Shown here one piece after another: positions 1-64,000 of a DNA stretch of 64,000 bases. Within the stretch, counting starts at the first letter, position 1; every line of letters begins with the position of its first letter. The stretch spans positions 4,718,501-4,782,500 of the forward strand of contig CM065879.1 of assembly GCA_033439255.1 (NCBI GenBank). Reading direction: 5' to 3'. A program made the translations under genes and the position numbers. The stretch comes from Hericium rajendrae (Eukaryota; Basidiomycota; Agaricomycetes; Russulales; Hericiaceae). The notes below the pieces were generated by a model. That model made no database searches, was not told the origin of the DNA, and saw nothing but the letters and a program-made list of their open reading frames with translations.

Positions 1-194
1 CACAGCTTGTAGACTTGACAACATGTTGCAAAGCGGCGATTCGACAAAATAACAATGACTTGACATGAGCGAGACACATACCTGAAACCACCTAGGACGA
101 TAGAACATACCCCTAGCTACTAGATACACTATTCATCGATACAGTCATAGATCTACAAGGTCTGCGAGACCAGATACCCGGGCCTGCTCCTTGC

Positions 195-1076
195 CTACTC
201 CTCATCTAGTCTCCATTTCCGCATTATATCCCTCACACCCTCGACCAGATCGTCATACACCTGCGCTCGCTGGGCTTCCCGTGGAGCGCTATCAACGGCG
301 CGCGAAAGATCCTGAAACGACATGTACCCATTCGTGACGCTCGTCACGATGGCGGGCCATCCGGAGCAGGACGCGCCCGCTGGGAGCTGCTCGAGCAGAT
401 CGTACCGCTCGAAATGCCACGTTACCGTGGTGTCGGCGCCCTGTACGAGAAACACCGCGATGGCACGGCCCACGCCGCCGCCCCTGCGGATCTCGAGGGA
501 GCTCTTGACGTCGCCGGGGCTGAGTGCCTTCGCGCCGTAGACGAGATTGGATGCGGCCTCGTGTGTGATGCACTTTGCATCGGAGATGATGAAGGGGCTG
601 GGGAAAGGACCTGTCATGCGCTCGATGCGGGTGATAAGGAAGAAGATGCAGTGGGTAGATGTCTTGTGTTCGTTGGGCAACGAACCCATGGCTTGCAAGG
701 CCGCCCAGCGAAAAAGAAACTCGTACTTCTAGAATGGGATCAGTAGAGGACAGATGAAGATCGGGCTTGTCCAACCGTGAGCCAACTGCCTATATCCGCG
801 GCCGCAGGTACACGGCAAGTAATCTTGTGGAGCGCCCAGTCCGCGCGCTGGCAGTCTTTACTCTACAGATAAGAAAGAAAGGTCAGCATCATCCTACGGA
901 GAGATTATAGGGATGATTGAGAGACGACTGACGCAGTATCGCACGAATCTGCACTGTGCGCACATCCGCATCTTGAGTCCATCGTAGCTGCTTTGCGGGC
1001 AGTCGTGCCGTTGACAAACGCGCTGCGGCTTCATGTCTTCTACATAATATCCAAATCTGCTGTCAATTAGCACCAT
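195..1076 (-). CDS. MYND zinc-finger protein, copy 1
   Basis: Three exons on the minus strand. Exon 1 starts at ATG 1076 (MVLIDSRFGYY) and carries the first half of a MYND finger (CQRHDC...CAQCRFVRYC). An intron at about 897-836 separates it from SKDCQRADWALHKITC, which completes the C4-C2HC zinc ligands. The last exon runs from KYEFLFRWAALQAM to the stop at 195. MYND fingers bind zinc and usually mediate protein-protein contacts; the roughly 170-residue C-terminal domain is unrecognised but shared with the two paralogues at 3463-4308 and 5475-6375. No break was seen, so this is the best-preserved copy. The start is inferred: the reading frame continues upstream to a non-ATG codon. Role in the cell unknown. 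Confidence 0.72.
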
Positions 1077-1130
1077 AGCGTGGAGATTTGTTTTCAAGAT
1101 GGGATATCACTAGCGTGTGGTAGTCGAGTA

Positions 1131-1280
1131 CTAGAAAGACGCGGAGTCGAATATGATTCCGTTGACCTTGCCGGTGGGGTTAGGGTCCCACTCTTCTTGA
1201 TCCCCGACTTCACTGAGCTTCACTGCCAATAGTCCCTGCTCAGTTTCAAGCAGTCTGTGTATTACCCGCCAATATGCAAT
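1131..1280 (-). pseudogene. Coding remnant A (EEWDPNP motif)
   Basis: An open minus-strand stretch reads YWRVIHRLLETEQGLLAVKL and then EEWDPNPTGKVNGIIFD before a stop at 1131. A degenerate copy of the same motif lies at about 5160-5300, upstream of the decayed SDR/MYND copy, so the stretch appears to belong to the duplicated unit. It could be the 3' end of a lost neighbouring gene or an unrecognised upstream exon of MYND copy 1, whose start is only about 55 nt away. Family not recognised. Confidence 0.35.
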
Positions 1281-1452
1281 CAGATAGTTCTAAATTGATA
1301 GGTGGAAACAAATATAGGTCTGTGCCCATCATCTGCTGCTACACCGCGATTGACCGAAGAGTTGCTATACTAGCACTGTGGGCCGGCAGCCAACGTGGCA
1401 GGACCCTCTAGTTGCACATTTCGCCAGCTATTGGCACGATGCAATCCTACCG

Positions 1453-3231
1453 ATGGACTCTCGCTCTCCATTAGAAGAAGCGCGGCGAGACATGGACAGC
1501 GATCTAGATGCGTTGGCTGCACTGTACGAATCATTTCGGTCCCAGCGCAACCGTCTTTGCTTGCCAAATCGACTCCCCCCTGAGATCCTGTCACGCATCT
1601 TCATATTGACCTCAGCGACTCCGATACAGCCGCCTTTCGGACTGGAGATTCTGGAGACAAAGTTGTTCACCGATTCCGATTTGCCATCTTTGGACCACCC
1701 ATTCTCTTTCACGCTCGTCTGCCGCCATTGGCGAGATGTTGCTCTACACAGCCCGGCGCTCTGGGCAGATATCACACCTCAATTCAGCTTAAAATGGTGC
1801 AGGGAAATGTTATCTCGTGCACGATCGGCGCGCCTGCTGGTCGCAAGAATATTGGATCCCGATAATGTCCTAGATCTGTCGGAACACGTTCCTCGACTTC
1901 AGCACCTGGCATTAATGAGCTATAGTCTCGATGCCATGCAGCTGGCGATAGCACAATCCATCCAAATGCCAGCCCTCTCCTTGAAGTCACTGTTGCTCGT
2001 TTATGAAGAGCCAGATAAAGACAGCGATACCTACTATAACACACCCGATTCGGCATATATTCTCCCTCCGGACTTGTTCGGCAGCGATTGCCCTGTGCTT
2101 GAGCGAGTCTCACTAAGCGGGACGATGCTGCCATGGACGTCTTCATTATGGGGCAGCCGCATCACCCATGTAGAAATAATACAGGAACGCCACCTCGCTG
2201 CTTTCCGTCCCGCCTTTCGGCCCACCATCGAGCAGTTCCTCCAATGGCTGGAAAGTATGCCGGCACTAGAGTTACTCAAGCTCGGGACTTGTCTCCCGCG
2301 TATCACGCAGGATCCACAGCCGCTTGACAATCTTCCTACAATCATCTTCCCTTACCTTCGTGTCCTTTCTATAGACGACAGGTTCTCCAGCTGCGCATAT
2401 GTGCTGGATCATTTGCACCTTCCTTCCCTCGCCGAGATGAAAAATTTTCTGGTATCCGATTGGCCTTTCATCGAACTTACATCCTGTTATGATGTCATCG
2501 CATCTGCTTTGACCAGACACATTCGCTGTCTTCTTGCCGATCAGCCGATTTCAAAGGTTCAAATATCAGAAGCCTTCGCTCTTTCCGGGATGAGGGCCTG
2601 GTGCCAGAGCGGTAGCGAAGTGGGTACCAACAATGGCCCAGAGTTAGACAGGCCTTTGCCTGTTTTCGACTTATTCCTCGAGCCCTTCAATGCAAATGAT
2701 CGTTCTACACAGGGTCTGTGGCACCTGTTCCGTATTTTGCCTTTGCACGAACTCGAAGAGCTCAAGATACAGTTCCTCTACCCGAACCCCAACCCAAATG
2801 AGTTGCGATCCCCATGGCTTGACATCCTTGGCCAATGTAGTCGAATCCATCGCTTGGTTCTTACCCTTTGCTGGGGTGACCCTTCATTACCTATAGTGCT
2901 GGGCGCGTTGGCTACAGAAATTGACCATCGAGATTCTGTGCGGACGACGGCAGGAGCTCCTCGGCTGTGTCTCCCCAACCTACAGGAATTGGTTATAGAT
3001 GCTAGGCATTTCAGTCGCTCTGAGTCCGGGATAAGTCTCAAAGACCTCATCGACCTGCTAATCTCAAAGTTGTCAATTCGCCGAAGACTTGGAGCCCATA
3101 TGATCACACTTCGCCTTGAAGTCCCTCAGCCGGACACCAGTCATCTACCCCTCGATGTCCTAAAAGATCTATCTGCAGACAGGATTGTGTCTGTAGTAGA
3201 TCTCGGACCAAACGCAGACGCATGGCGTTAA
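1453..3231 (+). CDS. F-box-like domain protein
   Basis: Single-exon gene of about 592 residues. The frame is open from 1378, but the first ATG is at 1453 (MDSRSPLEEARRDMDSDLDA), preceded by no other in-frame ATG. A short coiled N-terminus leads into an F-box-like motif (LPNRLPPEILSRIF, then FTLVCRHWRDVALHSPALW), followed by leucine-rich sequence with irregular LRR-like spacing. This is the standard mushroom F-box architecture. Such proteins usually serve as substrate receptors of SCF ubiquitin ligases through Skp1; the target is unknown. It lies on the plus strand between two minus-strand MYND paralogues and is not part of their duplication. No frameshift was seen. Confidence 0.85.
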   Translation: MDSRSPLEEARRDMDSDLDALAALYESFRSQRNRLCLPNRLPPEILSRIFILTSATPIQPPFGLEILETKLFTDSDLPSLDHPFSFTLVCRHWRDVALHSPALWADITPQFSLKWCREMLSRARSARLLVARILDPDNVLDLSEHVPRLQHLALMSYSLDAMQLAIAQSIQMPALSLKSLLLVYEEPDKDSDTYYNTPDSAYILPPDLFGSDCPVLERVSLSGTMLPWTSSLWGSRITHVEIIQERHLAAFRPAFRPTIEQFLQWLESMPALELLKLGTCLPRITQDPQPLDNLPTIIFPYLRVLSIDDRFSSCAYVLDHLHLPSLAEMKNFLVSDWPFIELTSCYDVIASALTRHIRCLLADQPISKVQISEAFALSGMRAWCQSGSEVGTNNGPELDRPLPVFDLFLEPFNANDRSTQGLWHLFRILPLHELEELKIQFLYPNPNPNELRSPWLDILGQCSRIHRLVLTLCWGDPSLPIVLGALATEIDHRDSVRTTAGAPRLCLPNLQELVIDARHFSRSESGISLKDLIDLLISKLSIRRRLGAHMITLRLEVPQPDTSHLPLDVLKDLSADRIVSVVDLGPNADAWR

Positions 3232-3462
3232 CGTGAATATGAAGGACCAGGATCTACAGAATTATGAAGGCACAGAGATAGCTGTGACGCACCCAAATCA
3301 ATTGGTGAGACCGAGACGAAGTAGAAGTGGTACACGAAGTAGAACGAAGAAGACTCGGACCAAAGATACAATAAGTACGATCAGAAAACTACAAATACAG
3401 CATTCGGGAACGTCTCTTGCCTTGTGATGCCCTCGGCACACCACAAAGACCACTGCTCCAAA

Positions 3463-4308
3463 TCAGTCGTTACTTTCTTCCACCTCCTGAATGTTGTCTT
3501 CATCCCAAGGTATGATCTTCACCACGCCCGTCTCGTATACACGCACCCGCTGCCCACCCCCGAGCTGGCCAAACTGCGTGAGCGAAAGCGAGCCACGGAC
3601 GAGCCGCATGACCATATCCGCCCAGCAGTCGAGCTGCACGCCGCGCAGTGGATCAGGAAGGTTGTACTTTTCCACGAAGAACACGGATGTGTCCCGCAGC
3701 TTGAACACGGCAAGCGCGCGGCCGAGGCCGCCCGCGTTGCGCAGCTTCACGGACGCCTTGCGGTCGCGGCTGCTGTAAGCGCCCTTGGCGGCCGCGGTCG
3801 TCTTGAAAGGGGACAGGCACAGGGAGATGACGAGGAATAGGGGTGCAGGAGGGTTTCCCGCGCTGGAGAGTTCATTGTTCGAGATAATTTCGAAGAGCAG
3901 GCAGTGATTAGAGGCTAGATGCCGTGTCGGCTCTGCCCCCATGGCTTGCAAGGCAGCCCACTTAAAGAAATATCCAAACCGCTATCCAATGAATTTTTTT
4001 TTCCAATTGAGTAAACGAACTGTGATATAGCGATGCACTCACCGACAACCATCGCCTTATCTCAGACTTTAGGAATTCGTAGCCGCTACAAATCTTCTTA
4101 TGCTCCGGCCAATGCGCTCTCTGGCAGTCCCTGCTCTATAGGATGGTTAGCTATATACCCTTGATGCGAAAGGCAGACGTACACAGTATTGGACGGCCTT
4201 GCATACGGTGCACCTCTTCATGCTGAGCCCTTAATAGCTGCTCTGCGGACAGCCCGGCAACTCACAAGGTTCATCATACAGGACTAAAGGAGGGGATACT
4301 GAATCCAT
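3463..4308 (-). pseudogene. MYND zinc-finger protein, copy 2 (nonsense codon)
   Basis: Same three-exon plan as the neighbouring copies: MDSVSPPLVLYDEPCELPGC, then KRCTVCKAVQYC, an intron, SRDCQRAHWPEHKKIC, an intron, and a C-terminal exon (FGYFFKWAALQAM to the stop at 3463). An in-frame TAA sits in the middle of the MYND finger, just after CPQSSY; copy 1 reads CPQSSYDGL at this point. Translation from the first ATG would therefore stop within the finger. A downstream ATG directly before KRCTVC could give a shortened product without the first zinc pair. The remaining frame is intact, so the inactivation looks recent or the base call is wrong. Confidence 0.65.
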
Positions 4309-4689
4309 CGATACGTCGCGAGGGTCGGGGAGTGCTGAAAGATGGGCAAATTGAGTAGCACATGTAGAGTTGATGGAAGTGAATATATATCTTCGCACAA
4401 GCGCCAGAGACAGATAAGGCTGGGTGAGCAGCGATCGACGGTCACACGCTACAGCTGCCTCATAACCTATTTGCTGTTCCATTCAGGAAGCCACAGTACG
4501 CCCAGCGAGGGTAACAGCGACCGTGCTGACGCAAACATTGGCCGGTATTAGTTGGACGCTCGGCACGCACGCACGTCCTGCGCCATTCAGTATCTCCCTT
4601 CTTGCGAGTACATGCCTTTTCAAAGTCCATTAACCTTCCTGGAGAGTCGCGGTCCTTACATAGATTCCGTACACAGACAAAGGACGCGC

Positions 4690-4815
4690 GTACGTTGCTA
4701 AAACTTCGAAGACCGTCGTGGAATCTTACAAGACTCTTCTGCCTGTTCATCCATCTTGGCGCGATGCAGTTCACATGCCCCGTCTGTCAAGGTTGGAAAG
4801 TTCTTTGAGTAAGAG
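4690..4815 (-). pseudogene. SDR dehydrogenase relic
   Basis: A short minus-strand stretch (NCIAPRWMNRQKSLVRFHDG, then LRSFSNV) aligns by eye, in protein and DNA, with the SDR at 6764-7867 (NCIAPGWTKTPMAEESFKDS, then MTVFRALA). DNA similarity continues to about 4830 (gccgtacat). The rest of the enzyme is missing. The relic lies 5' of MYND copy 2, just as the intact SDR lies 5' of MYND copy 3, so it marks an old tandem duplication of an SDR-MYND unit. Confidence 0.65.
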
Positions 4816-5159
4816 AAAAGGCCGTACATGCGCGCTTACAATGGCACTAGAAGGAGTCGTAGGACATATGAGTCCATTTTGACTCACCGCTCTCGCGAGC
4901 TCCGCCTGGCTGATGCGTAGCCGCACGGTCGTGGTCGCCCTGCCCTCTGGTTTTCGTCATGATCTGAGCCTATATACCCATGAGAGTGAAACTACATACC
5001 TAGAAATTTATTCGCGCAGAGTCTGCCACTTCATTTGTACCTGGTGCAGGAAAATCGGCACGAGACACGTTAGAAGCGTCATCATGTTTGAGACGTTGCC
5101 TCAAATCAGCATGAAGATCCGAGAGTTTGACTTCAAGACGGGTGAATGATGTCGGAAAG

Positions 5160-5300
5160 CTATAGCTGATGTGATGGTACTATGAAAGGAAGAGGCTGAA
5201 ATGTCTTCGAAAGAAATGCTGGCGCGTTTGAGTCAGGCTGAGGTTGAGTCGTTCCGTGGACCATTTTGGTAGGGTTAGGGTCCCATTCTTCTCTCCTCGT
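5160..5300 (-). pseudogene. Coding remnant B (EEWDPNP motif)
   Basis: Degenerate minus-strand copy of the motif at 1131-1280: it reads REEWDPNPTKMVHGTT and shares a conserved DNA block (ggttagggtccca). Upstream the similarity needs a frame change, so it is broken. It lies between MYND copy 3 and the SDR relic. Family not recognised. Confidence 0.35.
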
Positions 5301-5474
5301 CGCTCGTCCATCTCAGCCACCCGAGTAGACTTGACATATCACGGAGCTACAACTTTAAGTGGGAAAGCGAGGACTTCTCATCAGTGATATCAGACGCAAG
5401 ATAGACGTACAACAGCCAAAAACTCAAGAATATAAGACAGACGACCACCGGCTGAGGCTGAACCTGGTTCTCGG

Positions 5475-6375
5475 TCATTCATCTTCCACCGTAACAGTCT
5501 CCTCCTGAATCTCTTCTATTCTTGGGCCTGAAGTCGGTTGACTTGGGTTATAGTTGGCGCCCGCAAGGCCATCAGACAAGACCATGCGGCCATTAGCGAC
5601 GCCCTTGACGATGCCCTTCCAATACGAGAACCGCGGCGTGTCCCTCGATTCATAAAGATCATAATGCCGCTCCACCATCACGAACGGGATGTCGAAAACA
5701 CGGACGTTGAGAAGGACGCGGCCGACGCCGCCGCTGCGTCGAATCATGGACGACTTCTCACGGTCGGCGCTGGAGTACGACACGCGCAGTGGCGGCAGCA
5801 TGGTGTTGGCATGGTGTTCGTCGACGTGAATCGCGGATATGATGAAAGGGATAGATGGGGATTCTGTGTTGTGAGGTCTGGGTTTCTTCGGACGTCGAAG
5901 AGAAGACAGTGGGTGGAGGCGAGGTGTTCGTCGGGCTTGGAGAGCATGGCTTGTAGCGCGGCCCACTTGAAGAGCCACGCGTACTTCTAGGTCCGCACAA
6001 CGCATCTATCACTGATTATACCTATCTTTGGAGCGATGATCAGCTCACCTCTAGCCAATCATCTAGATCCGAGTTCGGGTCACGGCAGGCGCCCTTATGA
6101 ACAGGCCAATCTGCGTACTGACATGGTTTACTCTGCGGCGCGGAGAGTCAGTACTACCAGTTACGAGGCTATTCTCTGAGCTCGAAAATCGTACGTACGC
6201 AGTATCGAACGGCCCTGCACCTCTTGCAAATCTTGAGACCCACGTGGTCGCAACTGTCTTGGAGGTTATGAGGGCACTGCTGCCATTGGCACAGCCGTGG
6301 AGGCTTGACCGCAGTAAGGGCGGCATAATCATTTGACAATCTTACGGGTGCAAGGATCTTGTATCCTTCCGACAT
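5475..6375 (-). CDS. MYND zinc-finger protein, copy 3 (one apparent frameshift)
   Basis: Starts at ATG 6375 (MSEGYKILAPVRLSNDY). The MYND finger is complete across an intron: CQWQQC...CKRCRAVRYC, then SKPCQYADWPVHKGAC. The third exon begins KYAWLFKWAALQAM, as in the paralogues. Within this exon the frame that matches copies 1 and 2 moves by one base near 5870-5890: the upstream part follows CLLFDVRRNPDL and the downstream part follows SPSIPFIISAIHVDEHH. Either one base is missing in this sequence or the C-terminus is lost in this copy. The acidic tail (IQEETVTVEDE) ends at 5475. The function is probably protein binding, inferred from the finger only. Confidence 0.6.
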
Positions 6376-6763
6376 CCTTGAGCTCTGCTGTCGAAAGTGG
6401 AGAATGAGGATGATTGTGGGATGAGGGCGCAGCCTTCAGCGCTCGCACCGCGTCATCACCGGTAGCCACGAATTTGACGCCAGCAGGCGATGCCAGCGTC
6501 TATCCTATAATATACTGTCAATGGTTCGTTTACTGCTCAGAGATATGCTATTTGCTTACTGTCTACGAAGATGCCATGGAACATGAGTTCGTGGCAGCGC
6601 TTCTTACTGAAGCTGAATCCAATGCCCACACGATTCGACGTACCCGAACTTCTGTGCGAACAACGCGATGTCCTTATTGAGACCGATGGAGACCATACGA
6701 AGGCAGAATCGCACGTCGTATAGTTAGATAGTCGACACGTACATGTAGCGACCACACCACCGG

Positions 6764-7867
6764 TCATAGCCCTCTGAGCTCCCCAGGTAGATGCAAGTCC
6801 TTGGGCAGGTTCTGCAGACGCCCCTCCATCCCGCCTTCGACCATAAGGACCTGGCCAGTTACATGGCCGGATAACTTCGTCGATGCAATGACCACGATCT
6901 GGTTCGCGATATCTGAGGGATCCGCGACCTTTTTCAGTGGTGTCCTGGCGTAAGGACTGTGAGCACAGGGATATCGAAAGGTGAGATGAAACTACGCACG
7001 TTGCAAGCGCTCTGAAGACAGTCATGGAATCTTTGAAGGACTCTTCCGCCATCGGCGTCTTCGTCCATCCCGGCGCGATGCAGTTCGCGCGTGCCCGCGG
7101 TGCGATCTTGACGATCTCGTTTTTCAACGAGAGTAGGAAGCCGTACATAAGCGCTGTCATCGACATGAGAACAAAGCATTGTACAGAAGAGATTGCGTGG
7201 ACGCACCACTCTTGCTCGCCGCGTAGTCTGCATTCCCAGCCTCGCCGAACTTCCCTGCCGTGCTTCCAACCAGAACGACAGCCGCGCGATCCCCGTATCG
7301 GGGGCTAGTCGCCGCGCGGATCGCAATCCCGCGCTCCAGACCGCGCAAATACTCTCGCACCACGAGGAACGAGGACGTCAAATTGGCCCCCATCGTTGAC
7401 TCCCACTGTGCGAGCGAGATGTCCTTGATCTCGATCCAGTCCGTCTTCGACGTCGCGTGGTTGACGATCAGGACTTCAGCAGGCCCGAACTCGCATGCGG
7501 ACGCGCTCGCGAAGAGCGATACGACTGCGTCTTCCGAGGCAAGCTCAGCCTGTGCGAGTCGAAGACGCGTTGGACCGTACTGCAGCAGAAGCGGTTGCAG
7601 CTTCGCGTCGCTGCTGCGGAAGTGCGCGGTCACGTTCGCGCCCTGCTCTGCGATCGTCATCCGGTCTGAGCCCACAATCGTGCATCAAAGAACGTACCTA
7701 GGAATGTGCGCGTCGTGTCCAATCCGATGCCTCCGTTCGCACCTATTCAGACTGCTCAGCGTTCACACGTCCGGCACCGCCAACGTACCCAGCGGACAAT
7801 TTTACAGATCACGCTGTTTCTACTTACCTGTAACCAGAACGTGGACTCCTTGCAAGTCAAGATCCAT
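6764..7867 (-). CDS. Short-chain dehydrogenase/reductase (SDR)
   Basis: Five exons on the minus strand. The start (MDLDLQGVHVLVTG) joins across an intron to ANGGIGLDTTRTFL, giving the Rossmann cofactor motif TGANGGIG. Later come VLIVNHA (NHA at the NAG site), the catalytic region VGSTAGKFGEAGNADYAASK (Ser, YxxxK), NCIAPGWTKTPM, and a final exon TPLKKVADPSDIANQIV...SGHVTGQVLMVEGGMEG. Length is about 300 residues, typical of classical SDRs. It is expected to be an NAD(P)-dependent cytosolic oxidoreductase; the substrate is unknown. The MYND copy 3 gene lies just downstream in the same direction, and a foldback element starts about 135 bp upstream of the ATG, in promoter territory. No break was seen. 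Confidence 0.85.
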
Positions 7868-8002
7868 TGCACCCTCCGACGTCGACAAGAGTTGAAGTGT
7901 GATGGTGGAACAGTGGGAGTTCAATTGAACGGAAGTGTGCAAGTCAGAGTCGCGAAGGTCACCACCGTCGAGCGGCCCGGAGGTTCGGCTGGCTGGATGC
8001 CG

Positions 8003-8470
8003 ACATAACCTAGAATAAATAAGTAGCAAAGAGAAATCAAAGGCCCGATGAAAAACCCATGCACGGAAAACCTTTAATCAGGGAAAAAACCGTGGCAATG
8101 GGAAAACCAGGCCGACCTGATGAAAAACCCATACAAGGGACCAAATGTAACATGGTGCATGTGTGACCATTGCCGGTCCATCCGTCAGCACAGGTTGCTC
8201 CCTCAGTGCGTTGGCCCTTGTCTTGTCGTGGGCTACTAGCTCACAAGCGTGTCTCTATGGACATTGCTCAGGCGTGATGCATCTCCTTTGCCTGGTTTTC
8301 CCATTGCAATGGTTTTTCCCTCACCAGAGGTTTTCCTTGTATGGGTTTTTCATCAGGTCGGCCTGGTTTTCCCATTGCCACGGTTTTTTCCCTTATTAAA
8401 GGTTTTCCGTGCATGGGTTTTTCATCGGGCCTTTGATTTCTCTTTGCTACTTATTTATTCTAGGTTATGT
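8003..8470. repeat. Foldback/MITE-like element with 136-bp inverted repeats
   Basis: Two nearly perfect inverted arms of 136 bp (8003-8138 and 8335-8470, about one mismatch) flank a spacer of about 196 bp. The ends read acataacctagaataaataa and its complement. Each arm contains almost two copies of a roughly 70-bp module (cctggttttcccattgc ... gggtttttcatc), and a further diverged copy lies at 8290-8334. No ORF was found inside and no clear target-site duplication was found. It fits a non-autonomous DNA element of foldback or MITE type. The near-identity of the arms suggests recent insertion or gene conversion. Confidence 0.85.
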
Positions 8471-9105
8471 TATCCTCCTGAGCAGTGATCGGAGTAGTTA
8501 CACGATACGCATGTTAGTACGTAGTCTGTGCCGAGCTGCGTGGCATGCGGGCCGCTTTGTTCCTCATTGGGACCGCTGCGGAATATACTTCCTTCCTTCC
8601 TTCCGACTTGGAACCTGTTTTGCGCATAAGCCCGCCTCCTCCAGACACCATGTACAGCACCGACCGCAGCTTATAACTTCCCCTCTTCCCCAGTCAGACC
8701 CTGCAGTCATCTGCTGTAAGATATTCAGTCAAACGGACAGCATAGTATTCGACAAGGTACTTTGACGCCCCGGCTCATCGCAAGCTATCTCGCTGTCAAG
8801 CATCTGTTCACAAGGTGCGTCTATTTCTGCTTATGTCCGTACCCACTTCCTGTCAAATCCTTCCTTCCTTCTGTAAAGGAACGGGAGTAACAGCTAAGTA
8901 TCGTGCAGCGGTCTTGCTATGGGTCGATCGATTCTGCGGCTGGCAGTCGCTCAGCGCTCAGCTTGATGTCGAATATCCAGCAACAAGGCTTGGGCAAGAT
9001 TTCTGAATTCGGCGTGGATACCCAGTTCAGAGGCATTTTCATAGAGTTGTGGTGCCTTCAGGGAAAGAGGAAGCGGAAGGCCTCAGTAAGCTTCTGCATC
9101 GTCCG

Positions 9106-9615
9106 TCAAAGCCACTTCGGTGGTTCTTCCCGACTCGTGAAGTACTGCGATTCTTCGTCGATACCAAGGCGGGTCTTGAACTCGTCCAGCACATCATGCA
9201 GTTTCTTGTCCTTCCGGAATTGAGCGATGTGCAGACTCTGCCTTCAAACATTGGGAAGCTCCAACAATAGCTCAGAGTCGCGTCGTGCTCAAGGTGTTTG
9301 ATCCACGTCTGATTCCAATCTACCCCGAGCTGCCCTTCCCATGCCGCCGAGATCTGCCTCATTGCCAGCTCAACGACGTCTCGCAAACGATACTTGCGGT
9401 ATTTCTCGAGCTTCTGAACCTCGTCTCTTGTCCGGTCAAGCTCTTCTTCGACAGCAGCCACCTTTACCGGTATCGATACCCCATTGGTACACCTTGTTAT
9501 CGTCTACTTGAAATCCAATCCAGCAGTTCTGTTCCAGCCTTCAAGCTTCGCTATGTTGTTGATGTCATTGAAGCCACCGTAAAGATCGCCGTCATATTTA
9601 TAAGCTGTAAGTAGC
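9106..9615 (-). pseudogene. Decayed coding region, family unknown
   Basis: Minus-strand coding-like segments follow one another: YKYDGDLYGGFNDINNIAKL ending GLDFK, a plausible 46-nt intron, VAAVEEELDRTRDEVQKLEK (charged, coiled-coil-like), WEGQLGVDWNQTWIKHLEHD, then, in another frame and after a stop, IAQFRKDKKLHDVLDEFKTR and SREEPPKWL ending at 9106. More coding-like text (RRVRILTPPSQ, KKDATVTMPQRASERSTL) lies further upstream to about 9830. At least one frame change and one stop interrupt it. No known family was recognised. Confidence 0.4.
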
Positions 9616-10416
9616 ATCATTAAGCCAACTCATACACCATCATAATGTGGATCGCTCGCTCGCTCGTTGTGGCATCGTCACCGTGGCATCTTTTTTCAGA
9701 ATCCTGCTCGAGTCCTTGTTCCTCCATATGGTCGCAGAAGTCTGATGCTGACAGACAATCAGCACATGATGAGATACAGATACCTGGGACGGGGGAGTAA
9801 GAATCCGCACCCTTCTGATTTCGAGAGGTCAGGATGTCTTCGGAGTGCCGAACCATGGTCTATAAATACCGCCTTGAAGACTCCATGTTGCGACCATATC
9901 CAAGCGAGACACAGTTCTTCTTTCACGCAAGGCGATCGTCTCTGGCTTCATGGACATGGTCTAGTGAACGGAGTCTGAGGCATCGTGTTGCCGCAGAACC
10001 CACCCCCTTAATTTCAGATAGGCGACTTGAAATGAAAAAAGCGCTGCATTTCATTCCAGAGCCGGTGCAGAAGTCGTGGATAGGGGGGATGCTCCACACC
10101 ATCATGCGCACGCAGATCCAGATCTGAAGCAGTGTCCGGAATGGATTGTGCAGGGATCGTCGCTGTCCTATATGCAGTCGATTACGGATGGCAGCATACG
10201 CAGGTTTGATGCAGGCCACGACAAAGCAATCGTCCGCCGAGTCGCGCGGAATGAAGATTGACCAGTTCGCAGCGCATCGGTGCACGCCAGCCACAACCCG
10301 CCCGCCAAATGGCACCACAACACAGACTTGATCCATTCTTCTAGACAAATAAATGCAAATGCAAAGGCTCGCCTTTCCTGATGATGCTGCAGGGTAACGA
10401 ACTAACAAGAAAGATA

Positions 10417-12005
10417 CTATACGACCGGCACCATCTTGAGCTCGCTCGAGTGGTCGCCCCCGTGCTCGCCGTCGCCGTCGCCGTCGCCGATGTCGTGCTC
10501 GACGTCCGCACCACCCTGCGTCGCGATCGTCTCGGGCGACTGCAAGCTTTTAAACTTGAGATGCGTCATTTTGACTGGGTGGGCGCTGGCCGACGCGAAC
10601 TGGTCCGTCTGCGCACGGTGTTAGCGGTGAGGATGCAGCAGGAGAGGGGAAGGCGTACCGCGACGTTGAAGGATGTTTCGCCGCCGCCTTGTTCGAGCTG
10701 GGAGCGGAAGGACACGCGGTTGTTGAGGGTCTGCGAATACGTTGTTATTTAGAAATAAGATGCAGAGGCAGCAGAGCGCAGAACGTACGGTCATCAGGGT
10801 GTTCCTGTATGGATGAAGCTATAGTGAGCATGCATCGGCCGATAAACGGATTGACATACGTGTACAGACGACCCATGGGCTGAAATAAGTGTTAGGATCG
10901 AATTCGTCGGAAAATGCAAACGCACGACGTACGAGTGCGAAGATGAGATGGAAGTTCGTGCTTTGAAGCGCCGTCTGTACCGGCCGTAAGCAACGACAGG
11001 AACCACGCGGCGCACAACACGTACGAAGGTAACCAAGTCCATAACCTACATCGACATGATCAGCGCAGGCTTCGAACCGAATACGGAAAGTAACTTACGC
11101 AGAAAACGAGCCAAACGCTGCAGTCTCGACAGCTGACCGGATGATGCGCCAGATAACGTGGTCCGTACCTGCGAAGGCATTTTAGTATCTCACGAAGGCA
11201 TGGAAGCAGAAAATAAGATATACGGCGACGGCCCGTGCGACTCAGCCAGAGGTACCGCGTTAGCAGGATGCTGGATGATGTCAGTCAGCACGCGCCCTCA
11301 GTGTCCGATCGCGAAGCACGTACGTGATCATGCCATCCGTCAAAACTGCAATGGCAAGCCACGAGTCGACAAGGGGGATGAGGTGCGTGAACTGATCGAT
11401 GCTGGATGTCGAGAAGCGTGAGCAAAGGAACATCGATGCGGGCGCGCGCGGGACTCACTTCGGCGTCTGCAACGCGCCGATGGCGCCCGCGCAGCCCAGT
11501 GCGCCCTGCGCGAAGGAACAGACAGCGATGATCGCGAATAACCAGAAAGAGTGGGAGAGCTGTCGGATGCGCCAGGCTAGGAAAATCTGGATCGGCACAG
11601 AAGCACTGCGCGCACGTTAGTGGAAGGAAGAATAACTGATCGACGCGAAGCGCGCACAAGACGGTAACGATTGGAGTTGAAGGGAATGGCCAGGGGGCGG
11701 CGGACAAGATGGCGGGGTTGTTGAAGTTGGTGACGACGTAGTCCCAGAGCATGTAGACTGACGCCGCCGTGTGGAAGGTATCCAGCAAAATCACCCACGC
11801 GACGAGAAAGCTGGTATGTACACAGCAAAAGCGAGTCAGCGCGGAAGAGACCGAGACGCGATCGAGCGGCGCACCTGATAAGCTTCCTATCCGTGTACCC
11901 AGTTGTGTAGTAGTTCGCCCATTGCACGACGCAGACACCATACAGAAAGACGTTGGTGGTGACCGCGGTCACCACGGGTCCTAGGATGAGTGCGGTTGCG
12001 ACCAT
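10417..12005 (-). CDS. DUF6534-type integral membrane protein
   Basis: Multi-exon minus-strand gene starting at ATG 12005 (MVATALILGPVVTAVTTNVF, then LYGVCVVQWANYYTTG). Further exons give hydrophobic segments: FLVAWVILLDTFHTAASVYM, a segment around QIFLAWRIRQLSHSFWLFAI, LIPLVDSWLAIAVLTDGMIT, and a late exon beginning VIWRIIRSAVETAAF. This order of about seven transmembrane helices is characteristic of the large mushroom DUF6533/DUF6534 families of unknown function. The tail is cytosolic-looking and acidic (GDGDGDGEHGGDHSSELKMV), ending at 10417. Introns are short and follow GTRNGT-like donors. Probably a plasma- or endomembrane protein; ligand or partner unknown. Exact internal joins were not fixed. 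Confidence 0.72.
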
Positions 12006-13052
12006 GGGACCATAAGGCGAGTCGAAAAAAAGCTACGCGGACAACGAGAATACTTGTACGTCCCCAGACGTCGATGCCGTTCCCCGCAAGAGGGCCTTAT
12101 ATATGAGTATCACCTGTGCGCCTCGAGTAGCGACCCGGAGCGCTGGCATCGACGGCGGAGATGTGTCGAGATTCAGACGGCTAACGGCTGAACGGTTCAT
12201 CTACATGACATCTACACTTATCGGTCTCGAATCGCCCCCAGACGCCGCGCGTTTGGCCGTACATACGCGCGACACGTACAAAGCAAACCCTTAAAGGCGA
12301 CGTGCCCTTTCCAGAAGCACGCAACGGCACGCACAAGTGCAGAAGGGGAGCGCAGATGCTGTCGATTTGCATGGTTTGCTCGAGACAGAGTTTCGGTTGT
12401 CCGTCATATTTTACGTAGGCCCCGTAAGCGATATTGAGGCCGGCTAACCCATTTCTGATTGCGACCATTGCCGTCGAAAATTGAGTTGCCGATTCAGATC
12501 CTGCAGTCCAGTTCCTGGCACCCTGCTGCATGGCATGCGGATCGTTGGCCTCCATCGAGCTTAAAGACTGACAGGCTGCGCGACGGGAAACGCTAGCGTG
12601 CAAAGCTGGCGACAAAAGCGTGCCCTGGCGACAGCGAGCGTATCTGTCAGCCTGCAGGGGCGCATCACATGCGCCACGTCTCGGCATCAAGCGCCACAGA
12701 AGTCCTTCGAGAAAAGGGCAGGGCCAACAAATTGAAACAAACATATACTTACACTTCCGCGAGCCAATGAAATGGGGCCCCGGTGCGTAGCGACTCGGAA
12801 GTTGCCATAATGCTTCGGGTGCAACAGGCGGGGCGATGGCGGCCGACTTGCTTTCAATTTTGGGACGCGACGGCGAGTAGAATATACGGCTGGTGCCGGT
12901 GCACAAGCGTATAGAAAAATCTAATGTCCGTTGCCTTAAGCATGCGCGGACGGTGGTATATTCGTCAGTAGAACAGTACAACCCAACTCCAATTCCAATA
13001 AATATCCAAGAAAGCCGTGCGCAGAGCAGCTGCCTGCGACAGATCGGCGCCT
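12006..13052. other. Intergenic stretch
   Basis: The long minus-strand open frame here (to 12181) is a read-through of the neighbouring gene's intron and 3' sequence. It shows no domain or conserved motif. No other feature was seen. Confidence 0.5.
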
Positions 13053-13728
13053 CTAATCGGCAATGGCAGCGAGATAGCTCTGCGCGGGTATCAAGCATCA
13101 GAATCCGGACAGCGCAGAGCAATTCGGCACCTACCTCGCGGTCTCCAAGGAACTCGGCGTACGCGAGCGCGACAGCGATCCAGAAGCCGATGTCTACGCC
13201 AAGCTTGCGCGTTTCTCTCACGTTAATTTCGAACACACCCGACGAGGAGTTCACCGTGAACACGGGCGTCGTGTCGTGGAAGACGAGGAGGGGCACGGGG
13301 GGCAGACGGTGCGGGCGCGTGGGGGGCGCTGGGGCGCCGCTCAGTGGACGCGGGGGAATAGACGGAGGGCGTGGGGGCGAGGGCACGGGCGGAGGCGGGA
13401 GGGGCGGGAGCTCGCACAACGTAAAGGAGTTCACGGGCGCTGTTGGCGCGTTGTTTTTAAACGCCCGCAGCATCCGCGCGAGTAGCCCCTCATCCTGCTC
13501 TGGTACAGGCGGCTGCGCGTGCGGCGCCAGCAGGAAGCTCGTTATTTGCGAGGTGGGGCCGGGCCGGTTTAGCCGCTTCTGTGTCTTGGGCTCGAGTTCG
13601 TCTAACTTAGCCTGGACGGAGCCGGGGGTTGGTGGGGACACGAGGATGGACGGGGGAGTCGGTGGTGGGGGATACGTGTGGGAAGAGCCGGACTGAGGCG
13701 GATCAGACAGCGTCTCATCAGAATCCAT
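13053..13728 (-). CDS. Proline-rich protein with conserved C-terminal tail
   Basis: Start at ATG 13728 (MDSDETLSDPPQSG). The first exon (to about 13136) is very rich in proline and serine (PPPPTPPSILVSPPTPGS, PPPPVPSPPRPPSIPPRP) and then turns ordered: FHDTTPVFTVNSSSGVFEIN, RKLGVDIGFWIAVALAYAEF, LGDRE. A GTAGGT donor follows, and the next acceptor joins to SYLAAIAD and a stop at 13053, giving GFWIAVALAYAEFLGDRESYLAAIAD as the C-terminus. From memory this tail recurs in basidiomycete hypothetical proteins. Splicing here makes a protein of about 206 residues and rejects the 585-codon read-through. Function unknown. Confidence 0.6.
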
Positions 13729-13975
13729 GGAGGACTTTGATGTTGCGGGAGGCGAGCGGGGAGGGGGTGGGCTGGTTGGACTGGAAGGCAATGATGGCGA
13801 TGAGGGAATATTAGTACGAGATGCGAAATATAAGGCTGCTGGTGTATGATATGGTGAGGTTCTAGGAAGAGGAAGAAGAGAGATAAAGGTAGATGGAGGA
13901 AATGAGGGCGCTCGCAGGCGAATGTACCAGCCGCGCAAAGGCCGATGTATGGTCCATAGTAGCGTCGAGGTAGAA

Positions 13976-14455
13976 TTATCCTGACCATGAGCGCGATTTC
14001 AGCCCAATCCGTCCCGGTGAGTTAGACTGATAACTCACCACCACATGCTCAACGATTTCTTCCTCTTCTAAGAACCGTTCCTACATAGTCGAATGACGTA
14101 GTTGTACAAGGCCAGCATCGAGGAACTCACCTTGTACCAGACAACACGATCCGAGCCTTCCTCTGATACGTTCACTTTATTGTCAGAGATGACATCCGAG
14201 CTTCATGGTAAGGATAGGGCATCTGAGCATGAGAACAGCATCCTGAGATCCGGCAAAACTCACCTGCGAACGACATATCTCGCAGTTCCTGTCGATGTCG
14301 GTGATGTTGTGGGCAGCATACCTTCAAGTCAGAAATCCCCACGAAAACAAACGGTTAGAACTGGTTAGATAGGTTCACACAAACGCCTCCCGTGAGAACA
14401 TACCTGCTACTGGTCTTCAGCTCAGACTCACCGTTCTGTCCACAGTGCACGCCAT
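13976..14455 (-). CDS. Small multi-exon protein with CxxC motif
   Basis: Between the proline-rich gene and COQ8 lie several short minus-strand exons bounded by good splice signals: YAAHNITDIDRNCEICRSQ, then VNVSEEGSDRVVWYK, then ERFLEEEEIVEHVV, with a stop at 13976 if the last exon is read through. A cysteine pair (CEIC) and possibly an upstream HCGQ suggest a small zinc site. The start codon was not settled; an ATG near 14452 (MACTVDRT) is one candidate. Family not recognised. The gene is divergent from COQ8 and may share a promoter with it. Confidence 0.4.
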
Positions 14456-14599
14456 GGGCGCTTGACAAGCGTTGCTGAGCTCAAAGGCACAGATCTCAGT
14501 AACCAGATCTCGCGCCGACCCGGCCCGCTTTTCGGCATCTGGCAATGAGCGCGTCGCGTTCGGCGACGTCGACGACGTCCTACGCGCCCTCCTCTTTTC

Positions 14600-17243
14600 A
14601 TGCCACCCGGTCCTCTTTACAACTGGCTCGCCGTCTCGCACTCAATCCTAGAGATATTGGAACATGCCGCGCAGTACAGAGCCGCACAACTGTCGCGCCA
14701 GGGTGCGGCCGTGACTAGGTCCAGGACACGCAGGACAGAAGGCACTGACGAGGAGACCCTGTATACCGAAGAGACGGCAGGAAGGAGTCCAGGTAGGTCA
14801 GCAGGGGTGAATTCCGCCCAACCCAACGCTCTGTATCGTGCAAACGAGGAATGGTTGGCGCAGCTGTCAATACCCCCACGGAATACCTCACAGCTCGTGG
14901 ACTCTGCTCCGAAGGACAGCTATTCTCACAGGCCCCATACGGATACGGCTTTCTCTAGCGGTATACCGCCGTCGAGGTCGGCAGATGTCAAGACGACCAC
15001 TACTCAGAGTATCTCTGGTCGAGTTGAGGTCCCGTATATTGCAGCCTCAACGGAGCAACTGTTTTCACCACAAAATTCCACGCGTACTGCGGACAACATC
15101 TCCCCCTCTCCATCTTTGACGGACGCCCAGGAAACGCTATCAACATCTGCCAGTTACCCAATACGCGGCTCTGCGGTCCCGCCAGCCGACCCTCTCATCG
15201 CGGACCCAGTTGGGTTGGTTAAGGCCCAAGTACCTGACGATCTGTTCCCGTCCTCCATTGCTCCCGATCCCGAGGAGATTCTAACAGAGGTAAGCGCCAC
15301 CCTCCCCGAATACGACACATCCTTACTTTGCCTTAGACGCTCCTCTCTGAGCCTCAACCGAGCCGCCATCTCCAATCCTCTAAGGTACCGTCCTCGCGCC
15401 TCGGCCGCCTCTTTCACTATGGAGGTGCGTTCTCATGCTCTGTGACTCGCGTGGAAACACGCTGACGCGTAGTTACAGGTTTGGCCGCGTCGCTCGGCGT
15501 CGGTGCTGCCTCCGAGTATCTGCGGCGGAGCACGGGCGCGTCGAACGGGGCGCAGTCTTCGTCACTTATGATGTCCGAGGCGAACGTGACGCGTCTTGTG
15601 AGCAAGCTGTCCAAGATGCGCGGCGCGGCGCTGAAGCTGGGGCAATTTATGAGTATACAAGGTCGGTCAGCGTCTATCAAACCCACCCAGCTTAGTAACT
15701 CGTGCTTTGTCCGCAGACACGCATGTCTTACCGCCGGAAGTCGAAAAGGTCTTCCGGCGTGTGCAGGACAGCGCGCACTACATGCCAAACTGGCAAATGG
15801 AGGTACAGTCATCTTACTCTATCCATTTCACAATGTAACTGGTCTTCGTCCGCGCGCAGCAAGTTCTCACGTCGTCCGTGGGCCCTTCCTGGCGCGACAA
15901 CTTTGCCTCCTTCGATGCCGTCCCGTTCGCTGCGGCGTCCATCGGACAGGTGCATCACGCGGTCCTCAAAGCGGGCGCGAGCCCCACAGGCGCGGACGCT
16001 CGCGTGGCAGTGAAGATCCAGTTTCCGAACATCCGGCAGTCGGTCGAGAGCGACCTGGGATATATGAAGGTGCTGCTCACCGCGGGGCGCCTGCTGCCGC
16101 CGGGTCTCTTCCTGGACAAAACGATGGCGGTGCGTTGTCATTTCGCCCCTTGCAGCTATGCCTGACGTGACTGACGCGCGGGCGTAGGTGATGAAGGAGG
16201 AGCTCGCGGACGAGTGCGACTACACGCGCGAAGCGGGATTTCTGCGCGCGTTCGGGGCGGCGGAGCGGCTCGGTGGTGACACGCGGTACAAGGTGCCGTG
16301 GGTGTGGGACGGCAGCACGGGGGAGGTGCTTGTCATGGAACGTGTCGACGGCGTGAGCGTGGGCGGCGACGTCGTGCACCACCTGAGCCAGGCCGACCGG
16401 GACGACGTGCGTTTCACATCGCGGAGAGAATGAGTGATACGATGCTGACAGCCGCATCGCAGATCGCAGCACGCATCATCGAGCTGTGCCTGCGCGAACT
16501 GTTCGTCTTCCGACAGATGCAGACGGACCCGAACTGGACGAACTTTCTCTGGAACGCGCGGACGCGCCAGGTGCGTGCGCCGTTCCGTTGTGCATGTCAT
16601 GCAACTGTGCGATGGCATCGAGTGATGTTGATCTGACCTGGGCTGTGTGACAGATTGAGCTGGTCGACTTTGGCGCGACGCGCGCCTACTCGGCCACGTT
16701 TATCGACAACTGGCTGCGCCTCCTGCGGGCAGCAACGACATCCGACCGCGAGGCGTGCCGCGAGTGGAGCCTCAAGCTCGGCTACCTCACCGGCGAGGAG
16801 AACGACGTGAGTCCATCCATGTGCGCCCCCGTGATCCGAACCCCTGTACTCACTGAATGATCGACGTGCGACACTTGCGTGCTCGCGTCAGGTCATGCTC
16901 GATGCGCACGTCAGGTCTATGGCGTTGCTCGCGACGCCATTCCGCGCGGACACGCCGCAGCCCTTCGCGTTCGGCAAGGGCTCGCGGTGGGCGGAGATCA
17001 CTGCTGAGATCCGCGCGCAGATACCGACGATGCTGCAGTACCGCCTGACGCCGCCGCCGCGGGAGACGTACAGCTTGAATCGGTGCGTCTATCGCGTGTG
17101 TGCGTGCGTTGACGTTCGTGCGGCTTATGCTCTGCGATAGGAAACTGAGCGGCGCGTTTTTGCTCGCCGCGAGGCTGGATGCGCGGGTGGACTGCAAGGC
17201 GCTGTGGGATAAGGTGACGGGGAACTATCAGTTTAGCTCATGA
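14600..17243 (+). CDS. COQ8: COQ8/ADCK-type atypical kinase (ubiquinone biosynthesis)
   Basis: Ten exons: 14600-15289, 15337-15424, 15479-15661, 15717-15802, 15860-16129, 16188-16406, 16463-16570, 16654-16806, 16892-17082, 17141-17243. A long Ser/Thr-rich N-terminal region precedes the ABC1/UbiB domain. Visible motifs are the KxGQ helix ([16 protein letters not shown]), the alanine-rich loop that replaces the glycine loop ([15 protein letters not shown]), the nucleotide lysine (VAVKIQFP), ECDYTREA, the metal-binding [11 protein letters not shown] and the DFG ([12 protein letters not shown]). COQ8 proteins sit on the matrix face of the mitochondrial inner membrane, where their ATPase activity supports the CoQ complex. 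All exons join in phase and no break was seen. An N-terminal targeting peptide is not obvious. Confidence 0.93.
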
Positions 17244-17538
17244 TCCGGCGCAGATACGTCGACTTCGATGCCGGGTCAAATACCTACTCTGCTTCGGGAG
17301 AGGAGCGGACAAGAATGCACTGTGTTGAGACAATTCTGGACAGACTCTAAGTATTCTAGTAACCAGTATAGAATTAGTAGAGTAATGATGTGGCTGGCGT
17401 TAGATCGTCACTGGTCGTGCGGGGTAAGGATGGCGACTGTTGAGAGTCCATCAATATTGTGAAGGGATATCGTGAGGTATGGAATATGCATGACAGCACG
17501 AGCGACCTTCCCGGAAGAAGGCAGCTTGCTCTGAAGCT

Positions 17539-18330
17539 TCACAGCTCCTTTTTGGCAGCGGGGCCGGAACCACTGGCCTTAGCGGCGCGTGCCGAGTAGA
17601 TCATGTCCGTGAAGGGTCTGGATGCAGTCAGGCAAACGGAATATAACTGGAAGCAGGGAAGGCAGCTCACCCTTCGAAATGCAGCGCGATGACGTACACG
17701 AGGTATACATACGCGGTGATGAGGAGGCCTACGGGGCGCTCGTACCACAGCGCGGTGCCAGCGAAGCACATGGTGCTGCCGACGTACATAGGGATCGCGC
17801 AGGACATTGAAAGGAAAGCCCTCGACGCGGTGGTCCATGAGGATGCCAAAGTAGTCGCCGAGGAAGGTGCCGGTGACGCCGAGCTGCCAGGTGCTGCTTA
17901 CGACAAAGAGCTGGCCGAGACCGAAGAGAACCGCGGGCACGATGACATCGAAGGGCGCAGGCAGCAGGCTTTGAGGGCTGCTCGAGCAGCGCCCGCAGGT
18001 AGCTGGGGGGTTCACGAGTGAATGGATGTCTAGAAAAAGTCTGGGCCACGTACAGGTGGTCGCGCAGGATGCCCGCACCGAAGATGCAGAGGGCCAAGAA
18101 ATAGCAGCCGGCACGCGTGCTTCCGCCAAAAAGACGCGTTATTGTTTTATTCCGGTATTCTGGGATGAGACAACGCGTGTCATGAGTAGAATTCGGAGAT
18201 AAATGGGCGCGACGTGTCACTCACCGTTCCGCGCGACGATGTTCCACGCCGTTGGGTTAAACGCAATGGCCGCGACTGAGATAAGAAGCGAAGTCTTGGA
18301 CGTATCTACAAGAATTTGAAGAGAGTCCAT
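17539..18330 (-). CDS. OPI3: Phospholipid methyltransferase (OPI3/PEMT type)
   Basis: Start at ATG 18330 ([20 protein letters not shown]). The order of segments matches class VI phospholipid methyltransferases: [24 protein letters not shown], a hydrophobic [88 protein letters not shown], and [21 protein letters not shown]. It ends [13 protein letters not shown] at 17539; the terminal KKEL resembles an ER-retention-like tail. The enzyme methylates phosphatidyl-N-methylethanolamine with S-adenosylmethionine to phosphatidylcholine in the ER. About five short introns interrupt the gene. It converges with COQ8, with stop codons 295 bp apart. Confidence 0.9.
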
Positions 18331-20521
18331 GCCGAACGTTTTGAAGAGATGCAACACAACAGGTGGTCGGCGATGAAGAAGCAGCAACCAACAGGCGCAG
18401 GGGGTCAAACGGGCGTCTATTGTTATGAGCGGGATTACATAAGTTGTTAAACGCCCGTCTTTTGTCTTGCCCAATGCCACCACTTCTGAGTTCTTGTCTT
18501 CTTGTTGTGTCTCTCCACGAATCTCCTCGGAAACGAGTCGCGGACGCCAGGTTCATTTCTTTTCCCATGTGTTCCTCTCGGCCCTGAACATTTTGTTCGT
18601 CACGGCGGGCGCGCCGTTGAACTTTGAACCGATGCGCCCATGGGGATATTACAGTTATTTCAGCTAACGACATTCGTCATTTATGGAAGGCCGCGTTCAC
18701 GACGTGCTCTGTGGACGGACTGCAAGGAGAAAGTCATTCCGCGTTTCAGCGCGGTGATTCATGGCTAAGCGACATGCCGACTGAATCGGCAGAATCTCGG
18801 CCATGCGATTTCCTCAGTCCGATGCGGTGAGTTCTACTGTAAACTGCATCGACACGCTGTTCTTTGACCTCGTTTCTGTCAACGGCTTCATCTCGCTGGC
18901 TCTGACAGGAAGGGTTCAAGCTTACCTCTGGATGCATACGGCATTGTGGACGGACCAACCCCGCACCTCGGCCACGTTGTTTTACCATCATTCAGCTTTG
19001 CTGATCGCGACGTTGGCTCTCTCGCTATTTTAAGCTGACGTCAAACTCCTCTATCCAGCCTTATATTAACTGCCACAGGGCCGGAACGATGCGGCCGTAT
19101 GAATCGGATTGCAGGTGTATTTTTGCACCCGCGCAATCCTGCAAATTGCATTGGTGCACGATGGAGTCGGATAGACGCGAGTCAAATCGTTACGATTGTT
19201 AGGATCAGCGCGGCAGTACATAGCCGCGCTTCTCGATTCCTCCATAGAGACTGTGCGCCGACTTGGAGTTGGCAAAACCGCTTTCGCGTCGGACAATGCA
19301 GAGACCTGCGCGACGGTCCGTCCATCTTCACCTGGTCATCATAGTTTCACATTCGTTGATGCTCTGAACCATCACATGTACCCTCGTTAGGAATTGAACA
19401 ACTTCGTCATCTCCATGACGGTGCCGCTCGGCCGGTGACCATGTTTCTGGGCGTCCATCCGCAGGTCCTGCCTCGCTGATCCGTTCAGACAGTGGATTTG
19501 CTGTGGTGCACCCGGCTACGAACGTCTAAATGACGAGAGTCTCCATCAAAATCCATCCGACTCTATCGCTATCGTGAGTGTGTCAGCTGCTTCCGTCTGC
19601 GCCTTCGGTAGCCAATCTATGATTTGCTGCGATCGGGTGGATGGTTCTTGTGCATTGCTTCTCACAAAGACAATTGTTCTCTGCGAAGTCATGCGGAAGA
19701 AGTTCTTGTGTGTGAATTTCCCACGTTTCCTTTTCAGCGCTCTCGACGCTAATGAGCTTATTCCTTCCAGAGATGAGCGCCCCGCGCTCTGTCATGCTCG
19801 GGGATAAATTCGATGGCGCGGAAACCGAGGTGATTTTCGCCAAGCAGGGTGACCCGTAGGTTATGGTTTGCCCGGCGCTTCTTCCGAGCCTATTCCGTCG
19901 CAAGGATCAGTGATCCTTATTGTTCGTCGCGTGGCAAAGCAGCAACTTTGTGAGGTTTCACTTCGCATCTCGACCTGTCTCTCGCTGTTATCCGCGGCCC
20001 GCCTGGTAAATTTTCCAAGTATAGGCTCAATCGCCCAGGGACCATGGCAATATGATCCTGCGTTTCCAACAATACCGAGACGGGAACCGGTCTCATATCA
20101 CCCTAGGGTCGCAGCGAGTATCCCACTTTTGTTTTGCACATTTGAGCGTGACAGCAGGAGATATCTGGGATCTCGCTTGGGGACTCTTTATCTGCATCGA
20201 TCGATCGCAGTCTTTATCGAGCAGTTTCAAGTAATTATCTCTCCGTTTCCATCAAACTCAACTAACCGTCCTTATTGTGTGTGCACGGTACCGTAAGTCA
20301 GTCACACTCCACTTTCCTAGCTTCGCACCGTCGTGCCGAGGTGCGCCCAGCCGTCAAACAAAACGCCCGTCCGTGTTTCGGCCTGCGGTACCATATGCAC
20401 CACATCTGTGACCGGACTGCTGCCGAGGTTAGCATATATATTGCGGGTTGAGCAGCGTGGTTCTTCAGGCCTGTTGTTCTTTCGGTTCCTCCTCGACTTC
20501 TCTTCTCTGTCGTTGTCCGCC
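18331..20521. other. Long intergenic stretch
   Basis: About 2.2 kb between the divergent OPI3 and acyl-CoA oxidase genes. Only short overlapping open frames occur, none with a recognisable motif or a run of plausible exons. It must contain both promoters. No repeat was recognised. Confidence 0.5.
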
Positions 20522-22790
20522 ATGGCCACCTCTCCTTTTCAAACACACCCTACCAAAGCTCTTGCGCAGAGCCCCCTTTTCCGTCTTCAATCCGAGGGTC
20601 TGTCCCAGACCGAGCGAGTTCGCCTTTCTTACAAGAGAGCCAAAGCTGTTGTACACGCATATAGTACGTCGTCCTTTCCTCTGTCTTCCATCTTGAGCAT
20701 GTCCTGACCACATCGACTTAGACTTGACTGCCGAAGATATTATCAATGTATCACCACGTTATTGGGAGTTTCATACGGACCCCATCCTCTCGCAAGACAT
20801 TTCCGTCGCGACTCTGCTCACCATTCATTATAACCTGTGCTGCGGGACCATCGCCATGTTCGCTGCTGGGCGACCAGAGCTTCGTCGCGTATTGCAGCAA
20901 CTGCTAAGCTTTGAGGTGTCGTAAGTGTTCTCGGCCATCTTTTTTTTTTTTGGTTTCATTCTTGTCTGACATTGCAATCGCTTCTATTCTTCAGCGGACA
21001 GTACTGTCTAACTGAGATCGGACATGGCCTGAACGCCATCCAGCTCGAGACCACTGCGACGCTCTTGCCGAATGGCGATTACGAGCTCAACACGCCTTCA
21101 CCTGCTGCTGCAAAGTAGGCTTGCGCGTGTCGTGTTACGTCTTGCCTTAGCTAACATCTCCTTTGCCAGATTCATGCCACCGATGACGCCGTGTGGGATT
21201 CCATGTGTAGCTGTCATCATGGCTAGGCACATGGTCCACGGCGAGGACCGAGGCGTCAAACCATTCCTGGTTCCAATTCACGACGGACAGCAGATGCACG
21301 ATGGTGTCGTTTCCAGGTCCGTAGCATTCCGCATCCGGATGTGGCACTCCGAGCTCACACATCGACCCTAATAGACTGTTGACGCCGCGCGGTGGCTCGC
21401 GCCCTATCAATCATGCACTAACATCGTTCCATCACGTCCGCCTGTCGAGGAACGCTCTTCTCGGTGAGGAGGGGAAGCCAGCACAGCCCCGCGATGCGTT
21501 CTTCCGCAACATTTCTCGAGTTATTAGCGGCACGCTCTCAATGGGTGCTCTGGGCCTGGGGACTATGCGGATCGGAGCTTACGTGGCCGGGCGCTACAGC
21601 CTTCGCCGGAACGTCGTCGATGCGTCTTCTGGCATCTCGCGGCCCATCGCGTCCTTCAGCACGCAGTACACGCCGATCCTCACCACGATCGCGCAGGTGA
21701 TGGTGTTCAACGCGTTTGCCGAAGCGTCGCGCGCGCGCTTCGCCGACAAGACCCTCAGCCTGCCCGTGCGGCACTTCACGGCAGCGGTGTTCAAGACGGT
21801 CGTCACGAAGCATAGTAAGGACAGCATGCTGGCGCTGGGCGACAGGCTTGGAGCGCAAGGATTGTTTGAAATCAATCAGCTCTCAGTGTTGCATGTGCGT
21901 GCGAGCCTGCGGCCTCATACTCTCACAGTTGACTGATTCATTGTGGATCATCAGGGCGACATGCGAGGTGCTGCCATCGCCGAAGGCGACATCCTAGTTA
22001 TCTCCATCCGTACGTCGGAGCGCCCGCGCATTTAGAACAATGGAACGGAACTAACTTCGCATCTGCATTAGGCTTCGCAGTTGATCTGCTCCTCGGACGT
22101 ATCAAGCCGCCGGCTTCCGCAAATCCGAACTCTCTCCTTTTCAGGCACGAGCAGTCCATGATTGCACACCTCTCCAAGGTGATGCGGGACGCGCCGTCGC
22201 ACCGCGATGCGCAGCTGGAGTCCGTCTTGCTCCCACATTGCCAGGGGCTGATCGAGGCCATCGGGTACCGCCTTGCGTTCGACGCGGCCGTCGCGGCCGG
22301 TCTCCCCGCGGATATTATCGACATGTACGTCGCGAGCGTCGTCGATCTCGATCCCGGCTGGTACTCCGAGAACGCAGGCATCTCGTGCTGGGACCAGAAG
22401 ATGCAGCTCCTCACCGCTGCCAAGACGCTGTACCCGCGGACTGGACGAGCTGCTTATGCAGCTGAACGTCGAGAGCTACGTGACGGCGCCAATGTGTCGG
22501 ACCACGCGTGGGACGCGTACGTCGAGTCGCTCGATGTCTATGGCGTCCCGCAGCCGTACACGCCCACGGTCGAGCAGCGCCCTGCGCCCGTCGAGGAGCC
22601 TGCGCGCCATCAGCTGGAGCGCCACCACGTGAGGGCCCATCTTTGATCGCAGCACGCTTGATCGCCCATCGCTATCCCATCCCTCATTCCATTTCCACGC
22701 CAGGTGCCGACACTGTCCTTCCGCACGCTATTTTCGCTGCTCAGCGAGTTAAGTTATCACTATGAATTCTACAATGCGCTAGACGCGTAG
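20522..22790 (+). CDS. Acyl-CoA oxidase/dehydrogenase family (two compensating frameshifts)
   Basis: Start at ATG 20522 (MATSPFQTHPTKALAQSPLF). Exons follow the acyl-CoA oxidase plan: RYWEFHTDP, LLTIHYNLCCGTIAMF, GQYCLTEIGHGLNAIQLETT (flavin-site region), PNGDYELNTPSP, FMPPMTPCGIPCVAVIMARH, PINHALTSFHHVRLSRNALL, RVISGTLSMGALGLGTMRIG, SFSTQYTPILTTIAQVMVFN, LDPGWYSENAGISCWDQKM. It ends SLLSELSYHYEFYNALDA at 22790. Enzymes of this family use FAD for the first step of peroxisomal beta-oxidation and release hydrogen peroxide; no PTS1-like C-terminus is seen. Near 22440 and 22494 two opposite single-base shifts replace an expected helix (LDELLMQLNVESYVTAPM) by about 18 unrelated residues, after which the frame recovers. 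Confidence 0.82.
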
Positions 22791-24260
22791 CTCCTTTTTT
22801 CGCGTTTAGTATTCGTTCTACTTCGTTCTATAATCACTCTTTTTAGGCTTTGAGCACATGTCCCCAGTAATCGTGATAGTTCTCCTATGGAATACAGTAC
22901 TTGATACATTTATCTGCTGCGTGATTGTTTGCAGCATCGCGGTTGAGAGTCTGCCGTCGTCCTGCCATCTTATCACTGGAGGACAATGTCCGCGATCAAT
23001 TTTATATTTATCGATCAATCCGCCGCGCTCAGCGGCGGATAGGGTGTTCAGGCAGGAATATCACGTTTTCCCTCCCACTATGTCTGGATCGTCGTATGTA
23101 CCACATTTTTGTCTTCCTTCTTCCTGACTTCAGACCCAGATCTCAGAGGTGTGCACCCTTTCGAACTTACAATACATCGATGACTTTGAGGCGTCGTTGT
23201 CTCCAAGGGAAGTGATATGTCGTCACCTACACGTCTCTGATGTAGTCCGAGATCGCTGAAACGGTAGATGGTCAAATATGAAGACTTTCAAAAGAAGGAG
23301 CTCATCGACTTTTCCGAACCCCGGGCCGCTCTGGCCCGCTATTAGCGCCCGCGCGTACTCGTCGAACAACTCGTTTCTCCTGCTCACGACAACATTGAGG
23401 CGAGTCTCTGCCTTTCGTCTGTCATAAGTTCATGTACGTTCATATGGCACCATTATCGTGCTGGAGATCGCTGGCCAGTCGTATGCGATATCTGTGGAGG
23501 ACTGATGACAAGGGCACCCGTCGCCCGACACGTCGATGCTGCAACACGCGGTGAGCGTAGATCTTGTGCTGCGGTGGATCCTCGTCACGGCGAGGGATTA
23601 TTTCGGACGCCCGCAAGGTGTTATACTGCTATATCTATTTTCGTTTGCTGAATGCTTCACTGGCTCATTTATCGAAGGTTCGTCTATTTGCGCCGAGTAC
23701 GTTTTCTTGGAGATAAAGACTTCTTTTCTTCTAGAGATGACGCACGTTGATGTGAACACTCGAATTGCATGAGAGGAGCATGTTGAGATTCTCAGCCCCT
23801 TTTCACTGCTGTCATGCGTCGCATCAGACGTGCAGTGGTCAGGTGTTTCCTTCCATCTAGATACGAAACCCGCCGCGCATTCTTTGCTGATATCGCTGGT
23901 TTCGCATGGGGTTTCACCGTCACTGCAAGAGCCCGGAACAATTTGCAAAATGGGTGCAGTCTTACACTGGAAGGCAAATGTTCCTAGTTCGGTCCATGGC
24001 GGTGAGCACACCCATGCGCATGGCTTGTCTCGACAGCGACGGAACTTCGATAGACCCCAACAACAACTCCTCGCGGTCTCTGACTGATTGCAACGATCTG
24101 CACGAAGCCTGGCTCCAAAGTTGCGCTGCACGAGACCGGATGTGGTTGACCTCATGCCTTTCAGGTCGACGGGCAACGTACTTAAGCGCAACTGCGCGAA
24201 GGACTTCTACGCCTTGTTCTCCCTCCCACATCCACAAGCTCTTTGTTCCCAGCGCAAAAT
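22791..24260. other. Intergenic stretch with a possible zinc-finger relic
   Basis: No convincing gene was seen. At about 23440-23530 (plus) an open frame reads WHHYRAGDRWPVVCDICGGL and then MTRAPVARHVDAATR. The C-x2-C and later His could be a C2H2-like finger remnant, but no flanking exons were found. Confidence 0.35.
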
Positions 24261-27200
24261 ATGATGACTGACCCTACCAAAAGTAGAGCTGCTAACGTTT
24301 CCGATAGACTGGGGAACTCGTCGTATGCTGGTAGACGTAAAGAGTACCTCGTCTTGCTCCAGAAATTGAGAGCTGTCGGGTACGTCCTATCTGACATGGC
24401 TGGTGATCGACAAAATCTAATCCTTCGAAACAGAGCTGACGCGGTGATCGATGTTCCCAAGATCGTGGTCATAGGGAATCAGTCCGCAGGTTAGTAGTCC
24501 CTTCCATACAGTAAGGGAGTTTTCATCGAGTAATCTGAATTTCTAGGGAAAAGCAGCCTCGTCGAGGCCATATCAGGCGTGAGCTCCTTTCTGCGTCTCC
24601 TTACCAGCGTAACTCAAATTTCCGCACAGATCAGCCTGCCGCGCGACAGTGGCACTTGCACGAGATGCCCGATGGAATGTCGCATGAAGTCCTCGGATGA
24701 CGCATGGTTGTGTCAGATATCTATTCGCTGGGAATACGACTCCGATGACCAGAAGGTAGATTATTCTGCATCTCCTAATTAAGAGCCTGCTGACGTGGTT
24801 GATTTCGATAGAGGGACGTGGTCGAAATTCCTTTGGTGGGCCGATCATTGATCCGGCACAAGTCGAGTTCGCGCTGCGTTGCGCGCAAGCCGCTGTGCTG
24901 CATCCGCACGTCGAATCTCACATGTTCGTGGGCTTGGACGAAGATGGACTCCTCAACTTCAAGTCGGACAAGAAGGCGCGATCATTCTCGCGCAACGTCG
25001 TCTGCATTGAGCTGCAGGGCCCTGACTTGACCGATCTGGCGTTCATCGACCTTCCAGGTATTTCTTTCCGCGTGATGGGCGTCGGCAGGGGTAAATAATC
25101 TTGCTTTGTAGGTCTCATTCAGAATGCGGATGAGCCTGGTCTCGTAGGTCTCGTCGAGCAACTTGTCAGGGACCACATTCAAGGAAGCTCCCTGATTCTC
25201 GTCACCATCCCAATGTCCGGTACGCTACCATAGTTGTCGCCATCATGAACAGGATCCATCTCATGTTCGATTTCTTTCAGATGATATCGACAATCAGAAA
25301 GCATTGTCGCTTGCTCGAGAGGCTGATCCAGAAGGCAGACGCACGATCGGTAAGTGTGGTGAGTCTTTTGCTGCACTAGTGGGTATCCTAAGCTCTTCTA
25401 CAGGTGTTCTCACAAAGCCCGACGTTATGGGCCAAGGCTCCAAGTCGCGTGGCCTCTATTTAGACGTCATAGAAGGTCGCTCGAAGCCCCTGCATCATGG
25501 GTACTACTGTACTCGCTCACCAGACGACGATGAGCGTGCGGATGGTATCACCCATGCTGAGGCACGACAAGCCGAGGCGAGCTATTTCGAAAGCACGAAG
25601 CCGTGGAATACTTCGTTGCACAAGAACAGATTCGGCATCAAGAATCTGGTGTCGATGTTGAGTCCTCTTTTCGAAAGGATTATCAAGGACAGGTACGACA
25701 CCAGTATCATTTAAGTGATCTTCTAGGTTCAAATCACCAATTTTTCCAGTCTACCACGAGTTAATGCCACTGCCACTGAATCTTTGAAGGTGTGCGATGA
25801 AGAGTTGGCTAAGCTGCCGGCGGTCATCACCACTGAGCCAGCAACCTACATGCTCGAGTACGTCTTTCGGCTTCTGATATTCTTGAGATCCTCATTTGTT
25901 TTCAGGTTGATAACCTCGCTTTCCAACGTCGTCGCCGAATACGTCAAGGGCGGACAAGGGCGTGAGGATCTCATTAGGAGAACCGAGCGATATGGCGCAG
26001 TTTCAAGAAAGCTATTCAGACAACGACACCTGAGTTTCTCCCGCACATGAAGAACGAGGCATCGCAGATCCCCGCGTTCTGCAACTTGCTCGATGGCGAG
26101 GAAAATCCGGAACACGACGTCAATGCGAGCGGCTCTGAGAAAATCGTCTTGCGGAAGGGGCTTCTCGACGGTCCATTCTACTTGGATGATATGAGGGCTC
26201 ACGTTGAAAAGTGCGTCGCCGTAATACTCCTATGTACTGACAAAAACTGACTCATCCTCAGTTCAATGACGCGAGAATTGCCCAACAATGTGCCGTTCTC
26301 CGCGAAGGTCTCTCTGATCAAAGAATTCCAGCGTCACTGGCCTGAGGCCGCGAAAGCATGCTTCTCGGATGTTCACGATAACCTCATGCGCCAGCTCTTG
26401 GCATGTGTTCATTCTGACTTCGGACGTTGGGAGAGCTTACATGGTCAGATGCGGTCAGTTCCTCCTGTTTTCTTGGCTGAATGTCGCAACTAAACACTGT
26501 CTACCAGTAATTTCATGACCGACTTGGTCAAAAAACATGCTGATGCTTGTCAGACCATGATTAAGACAATGCTCGAGAGCGAACACGCGCCATTCACGCA
26601 GAACGAACATTATCTACACGCGTGCGAAGAGAAGTGGCTCTCAAAATACAAAGACGCTCGTGCTTCTGCGTGCAAGCAGGCATCATCCCCATCTGTAAGC
26701 ATGATTTTGCAACGAGACTATCACACCCAAATTACACCAGCTCATTTATCTCTCTATCCTCAGGAAGCAGAACCTGCGTCTTTCAGCATTCAAGAGCAAA
26801 ATGAATTGCTCGCCCATCTGATGCGGTTTGGCCATCAGGTCCAATCTCTCGCCGACCTTGCGAAGCTGAGTCCTCCGGATGAGTTCGAAACAGAGATGGT
26901 GGTGATGGCCCAAGTACGGAGCTACTTCCAGGTGGCCTACAAGGTCTGTTTCATTGGCTACGATCATGGAAAGCACCAAGACTGACACAAGTTAAAGCGA
27001 GTTATTGACACCATCCCCTCGATGATCGACCTCGTGTTCCTCAAAGGGTATGTTCATGACGACCCCAGATGATCGCCTCGCTAATGTGAATATGCCAGGG
27101 TGCAGAATGATATACAGAACTTTTTACTGGAGAAAATCCAAATCGGGGGGAAGGACGGTCATGACCTTTGCGCGCGCTACCTCGCCGAGGATCCTGACAT

Positions 27201-27282
27201 CGTCGCGAGAAGAGATGAGATCATGGCGAGGCAAGAGACACTTGAAAAAGTGAAGGCCGAGCTGTACAGTTTTGGAGTTTAA
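24261..27282 (+). CDS. Dynamin/Mx-like large GTPase 1 (two apparent frameshifts)
   Basis: Start at ATG 24261 (MMTDPTKSRAANVSDRLGNS). The GTPase domain is clear: G1 GNQSAGKSSLVEAISG (across an intron), a Thr in PRDSGTCTRCP, G3 DLPG (LAFIDLPGLIQNADEPG) and G4 TKPD (GVLTKPDVMGQGSKSRGLYL). The stalk follows (FGIKNLVSMLSPLFERIIKD, ELPNNVPFSAKVSLIKEF) and then the GED (YLAEDPDIVARRDEIMARQ ... AELYSFGV), ending at 27282. Dynamins polymerise on membranes and drive scission or remodelling; this group lacks PH and proline-rich domains, as Mx proteins and Vps1/Dnm1 do. The frame moves near 24833 (before FGGPIIDPAQVEF) and near 26010 (before FKKAIQTTTPEFLPH), so the gene is either mis-sequenced or inactive. 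Confidence 0.85.
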
Positions 27283-27975
27283 CCGCCAAAACCTTATCAT
27301 GTCGGGTTTGACGATGGCATCTGACCTGTACTCATCTCGACCGTTGATTACTGCCTGTATTGCGAGGCTTATGATACGAGGATATCTTTGCCATGTTTCT
27401 AGTGAATTGACTAGCTTGCCTCCACTCGCAGAAGATGAATACAACTTAATGGGATGACCAAAGAGATGTTATATATAGACTGTAGCAGGTGCACACTGCA
27501 CACGATCAGGTAGTCTCCTATGCAGACCTTACACAGAGCAAAGTCTTGGGGTCCTGTGTAGAACTCCCCACGGACTTTTTCACACGTTTTAAACTCCAGG
27601 TGATTTAAACATGGGTTTCTAACCTGTGTTATAAACTTTCACCGAATAATATATCATATGAGATGGAATTTCCCGTTTCATTCTTCACGGTGTCCAGCTG
27701 GAGCATCGAGTGCCCTGCAACGACCAGCCCCAACATGCACCGGTGCTCACTCAGTCAGTCTTCCGCGGACCCTTCCACGTCCGTACAGAATGTCCTCGCG
27801 CCCGTGCGCAGTGCGCACACGTTACTCCTCCATGGACTCTGTCCTCAAGAGTGACCCCCCTGCTGAAACTTATTTCCTTACGGGAGGCAATCAGCAAGTT
27901 CGGACGTATGGCCGTGCCGACATTGTGTGTTGATCTCAGCGCGGCGCTTCTGGTCCATGCGCAGCATGTCAGGCA
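27283..27975. other. Intergenic stretch
   Basis: Short open frames only. No gene, repeat or motif was recognised before the element that begins at about 27976. Confidence 0.45.
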
Positions 27976-28954
27976 AGGACCCCCGACAACCACCTGAAAG
28001 GTTCTTTCCCGGGTCGTTAACCAAATGGCGCATAGCGCCGGAGCTCTGTGGAAATGGCGGTAATGGAGGGCCCAAATTCGGCCCAAATCTCTATGTTTGA
28101 TGCGTATACCGAGCCAGTATCGGCCGGAGGTCTGTTCCGCCGCGCGGTAACCATGGCTGACGCATTTCGGTCAAGTGAAGGGACTAAATGGGTGACTTTC
28201 CCCAGCAATTGATTTATGTTATGATATGTTTCGGCGCAGATCAACGCCAAAAGACGGCTCATCAAGGCAACCTAATTGGTTGACGAGGCCTTACGGGAGC
28301 ACTGTCAAGCAGAAAAGAGGCCTCCATTACAATGATTTATCCTGGGGAAAGTCATCCAACCCTTTTTTCAAATTTGGTCAGATTTTGTAGGTAGCGAGCA
28401 GCGAATTACAGGCTAAGATGCGATGTCGCGTATATCCATCATATAGCGCCAAGTGCCGTCCGTCCGCTCCGGGCGAACTCGTTGTGAACACCGAAGGCGA
28501 TGGCTGAGTAGTAGTAAGCATGTTGAGGGGCACGTTGGGTCCTATGGGGACTTTGGGCTGTGGGTCCTTTCTCGCGCGCATTATGGCCTCGTTTTGAGAA
28601 AACAGCACGGTTGCCGCTGCCTAACCCGTGGCTGCTCGCAATTCACGCGCATGCCCATCCAGCGGACCAGCGTATGTAGTGAGATACGAGTGGCGCGAGG
28701 AGAATGTGACGGTGCTGGCGCGGGACGGCTCATCTGCGGCTTGGGGAAGCTGTAGACAGGCAGGGAGAAAAATACGATTTGTTTCTGATTTAAACCGATT
28801 TTTTGAAGTATGTTACTGGGTGCGGTAACGGTTCGCCCAAACGCTAGGTCTGTTCCGCAATGCGTATACCGGGCGCCGCGGCCGACCCTGGAGATCTGTC
28901 GGTAACATGGCTCTTGGAGCGGAAAGAACCTTTTGGGGGGTTGTCGGGGGTCCT
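27976..28954. mobile_element. Putative non-autonomous TIR element
   Basis: Imperfect terminal inverted repeats of about 33 bp bound a 979-bp segment. The left end reads aggacccccgacaaccacct and then gaaaggttctttcc; the right end reads ggaaagaaccttttgggggg and then ttgtcgggggtcct. Inside there is no transposase-like ORF. Internal words occur twice in direct orientation (tgcgtataccg at about 28098 and 28861; aggtctgttccgc at about 28125 and 28847). No clear target duplication was found. It fits a small DNA-transposon derivative that has diverged. Confidence 0.5.
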
Positions 28955-29238
28955 GTCGAGCATCAAGTGCGGATTGACAGGCTGATGGTGTCGGGGCCGT
29001 CGGGCATAGTCGAATGTCAGCGTCGGTGAGCGTGACAGGCTGACAGTCAGAGCGGTAGCAAGGGCATTGTGCTCGACCTGCCGACCGCCCGCGGTGGTCC
29101 GGTAGACAGCGTGCTTCCTGCTATATGTAGTCCAATCAGTAGCAGTTCATTGTCTTTGTGTCGACCGCCCAACGTCGCTGTCCGGAGCCTCCCCTTGCTC
29201 AGTAACAGCATTATGTAATGAACTCAACTTGTTTATAA

Positions 29239-29317
29239 ACAGCCGTTTACAAATCAATAGGCCTTCCCGAGAAAGTAAGATATAGACATTGTGTTTGAGT
29301 CGGCGAAGGTCGGAAAC
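29239..29317. repeat. 79-bp dispersed repeat, copy 1
   Basis: Begins acagccgtttacaaatcaat and ends tcggcgaaggtcggaaac. It matches 30748-30826 in direct orientation with only a few differences. Confidence 0.85.
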
Positions 29318-29780
29318 TGCACAATGTCAGCGGTGACGTGGGTTCAGGACAATGGGGCTGTGCACCGCGACGTGCCACTCGAGGGGCGCAAGAACGTGCG
29401 CAAGGATCGCAGCAGCAAACGCGAGCTACAGCGTCATCCCGAGTGCGGGCGGCAGCCTCTGAGGCGGCGGGAGATGTGCCGGCCCGCGCCACACACGGCG
29501 AGGAACTAATACTCAGCGCTGCTGCTCAGCGCTTCAGCGCTCAGCGCCAGTCAGCGTCGCATGCACCATTCGCATGCTGGTGTCCCTCGCCGATGATGCC
29601 CATGCGCCAGAGCTTGGCGGCACGCTCTGCGGGCCGGCCAAAACAATGAAGGAGTCGTGAGAATCCCGCCCTACGAGCGGGGTGGCGCGACGCGTCAGTA
29701 CTGTCGGCCTCCAGTTCCACTACTATATTCTGGTCGGCCCGGCAGAGCCGGCCGGTCCTACTTCACTTCCGTGTTTCTCT

Positions 29781-29810
29781 TTCAGCGACCTTGAGCTCAA
29801 GGTCGCTGAA
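29781..29810. repeat. Perfect 30-bp palindrome
   Basis: The sequence ttcagcgaccttgag followed by its exact reverse complement makes a 30-bp palindrome with no spacer. It could extrude a cruciform or form a hairpin in RNA. It is not next to a recognised gene. Confidence 0.9.
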
Positions 29811-30357
29811 ATTTTGCAGCACGGTCAATGCGCGTGCACAAGCGTACCATTGCTGCATCAGAGAAGCCTGTAAAGTGTTAAATAAAATCGTACGGTGCAG
29901 AGAGAGTGGGGCTGGACCGAGCGCGCGGGTCTGAGCAGTTGGGAGCAGGACCGGGGCCGGGCGTACCTCTTTGGTGCATACGGTTGTGAAGAGCACGTGC
30001 TGCAGGATGCGTACGGCCTGCAAGTAAGTCGTGCACCCATGGGTAGATGCAGGCCCACGGTGCGGCAAAGTTCTAGAGCCTGGCAATGACGCATGGGCTC
30101 ATCATACGCTTTCAGCTGCGAGGCATGAGAGGCGGGATGGGGTGGGGTTCGAAGACTTACAGCTATCCTGAAGTGGCCGGTGCTTCGGTGGATACTAATG
30201 GTATGGGCGATCACAATACATCTGGCCTGTCATCGACCACTGTAGGGGCCGGCAGCAGGGACTCGAAACAGTCGCTCACAAGCACAATGGGGTCTGTGCA
30301 TCAACGCCCGTGGCATAGCGCAGTCCACCGAACATCGTGTCCAGGAGGCATGGTGCT

Positions 30358-31285
30358 ATGTTTAGAATGCAACGGGACACGGTGCACAATCACAATGGCG
30401 CAGAGGCTGGCACCGCCAAGATTGTGCAACCGCCAAGACCGCCAAGCATATGCTTAGAACGCACCGGGACACGGTATTGTTCCCGCTACCCTTCCACGCA
30501 GTTTCCTCGAGTGTTTTAAGGTTCAGGTGGCAGTGCCGATCACAACACTCCGCCCGGAAAATGCCCCTCGTCATGCATGGTCACGCCGAGCGAGCCGTGC
30601 ACGATGCATGCACCGAACTGTACGAGAAGGTGGCTTTTGGAAACGGCAAGGGCCATCTAAGGCCATGTTATATATCACTTCCACGATTCAGGCCTTGGTT
30701 CATGCCCACAGTGAAGATGTCACATATGCATGACGGTGGCTGCCGATACAGCCGTTTACAAATCGATAGGCCTTCCCGAGGAAGTAAGATATAGACATCG
30801 TGTTTGAGTCGGCGAAGGTCCGAAACCACGCCAGATCATGCCCCGCCAGGCCCCGCTCCTCCTGCCGTGCTGCCGTTGCCACCCGTTGGTCACCTGGTGC
30901 GAGCTAGAATCAAGCTCCACCTGTATATTGCATGTCCGACGTGGCTGCGATATCTATCAACTTCTGCCGAAAAGGGCCTATGGATTTGTAAACGGCTGTA
31001 ATCACAGCTAAACACGGTATGTTGCCCGCAGAGCCTCGCAGAATACACCTTCCGTATCTCGACCGTCGGCAAGTACTAAGCTCTAGAATTCGCCAGGCGG
31101 TAATCGTACTTTCTGCTACTTTTGCCGCCGAATTTCGCGAGCACAGAGGGCTGCCACAATTCGTGATGTACCATACCATGTGTAGTCATTCTAGCCTGGT
31201 AGCGGGTGCTGCCGCCAGAGCGGCCATAGGCATTACGCCAAGACCGCCAAGCATATGTTCAGAACGCGCCGGGACGGTGCTACTA
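30358..31285. repeat. Three diverged direct repeats
   Basis: A word related to tagaacgcaccgggacacgg occurs at about 30360, 30452 and 31257. The second and third copies share a longer left part (gccaagaccgccaagcatatg). The copies differ at several positions. Together with the 79-bp repeat pair they suggest local duplication of a now degenerate element. Confidence 0.6.
30748..30826. repeat. 79-bp dispersed repeat, copy 2
   Basis: Direct copy of 29239-29317. A third, partial copy in inverted orientation lies at about 30974-30999 (ggcctatggatttgtaaacg). Confidence 0.85.
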
Positions 31286-31323
31286 CCCTCCAGCGCGTCT
31301 ACCTAACTATCTTTTCGCCGATA

Positions 31324-33196
31324 ATGTTTCTCATCTATAAGAAAGCAGTCATGCAGCTTCACACCGCAATCACTTTTCTCTTCATTCTCCAAGCCTTCAT
31401 AGCTTCATCCGACGATGCTGCCTTCACCCCATGGTTCCAACGGCCTTGTGCATTCTCGCGGTTATGGCTACACGGACGCACATGCGAGCATTTCACAAGT
31501 CCCCACACAGGTCAGCTTTGTACAGGTGGCTGTCACGTCAACGATGGCTTTAATATTTACATTATACAGACGTTGGGATCATTGCCTATAATGGTACAAG
31601 ACCAATTCGAATCTGTTTCCGATCTTTCCTATGCTCCACCTGCTGATCATCATACCATCGGTCCTTACCCCACCATCATACCATACCAAGCAGCACAGCT
31701 CTATCATGACCAAACAGCTTCGACTGATTCTGCTCAAGATCCATCCGCTGCTCAGTCTACCGCTCGCCTTACCCATTCTTCTGCAGCATTGGAGTCTTAT
31801 GTTTGCGACAGTCCTGATTATCCGATACATGGTCACTTCCAGGATGGCAGATTCGTGAACATGGTTGTGGACGTTACATGGGGGGATAGTGTGGTGAGCT
31901 TTGGATAAATGATTTAGTTGCATTACTGATGGTTTACCGACATCACAGATGTTGACAGTATTGCCAGCCACGGCTCAAAATCAGATGGAGATCACCTCCG
32001 ATTTTCTGTATAGTCCTCCTACGGCCCAGCCTGCCATCCCTACCGTCTGTTCTTTCCATCTCATGACATCAGGCTTAACGTTGATACCTATCGTGACCAG
32101 ATAACTTCGACACATTCTGGTCGCAGCGCTCACCCTCCGTTCGCTATTCAGTCTTCCATCCCCCACCCCTGTATTCTCATGCCATCGGAGTATGGCAATG
32201 CTTATTCTGGCACCTTCGATGCGGTTTATGGTCGCTCTCAGGACGGTACTTTTGGCCACGAGAACGTGGATGCGGGTGCTATGCTGGCGCCCGCACAGGT
32301 GAGCTTTGCATAGATGGCTTAGTAGTTGGATCACTAACAGCTTGCTAACGTACTATAGACGCTGGCATCGTCGCTTGCCACTGTGGACGGTCACAGTCCA
32401 ATCAGCCCGGCTCATTCCATTCACAACACTATGTCCCCTGCATTCACAGCTCGCTGGCCTACTTTCGGACAGCCTTTCTCTTCCACACCGCCAGAAACGT
32501 CACTACCTATGATGCAACATTATAATCCAGTGCCCCCTGCTCAGTCTGCTCCCAACGCTTTTAGCTCTGTGCCTGCGGTTGAGACCACTGTCCCCGTATC
32601 CCTGCTACCCATAGAACAGGAAGTCTTCGGCTACGCCAGAACAGCCAATCAGAGGCGGTACGAGAACTTTGCGTCGAAGACCATTTCCTTCAACGATCGC
32701 GTAGAGGGACGTGGTATATCTATCGGTCACCTGCTCAACAACGGCAGCATGGAATTGGTCAACGCCAACGATCCGATCGACGTTCCTATAGACCTCAAGT
32801 CCTCTGCTTCAGACTTGTGTATCATGGTGCTTTGATCTGATTTTCTTTCCCATGACGCGCAACTGAGCTATGCATCCGCAGATTCGTGATTGCGATAAAT
32901 ATTCAGGAGGATATACCTGCGACGACGACCTTCAGCAGACAAACCGGTCGTCGCCGTCACGTTCGCCGACCTCGCACGCCAAATTGCGGGCCGCGTCAAT
33001 GACTTCTTGGGGGTCCGTCTTTGAAATAGGGTTTTTTTATAGACTGACTGACGTTCTTCGCTTCTAGACACATTCGGGCAGGGCTTGGGCAGCCCGTGAA
33101 AACGTCTCAATACACCGAATTGTGCTTCTTGACATCCATCGCGTCTCACGAGGGGCATGGATGGCCGCCATGGCGAAGTCGACGACGTACACTTAA
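31324..33196 (+). CDS. Low-complexity basidiomycete protein with conserved C-terminal domain
   Basis: Start at ATG 31324 (MFLIYKKAVMQLHTAITFLF). The first exons are rich in Ser, His, Gln and Pro and repeat a loose module (GPYPTIIPYQAAQLYHDQTA ... HGHFQDGRF; then GRSAHPPFAIQSSIPHP ... GRSQDGTFGHENVDAG). An ordered domain follows: RRYENFASKTISFNDRV, EGRGISIGHLLNNGSMELVN, SASDLRIYLRRRPSADKPVV, AVTFADLARQIAGRVNDFLG, then across an intron THSGRAWAARENVSIHRIVL, LDIHRVSRGAWMAAMA, stop at 33196. From memory this domain recurs in mushroom hypothetical proteins. The hydrophobic N-terminus might be a signal peptide, but the rest looks intracellular. Function unknown; exon joins inferred. Confidence 0.55.
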
Positions 33197-33422
33197 AGTA
33201 CAGCAGCATATTTCTATTCTCGCGAACCATCTGTACATCTGGGATGGCAGAAATGCCTTTACTCATTCATACTGTCAATTATTTTGCTAACTGTCACTTC
33301 TCTCGTATAACAGTGCGAACCTTCGAAATGTTCACCGCGCCACGCTAAGTCCCTGGTTGGATTTTCCCGTCCCGCGCCTCCGAGCCACCTCCCCATTCCA
33401 ATGCCGCTCGCCCTCGGTTCCG

Positions 33423-33503
33423 CACCTCTTGTATCTCTTGTTTCCGCAGTCATCTCTCGTCCCGCATCTTTGTAGCCCTTGTTTCTGCAGCTATCTCTCG
33501 TCC
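33423..33503. repeat. Two-copy tandem repeat of about 41 bp
   Basis: cacctcttgtatctcttgtt...ctctcgtcc is followed directly by catctttgtagcccttgttt...ctctcgtcc. The copies are imperfect and lie in the intergenic stretch 33197-33865, which otherwise shows nothing. Confidence 0.6.
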
Positions 33504-33865
33504 TATATCCTGAAGCCGTGACATAAATGGGACATTCTAGCACGCACATTCTATCGCTTTCACTTCGCTTTGACAGCACTTGCGCTTGCTTTTTAAGTTT
33601 TCATAATTGCTTTTTTTTTTTCGCTCTGATGTTCGCTCTTTAGTCTCCACATAGATGTGTGCTTTGCTCATGTATCAATCATAGCATTTAGATATTGCGA
33701 TGGATATCGTTGCGCCGCCATCGGGTTCGGTTTAATACTACATACAGCATCTCGGTCCGCAAGGACATTTCGGCAGGAGAAACAAGCTCACATTGTTCCG
33801 GTGGATCTCGTCAATAGGTAGATTTACGAACGTCTCGCATGCTCTATTCCTGTACGGGTACGGGC

Positions 33866-36800
33866 TTACACTCCGAAGTCTACGAGTTCCTTCTTCGCCA
33901 TCTCCAGTGTCTTCTGGCGCGCGCTGATGATCTCACGCTGATGCGCCGCGGATGGATCATCCGCCAGGTACCGGAAAAGCGCTCCTGCGCGTCTGCCGAA
34001 CTCGGCGCCAGCCTTTCCACAAGGAACGCATGCAAGTCCTCCGCAACCCTAGCACGGAAACAATGAGACAAACGGCCGTCCATAAATACAAGCAGACTCA
34101 CGGTCTGACCAACAATGTATCAATAAGAATCGGAATGTTGTCGCGTTGCCTCTGAAGGACAGTCAGCACACGAAACAAGGATAGTTGGGAAGGAGCGCAC
34201 GGTGTATACGACGTCGAAGAACGTCCTGACCTGCGCCATCACCCGCATCTCGGTCTCGTATTCGTCAGGCTTGCGCAGCTTTCCGAGGTCCTCCTCCGTC
34301 AGGCCCTCGAAGCCCGCCTGCTCCAGCATCGCCAGCGCCTGCTGAACCGCCTCAGGCTTCATCTGCTGCGCCGGCGACTGTGGCGCACTTGGCGGCGTCG
34401 GCTGCGGGGCAGCGGCGGTTTTAGCCTTGGCTGGGGCCGAGTCGCTCTGAGGAGATTTCTTGATGCCGAATGTAAATGCTGAGATCGGCGGGTCAGCTGC
34501 GGTAATGGGCGTCGCCGTTCCAGGGCTTGGGGCAGTTGAACTGAAATTGAAGGGGTTACGCGGCGACGCTTCTTTAGCGCGCGCGTCCTTGTACCGGGCG
34601 AACCACTTTGCTTCGCGCGAGCGCATGAAAGGCTCGCCCTGCGTGTATGGATGGCGCTCGCCTTTCAGAAGGATAACCTCGATGGCCTTCTGACAGCTGG
34701 CGAAGTGCTTTTGAATAAGGTCGAGTGTCCATTGCCTGTACGTGCGATATTGATGAGCGGACGAGAAGCCTCGTAAAAGGAGACTTACCGAAGCTGTGCA
34801 TGCATTGCTGGCCATGGGCCGAACCGTTTCTCAACGCAGCTGAGCACGTAACGCGTGGTGATGTCCCGAACGGCCGTAGCGCAGCACTCGGCGATGGTAG
34901 GCCAATCATCTTGGAACTGCTTAATGAGCTTGACCTTTGCGCGGAAGGGCACGTTATCCACGAGTTCCCTTGTGATAGATCTGTCATCGCGTGAGTCGTG
35001 CACGTATACTCAGGGAGTGAATACGTACTTGAAGATCTTGTCTTTCATATCATCGAGATAAACAGCCTCGACTGCAGGTTTCACATGGTCAACAGGGTCG
35101 TCCTCGTCGCGGGTATCTTCAAGGAAATTTTTGAATTCGTTCGAATGCGCATTGATCCTCAGAAAGGGCCTGAACTCGGGCATCGTAGCATGTAAGGCCT
35201 TCTTGAACTCGACGAATTGTGCGTTATTGTCTTGGACAAGGCCTTCAGAGCCTATACCTCCTTCGACAAATGAATTCACGTCCTCCTTCAACTGCACGAG
35301 AAGACTGATGAACGAGTTCGTTCAGTGAGAATGTACAAGTCGTTGAGGGCGCAAAGACAGCTTACACATGAGAAGCATACTCCACGGGATTGGGTATTTC
35401 GGCAGGAAGCCTTGCGAGGTCTGCTTCGCATTGCATTAGAAGCCTTTGTCGTCTGCTCGCTAAGAGCAGGCAATCTTCGAGACCATCTTTAGCATTATGA
35501 TCTAGAATGGGACTTGAACGGATACGCACGACTCCCGGATGGCTTTTTCGAGCAGCGGGCTCAGCATGTCGACCAGATTCTTGTTTCCAAAGCGGTGCTT
35601 CTGCGTCGACGATAACCACGGCTCCGTGGTTGAGAAGTATCGCATCTCAGCCTCGCGAGCTTTTTCGGGAGTTACACCGCCCTCCCGCTCGTCGTCATCA
35701 GGCTGGCGTGTGCAGTAATAGCCATGGAGCAGGGGCTTCGCGCGGCCTTCAAGGACGTCGAGCCAGATCCCGCGTGACTTGGATCCTTTGCTAACGACAT
35801 CAGGTTTTGTCAAGACACCTAATTATTCGGTGAAGATGCATCAGGAAGTTTGTGTTGATCGGAGGTTTCATGGCGACGTACATATAGTCCTTTTGCCCTC
35901 AGGATCGGCCTGTCGTGCCAGCGTAAGGGCCTTCTGATTGTCGATATCATCTTAGATGAGAGGACAATCAATCGTAGACCACAACATCATTGAAAAGATA
36001 ATCCATACCAGTCATAGGAATGGTGACCAAAATCAGCGAGTTGCCCTTGATACGCTCGACGACAAGATTCTCAACAAGCTTCACAAGCTCCGGTTTATCC
36101 GCGACCTGAATGAGCCCTATCGCAATTTATTATCAGCTTTACGATGCCGCATGCGAGCCCGTGAAAGTACGAAGTCTTACCAGGAAGATCGACGAACGAT
36201 AGATCAACGAGATCGGGACCTTCGATCTGTACGCAGACAACGTTGCGCGAGAAGGACAACTTCGGCTTGTCCGGCTTAATGGAGAGTCTTAATTGGTCAA
36301 CGGACATGTCCAAGAAGTTCCGCGGCTCTATCCAGGGCTGCAGCACCGCTGCCGCTGCCGCACGCAGACGATGCTCAACATCGTCGGGATTGGTAATGGG
36401 ATCGCCGAACTGCTCCACCTTGACTTCTGACTGTAGCAGCATGAGCGATAGATCTCGTCATCACGGTTCCAACGCACCTTCCGTTTGCCATCCAGCCTAT
36501 ATTCCGATCGGATGGAGACGCGGCATGTCCAAGGCCCAATTGACGATGACAACTGTATCTCGAAGGGGCTGCGCGTGCACGTCCCGCTGTCTCGAGGTAC
36601 TTTGATCTGAAAGAGACTGCTAAGTCACGGCACATCTCCAGAAGAAAAAGCAGCGCTCACGCCTGATATCGCCTCGACGACACTACTCTTTCCTATGAGA
36701 AATGCGTCCGTCAGATTTTGACAAGACACAGGCGCTTATTTTAAAATATTATTTACGTACCAGCCGATTGGTTGCCGATAGCAACGACAGACGGGATGTC

Positions 36801-37053
36801 GACTACGGCATGTGCGCTATACCATATTTCAAAGTCAGTGCACGATATCGAGTCCCAAAATCCAAAACGCAGCGCACCCAACGGCGAAGAGCTTCGTTTG
36901 AAGCTTCACCAAATTTTTGCGCGCCTGTGCATATCGGGAATGGAGCAAATTCGAGGAAGCTTGTCGCTCTTCGTTGATGGAAGTGTCATTGGACTCTACT
37001 GCTATGCCACGTGTTGCGACTGAGATAAAGAGAGAAACCTCTAGATGGGACAT
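33866..37053 (-). CDS. Dynamin/Mx-like large GTPase 2 (two apparent frameshifts)
   Basis: Minus-strand paralogue of the genes at 24261 and 41235. The N-terminus reads SRYAQARKNLVKLQTKLFAV; the G1 motif AIGNQSAGKSSVVEAISG is split by an intron; G3 is VDLSFVDLPG; G4 is GVLTKPDVVSKGSKSRGIWL. The stalk includes STQKHRFGNKNLVDMLSPLL and ITRELVDNVPFRAKVKLIKQ. A proline/alanine-rich insert (AAAPQPTPPSAPQSPAQQ) precedes KLRKPDEYETEMRVMAQVRT, and the GED ends ARQKTLEMAKKELVDFGV at 33866. The frame shifts near 35425 (after SEQTT, before LMQCEADLARLPAEI) and near 33973 (before RYLADDPSAAHQREI). The first could instead be an acceptor at cgacaaag that lies further downstream. The start is uncertain. Confidence 0.8.
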
Positions 37054-37842
37054 GTGGGGGTAGAACGCAGACTTGTATTTGCAGCCAACTCGTAGCCGAC
37101 CGATTTATATTCGGCAAGCAGATGTACGTCAGCCAGATGGGAACAAAGCCATTGCATACTGAATTTTCAAAGGGACAAGAGCTGGTAAATAGGTAATTGG
37201 CGTGTCGTCTTGGGACATTGTTCTGTTTGCGAGAAACACGTTTCGTATCTTTGTACGATCAAAGTTCATCGACGAAGATCTATGCAGTGCAGTGGAATCT
37301 GGATTGAAGCTCCGCGTCATTGAGGAACGGCAAGAGCCGCAAAGTCTCGTGTAGCCGATATCCTGGCGCTTACTCTGTCACAACAATCGATCCACGTTCA
37401 ATGTTCATGTCCAGTGAACTGAAACTCCCGAATTCCTACATAACAGTGCTGTATTGAAGAGCACTGATAGTGTCAGCTCATCTGGCTATGCTCCACTCAG
37501 TCAGCATGAGGCCACCACGTTGTAACACTTCCTTCTCGAGTCATCAGCGGTGTATAAGGTACGTACAAAAGCGACTTGCATGTGCATGGTCGCTGCAGCC
37601 TGCAGTGCACCATGATTGAGCATGAGGCGTTCTACCAGCTTCTTCAGAAGAGAATTACTTATTTCGTATCCAGGATAGAGGAAGACCGAATGCAGCCTCT
37701 GATCTGGACCGGATCCTTGTCTAACAGATTCTGCTTCTCCCAGCGCGACAGTCCCGAATCGAGAATGCCTGAGCTAAGGTCAGAACAGCGTCCCCAAAAC
37801 TAGCATTTCACTTATTTCTATCATGTCAGCGATGAGTATCTG

Positions 37843-38560
37843 ATGCCCTTCACCGAAGAATTTCGGCGGAAAATAGAACAGACGATGGCGTTCGGCTGGC
37901 TCGTCGACGAGAACAAACTCTGCCGCATCGCTCTCACGTCCGACGGCAATTACCACGGGCTGGTCAAGTGGACGAAAGAGTACGAGGACGAGCGGAGGAC
38001 GTCCAACCGGTGGTCAGACGAGAAAATACTGATGGAGAAGACGTCCGACCTTCACGAGGCCATATACATGGAGATGCATGATATCAAATGGCGATACACC
38101 CGTCCAGGCTCGGCCCTCTCCGACCTCTCGTTCAGAGTCTGGATCGGCGACGAGGACGGGAAGCCTAAGAAGCATTTTTGCTGGACGTTCACGCCGTTTG
38201 GGCCCAATAGCATACAGCGCGCGGTGGTGGGCGACGACGCGGTGCGCTGCGCTGCGCTGGCGCAGTTTCGCCGAGACGCGGGCGTCGATCCGTCCGAGAA
38301 GGCGAATTTCTGGTTTCATGTGAAAACATTCCCAAACGGGAACGTCGAGGTCGAGAGGGAAGACGCAGATTGCGAGAAGATCCTGAAGCCTTTGCTGTTC
38401 TTGGATCCAGGCTACGGACTAGATGGTACTGGCGCTGATCAGGCCGCACGGTCGCGGTAAGTCCGCATGACGCATTTTCTCTGCCGCACGTGTCCTGACG
38501 CTGAGGTTCTCTGCCATATCCAGGGCTACGTTTGCACAAAGCATTCCGTACGACCGATGA
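37843..38560 (+). CDS. Unrecognised protein, about 218 residues
   Basis: Start at ATG 37843 (MPFTEEFRRKIEQTMAFGWL). The first exon ends at a perfect GTAAGT donor near 38458; the next exon (from about 38524) adds ATFAQSIPYDR and a stop at 38560. The protein is mixed charged and aromatic (VKWTKEYEDERRTSNRWSD, LSFRVWIGDEDGKPKKHF, CWTFTPFGPNSIQRAVVGDD) and looks globular, without signal peptide or membrane segment. No known family was recognised. It sits between dynamin 2 and a UBE2S-like gene. Confidence 0.6.
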
Positions 38561-38940
38561 CGTGGTTGAGGCGTCAGTTCTTGGACCGTACCGCCTCTAA
38601 ATGTCCACAAATGATGTCGATGCTCTTGAAGCCGAGCGATACCGAATAGTGAACGGAAAGGCGTGCTTATAGTATTAAAACAACATTTCCAAAGCGACAG
38701 AGCAACTGACACGACATGGGACTATCATGGCATAGCGTTCGACATAAAATTATAGAAAAGGCAATGCCACGGTGTTGATGACAGTACGAGTAGATGAATC
38801 GAAAGAAAGAAAACATATACAGACGTGAACAAAATGTAAGAAACAAACGAAACATGTTCCGATGAAATCCATGACCCCACCTTACCCTACACACCAACAC
38901 CTTATATCAGCGCACACACCCACGTCTCCCAGCCGCGACA

Positions 38941-40083
38941 CTACAGCCGCTTGAGCGCCTTTTTCCGCTTCTGCCCGTCCGCCGCCGCGGCACCGCCGGT
39001 CCCCGCGGTCCGCTTGACCGCCTTGCTCGCCGGCGGCAGGCGCAGCGCCGAGCGCGACGTTCGAGTCGGCGGTGCCGAGCGGCGCGGGCGACGAGAGGCG
39101 CTCCTTGTTCCCGTCCTTCGAGTTCTCGGAGCTGAGCGCGGGCGACGCGTTGTTCGACGGCGAGCGGTGCAGCGGCTGCGCGGGCGACGTCGGGACGCTC
39201 GTTTTGTGCGCGAGGAGCGGCGCGGAGGCGGAGGTCGCGAGGCTCGTGGCGGAGAGGGAGGACGTGGACGCGAGGGGCGCGGGCGGGTCTGTGGGCGCGC
39301 TTGTTGCTGCTGCTGCGGGCGTCGCGAATTCGGGTGGGGGACCTGCGGACGGACGGAACATGAGGAACGTGGTGCGGGTGAGGGGGCGTGTATGTACCTT
39401 TGGTGTCGCGTGCACGCTCGTGACCATGCGTGCGCGCTCGCAATATGAGTTCCAGTCCTCCTGCACGAGGCGGCCGGCTTCCTCATCGAGCGCGGAGTCC
39501 GGATTCGGGTAGATGAGGAGGCACTTGACCGTGACGAGGATGTGGCCAATGCCATATGACGGATTCCAGTCTTTCTTGAGCGTGGACACGCAAATCTCGC
39601 CCTGGGGCGACACATTTGGATGGAAGATTTTGGTGATGAACCAGCCTGCGTGAGAGGGGCGTGAGCACGCGCAGCGCGACACGCAAACGACACGTACACT
39701 TCGGTGGCGCGGCGGGGAACTCCTCTGTGAACTTGAACTTGACTTTGAAGTAGCCACCGGCGTAGGGCGTGCCCTCTGCGATTCCAAAGCAAAACACGCG
39801 CCCAGTCAGCCGCCCGTCCACACGCGTATTCGACCAAATTTGCCCCTGCGAGCAAGACGCGTCCAGAAAGATGCTGACCTGGGCCCTCGATAATTCCTGT
39901 CACGTCGAGCATGTTGTCTTCGTTCGTGACGACGCGCACGCCCTCAGGGGGATTAGACCTAAGCTCCGCGAGTTCGCGCATGACCCGGCGAACAACAGTC
40001 GGTGCAACGCTCTATAAGCAGATATTCCGGGAGATAAGCATGCGGGTAACACCCCAGATCATATAATCGCGAGAACTGACCAT
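38941..40083 (-). CDS. UBE2S-like ubiquitin-conjugating enzyme E2
   Basis: The E2 fold is spread over several exons: [77 protein letters not shown] (active-site Cys in GEICV), [20 protein letters not shown] and [20 protein letters not shown]. This order and the NPDSALNEEAGRL-type signature match UBE2S/E2-EPF, which extends K11-linked chains on APC/C substrates. Splicing of the last 55-nt intron leads to a frame ending [11 protein letters not shown]; the basic tail ending in RL resembles the UBE2S tail that docks on APC/C. The start ATG seems to stand alone in exon 1 (40083), joined to SVAPTVVRR. The linker is open in two frames (see findings). Confidence 0.85.
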
Positions 40084-41234
40084 GTTTGAAGAATGAGATG
40101 GGGAGAGAGGAGGGGATGCAGTAGGGAAGTGGACAAGTTGAACTTTGGAACGAGATGGCAGGCGTTGCAGGAACCACGCCGTTGGCTTCTGACTGAGCCG
40201 AGCCACCGCCCGATTCCATCTCCGCTCCGACGCGGCACGTGAGCAGTGTGGCGCTTAACCTCGCTTAACGCGCGTCGCGTCCCCCGAGTCGCGTCCACCG
40301 TCGGCCTTCACCTGAGCCTCGTTTCTAAAGTCCACACTGACTTTGAAATAGTAGGCTGCTTTATGTTTTTGGATGGCTTGTGGACTCACTGGAATATTGA
40401 CATAGGTATCACGCCGTGATGTGGACCGAAAGGGGCGTCTTACGGCCTTCGGCGACGGACACGTTGTACTTCTGGAAAATTTCGATGACAGAACCGTACG
40501 TGACCATCGTGAAGATGACTTCACATGTGCATCATAGCATATATGATGCATGAGACGCCACGAGACATTCCCCACATCTCTAGCTGATTGCCATATTCAA
40601 CAAGATTTCTGGAGCACCGACTCGATGCACGTCTCGAAGGTCATTTTCGGACAATTTGGTTACTAGGGCGCTAGAGCGTGCGACTTTCGATGAAGACCAT
40701 CGGCTCTCGGAAAAGTTCATGGCTCGCAGGCGCCCCGGATCTTGCCCGACGCCGAACGCCGTCTGCCTAGTGACCACACCGTGACTTTCCAGATTGTCTT
40801 CAGCCTCACATCGTCCTAGCTTCTGGCTATGAAGATTTGCATGCATCGTGAATTAGGATCCCGGACATCATAAATGGATATGGATCAACTAACTTGAAGT
40901 TTTAGGTCCTCTATTACCATGACATGGAATGGTGGAGGATTCTCGATACAGGCAAAAGACTGGTACGCATATACATCACGTATTGTGGTAAATCGTCTTG
41001 TCCATTACTCGTTGAAATATTACGATGGAAGATGACTTGCGTTGAAGCTCAAGATCGGCGCACTTAGTGCAACTCGACATCTCCTTCATCTTGATAGAAG
41101 ACGCAGGAACGTGGTCCGCAGCAAGAACTGCAGTCTACCTCGTGTTACTTGCAAATATAAGTCCCTCACCCCGAGAACTCGTCTACTTACCAAGAGTCTA
41201 CCATCGTCTCCTTCCACCCCCGACTCGTTGCACG
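40084..41234. other. Intergenic stretch with a weak coding remnant
   Basis: No full gene was seen. A minus-strand stretch near 40415-40510 reads MVTYGSVIEIFQKYNVSVAE and then GRKTPLSVHITA before a stop. It looks protein-like but has no recognisable family and no clear partner exons. Confidence 0.35.
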
Positions 41235-44200
41235 ATGCCCACCTCCACCTCCACCACCGTCCCCATCCGCATGCCTGAGCAGCCCACGCAACTAGCTACC
41301 AGCAAGTATGCGCAGAGCCGCAAAGCCCTTATTCAACTCGCGCAGAAACTTGTAGGTATTGGGTGCGTCTATGAATGCGTTTTCCTCTAAATACATTTAC
41401 TGATTATGTCCGGTACTCAACTGGATAGTGCTCAGGCAGTCATAGATATACCCCGTATCCTCGTCCTCGGTGCTCAATCTGCAGGTTTGTGGGAACGCGT
41501 CCTCTAGATGGCTAATTTATTGACATTTTTTTTTACCACCGTCAAGGGAAGAGTAGTGTCGTCGAAGCAGTATCTGGAGTAAGTGTCGTATTCTGTGGCA
41601 ACGTCTCTGGCAACGTACTTCAGCGTTAACTCCACACATATCGACAGGTTAATGTACCACGCGATGCCGGGACATGCACGAGATGTCCTATGGAATGCCG
41701 AATGGCGTCCTCAGACAAGTCGTGGTCCTGCCAGATTTCAATTCGTTGGGAATACGAAGCAGATCACAAGAAAAAGGCACCTCATCCCCTCTCCGTCTCC
41801 GAGTAGAATGCTGACTTTCGGGCGTAGCGAGACGTCACCGAAGTGCCGTTCGGCGATCTTATCACGGACCCGAGCACAGTCGAGCTTATGCTGCGCCGCG
41901 CTCAAGCTGCAGTCCTGAATCCTCATGTAGCATCACATGAGTTTTTGAGCATGAGTGTGGAGCAGCTCAAAAGGGGCATCAATTCGAGTGTGAAGCCTTT
42001 GGCCTTCTCAAAGAATGTCGTGTGCATGGATCTTCAGGGACCGGACCTCGTGGATCTCTCATTCATTGACCTTCCTGGCATGTCATTTGGTTCGGTTTCT
42101 CGGTTATTGTTTCTCATCTCTTCGATTGCAGGTCTCATTCAGGTAGCCGATGATCCTACCCTGCCACAACTTGTCGAGCAGCTTGTTGTGGATCATATCA
42201 AGGGGAACTCCCTCATCTTGGTCACAGTGCCTATGACAGGTATGTTATTGAGTTCTTTCAATGCGACGCCTTCTCACGATTAGTGCTCCAGACGATTTGG
42301 ATAATCAGCGTGCTCTGACACTCGCAAGGCAAGCAGACCCAGAGGGCAAGCGAACAATAGGTACTTTCTTTCGCTCCATCTATTGTACTCGTCGCAAACA
42401 ACTCGGACAGGTGTGATCACGAAGGCTGACGTCGTCGGCGCGGGCTCGAAATCCCGCAACCTCTACCTCGATGTCATTGAAGGACGCAGCAAGAGCCTGC
42501 TCCATGGCTACTACTGCACCGTATCTCCAGATGACAAGGACAGGGAGAAGGGCGTTACACACGCCCAGGCTCGCCAGGCCGAGGCCAATTATTTCGAGAC
42601 GACCGAGCCGTGGTCGACGTCTCGCGGAAGAACCATTTCGGGATCAAGAACTTGCTGGCGACTCTAAGTCCGTTGCTTGAAAGGGTTATCAGGGATCGGT
42701 GCGTCATCTATCTTTATATCTATCGACCTTCGACAAATGAAGTTTGATTTGGAACATTGCAGATTGCCCACACTTCGCGAGCAAACGACAAAGCATCTTA
42801 AAGAGTGTGAAACAGAACTGTCGGGTATGGCGGAGGAGATCACTGGGGAACCTGGGGCCTATACACTGGGGTAAGCCGCGCGTTTGATGCCTATATTGCC
42901 CTGCCATTGATGATTTGTCCAGTCTTGTTTCCTCGTTCTGTAAAGACATCGCACAGTACGTTGAGGGCACTCGCGCGCATGAGGCGCTCATCCAGTCGCA
43001 CCGCGAAGCCTATACCAAGTTCAGAACCGCGATCCGTACAACGGCGCCCGACTTTAGGCCATATTGCCGGAGTGAAAAGAACACCAGCTGGGGCAAAGGC
43101 GACGAAAGTGAGGACGACGATGACGATTCAACGTTCTTCGCAGGATCGACCAGCAAAGCGGTGTATCTAGACGACATGAAAAAACACATAGACAGGTGGC
43201 ATCGTTTCTCTATGTGTTGGCTCGCTTTCTAACAGGCGGTTCGTAGCTCGAGAACACGGGAGCTGCCGAACGATGTGCCCTTTACGGCGAAAGTGAAGCT
43301 GATTGGCAAATTTCAGGAGACTTGGAAGACGGCAGCAGAAACCTGCTTCGATGAAATTTGCCAAGGAATGCTCAAAACCTGCTTGAAAGTGTCAAAAATC
43401 ATTCATTCGATCGGTGGGACCAGCTGTATGCCCAAGTCCGGTCAGTCGCGTATCGGTCACCTATTTCAGAATGTCTAACTTATCTGCTGTTCGCCTGAAG
43501 GGCTTGCATCCACCATCTAGTCGAACAGCATCAACAGCGTTGTCAGCTTTTCATCGATGCTGCCCTGCAGGCTGAGGGCACACCTTTTACGCAGAATGAA
43601 CATTACCTGAGCTCATGCAATGATAAATGGCTCGCGAAGTACAAAGACAGTCGTGCGCAGGGCACGAGCTCCAATCAATGGCCCAATGGAACATTTTCCT
43701 TTTCGCATCCCCAGGGGTCAAGCACAAAGTCTCCACAAAAAGGGTCTGCACCGCCACCTCGCAGTTCGACGGAGAACTATGTAGCTGAGGCTCTATCGTA
43801 TCTTGCCAAAATCGGGTACGAGGGCCTGGTTGCGGAAGATCTGGGCAGATTGCGGAAGCCTGACGAATATGAGACAGAGCTGCAAGTCATGGCAGAGGTC
43901 CGAGCTACTTTCAGGTTTCGTATAAGGTACGTTGCTGCCTTATATTGCCACTGTTCTACATGCTGAAATTTATACACTAGCGCATCATTGACTATGTGCC
44001 AATGTTCATCGATCTGATATTCGTCAAAGGGTGAGTATTGTTGCAAAATCTTGTGATTCTCGATAGGTGCTGATGCGTGGTTTACAACGTTTTCAGAATC
44101 ATGGAAGATCTAGAGTCCTTCCTTATCAATAAGTTAGGTCTTGTCGGCCCAGGCGCGCCAGAACGCTGCGCCAGATACCTCGCAGAAGATCCAGATGTCG

Positions 44201-44286
44201 CTGCCCAGCGCGAAGAGGTCGTTGGACGGAAGAAGACACTGGAAAGCGTCAAGAAAGAGCTGGATAGTTTTGGGATGTCATTGTAG
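41235..44286 (+). CDS. Dynamin/Mx-like large GTPase 3 (two apparent frameshifts, one GC-AG intron)
   Basis: Start at ATG 41235 (MPTSTSTTVPIRMPEQPTQL). Motifs: G1 LGAQSAGKSSVVEAVSG across an intron; VPRDAGTCTRCPMECRM; G3 VDLSFIDLPG; a G4-type GVITKADVVGAGSKSRNLYL, where Ala replaces Pro of the paralogues' TKPD. Stalk: HFGIKNLLATLSPLLERVIR; GED: RYLAEDPDVAAQREEVVGRK ... KKELDSFGMSL, stop at 44286. The intron at 41777-41827 has a GC donor (AAG then GCACCT) and is supported by the KRDVTEVPFG join, which matches dynamin 1 (KRDVVEIPFG). The frame slips near 42618 (before RKNHFGIKNLL) and near 43908 (before YFQVSYK). The GTPase family is clear; whether this copy is functional is not. Confidence 0.83.
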
Positions 44287-44484
44287 ATTGTCGCATGATA
44301 TGTTGTTACGATCCTTCCAGGGCTGGCAGCTCACATACAGTTATGTATGTTCTGATATGTATGGTCTGATACTGTACTATAGTCGTGATGTAGATTGTTT
44401 TAAAAAATACATGAAAGCGACGGGGTAAAGGAATAAGAAACCACAAACAATGAGGCAAGATAGTATCATTTGTCATACAGGGTT

Positions 44485-46769
44485 CTATGCAAACTGAAGC
44501 CGAAGATTACTTATGTCCGTAGATATCTGTGAGAACGAAGGTCGGTAGGACGCGTCGTGGTTCCAGCATGCATCCAAAATACTTCGCAGCCTGGTATCGC
44601 TAGCAAGGCTGCTCGATGATAGCGGCGGACGTCCATGCTCTACTGTAGCTGGGTTCAACATAGGGACTTCAAGCAAGAAAGACAAGCAATTACCTAGTAC
44701 TTTATGTCGAACGGCCGCATCGTCCAGGAGAGGCCACGGCAAAGACCCTTTGGTCAGCATCTCGGCGCAGGTAATGGCAAATGCGTAAACATCGATTTGT
44801 TGGGTCATGGCGTCAGCCCCGTTCAGGAGCTCCGGAGCCTGCCATCTCAAGGTTCCACCTGTCCGAGAGTCAATTGTCAAAAGTCGCTGTGAAGATGGAT
44901 ATTGACGCACGCGATACTGGCATCCGGGACAGACGGTAGACTTCGGACTTGAGCTCGCTTTGGCCGAAGTCCGTGATGACGCAGCGGAAGATGTCATCAA
45001 CAAGAACGTTGACCGCCTGGGATATGAGAGCATTAGCTTTCAGACAAGGTTCAAGGAAACCGAAGAACGAACCTTCAGATCTCCATGAAGGATCTCACGC
45101 TCATGCAAATAAGTCATACCGGATGCAATCTCATGAATCATTTGCAGTGCGACGTCATTTTCAGAGCTGGCAAACTTTTGAGATACTTGACTAAATTTCC
45201 ATTCTTGTAGTACGGGCTGACGAAAAACCATGGAGGATCACTCGACGTCGAGGATGCCCCGAGCAGCTGCAGGATATTCGGATGCGACAGCCTTTTCCAC
45301 AGATCAGCCTCATGGAACGAAGAGTTCCCGAGGCGTTGCATCTGCCAACATCTTGATCGCAACCGTCCGGTTTCGCCAGGTGCCCTTGTACACGTTGCTG
45401 AAGAAACCGACTCCGATTCTCTGGTCAACGTCGATTTCATACCGCGTGATTGTCCAGTTGGGCAGATTGGGTTGATCACCTTGTTGGAGCGTGAGCCGTC
45501 GAAGAGACTCGATACCGTTCTCCATGAATCGACGATCAAGGTCGACTTCTTGGTGTCTCGGACGAGCAATGCCTATTCTTCCGAGTAGCGACGTTCGTTT
45601 CCGGGTATTCCTGGATTCTCTGCCTCCAGTCTGATCATGCTCGACAACGTAGTCATTCAAAGTACGCTCGAGGGCTTGCATTGCCTCTGGCATCTCGTCT
45701 CGTCCAACTTGCAGAATCTCCACCATCGCGACGTCATCGTTTGCCTGGACGGCTGCACGGAGAAGCTGCCGAAGCTCAGCTAGGTCTTGATTCCTGTCCT
45801 TTCTTGTTCTGTTCCATGCGAATCTCCTCAAGATTCTCCTGAATCTAATGGGCTCAGTTGTCAGATCGAGGTAGATAAACGTAAACGTGGTACGTACTTT
45901 GTGCTTGGACGTGAGCGAGTGCCTCCGTAAGCTGAGGAACGCAGATGAGTTGTGCTGAATGAGTTTCAGGGTTCGAATTTGAATGGAGAGCTACGAAGCA
46001 TCCTTGGATGAGGACAGATAACACATTGAGGATTCAAATTTGCTCACCCCGAACATCCCGAGGGCCTCAGAGAGGGACTTGTCGCATTGTGTAATGTCCC
46101 CAAGCACTTTTTCTCGTCCGAGGAACCGCTTGAGAAAAGGCATATCCATCTGCTTCCGCAGAAAAACAAGAACCTCGGTGAAAGATCTACGGATAGTCAG
46201 CTCTGAGCCAATTAGAGGCGAAAGATGAACGTCTGCCTACTCGTGCAGTTTATCGATCGGCGCTTTCAGTTCCTCGGTCACGGCTAATCCGGCGCTGACA
46301 GCTTCCTCGCGAACGGAAGTCAGAATGCTCGCGCAGCGCTCAGTCAACCGTAAACACGAAGACCGATTGGACTGAGCATGACCAGCAGTATGGTAAGAGA
46401 TTCAAACGTCGTAACACATTCCAATGGCTCACCTGCACTTTCTCGAATGCGCTCCATATTTCCAGAAGAATGTGACCTGCAGGGGCGAGGCCGGGAATGG
46501 GCGCAAAATCCAGGAGGTCAACGCCGACGGTGAGGCCTCATGGGTGATCTCCACTGCCGTTCCTAATACAGATGCAGCGGCACGCGTGACGCGCTATACT
46601 TTACAATCAGGGAGGACGGATGCGAGATCTTTAGTCCTAGACGCACCTTACGTGCGTCCGTAATCCGGGCAACCTGCTCCTCCGACAAGCCTCGCTCGCT
46701 TCGTGAAGCGCCGGATCGCGATTCATGACGGCGTACGTTGAAAGTACTCCACCACGTCACCACCGACAT
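44485..46769 (-). CDS. TKL protein kinase with N-terminal helical domain
   Basis: Candidate start at ATG 46769 (MSVVTWWSTFNVRR). After EEQVARITDA comes a helical domain: LTVGVDLLDFAPIPGLAPAG, HILLEIWSAFEKVQ, LRLTERCASILTSVREEAVS, VLVFLRKQMDMPFLKRFL, ALGMFGLSIQIRTLKLIQ. This block is typical of the N-terminus of basidiomycete TKL kinases and resembles NLR/MLKL-type helical bundles. The kinase domain has the glycine loop IGVGFFSNVYKGTW, the lysine VAIKML, LWKRLSHPNILQLLGAS, HGDLKAVNVLVDD, DFG (ITDFGQSEL) and GTLRWQAPELLNGADAMTQQ, so it looks catalytically complete. It ends STDISNLRLQFA at 44485. Its neighbours upstream on the same strand are PAH and WD40 coding regions, which may belong to the same transcript. 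Confidence 0.82.
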
Positions 46770-46938
46770 CCTGTCCTCCCCGCCAGAGCCGGAAGCACTC
46801 ACATCGCGAGTGAAGAATGAGCCTCGCGTTCCAGGCGACACGCGAGCCGAAGATGGCTGGGAAATTCTGCCAGAGCTCTCGTCATTCCCGGCAATCCAAG
46901 GAAAGAGACTTGGTGTTGTTCGGGAATGGGTGTTCTGT

Positions 46939-47612
46939 TCAGAGCGGGGAAGGCATCGATTCGATCGAACTGAATGGCAAACTATCGGTCGGTAGCGGCG
47001 GTATGACGGGCTGTGGCATGGCATGGGCGATTAAAGGTGTCGGCATCGACGAGGAGCCTGCTTCAGCATCAGAAAGATGTCCAGATCGAGCGACAGCACC
47101 AGTCTGCGGTGTTGTCATCGTCACCTCGCCAGAGTTGGGGTCGACATCGACACGGAAACCATCTGGCAAAAGTGCGTTCAAGCCAAGGATGATATCAGTG
47201 TGACCGACAAAGAGGCTTGATGCTGTGGCCATGAAATTCGTGACGTCAGGGCTAGCAAAGGTTAAACCGTTAAATATTGAAAAAAAAGCACAGAAGCGGG
47301 CAAAACTCACATTCGACGGGGTTTGTAGTTCTTTACAGAGTGCAGAAAAGCCTCGTACACGTAACGTTGGTCTGCAAATTCAGACCGTACGTTATCAAGG
47401 TAGCTTAGCACGGTATCCATTTCCAATGCAGGCGGTGAAAACTCCGGGGTGTCTGCGACAGCTGGCGGTGGCGTCGCGAATCGCGATACTTTCTCTACAT
47501 CTACCTTCGCAGCTGCGGGCTGTGGATGAGGGGAACGGACAGGAGGAGTCCGTGAACGTTCAGTTTCGGGGTACGGGCCAAATAGTGAAAACGATAAGGG
47601 CGGATTCGACAC
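46939..47612 (-). CDS. Sin3-type PAH domain protein (possibly part of a larger gene)
   Basis: Two exons. The first is proline-rich (RTPPVRSPHPQPAAAKVD) and then begins a paired amphipathic helix: LSYLDNVRSEFADQRYVYEA, FLHSVKNYKP. The intron at about 47324-47264 joins it to RRIPDVTNFMATASSLFVGH, TDIILGLNALLPDGFRVDVD. The pattern YxxFLxxxxxYK ... LFxxHxDLIxGxNxxLPxG is that of Sin3 PAH repeats, which bind short helices of transcription factors. The nominal end is ESMPSPL at 46939, but an alternative splice from NSGE to FAIQFDRIDAFPALNRTPIP is also open and ends at a strong GTGAGT donor near 46812. The nominal start MSNPPLSF reads a GTG codon, so no firm ATG is known. Confidence 0.6.
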
Positions 47613-47689
47613 CTGAGTTAGTGGAAACAGACGGCTGTGGTTGCGGAATAGAAGAAAAGATCATTGTTTCGTGAGGGTGTCTAGTTCAA

Positions 47690-49961
47690 AAGGCTGTGAC
47701 GGCAAAGGAGGAAAGGGATAGGGGGAAGACGACAGAGAAGGAACGATAGAATCGACCTCAGAACCTTGGGTATCATCCAGTGTTTCGGCAGTGTCCTCGC
47801 CGGCGTATTCTTCATCGGGCCTTGATACACCTTCTTCAGGAATTTCCTCGATGGCAGCAGCATCAGAATTAGGCGAAGTTAGACTTTAAACGTTCCATAT
47901 CGTCATAGTTTGCGCGTTCGTTCCGCACGCTACGGTCTCGCCATCTGGACACCAATCGACACAAGTGAGAGAACGTAGGGACTGCTTGCTGACACCTTTA
48001 TAGGGGACAGGCGTTCCGACGAGTACGCCTCTCTTCGTGTCCCAGAAACGCAGTGTTTCATCAGTTGAACAAGATACCAGCAGGTTCCCACTCGGTGCGA
48101 AGCTGAACGATTGAATGGTGCTAGTATGGCCACTCAGCACGACGATAGCTGTGCCCGCCTTATAGTCCCAGAGCCGAATGGTGTAGTCCTCTGCGGAAGT
48201 CGCAAGGATAACACCCCCAGGTGAAAACTTGACTGCCCGCACCTCTTTGGTATGACCCCGGAGAGACTGACTGACGACCTTGGTTTTGATATCCCAAATC
48301 AGCACTACTGGATCGTCCGATCCAGTAGCAGCGAGGCCATCGGGAGATATGTCAAGTGCGTTCACGGGATTGCGGTGTTGCTTGAATGGTTCACCAACTT
48401 CTTCGCCGGTTCTGATGTCCCATATACGCACTGTTTCGTCCTCGGATGCGGACCCTAGCAATGCGCCGTCTCTTGAGAACGCGACGCCACGGACTGTGTG
48501 CTCGTGTCCCCACAGGGGCGCGCCGATGGCTTTGCCTGTAGCGGGATCCGACAAAATGATGACTGTAGAACCCGAAGCGAGAACCTTTCCGTCAGGAGAA
48601 AAGGCGAGACATTTCACGGCTTTCTTGTGACCATTAACCGTGATGAACTTGGGCTGGTTTGCAGCGGACGGGGTGTCGCTCATGTCCCAGATGTATATCT
48701 CGTGGTCAAGGGTTGCAGTCGCCAGCAATGTACCGTCAGGTGAATAGCGCGCGGCGCTGAGCCAGCTGTGATGAGGAAGACTAGCCTGGAGGAACACAGA
48801 ATTTGTGACCTGCTCGTTATTTCCTTGAAGAAACTTCACTGGCGAATCCATGTCGCCGAACCGTATGGCCGACTCCGCACGCTCAGCCAAGGTCCGCCGC
48901 GATTTGGATGGTGCAAAAAAGTCAACTGCGGGCGAAAGGGTGTCGAGGGCGATGAGGTCTATACGCATGCGGAAGAAGGCGATAAGGACACTGGATCCTG
49001 CCACGAACCACCTGCCGTCTGGCGATACACCCAGACCACCACTCCAAGTCCGAAACCTTGCATCTGCCACAGTGGTTCCAAGAGATGTTTTCTGGTCAAC
49101 GTTCCAGATGCGCAAGGTCTCGTCATAGCCTGCAGACAAAAGCACGGAGCCTTTCAGAAGGAAAGCAAGGGAAATGACTCCAGATTTGTGGCCTTCAAAA
49201 ACAGCGATAGGGTCGCCTGAAAGGCAATCCCAGATATGCACTGTGCAGTCCTGACCCGCGGAGGCCACCCTAGTCCCATTCGGGCTAAACTTCACTACCG
49301 ACGCCTCGCCTTCGTGCCGACCCGCGAGTTGCATCAGGACATTATGATCGTGCGTGCGCCAGATGAGAACGGACCCCTTCGACGAGCCAGATGCAAACAT
49401 GGAGCCGTCCGGCGCAAAGTCGACAGCAGTAAACTTTGCATCGTTGCTGCCCTCCCGGTCGTTCCAGGTGAGACTTGCGGTCAAGCGGTAGTTGTAGGCA
49501 TCCCAAAGTCCAATATTGGGGGTGCCGCACGCGCAAAGGAAGGTTTTCCCATCCGGTGAGAAGACGATATCGCCGACCGCGCCCCACTGTTCTAACGGTT
49601 GTACGAGATTTGCGCCGGTGCTAAGATCCCACAGGCGGACATGCTTATCTCGGGAGCCGGAAGCGAGTGTGCGCGAATCGGGGGAGAATGATAGGCAGAG
49701 TACCCAGTCGGTGTGGCCTTGCAGGTCCATGATCATCGAACCGGACGCTGCGTTCCATATCCGGATTGTCGTGTCATTTGATGCAGTTGCCAGCAGTCCA
49801 CCATTTGGCGAGACCTTCACAGATCGGATAGACGAGCGATGGCCCGTTACTATGGGCTCTCGAGTTGACGAAGCTAGATGCATGGTTCAAGTCCTGATGA
49901 GCATGTTTTGTTGAATCCGCTCACCTGCTGGCTCGTCGGTGAGTTCGAAGCCGTTACTCAT
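47690..49961 (-). CDS. WD40 repeat protein, 14 repeats (two propellers)
   Basis: The first exon gives MSNGFELTDEPA from ATG 49961; a 51-nt intron ends at catctag and joins to SSTREPIVTGHRSSIRSV. Then an unbroken exon encodes about 14 WD40 repeats: six or seven in the first block (for example GHTDWVLCLSFSPDSRTLAS), a linker of about 60 residues around PSKSRRTLAERAESAIRFGD, and seven in the second (GHEHTVRGVAFSRDGALLGS, GHTKEVRAVKFSPGGVILAT). The last repeat ends TIWNV with a stop at 47886. If the GT of that codon serves as a donor, the frame continues into an acidic tail (EIPEEGVSRPDEEYAGEDTA ... FELDTLTKQ) to about 47690. Two seven-bladed propellers would form a scaffold or ligand sensor. There is no NACHT or other N-terminal domain. 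Confidence 0.85.
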
Positions 49962-50439
49962 GAGTTTCTTCTTTCGTCAGTCCATACAACGACAGTTAAA
50001 GCTCCACTGGTCTTCTTATCCAAGGCTTCCTACGGTCAGCGTTGTGGTTTAAGCTGAAAGTCATCTTCGGATAATATGGCGATCAAAGTCTCACTGAAGC
50101 GTGGCAGACGGGCGCCAATTCAGGTCACTTACCGCTCACAGAGAGAATCGGCAAAAATTTGACCGGAACTGGTTTTCTTGATGCTAACGACCGTTTTGAG
50201 GGCCGGCGATGCTCAGAATGATGTCCTTTTTCCTTACAATTAGATGGGCAAAAAGTTATATGAGGTGAATCTGTCCTATAGTGAGACTCTTCTGCTCAGA
50301 ATCGCCGGCACCGGCCGGTTTCTCACGCTTCGGGCGTCTATGATTACTTACAGTAAAAGGGAAATTGGTGCGGAGGACATTGATACTACCGAGCCTCTGA
50401 ATGAACAGTGCAGTACTCAACCAAATTTGCATGAAGGAG

Positions 50440-51000
50440 TAAGGAAATAGATTAGTCTTGATTCCACAGATACCATAGAGTGAACGTCCGAAGGAACTGT
50501 CAAATTCTATGCAATATTGATAACTCTAGAGAATTGAACAATATAAACATACAGCAAACAAACATCAGATGTTATAATTAGCAAGAGTATAATGACTCAG
50601 AGAATTTTGCTACATTTTAGAATTGAAACTCTTGCAGCTATCTTGCTCCTATTGATAACAAGCACAAGAATATCCATTGGATTGACCTTATTGTTAGATG
50701 TGTCCTGCAATGCAAACCATCAATGCTCTTCAGAGTGTTTTCCATGTTCTTGAAATAAATATGCTCGAAAAACACTAAATCAGTCTATATAAACACTAAA
50801 ATCACAGAGTATAGATGACTTATATATTGGTTCCTGACCATTCTAGCACCTTATTAGCACTAATAACCAATACCCTTTACTCTTTACTTTACTATATATT
50901 TTATGTTTTCAAGGCACCCTGTAAATAAATAGTAAAAAGAAACAGTAAAAACCATTTATACACAGTAAATAAACAAAATAGTTGGAGCCTTAGGTTGTTG
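50440..51000. other. AT-rich island
   Basis: This stretch is strikingly richer in A and T than its surroundings, with many poly-A/poly-T runs and ATATA words (tctatataaacactaaaatc, tactatatattttatg). No ORF longer than about 65 codons occurs. It could be a matrix-attachment-like segment, an old insertion, or the degraded tail of an element. It separates the WD40 gene from the small-gene region. Confidence 0.7.
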
Positions 51001-51205
51001 CATACTTCAACAAATGCGACCGGGCTCTCATCTGCACGAGCAAGAGCATCTAGGTTAGCATCTAAATCATGAGCTTTACAAGACACGTTGCTCCCCATGA
51101 GTTCATGATCCAGTTCGCCCTTTGGCAGTTACCTGTCCAGAGTCAGAGATGGGCACCTGCTCGGGATACTCCAACGAATGCAGCAAAAATTGGATGACAA
51201 TGACA

Positions 51206-51960
51206 TTAAACACCATCGCCGGCCGCTATTGGAATTCCTGAGACTCCCAGGTCCTTGACTGGGATAATAGCTTGTCGATGTAGGTCGTGAAAAAGATTGG
51301 CTAGAGCCCGGCGACGAATATCGTCATTTTCTATGTGACCAACTATGATATCCGCGTCTTCGCGATCATCAGTGGAAAGCATCACATTTACCCTGAGCGC
51401 GCCCTCGGCGCGCCTGTAAGAAGTCGATGAAGATAGCGACTGAATATCGAGATGACAGGCGCCTCCGCATGGCGTGACCATGAGGAGTACACAAGTAAGG
51501 CGATAAGCCTCGCATGCTCACGCTGCCGGCCGCGGCTCTCCCCACGAAGGTTGCAGCATGACAGCCCGATTGATCACCGTTCTGAATCGCGAGCGTCGAA
51601 GAAGCTGCGCATATCGAGATTTGTGCGGACTCGAGGCATGTTCGGTGACCCGTTCTTCGGCACAGGGCCAAGCTGAGGAAAGGTTAAAAGCATCGGCTTG
51701 TTTCTAGGACAAGAAAGATACAAACCGAAGTCGCCTTGGCATGCAAAGCTTGCATCGTCAAAGCGCAAGGCGCAGTAGATACCCGAAGATCCCCTTCATT
51801 AGAATTTGGAAGAAAGTCCGTCGGTGCCTTGACATCCCGCCTTGGCCAGCGTCAAGGACCTGGATGATGGACTCAGCGACATGAAGTCGACGCAAAGTGC
51901 CACCGCGTTGTGAGCCAAAAATACACGATCGAAATCAGGAACGAACGTGGACCCTCAAGG
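51206..51960 (-). CDS. Possible multi-exon gene, family unknown
   Basis: Minus-strand segments with protein-like reading: FVPDFDRVFLAHNAVALCVD, FMSLSPSSRSLTLAKAGCQG, GSSGIYCALRFDDASFACQG, then across an intron ending cctcag, AWPCAEERVTEHASSPHKSR and RTVINRAVMLQPSWGEPRP, then after another intron ARAEGALRVNVMLSTDDRED, ADIIVGHIENDDIRRRALAN, GVSGIPIAAGDGV and a stop at 51206. The second and third introns have good GT and AG ends. More coding-like text (QTFVLDEPRANVVVSRSSRA) lies upstream near 52110. No family was recognised and no start codon was fixed; it may be a decayed gene. Confidence 0.4.
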
Positions 51961-52773
51961 CCTCGACGTTCAACGACTGTACAAAGCTAATCCTTCCCAT
52001 GCACAATCGTGAACTTATGCAAGTGTCAATGCGAAATCTTGGATAAACTCACTGGGACGAGCAAGGCCCTCGATGACCGCGATACAACCACGTTTGCTCG
52101 CGGTTCATCCAGGACAAAAGTTTGGCAAATCGTGATCTGCGATCGCGTGCGATCTGCGATGGCGAGATATCACGGTCGACGACAACTCCGCGCTGCATCT
52201 GCAAGTTGGGGAGCCGGCATGCCGTCGCCGGTTCTACGACTGTCGAGCTCTGTCCTGCAGAAACTGCTCATTAGAGGTACGAAGGCAAGCGGCGGGCCTT
52301 TGGTCTTCTCTACCCTAGCATACAAGGCGACGCAGCGATGTCGTGAGTGGCGGGCGAATGGGACAAATCTTTCCCACTCACATAGCCCTTACGACACAGC
52401 ACGGCCGCGACATGAACGTCTGGGAAAAGAAGAGTGTGCTGTGTTCCAAGACACGCAAATCGCAGAAATTACTGGAGATGGACGTCACAGGCGTCACGCA
52501 TCCCGAGGGCGCTCAAAGGCACCAGGACGAGTCAATTTCAGCATTCATTTTTCTATAGTTCGCGTAACACGGCGTCACCACTTCATTTCGTACAACCAAA
52601 CGAGGCTAACGACATCCAACTCAAGATTAGTTCCTTCGCTTAACACCATCGCCATCAGGATTCATGAACGACGCGGTAAGGACCTGACAGAATCACTCGG
52701 GCAATAAGTGGCGGCAACGAAGTGTACAGAGACAGAGATGTTGGGCTGTACCTAAGGTGCTTCGCCTGTGCGC

Positions 52774-53078
52774 TTACGCCGCAACAGTCGGCAAGGGCGT
52801 CGTCGGCGGAAACTGGGTCCAGATGAGGACCTCCGTCGTGGTGACGATGAAGGGCTTCGTCTCAACGAGCTCCTCCAAGACGCGGGTCGCAGTGATGACC
52901 GGGTCAGAGCTAGCGGACGAATTTGATGGCGCAGCAACCACGCTCGAGTTCACATCCGCCTGAATCAGAGGTGAGTACACGTGAACACGGCAGCGCGGTG
53001 GGCCCTTTGACTCGCCTGAGGGAGGGCTGCAGCAACGGCAACCAAAGCGCAGAGTACGGAGAAGACTTTGAGAGACAT
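52774..53078 (-). CDS. Small secreted protein, about 82 residues
   Basis: Start at ATG 53078. The N-terminus MSLKVFSVLCALVAVAAALP is a clear signal peptide. A 56-nt intron (52960-53015) with a GC donor (CAG then GCGAGT) and an AG acceptor joins it to QADVNSSVVAAPSNSSASSD, PVITATRVLEELVETKPFIV, TTTEVLIWTQFPP, stop at 52774. Reading through the intron would stop after THL. The mature part is small, Ser/Thr-rich and free of cysteine. No homologous family was recognised. Candidate extracellular or effector-like protein. Confidence 0.62.
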
Positions 53079-53766
53079 GATGGGTTCTAAGGATTGGTGG
53101 ATATGGGGCAGAGGGGAAATAGAACCTGCGTTTCTGTCCATGCGAAGGCCTTGATATGCAGCTGAGATTTCCGGCTGCCGAAAGCTGAGGAAACTTAGAG
53201 TCATGGCATTCACGTCAGGAGAATGTTAAATGCCCTGAATTACCAAGTCAGTCTCCTGTGGAATATGCAACAGACGAGTCCTAGGAACGCCGCAGCACAA
53301 GTTCGGCATAGCAAATGAGTGTAGGCCCCTAGTTGTCCGACCATCGCAGGAAGGCATTTATCCACTTGGGAATATAATGCCACGATTGCGCGGGATGCTT
53401 GCATCTGACCTGGAAGGAGATGAACGATGGTGGTGGAAATTTTCCTGCTCATACACGGCGATCAGAAAAGGTAGTAAGCAGTACGATCTGATGCTAGGAG
53501 GAAGAATCCATACAGAGTGCCAGCACAGATCCGCAGCCGGTACGACTCAACATCGCTTTTCGGCCGTGACCTCCCGTACCTCCCGTATGAGGTCATCGCC
53601 ACAACCCTGACACCACGTTAACGGACTGCTCAGCTTCGGCACATACGATCCAAGGTCCCACCTATACCAACCCGTTGCGGCTCTTTCGCGCGCGCTTGTG
53701 TGGGCAGCGGTGTGGGCACCAAGGCCAAGGACCACTACGCTTCGCTTTCAGCTGTGCCACCCTAAG

Positions 53767-54490
53767 TCAACTTGTGAACCACGTTCCCAGGGAGCTACAC
53801 GGCTGAACGACATACCTAACAATCAACCCCTGGAACATCTCCATATGGCTGATGAGGGTGTTGAAGCAACCCGAAGCCCGACGCCCGCATGAGCAAGTTG
53901 GGCAACGTAAATGTAATAAGTCATGGAACTGCGGCTTCGAAAGTGCCTTGCTTCTGGGCCAACGACCTGCCGTTCGAGATGACCGGTTGTTCCAGAGGAG
54001 CAGAGATGATGGTGCCTGGCAAACCTTGAGAATGAAGAAGCCGCAGGCCTCTGCAGATTCCGCGATGGTCGGAATGCTTGTCCCAGGGATGGATCGTCCG
54101 GTGCTCCGAGAAGCGCTCTGGCCGTATACATTTGCACAGGAACTAGTGACCACATATTCAATCATCCCCGATCTCAACGATATCCAGAGCCGGAGGGCTG
54201 GGAGGTCTGCTTCAGACAAAATTGCCGCAGCGAGGAAATCTTAGGCACTCAAGAGTGCAGATCTGAGTGCGTAAATGTCGTATGTTTGAGAAGTAACAAC
54301 ACAAATTGTCCGATGATCGCTGTACCTGAAAGATCACGATTCAGTTGAGGCAATATAAGTATACTGGCCCGAAGCGCTGCCCAAACATACCGGTGGTTCC
54401 GATGGTGTTTCCTATCATTTCCAACACGAAAGATAAGTATACATATCCCACATGGCTGCGCATGGTCAGGCAACGTTATTGGATGAATGA
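53767..54490 (-). CDS. Possible small membrane protein or relic
   Basis: Minus-strand segments: MRSHVGYVYLSFVLEMIGNT, IGTTG, a plausible intron, TAIIGQFVLLLLKHTTFTHS, then FLAAAILSEADLPALRLWIS and SGMIEYVVTSSCANVYGQ. Hydrophobic runs suggest one or more membrane helices. The parts do not join into a recognised family and the 3' portion may be non-coding. It could be the remains of a DUF6533/6534-type gene. Confidence 0.3.
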
Positions 54491-55572
54491 ACGCGAAATG
54501 CGGGTGACACACGGAGGCAGGGAAGGAGGAAGTGAACGGCCCTCGGATGAAGATGAAGACGTGGATGGTTATGCGGGAGATGCCGTCTTGCTCAACTCCG
54601 CGACGGTCTCACGGTATCGCACAAAGAAGTGTTCGTTTTCGTAGACTGCAACTCCGACTTCAACAGTTCTGAACACGAAAGGCCAGTCTCGACCTTGCAG
54701 GGGTGCTGTGGGACATAGACAGGACTCATGTTGCCTGCCTTACTCATGAGGACCTCATCAGTAAAGTCAGGGTTCATGTTTTCATGGGCATTATTTGTGT
54801 TGTAATCTCGTACTCATCAATTCCTTAGTGGCCGCGGTCGAATCCTCTGTGACACTGACTGCTGTCAGCCCGCAACCCTAACCGAGCAAGATGGGAGACT
54901 TGCTAGCCATGTGTCTCGCCATATGACCTCGGCCTTGTTCCAAGTGTCGTACGCAAGCTTTCCTTGCCGTTCAACCTGCAGAGCCGGGAATGAAACGTTT
55001 CCCACTGCCTTAGGTACTAGACGCTCTATGATTGGCAACTTACATTGCACAATTAGTGCCGAAGCAGGCTTTCTTGCTGTCCGTAGCCTGGAGCCACGCT
55101 ATTCTGCCCCTGCTCTGGGCACGATCTTCGGTTTGCAGAAGGCGCTACACTGTCGGCCACACGAGCATCGGCCGCGTCCCACGATGTCAAGCGCCCTAAT
55201 TTTCTCCTGAGCAGGTCATCATTGACCGCTCACCTTTACATCATGCTACGTTGTCGACGGCCCTGCAGTGACGGTGGAAAAGCTCGCGCAGCCTCAGCTT
55301 GACAGTGTCGCTAGTGTCCTTTAGTCAGGATTCCCACAAGCGTTGTACGGTCAGAAATGCATGCAGCCCGCTAGGTTGAAACTATTTGGTTGGATGTCTT
55401 GGTGCCTCGCGATCCCGGTCGCGGACCCGAATCGTAGGATCCATCTGCCTTTCGTGCGCAGCGTCTGATGTTCTCTAAACCCGGTGTGCCTGATTGCATT
55501 CCCAGCTGTAAACAATTACTGACTTGTTTCAAAAAATACTCAGGCTTTTAAGTCCGCGCAAAATTGGCGCAG
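54491..55572. other. Intergenic stretch upstream of laccase
   Basis: About 1.1 kb without a convincing gene on either strand. It should hold the upstream regulatory region of the laccase. No specific metal- or xenobiotic-response site could be named with confidence. Confidence 0.45.
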
Positions 55573-55578
55573 TATAAA
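55573..55578 (+). promoter_or_regulatory. TATA box of the laccase gene
   Basis: TATAAA lies 104 bp upstream of the laccase ATG, a usual distance for fungal promoters. A pyrimidine-rich stretch follows (about 55640-55670). Confidence 0.6.
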
Positions 55579-55681
55579 GAGGTTATACAGTGACTCTACC
55601 ATATCATCGAACCCACCGTTCGAGCCCATTCAACCTCAGCTCTCGTTTCATCTTGTCTTCACTGAAGCACCGACTTACACG

Positions 55682-58196
55682 ATGCTATTGTCGAAGACTC
55701 TTTCTGCTTTGGTCTCCGTCATTGGAGCAAGGATGGCTCTTGCAGCGATAGGGCCGGTGACCGACCTGCACATAGTCAATACTCAGCTTGCCCCAGACGG
55801 TTTCGTGCGTGAGTGAGTGGCGTTAGCAGGAGTATAGCTTACCGCCCGTCTCTGACGTCCACTCCACAGCACTGTCGTTGCTGAAGGCGTCTTCCCCGGC
55901 CCAACCATCTCAGGAAATAAGGTATGTATTCGTAAAGCAGGACCATCTCGAGGGCGAGCACTGACCCTTGACGCAGGGGGACAATTTCCAGATCAATGTC
56001 ATCGATGAACTGACGAACACGTCTATGTTGACGAGTACGACGATAGTAAGTTTTATTGCCTTTCATGGTGTCGGAGTCTTATGTCCGTTTGCAGCACTGG
56101 CATGGTCTGTTCCAGCACGGCACAAACCAGATGGACGGCGCGGCCTTCGTCACACAATGCCCCATCCCTCCCAATGACTCGTTCTTGTACAATTTCAGCG
56201 TCCCCGATCAAGCCGGCACCTTCTGGTATCACTCCCATCTGTCTACGCAGTACTGCGACGGACTGCGTGGTCCCCTCGTCATCTACGATCCGAATGACCC
56301 GCACAAGGACTTGTATGATGTTGACGATGGTGTGTTTTTTTTTCCATTCCTCCTCAGTTCCTTTTACTTATGTCCTTCCTCAGACTCGACCATCATCACC
56401 TTGGCCGACTGGTGATTTTGCTTCTCCGTTAAGCTAGAATTTTCTCATACGAGTTCACTAGGTACCATATTCCTGCGCCTCAGCGGGCCTCGTACCGTAC
56501 GTCTGCCGAATTCGGCATCTTCCATTCTTGTGCAATTTTTCACCAATGTATAGGGCTGTCGATGCTAACGCTGATCAATGGGCTCGGCCGCGCGGCTGAT
56601 GGATCGTCATCACCCCTCGCGGTTGTATCCGTGACTGCTGGTCAGCGGTGAGTTGTTTATTTTTCCGTCGCTTCCCTGCTGCTGACCACGGCTTTCAGAT
56701 ACCGTATGCGTTTGATCAACATTGCTTGCGACCCCAACTATATCTTCACCATCGACAACCATACATTCACTATCATCGAGGTTGACGGAGTATCTGTGCA
56801 GCCATACAATGTCGACTCAATTCAAGTCTACGCCAGTGAGTACGGCGAACTTATACCCACACACTGACTTAACACTTTGAATTCCCGCAGGCCAGAGATA
56901 CTCTTTCATTGTGCGTCCCCGAGTTGAACAAATTATGTGCTCATCTAAATGAAATGATTGTACCTCAGCTCACCGCAAATCAGACTGTCGACAACTACTG
57001 TCAGTCTTTCCCAAGCGTTTAAAACCTTTTTTTTTTTCCTGATTTCTCGAAATTTGCAGGGATTCGCGCGATGCCGAGCGCAGGAGTTACGACGTTCACC
57101 GGCGGAACCAACATGGCCATTCTCCGTTACGCCGGGGCTGGCAGCGTCGACCCGACCACCGTCCAGACGACCAGCACCGCACCCATGGACGAAACTGCCT
57201 CTCCGCGTAAGGCGCCTTATCTTATCTCCGTCCAGCCTTAGTTCCGGATCTGATGTCCCTTTTGGCCTTCATATAGCCTCTCGTCGCCCAACCAGCGGTA
57301 AGCGCTCCGCTCCGTGCCTCTAGGTCCACATCATTCCGTTAATTGTGATCCTAATGCGCTATCTTATCAGCCCGGACTGGCTCAGCCCGGAGGTGCGGAC
57401 ATCAACATCGAGCTGGACGTCGCCTTTGTATGTGTCTTCCATTTTTGCAAATAGATTGCTCGCAGCTGATTATGCGCTTGATCGTGATACTAGACCGGCA
57501 CTCAGTTCACTGTCAACGGCGATCCTTGGGTTTCTCCCACCGTCCCCGTGCTCCTCCAGATTCTCAGTGGTGCCCAGAATGCGAGTGCCCTGCTGCCCTC
57601 GGGCAGCATATACGGTCTCGACCTGAACAAGAGCGTTGAGATTAACATCCCCGGCGGCGTCGTCGGCGGTGCCACCCCATCCACCTGCATGGTGTATGTC
57701 TCTTTTGGCCATCACAGCGAAGGCACAGAGCTGACTTGCGAGCAGCACAACTTCGCGGTCGTTCGCAGCGCGGGCTCGGATGTCCTCAACTACGAGAACC
57801 CCGTCTGGCGCGACACCGTCAACATCGGCACCACCACGGCCGACAACGTGACGATCCGGTTCGAAACGAACAACCCCGGCCCGTGGTTCCTGCATTGGTG
57901 CGTCTGCTCTGTCGCTCTTTCGTCCCACGATGCTGACTCACGTCGGCAGCCACATTGACTGGCATCTGGAAGCGTAAGTTTCCTTCATGGCTCGGACATG
58001 TCATGCGGTCGTACTCACCCTCTTTCTGTAGCGGCTTTGCTGTTGTCATGGCTGAAGACATTGGCGATACCGCTGCTGTGAATAACCCGACGGGTATGAT
58101 CATATCTCTTCCAAGATGAGCCGATGCTGACGCTTCTCTTCACAGACGCTTGGGACCAGCTCTGCCCTGCGTACAACAACCAGTGATTCAAAGGCA
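55682..58196 (+). CDS. Laccase (multicopper oxidase), one apparent frameshift at the L3 copper site
   Basis: Start at ATG 55682; signal peptide [20 protein letters not shown], mature protein near [12 protein letters not shown]. More than ten short introns. Copper signatures: L1 [21 protein letters not shown]2 [21 protein letters not shown]4 [20 protein letters not shown]3 reads HPIHLHG then [11 protein letters not shown] across an intron with a GTATGT donor, but it is one base out of frame with the preceding [10 protein letters not shown] near 57671. HPI replaces the usual HPF. The protein ends [12 protein letters not shown] at 58196. Laccases oxidise phenols with O2 outside the cell and take part in lignin breakdown or pigment formation. 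Either one base is missing in the sequence or this copy lacks its L3 copper ligands. Confidence 0.9.
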
Positions 58197-58808
58197 CACT
58201 GACCTGCATGGGTCCGACAATAATTTAGGGTTTCAATTATTGGCGGAGGGAGTGGACAATAATTCGCACGGGATGGGTCAGCGATGCATTTTTGTCGGGA
58301 ACCTAGCATTGCTACGGGAATTGTGGAAGGCGAATAAATGTAGAGTTGTAGGTTGCATATAGTTTATTTCGTGAACAATCAAACACCATTCATTCAACTG
58401 TTTTATCTTCTACCCAAGCGAGTCCTTCCCGCTTCTCTGTCCTCTCATAAATGCCCCAATAAGAAAGAGCACAAGTCGAAGAAGTCTTCTCTGTTTGACT
58501 TATATGCTTTTGAATTTGGTGTAGGGAGAGCGGCGGGAGTTTTGCTGATATTTCGGCTGCACGTCGATCACATACCGACTCATGAAGGACGTCGAAGTAC
58601 GGCTCGATACAACGAGCGCAAATAAATAATATCTTCCAGCGGCCACGAGTAAAACAAGGTATCGTACTTACGTTTCTAACGGTCTCCTCCGTTCGTAAAT
58701 GTACTTATGCACGCCCTTGGTGCTACATTTCCGGCGCTATACAGATGCTTGACTCCCCAAATATAAAAAATGCTCATGAAATGAACCCTATCCCAACGGA
58801 GCCCGAAA

Positions 58809-59560
58809 CTACACCGCCGTTTGAACAGCCGCGTTTGTCGCAGCTTGACGCGCCTCGATCGCCCGTAAGAAAAGGGCCGCCCGTCTGCGACGCTCCTCAG
58901 GGCAGGAGTCCATGTAAGCTTTCACAAAGATCTTGTACAGCGCATCATTTGTGTGAGGTCGCGATAAATCGTAGGATGATGGACGCGATCACACGGGTAA
59001 GAGTCTCGAAGGACGAGTCACACGGTGAAAGAACACGGGTAACGAGTCGATATTCTGAGAACGCTTATACAGCATGAATATGTCCTTGAGCCACCTTCTA
59101 TCGGGCTCTGCCTTATTCCAAACCCCTTCACACACCACAGCCATGAAAGAGAGTCAAAGAGAATCAAAGACGGTTCAAAGAACCGTTGTTATCTTGTGGG
59201 CGCCAAGAGGCGTCCTGCGCGCGATGCGTACTACTTACGCGCCTAATCCAGCCCGATCGGTCCCTATTCGGGTCCGACGGACGGTAAGTTCGGGCGTCGT
59301 TGACAGGTCGTGGGTTGGGGCTTACAATTTGGCACTGGACGGGGGTCGTTGGAGAAGAACGCGTCGACAAGTGATGACGCATCGTCCGCGTCCCATCGAT
59401 TGCACACATCTGAAGACGAGCATTAGCGATGCGACGGTGAACATTGTACATGGTAACATACCTTCGACGTCTGGGGCCCTCGCATGCCGCGAGACTTGGT
59501 ACGTTTGGAACTCCGCGACCACCGCTCAGCAACGGGCGCTAACGCGACCCGTAGGCGCGC
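58809..59560 (-). CDS. Multi-exon gene, family unknown
   Basis: Protein-like minus-strand exons with good splice ends: VVAEFQTYQVSRHARAPDVE, joined across a GTATGT...CAG intron to DVCNRWDADDASSLVDAFFS, NDPRP; DASWRPQDNNG; VVCEGVWNKAEPDRRWLKDI, FMLYKRSQNIDS; then IFVKAYMDSCPEERRRRAAL, FLRAIEARQAATNAAVQTAV and a stop at 58809. The product would be about 150 residues or more, basic and helical at the C-terminus. No family was recognised; the start lies upstream of the first exon listed and was not fixed. It is divergent from the SNF2 gene and may share its promoter. Confidence 0.45.
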
Positions 59561-59649
59561 CACAATTCCTTTGTCTCCTCTGCTTCTAACCACAACGACG
59601 TAGAACGCGACTTTTCGTGTATGTTTCGTTGGATCGTGTCCTATTGACT

Positions 59650-62600
59650 ATGACAAACATCAAGAACAATACCCCTTCGCAAATGTCGCGCGTTTTGGCC
59701 GCACTCGAGGACGATTCCGATGGCGGGCCGGACGAAAGCAGCATGCAAGACGCGCATGCCGCATTGCTTGCAGGCGCGAAGCGCAAGTGGGAGCAGAGCA
59801 TGGGCACTCCAGGTCCCAGTAACCAGAAGCACGCGCGGAGTGACGATGTGAATATGCTTCCTCCCGGTCTTCTTGCCTCAACACAGTCATCCGGTACGTT
59901 TTCAGTCAGAGTGGCGTTTCGATATGAGACAGTGACATGAGTTTCTTCCATAGACAGCCGTATTTCCGGATCGCCACTCACCTCGCAACAGGATGTTCGT
60001 CGTCTTTTTGGTGGGGGGATCGTCAAGGGAGTGCCGTTCCAGGTCGGCTACGATATTGAGACGCCTACAAGTCGCCTGGATATTGGCGGCCATGACCAGA
60101 TAGAAAGGTGCACAATAACACCATATCTTGGCTCACAGATCTCTCATATAGCTTCTCATGCAGAATGGCGGAGTTTGTATCAAAGTCAATAGACAATTTG
60201 AGCGCTGGAATGCTGGTGAAAGATGGTATGAAATATCTTGGTCTGAACGAGTAAGTTCTATGGTCGGAATCATATGATGTACTTTCGATCAACTTCTTCA
60301 ACCTTAGCGCCAAAGATCTCCTTCCTGGTCTCGAAGTGCGCCTTATCCCCCACCAGATCATTGGCGTCAGCTGGTACGTAATCCTTCGTCCTGCATCCCA
60401 GCTCGAGTTCCTGACAGAAGTCGTCGATATGCTAGGATGCTGATGCAGGAGAAGGAGACGCAATACAAAGGAGGCATCATGGCGTACGTACATCTTGAGT
60501 CCCCTGCCAGTGCGCCCATAGTCACGCTTTCTGCCTGCATACAGCGACGAAATGGGTCTGGGTAAATATCACTTTATGCGCCCTTGTGTTTACTTCATTG
60601 ATCGTCCTCATCGTCGCAGGGAAAACGGTCCAGATGATCGCTACTATGGCCATGAACATGCCAAAAATCAACGACAAACATCGCACCACTCTTATTGTAG
60701 TCCCTGCAGCGCTGATGCAGCAGGTAAACACTATTCTTGCACATCATACTTCGTGGCGGCTCTAATGCGGTCACTGTCTATAGTGGAAAGAAGAGCTGGA
60801 GACCAAGACTAATGGCCTCTTCAGCGTTCATATACATCATGGAAAGGATAAGCTGAAGAACCTTTCAGACATGCACGACAAAGACGTTCGTTCGAATCTC
60901 GTTTGTGCTCCCAACTGTCTGACATATCCTCAGGTCATTATCACAACATATCAAACACTAAATCTAGATTTTGCAATCAAAGAGGCCATTACGGAGGCAG
61001 AAACATATGAGTACATCATGCAGAACGGGTTGGTCTCGTTGATTTCCGTTTGAAATGCATCTGGCTGAATTTCGTCTGCAGAGGGCTGCTTGCTCAGATG
61101 AAGTGGTATCGGGTCGTTTTGGATGAAGCGCAATTTGTCCGCAATCGGTATGTTCCCCAAGTAGCTTTGTTGGTGAACTTGTGGATGACTGATGCACAAT
61201 CGATAGGGCAACACGGTCCAGTCAAAGCGTAGCGATGCTTAGGGCCAAGTATCGCTGGATGCTTACCGGTACCCCGGTCACCAACTCATTGTAGGTCATT
61301 ATCTATAAAGATGTTCAACATTGCTAATGTCTGTTCTACTCGTGTTGTAGGGCGGATCTATATGGTCTCATTCGTTTTGGTCATTTCCGACCGTGGAACG
61401 ATTGGGAAGACTTCAACAATTACATTGTCAGTATCTATTAGGTTTTGTCTTGATTCACGATTTTAAACCATTTTGACACAGGCTAGAACGCAGATCGATG
61501 ATCCACCGCTCGCAGGTTTGGAGAAGCCAGAACTGAATTTACTCTGGTGCTAACAAGTCTCCCAGGCCTGAGAGCCCAAGAGATTCTCAAACCTCTCCTT
61601 ATCCGTCGTACGAAGAACGCGCAACTGGTGCATTGTCTTTTTCTAAATGAATGGAACCTCGACTAAATCGTGGCTTTAGGAGGGAAAGCCACTCTTGACG
61701 CTCCCGCCGAAGAACATTGAGATCGTTACCCTAGAGTTTTCGACCGAGGAGCGCGAAGTACGTTGATCATCTTGCTCTTGCTGCGATCAGCTTTCTGAAA
61801 GTGCGGATATGACCAGCTATATGTCAATTTCGAGAAGCGAGCGAAGATACGCTTGAATAAGTTCTTCAGGGAGGGGACGATCGTGAAAAGTATGTAGACA
61901 TGTTCTATCCTGATTTTGCTCTTATTGACTGTAAATTTAGCCATGCAGTCGTTCTCGTGCGTGTCTTCCAGTGATGCTCGCATTTGGAGATCTCATCTTC
62001 ATTGATTATAGGTTATGATCTTACGTCTCAGGCAGCTGTGCTGCCATCCTAATCTCATCCTGGTCCGCTTCCATGCTTTCCTGTCGTATAGCTCTGCGCT
62101 TATCCTCGTCTTTCCAGAGCCAAGCCGAGGGCTACGAAGACCCGACAATACTTGTTGCCGACGACAGCGAGAAGGAGCTAGAGCGCGCAAAGCGGACCAT
62201 GGGCGCTGGTTGGGTCGCGGAGGTGCGTTGATCAAATGCCGCCATTGTGAATTGATGCCGATGTCTCGAGTTGCCGAACAGGTGAAGAAACGGTGAGTAA
62301 TGTCGGACGTTTCTTTTCAACCTGGTGTTCATGTATGCGTGGCGGACAGGTTCCTTGCGCGTGCCCGGGCCATGGAACTTGACTTCACTGATCAAGGTGA
62401 CGAAGATGATGCGGCTTGTCCTGTTTGTCATGACTGTACGATTGCCATGTTTTCTCCACTTGGCAATATTTTGACCATTTATCTAGTTTATACCCCGAAG
62501 AATGGAAGAGTCATGTCTTGTGGACACGAGATCTGCCATGGTGAGTCTTGATTATCAGTGGTTATATTCAGCCCTGACCATGAGCTTGCGTTACAGAATG

Positions 62601-64000
62601 CATGCTTGACTTGAGCCATTCCGCGATGGCTCATAATGGAGAGTTGTGAGTTCACGAATTACGTAGCGTCGTTTGTTCGGGGGTTGATAAACTTTGATAC
62701 GCAGTGGCCACGGAAACGAGCAGCAGAACCTGCAGGTTGAGAAGATGTACGAGGCAGCAGAGGCCAAGGGTCTCCGACCATGCAAGTACACGCCACTTCC
62801 ATCTGAAATTCCTCCGCTAAATATGGCGCGTAGGCCCGAAATGCAAGAAGATGAACGATCTCCGGCCGTCTGCAGTCTTCCAGTCATCGGCATTCGAGCC
62901 CTCGGAAGACGAGCTCCGCGAGTATACGCGCGCACAGCGCCAGCGCGGGAAAGTCGCGAAGGCGAAGAAGCCCAGCATCTTGTTCTCGTCGCTGGTGGAC
63001 ACGAAGAAGCGGGAGCCGATAGATCTGGATACGCTTGAGCTGAGTTCGATGACGACGACGATATGCCGGATATCTCGCAGATTCTGTCGGGGAAAACAAC
63101 CAAGAAAGAGGGAAAGAAGAAGGGTCAGTGAGGTATCGGGTCTGGATCTATGCATGTTTCTGAATGATGCCCTTGCGTTTTAGCTGCGGCATCGTCCGAC
63201 AGCGATGATGTGAGTGTCTAAATGTCTGATGATCTGCCGTTAGCTTACATTCCACGTCCAGGATGACATCGAAGTTGTCGAGAAGAAGGCCCCTGCAGGC
63301 GATGATTATAACGAAGACGAGAAGACGTGGGTTCTTTATGTTTTCCGCTGTCCAGAGTCCCGCTCACAGTCTCGACAGTCCTGCAGCACCCAATGCCGCC
63401 ATGGTTGCCACGTGGAGGCGCGGCGACAGCGACCTGGAGCCGAGCGCGAAAATGTTGGCGCTCATCACCGCTCTGAAGGAGGCCGACACGCACGGGGACA
63501 AGACGATCGTCTACTCGCAATGCACGTTCGATCTTTGGCTAGAAGTCTGAATAGAAGCTGATATTCGTGACAGGGACGTCGATGCTTGATCTCGTAGAGC
63601 TGCTGTTCTCGCGGTATGGGATTCAGAATTTGCGTTACGATGGAAAGATGTCGAGAGAGGCTCGGGATAAGACGTTGCTTACGTTCCGAAAGAGCGGTGG
63701 TCCGAAGGTCATTCTCATCAGGTGAGCATCTCATGGCGGGCGGAAACGACACGCAGCTGACGTTGGACCATAGCACGAAATGTGGTGGTGTCGGTCTGAA
63801 CCTTGTCTCGGCGAACCGGGTCGTGAAGTATGTTCTGCCCTCGAACTACTTCTACGAATGCTACTCACTAAGTTTGTGCAGCTTGGATCTGTCCTGGAAC
63901 TTTGCTGCGGAATCGCAGGCATACGATCGCGTCCATCGTCTTGGGCAGGAGAAAGACGTCTTCATCAAGCGACTTGTCGTTCGTGATACCATTGAGGAAA
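59650..64000 (+). CDS. SNF2-family ATPase with embedded RING (RAD5/RAD16/ULS1 type), 3' end outside window
   Basis: Start at ATG 59650 (MTNIKNNTPSQMSRVLAALE). Motifs in order: I DEMGLG/KTVQMIATMAMNMPK (split by an intron), Ia TLIVVPAALMQQ, IITTYQTLNLDF, II VVLDEAQFVRNR, III RWMLTGTPVTNSLADLYGLI, RRTKNAQL, LRLRQLCCHPNLI, then a RING finger ACPVCHD...MSCGHEICHECMLDLS...RPCPKCKK, and the C-terminal lobe with KTIVYSQWTSMLDLVELLFS, VILIS/TKCGGVGLNLVSANRV and RVHRLGQEKDVFIKRLVVRD. A RING between the two helicase lobes defines the RAD5/RAD16/ULS1 class, which couples DNA translocation to ubiquitin or SUMO signalling. Introns at 62782-62833 and 63522-63573 have GC donors. The reading frame runs off the window end. 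Confidence 0.9.

Follow-up and report, generated by a model that had tools for sequence, protein, structure and literature searches.

The question raised by this locus is whether a run of domains on the minus strand of the window (the whole 64,000-nucleotide stretch of Hericium rajendrae DNA that was analyzed) constitutes one gene, several genes or the remains of either. The parts are colinear: a WD40 double propeller (49961-47886), an acidic/proline linker, a Sin3 PAH1-type domain (47420 to approximately 46942), and an MLKL_N-like helical domain followed by a TKL kinase (46766-44485), all on the minus strand. These domain coordinates bear out the order, shared strand and tight spacing claimed in a preliminary description. 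As sequenced, the locus is unable to be one working gene because of a TAA behind the WD40 array, a TGA in the linker, a frame change between the PAH and kinase frames and four further frame changes inside conserved exons of the kinase gene. WD40 is the only part that is open: the approximately 2.9 kb of coding sequence behind it carry both stops and all five frame changes, the 2.0 kb WD40 open reading frame none, a grouping behind the TAA that reaches only mild significance (0.025-0.07 for seven to five breaks). We consider the locus to be probably a pseudogene, left from one NACHT-less, NLR-like receptor-kinase gene, in which the WD40 part alone is open.

The WD40 open frame comprises 666 codons (49886-47886, minus strand). 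The array, of two propellers as originally described, matches Pfam WD40 (1.7e-106); fourteen blades were counted by eye. Among the repeat types typical of NLR sensors (WD40, ANK or TPR), WD40 is thus present, in twelve Pfam stretches. Translation could begin at the methionine at 49883, giving 665 residues, or at the one at 49961 with an in-phase 51-nt intron (49924-49874, GTGAGC...TAG), giving 674. The ten best matches of the array after itself, belonging to seven loci among the 67 of 173 genome candidates that were scored, all lie behind NACHT matches. Single-sequence fold prediction of this frame was uninformative (mean pLDDT 37.3). The TAA (47888-47886) follows a complete last blade. An open WD40 frame ending right behind such a blade is what one would expect if a complete WD40 gene stopped here and a separate PAH-helical-TKL gene, now a pseudogene, had the linker as part of a lost first exon. 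We regard this two-gene reading as a doubtful but serious competitor of a single-gene origin.

The sequence directly behind the TAA argues against it. The first acidic/proline linker (47664-47885, minus strand, 222 nt) continues in the WD40 frame up to the TGA (47663-47661), and the second (47421-47660, minus strand) continues in the same frame to the PAH domain; neither contains a methionine, and in-frame ATG codons are absent from the entire 465 nt between TAA and PAH. In the WD40 frame the first linker has a codon score of 0.146, against -0.15 and -0.27 for the two alternative frames. None of 35 same-frame stretches after stops of other long open reading frames in the window attains this value, nor does any of 13,912 overlapping open stretches from the rest of the window. 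The second linker is less well supported, its score of 0.036 being attained by 6.6% of the window's other open stretches. The training set of the score consisted of open frames from loci retrieved through their WD40, NLR, PAH or kinase matches, with overlapping loci partly counted twice, and may favor WD40-like codon use. A second gene beginning here would have to accommodate a coding signal in the WD40 frame that lacks a methionine, and there is little room for the 3' end of one gene followed by the promoter and 5' end of the next. The proposal that the linker frame runs on to the PAH domain thus holds for the frame itself, which the linker and the first PAH exon share with WD40, but the run is interrupted by both stops.

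Introns were considered for each stop. Removal of the TAA by splicing was rejected, as the donor of each of the five listed candidates is GTTTAA and their scores run from -3 to 3. For the TGA, five candidates of 318-378 nt with the donor GTGTAT score 5 to 7 and are not favored. The 318-nt one scores 7, inside the range of conserved kinase-gene introns (6-11), and, as far as splice-site scores go, the TGA alone could be spliced out. Introns of this length would take out most of the linker.

The PAH domain is split by a 59-nt intron (47252-47310, minus strand, GTGAGT...TAG; the single candidate listed). Its first exon (47311-47420) begins at a methionine, and the second (46942-47251) continues into a tail without a known domain, the frame ending at a TGA (46941-46939). 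The spliced piece scores 22.7 bits against a Pfam cut-off of 21.3 and matches SIN3 chains of the PDB at 6.9e-15, so that the Sin3-type assignment stands, whereas the first half alone gives no Pfam match; because the intron splits the domain, it was missed by our genome family search. The codon signal of the second exon is weak, 7.9% of the window's other open stretches attaining its score of 0.028. The earlier statement that the PAH part has no firm ATG is partly right, but there is a methionine codon right at its start (EMDTV, 47420), and this methionine just before the domain favors two genes. Besides itself, the window PAH has one match in the genome, in a multi-PAH, Sin3-like locus on contig 9; consequently, the WD40-PAH and PAH-kinase joints rest solely on frame and coding signal. 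The genome family search found multi-PAH loci, which we take for Sin3-like, on contigs 1 and 9. At the locus itself the PAH is single, and further Sin3 parts were not seen in a search for PAH rather than for the Sin3 core. The step from the PAH frame to that of the kinase tail (46872-46941, minus strand) is an unexplained frame change; the scores of the two listed GT-AG candidates are -1 and -2.

The kinase gene belongs to a family of which five members were found in this genome: the window gene, C9a, C9b, C2b and C10, the last on contig 10. Its N-terminal tail exon (46647-46871, minus strand; WWSTFNVRR...ARITDARK) is homologous to that of C9a over 46766-46647 (37.5% identity over 40 amino acids), and this conserved part starts 173 nt past the end of the PAH frame. 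The coding signal is weak, with a score of 0.026 upstream of Met 46768 (reached by 12.6% of open stretches) and -0.06 in the tail itself (42.7%). A GTGAGT donor had been noted just before the kinase N-terminus; the motif does occur at 46802, and also at 47310, where it is the donor of the PAH intron, but the donor between tail and helical domain that is consistent with the paralogs is GTGCGT at 46646. The helical domain and a short exon (45839-46593, minus strand; exons 46593-46433, 46371-46241, 46186-46048 and 45990-45898) contain a frame change at approximately 46.54 kb. A single exon (45073-45838, minus strand) encodes the helical connector and the kinase N-lobe to HGDLK, with three more at approximately 45.80, 45.32 and 45.17 kb. 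The C-lobe (44485-45016, minus strand) is encoded by exons 45016-44911 (with DFG), 44858-44694 and approximately 44639-44485, ending with TAG. Position and phase of the best-scoring kinase-gene introns agree with those in the paralogs.

All four kinase pieces match PF07714 (0.002 to 3.1e-08), three of them above the cut-off, and the VAIK, HGDLK and DFG motifs, which we take to contain the catalytic Lys, the catalytic-loop Asp and the DFG Asp, are present; the domain lacks a continuous open reading frame. Compared with C9a over 402 codons (73% amino acid identity), dN is 0.18 and pS 0.76, with dS saturated. Judged by this comparison, the kinase gene is one that was formerly under strong purifying selection. 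Of the five sequences in the family, three match the MLKL_N profile (E 0.00022 at best), the window sequence not necessarily being among the three, and C9a (19.5 bits against a cut-off of 27) and C10 both fall below the Pfam cut-off. A helical profile of the five members found no credible relative in the PDB (best E 0.23). The TKL kinase with an NLR/MLKL-like helical N-terminus is recognizable in both of its parts, but its likeness to MLKL_N remains below the Pfam threshold and its frame is broken four times.

These breaks bear on two further readings. For three of the four conserved-exon frame changes no candidate intron of at least 20 nt exists, and the single candidate for the fourth, of exactly 20 nt, was rejected as too short. 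Plain homopolymer errors are not favored either, the longest runs at the four breaks being 3, 3, 3 and 4 nt. That the locus is one working gene, its stops and frame changes being assembly or sequencing errors, would agree with the retained catalytic motifs, the strong past purifying selection and the fully open WD40 frame. We nevertheless consider it unlikely, given these short homopolymers, the concentration of breaks behind the WD40 frame, the C9a and C10 models, which have no stops or frame changes, and the NACHT matches of the same assembly, 20 of 21 of which are free of stops. Still less probable, to a degree that makes it very unlikely, are three separate, tightly packed working genes for WD40, PAH and kinase: a methionine is possible before each (49883 or 49961, 47420 and 46768), but the kinase-gene frame is broken within conserved exons, the coding linker has no methionine and intergenic space is scarce. 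The suggestion of a tight set of working signalling genes finds no support as regards the kinase. The companion suggestion of one very large sensor-scaffold-kinase gene does not describe a present working gene, as the two stops and five frame changes lack a convincing intron, but it survives as a description of origin, with the coding signal behind the TAA, the nearby tail exon and the contig 10 model in its favor.

Three of the five family members are broken as modelled. C10 is modelled as an unbroken protein of 1103 amino acids that reaches its stop, with the order WD40, tail, helical domain and TKL pseudokinase and without a PAH domain. Its WD40 exon is joined to the helical exon by a single in-frame candidate intron (57 nt, phase 0), and another intron (408896-408950) has a poor acceptor, yet lies at a conserved place. 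Both C9a and C10 match PF07714 well (1.6e-51 and 8.2e-48); C10 lacks all three catalytic motifs, having VAVT, HGN and GFG instead, whereas HGDLK and DFG are kept in the other four members, so that the pseudokinase is confined to C10. In the family models the helical domain is preceded by WD40, a coiled coil or other sequence. The absence of a WD40 match in front of C9a, C9b and C2b, among the 67 of 173 candidates scored, favors two genes at the window, and the WD40-helical-TKL fusion modelled on contig 10 speaks against them. A same-strand WD40 array lies just upstream in two of the five members, an arrangement with a chance of roughly 6e-4 per locus (assuming at least approximately 46 WD40 places, counted by hand in the same scored subset) and unlikely to be fortuitous. 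The idea of a chance run of unrelated domain remnants, produced by rearrangement or transposition at a fast-changing chromosome end, could point to C2b, which has frame changes and lies approximately 20 kb from a contig end, and to the insertion of approximately 1.08 kb in C9b. It is scarcely credible in view of the order on a single strand, the frame that the parts share, the conservation of tail and introns, and the fusion on contig 10. Within the scored 67 of 173 candidates the C10 array is not the closest relative of the window array, and the WD40-kinase joints of the two genes may therefore be independent.

Taken together, the coding signal behind the TAA in the WD40 frame, the missing ATG before the PAH domain, the tail near the PAH frame and the unbroken model on contig 10 make a single-gene origin the better reading. 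The ancestral gene would have encoded an NLR-type two-propeller WD40 sensor, an acidic linker, a PAH derived from Sin3 PAH1, the tail, the helical domain and the TKL kinase. WD40, and perhaps also PAH, may have bound a self or non-self ligand and restrained the helical-kinase part. NLR-controlled HeLo/MLKL-like proteins are thought to release signalling or cell death on ligand binding, and by analogy ligand binding here could have had the same effect. The gene would have been broken later, the order of events being our reconstruction. At present it could encode no more than WD40 as a stand-alone protein (665 or 674 residues), because the TAA stops translation after the last blade and the TGA and five frame changes follow.

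More tentatively, we propose that mushroom-type fungi possess NACHT-less receptors in which an NLR-type WD40 sensor is attached directly to an MLKL-like helical domain followed by a kinase or pseudokinase of the TKL type. On this view the window gene would have encoded a receptor of this kind that had captured a Sin3 PAH1, used as integrated bait or as docking pocket, and a living member would be found in the contig 10 gene. If true, this would be a one-piece sensor-executioner bypassing the NACHT switch, its pseudokinase version would mirror MLKL with a built-in sensor, and fungal NLR sensors would be directly linked to necroptosis-like executioners. Breakage and N-terminal swapping in the family would then fit birth-and-death evolution of recognition genes. 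Since the window gene appears to be dead, it is of value as the fossil of an architecture, and tests are better directed at the contig 10 gene.

How does this architecture compare with known systems? The PF07714-type fold and multi-copy state recall the expanded TKL kinases of Laccaria bicolor (PMC2838846) and the fungal FslK lineage (PMC3937382), as far as the available passages of these papers go. In FslK, additional domains are the exception, occurring in 16 of 241 members (PMC3937382), and the same passages name no WD40 or PAH partner. No paper on WD40, a paired amphipathic helix and a protein kinase together in basidiomycetes was found in the partial texts searched, subscription journals being mostly outside that search. 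The window PAH and approximately 20 residues behind it align to the first PAH of SIN3 (E 6.9e-15), but here the domain is single and beside or fused to WD40 and a kinase. The window WD40 comes from the same pool as that of fungal NACHT-WD40 NLRs (HNWD/HET-E and basidiomycete relatives; PMC4986451, PMC12881547), but WD40 opens the domain order here and the effector closes it, opposite to NLRs, and none of 21 NACHT matches in the genome lies near the locus (NACHT, not NB-ARC, was searched for). Unlike in MLKL, the helical domain of the family is internal, behind WD40, PAH or a coiled coil, rather than at a free N-terminus, it scores below the Pfam cut-off, and a C-terminal pseudokinase is not present in the window gene, C9a, C9b or C2b. 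The family resembles MLKL and basidiomycete BaMLKL, as presented in the sections of PMC9815663 available, in that a helical domain, putatively of the MLKL_N kind, precedes a kinase-fold domain, and the contig 10 relative, like MLKL, has a pseudokinase.

The minus-strand succession of a WD40 array, a linker, a PAH domain and a kinase, proposed in the preliminary description, is borne out by open frames and exon models. An open WD40 reading frame of 666 codons (49886-47886, minus strand) is followed on the same strand by the linker, by a PAH domain with a 59-nt intron inside (47420 to about 46942) and by kinase-gene exons (46766-44485). The WD40 array matched Pfam in 12 stretches (E 1.7e-106), and the 14 blades counted by eye correspond to two propellers; the predicted fold of this frame is of poor quality. 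The spliced PAH piece scored 22.7 bits against a Pfam cut-off of 21.3 and, together with about 20 residues downstream, aligned to SIN3 in the PDB at its first PAH domain (E 6.9e-15). Contig 9 carries a multi-PAH locus whose first PAH domain showed 35% identity over query residues 41-130. PF07714 was found in all four kinase pieces (E 0.002 to 3.1e-08; above cut-off in three), while the first half of the PAH domain alone and two small helical-domain pieces gave no Pfam match at E ≤1.

As sequenced, the locus cannot work as a single gene. A TAA (47888-47886) stands directly behind the last WD40 blade and, after a further 222 nt, a TGA (47663-47661) interrupts that frame as well. The conserved introns of the kinase gene, used as a yardstick, have scores of 6 to 11 at lengths of about 45-61 nt. 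By this measure, splicing might remove the TGA by itself (listed candidates with donor GTGTAT, score 5 to 7, length 318-378 nt) but hardly the TAA, since all five candidates listed have the donor GTTTAA and score only -3 to 3. The PAH frame stops at a TGA (46941-46939), and the tail, the conserved N-terminal exon of the kinase gene, is read in a different frame; the two candidate introns in this gap score -1 and -2. Within its conserved exons the kinase gene changes frame four times (near 46.54, 45.80, 45.32 and 45.17 kb), and a GT-AG intron of at least 20 nt is absent at three of these places, the fourth having one of exactly 20 nt. The models of two relatives, C9a and C10 (contigs 9 and 10), required no comparable breaks; in C10 the acceptor of the intron at 408896-408950 is poor, though the position of this intron is conserved.

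The coding signal was measured by a codon score trained on 24 open frames of at least 400 codons and the C9a and C10 models; the training loci had been fetched for their WD40, NACHT, PAH and kinase matches, and some of the frames overlap one another. The 222 nt past the TAA scored 0.146 in the WD40 frame versus -0.15 and -0.27 in the other frames, a value matched by none of 35 same-frame stretches behind the stops of other ORFs of at least 300 codons and by none of the 13,912 open stretches, overlapping ones included, that the rest of the window yields. The WD40 frame contains no Met between the TAA and the PAH domain (465 nt). Being coding, startless and in the frame of the preceding gene, this stretch is best read as a former continuation of the WD40 gene. 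Past the first half of the linker the signal is weaker: the second half scored 0.036, PAH exon 2 0.028, the stretch ahead of Met 46768 0.026 and the kinase tail -0.06, values reached by 6.6%, 7.9%, 12.6% and 42.7% of open stretches elsewhere in the window, respectively. The tail is supported by homology rather than by its codon score, since 46766-46647 corresponds to C9a residues 213-252 (37.5%). The intron behind it has the identical place and phase in the best-scoring models of all five family loci. The single large gene raised earlier as one possibility is supported as an origin by the linker signal and the tail homology, but the stops and frame changes speak against a gene that still works; we still think that the locus was probably once one gene.

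Protein searches of the genome identified five loci combining the helical domain with a kinase. C9a (contig 9, about 2426.5-2429.6 kb, minus strand) is open, with an 810-aa model from a Met of its open frame and a coiled coil upstream. C9b (contig 9, about 2437-2441.4 kb, plus strand) has its kinase split by an insertion of about 1.08 kb, close to whose borders lies a perfect inverted repeat of 11 nt. C9a and C9b are related kinase genes that point away from each other across about 8 kb. C2b (contig 2, about 4847.7-4850.5 kb, minus strand) lies some 20 kb from the contig end and carries frame changes of its own in the kinase part. Elsewhere on contig 2, a short match to the helical-domain start was seen at C2:4641586-4641696 (minus strand, within C2:4640000-4645500; 46% over 37 aa, E 0.0018). 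The window gene and C9a, compared across 402 codons, share 73% protein identity with pN 0.16 (dN 0.18) and a saturated pS of 0.76; purifying selection thus acted on the kinase gene for a long time in the past and, we infer, breakage came late. No break falls in the WD40 ORF (1998 nt), against five to seven in the 2893 nt behind it, a clustering with a chance of 0.07 to 0.025 if breaks were evenly spread; this mildly favours a WD40 part that is still kept.

The most telling family member is C10 (C10:404500-412500, model from 407231), an unbroken model of 1103 aa in the order WD40 (seven Pfam stretches), tail, MLKL_N-like helical domain and TKL pseudokinase, in which the catalytic Lys (VAVT), loop Asp (HGN) and DFG Asp (GFG) are all missing. 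Its WD40 and helical exons are joined by a 57-nt intron with donor GTGAGC, the only in-frame candidate. WD40 repeats thus lie upstream of the kinase at two of the five loci, the window and C10. With about 46 WD40 places in the genome (hand count; 67 of 173 candidates scored), a same-strand array within 1.3 kb is expected by chance at about 6e-4 per locus, which makes coincidence unlikely even with several times as many WD40 places.

Apart from the self match, the ten top-ranked WD40 matches come from seven loci, and each is preceded by a NACHT match (compared by eye; 67 of 173 candidates scored); the window sensor is therefore of NLR type, without a NACHT domain at the locus. Same-strand WD40 matches follow 20 of 21 NACHT matches, the exception being C2:1985776 (also by eye). 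Among the scored matches, other arrays are closer to the window array than the C10 WD40 is; WD40 and kinase may therefore have been joined independently at the two loci.

Pfam searches of ten more open frames in the window (nine from a set of 23 with 190 aa or more, plus 43499-43966) gave matches at E ≤0.01 in two: a ubiquitin-conjugating enzyme (38882-39805, minus strand; PF00179, E 1.6e-18) and a 625-aa frame with a sub-threshold F-box-like match (1354-3231, plus strand; 21.5 bits versus a cut-off of 24.3). Next to the kinase, in tail-to-tail orientation, lie pieces of a dynamin-like GTPase (41828-44290, plus strand). Their C-terminal part has a second relative, 35% identical, at 34120-34830 (minus strand); for these dynamin-like pieces, Dynamin_N (E 0.013) and Dynamin_M (E 0.0012) both remain below cut-off.

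MLKL_N matched three of the five family members (best E 0.00022), with C9a and C10 scoring below the curated cut-off. The helical domain is split across several exons. Queried with the MLKL_N model, the genome gave no match at the window locus or its four relatives and just two weak ones at other places (E 0.0266 at best). That best match, sub-threshold, lies about 9 kb past the window end at C2:4791263-4791412 (minus strand, within C2:4789763-4792912, where the longest open frame is 199 aa). A helical-domain profile of the five members found no credible match in the PDB. The helical-kinase part is of an already known kind. A TKL expansion in Laccaria bicolor is reported in PMC2838846 (see also PMC4986451, PMC3937382 and PMC10197012). 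Compared with the open-licence literature, what is unusual is the WD40 front and, even more so, the PAH domain.
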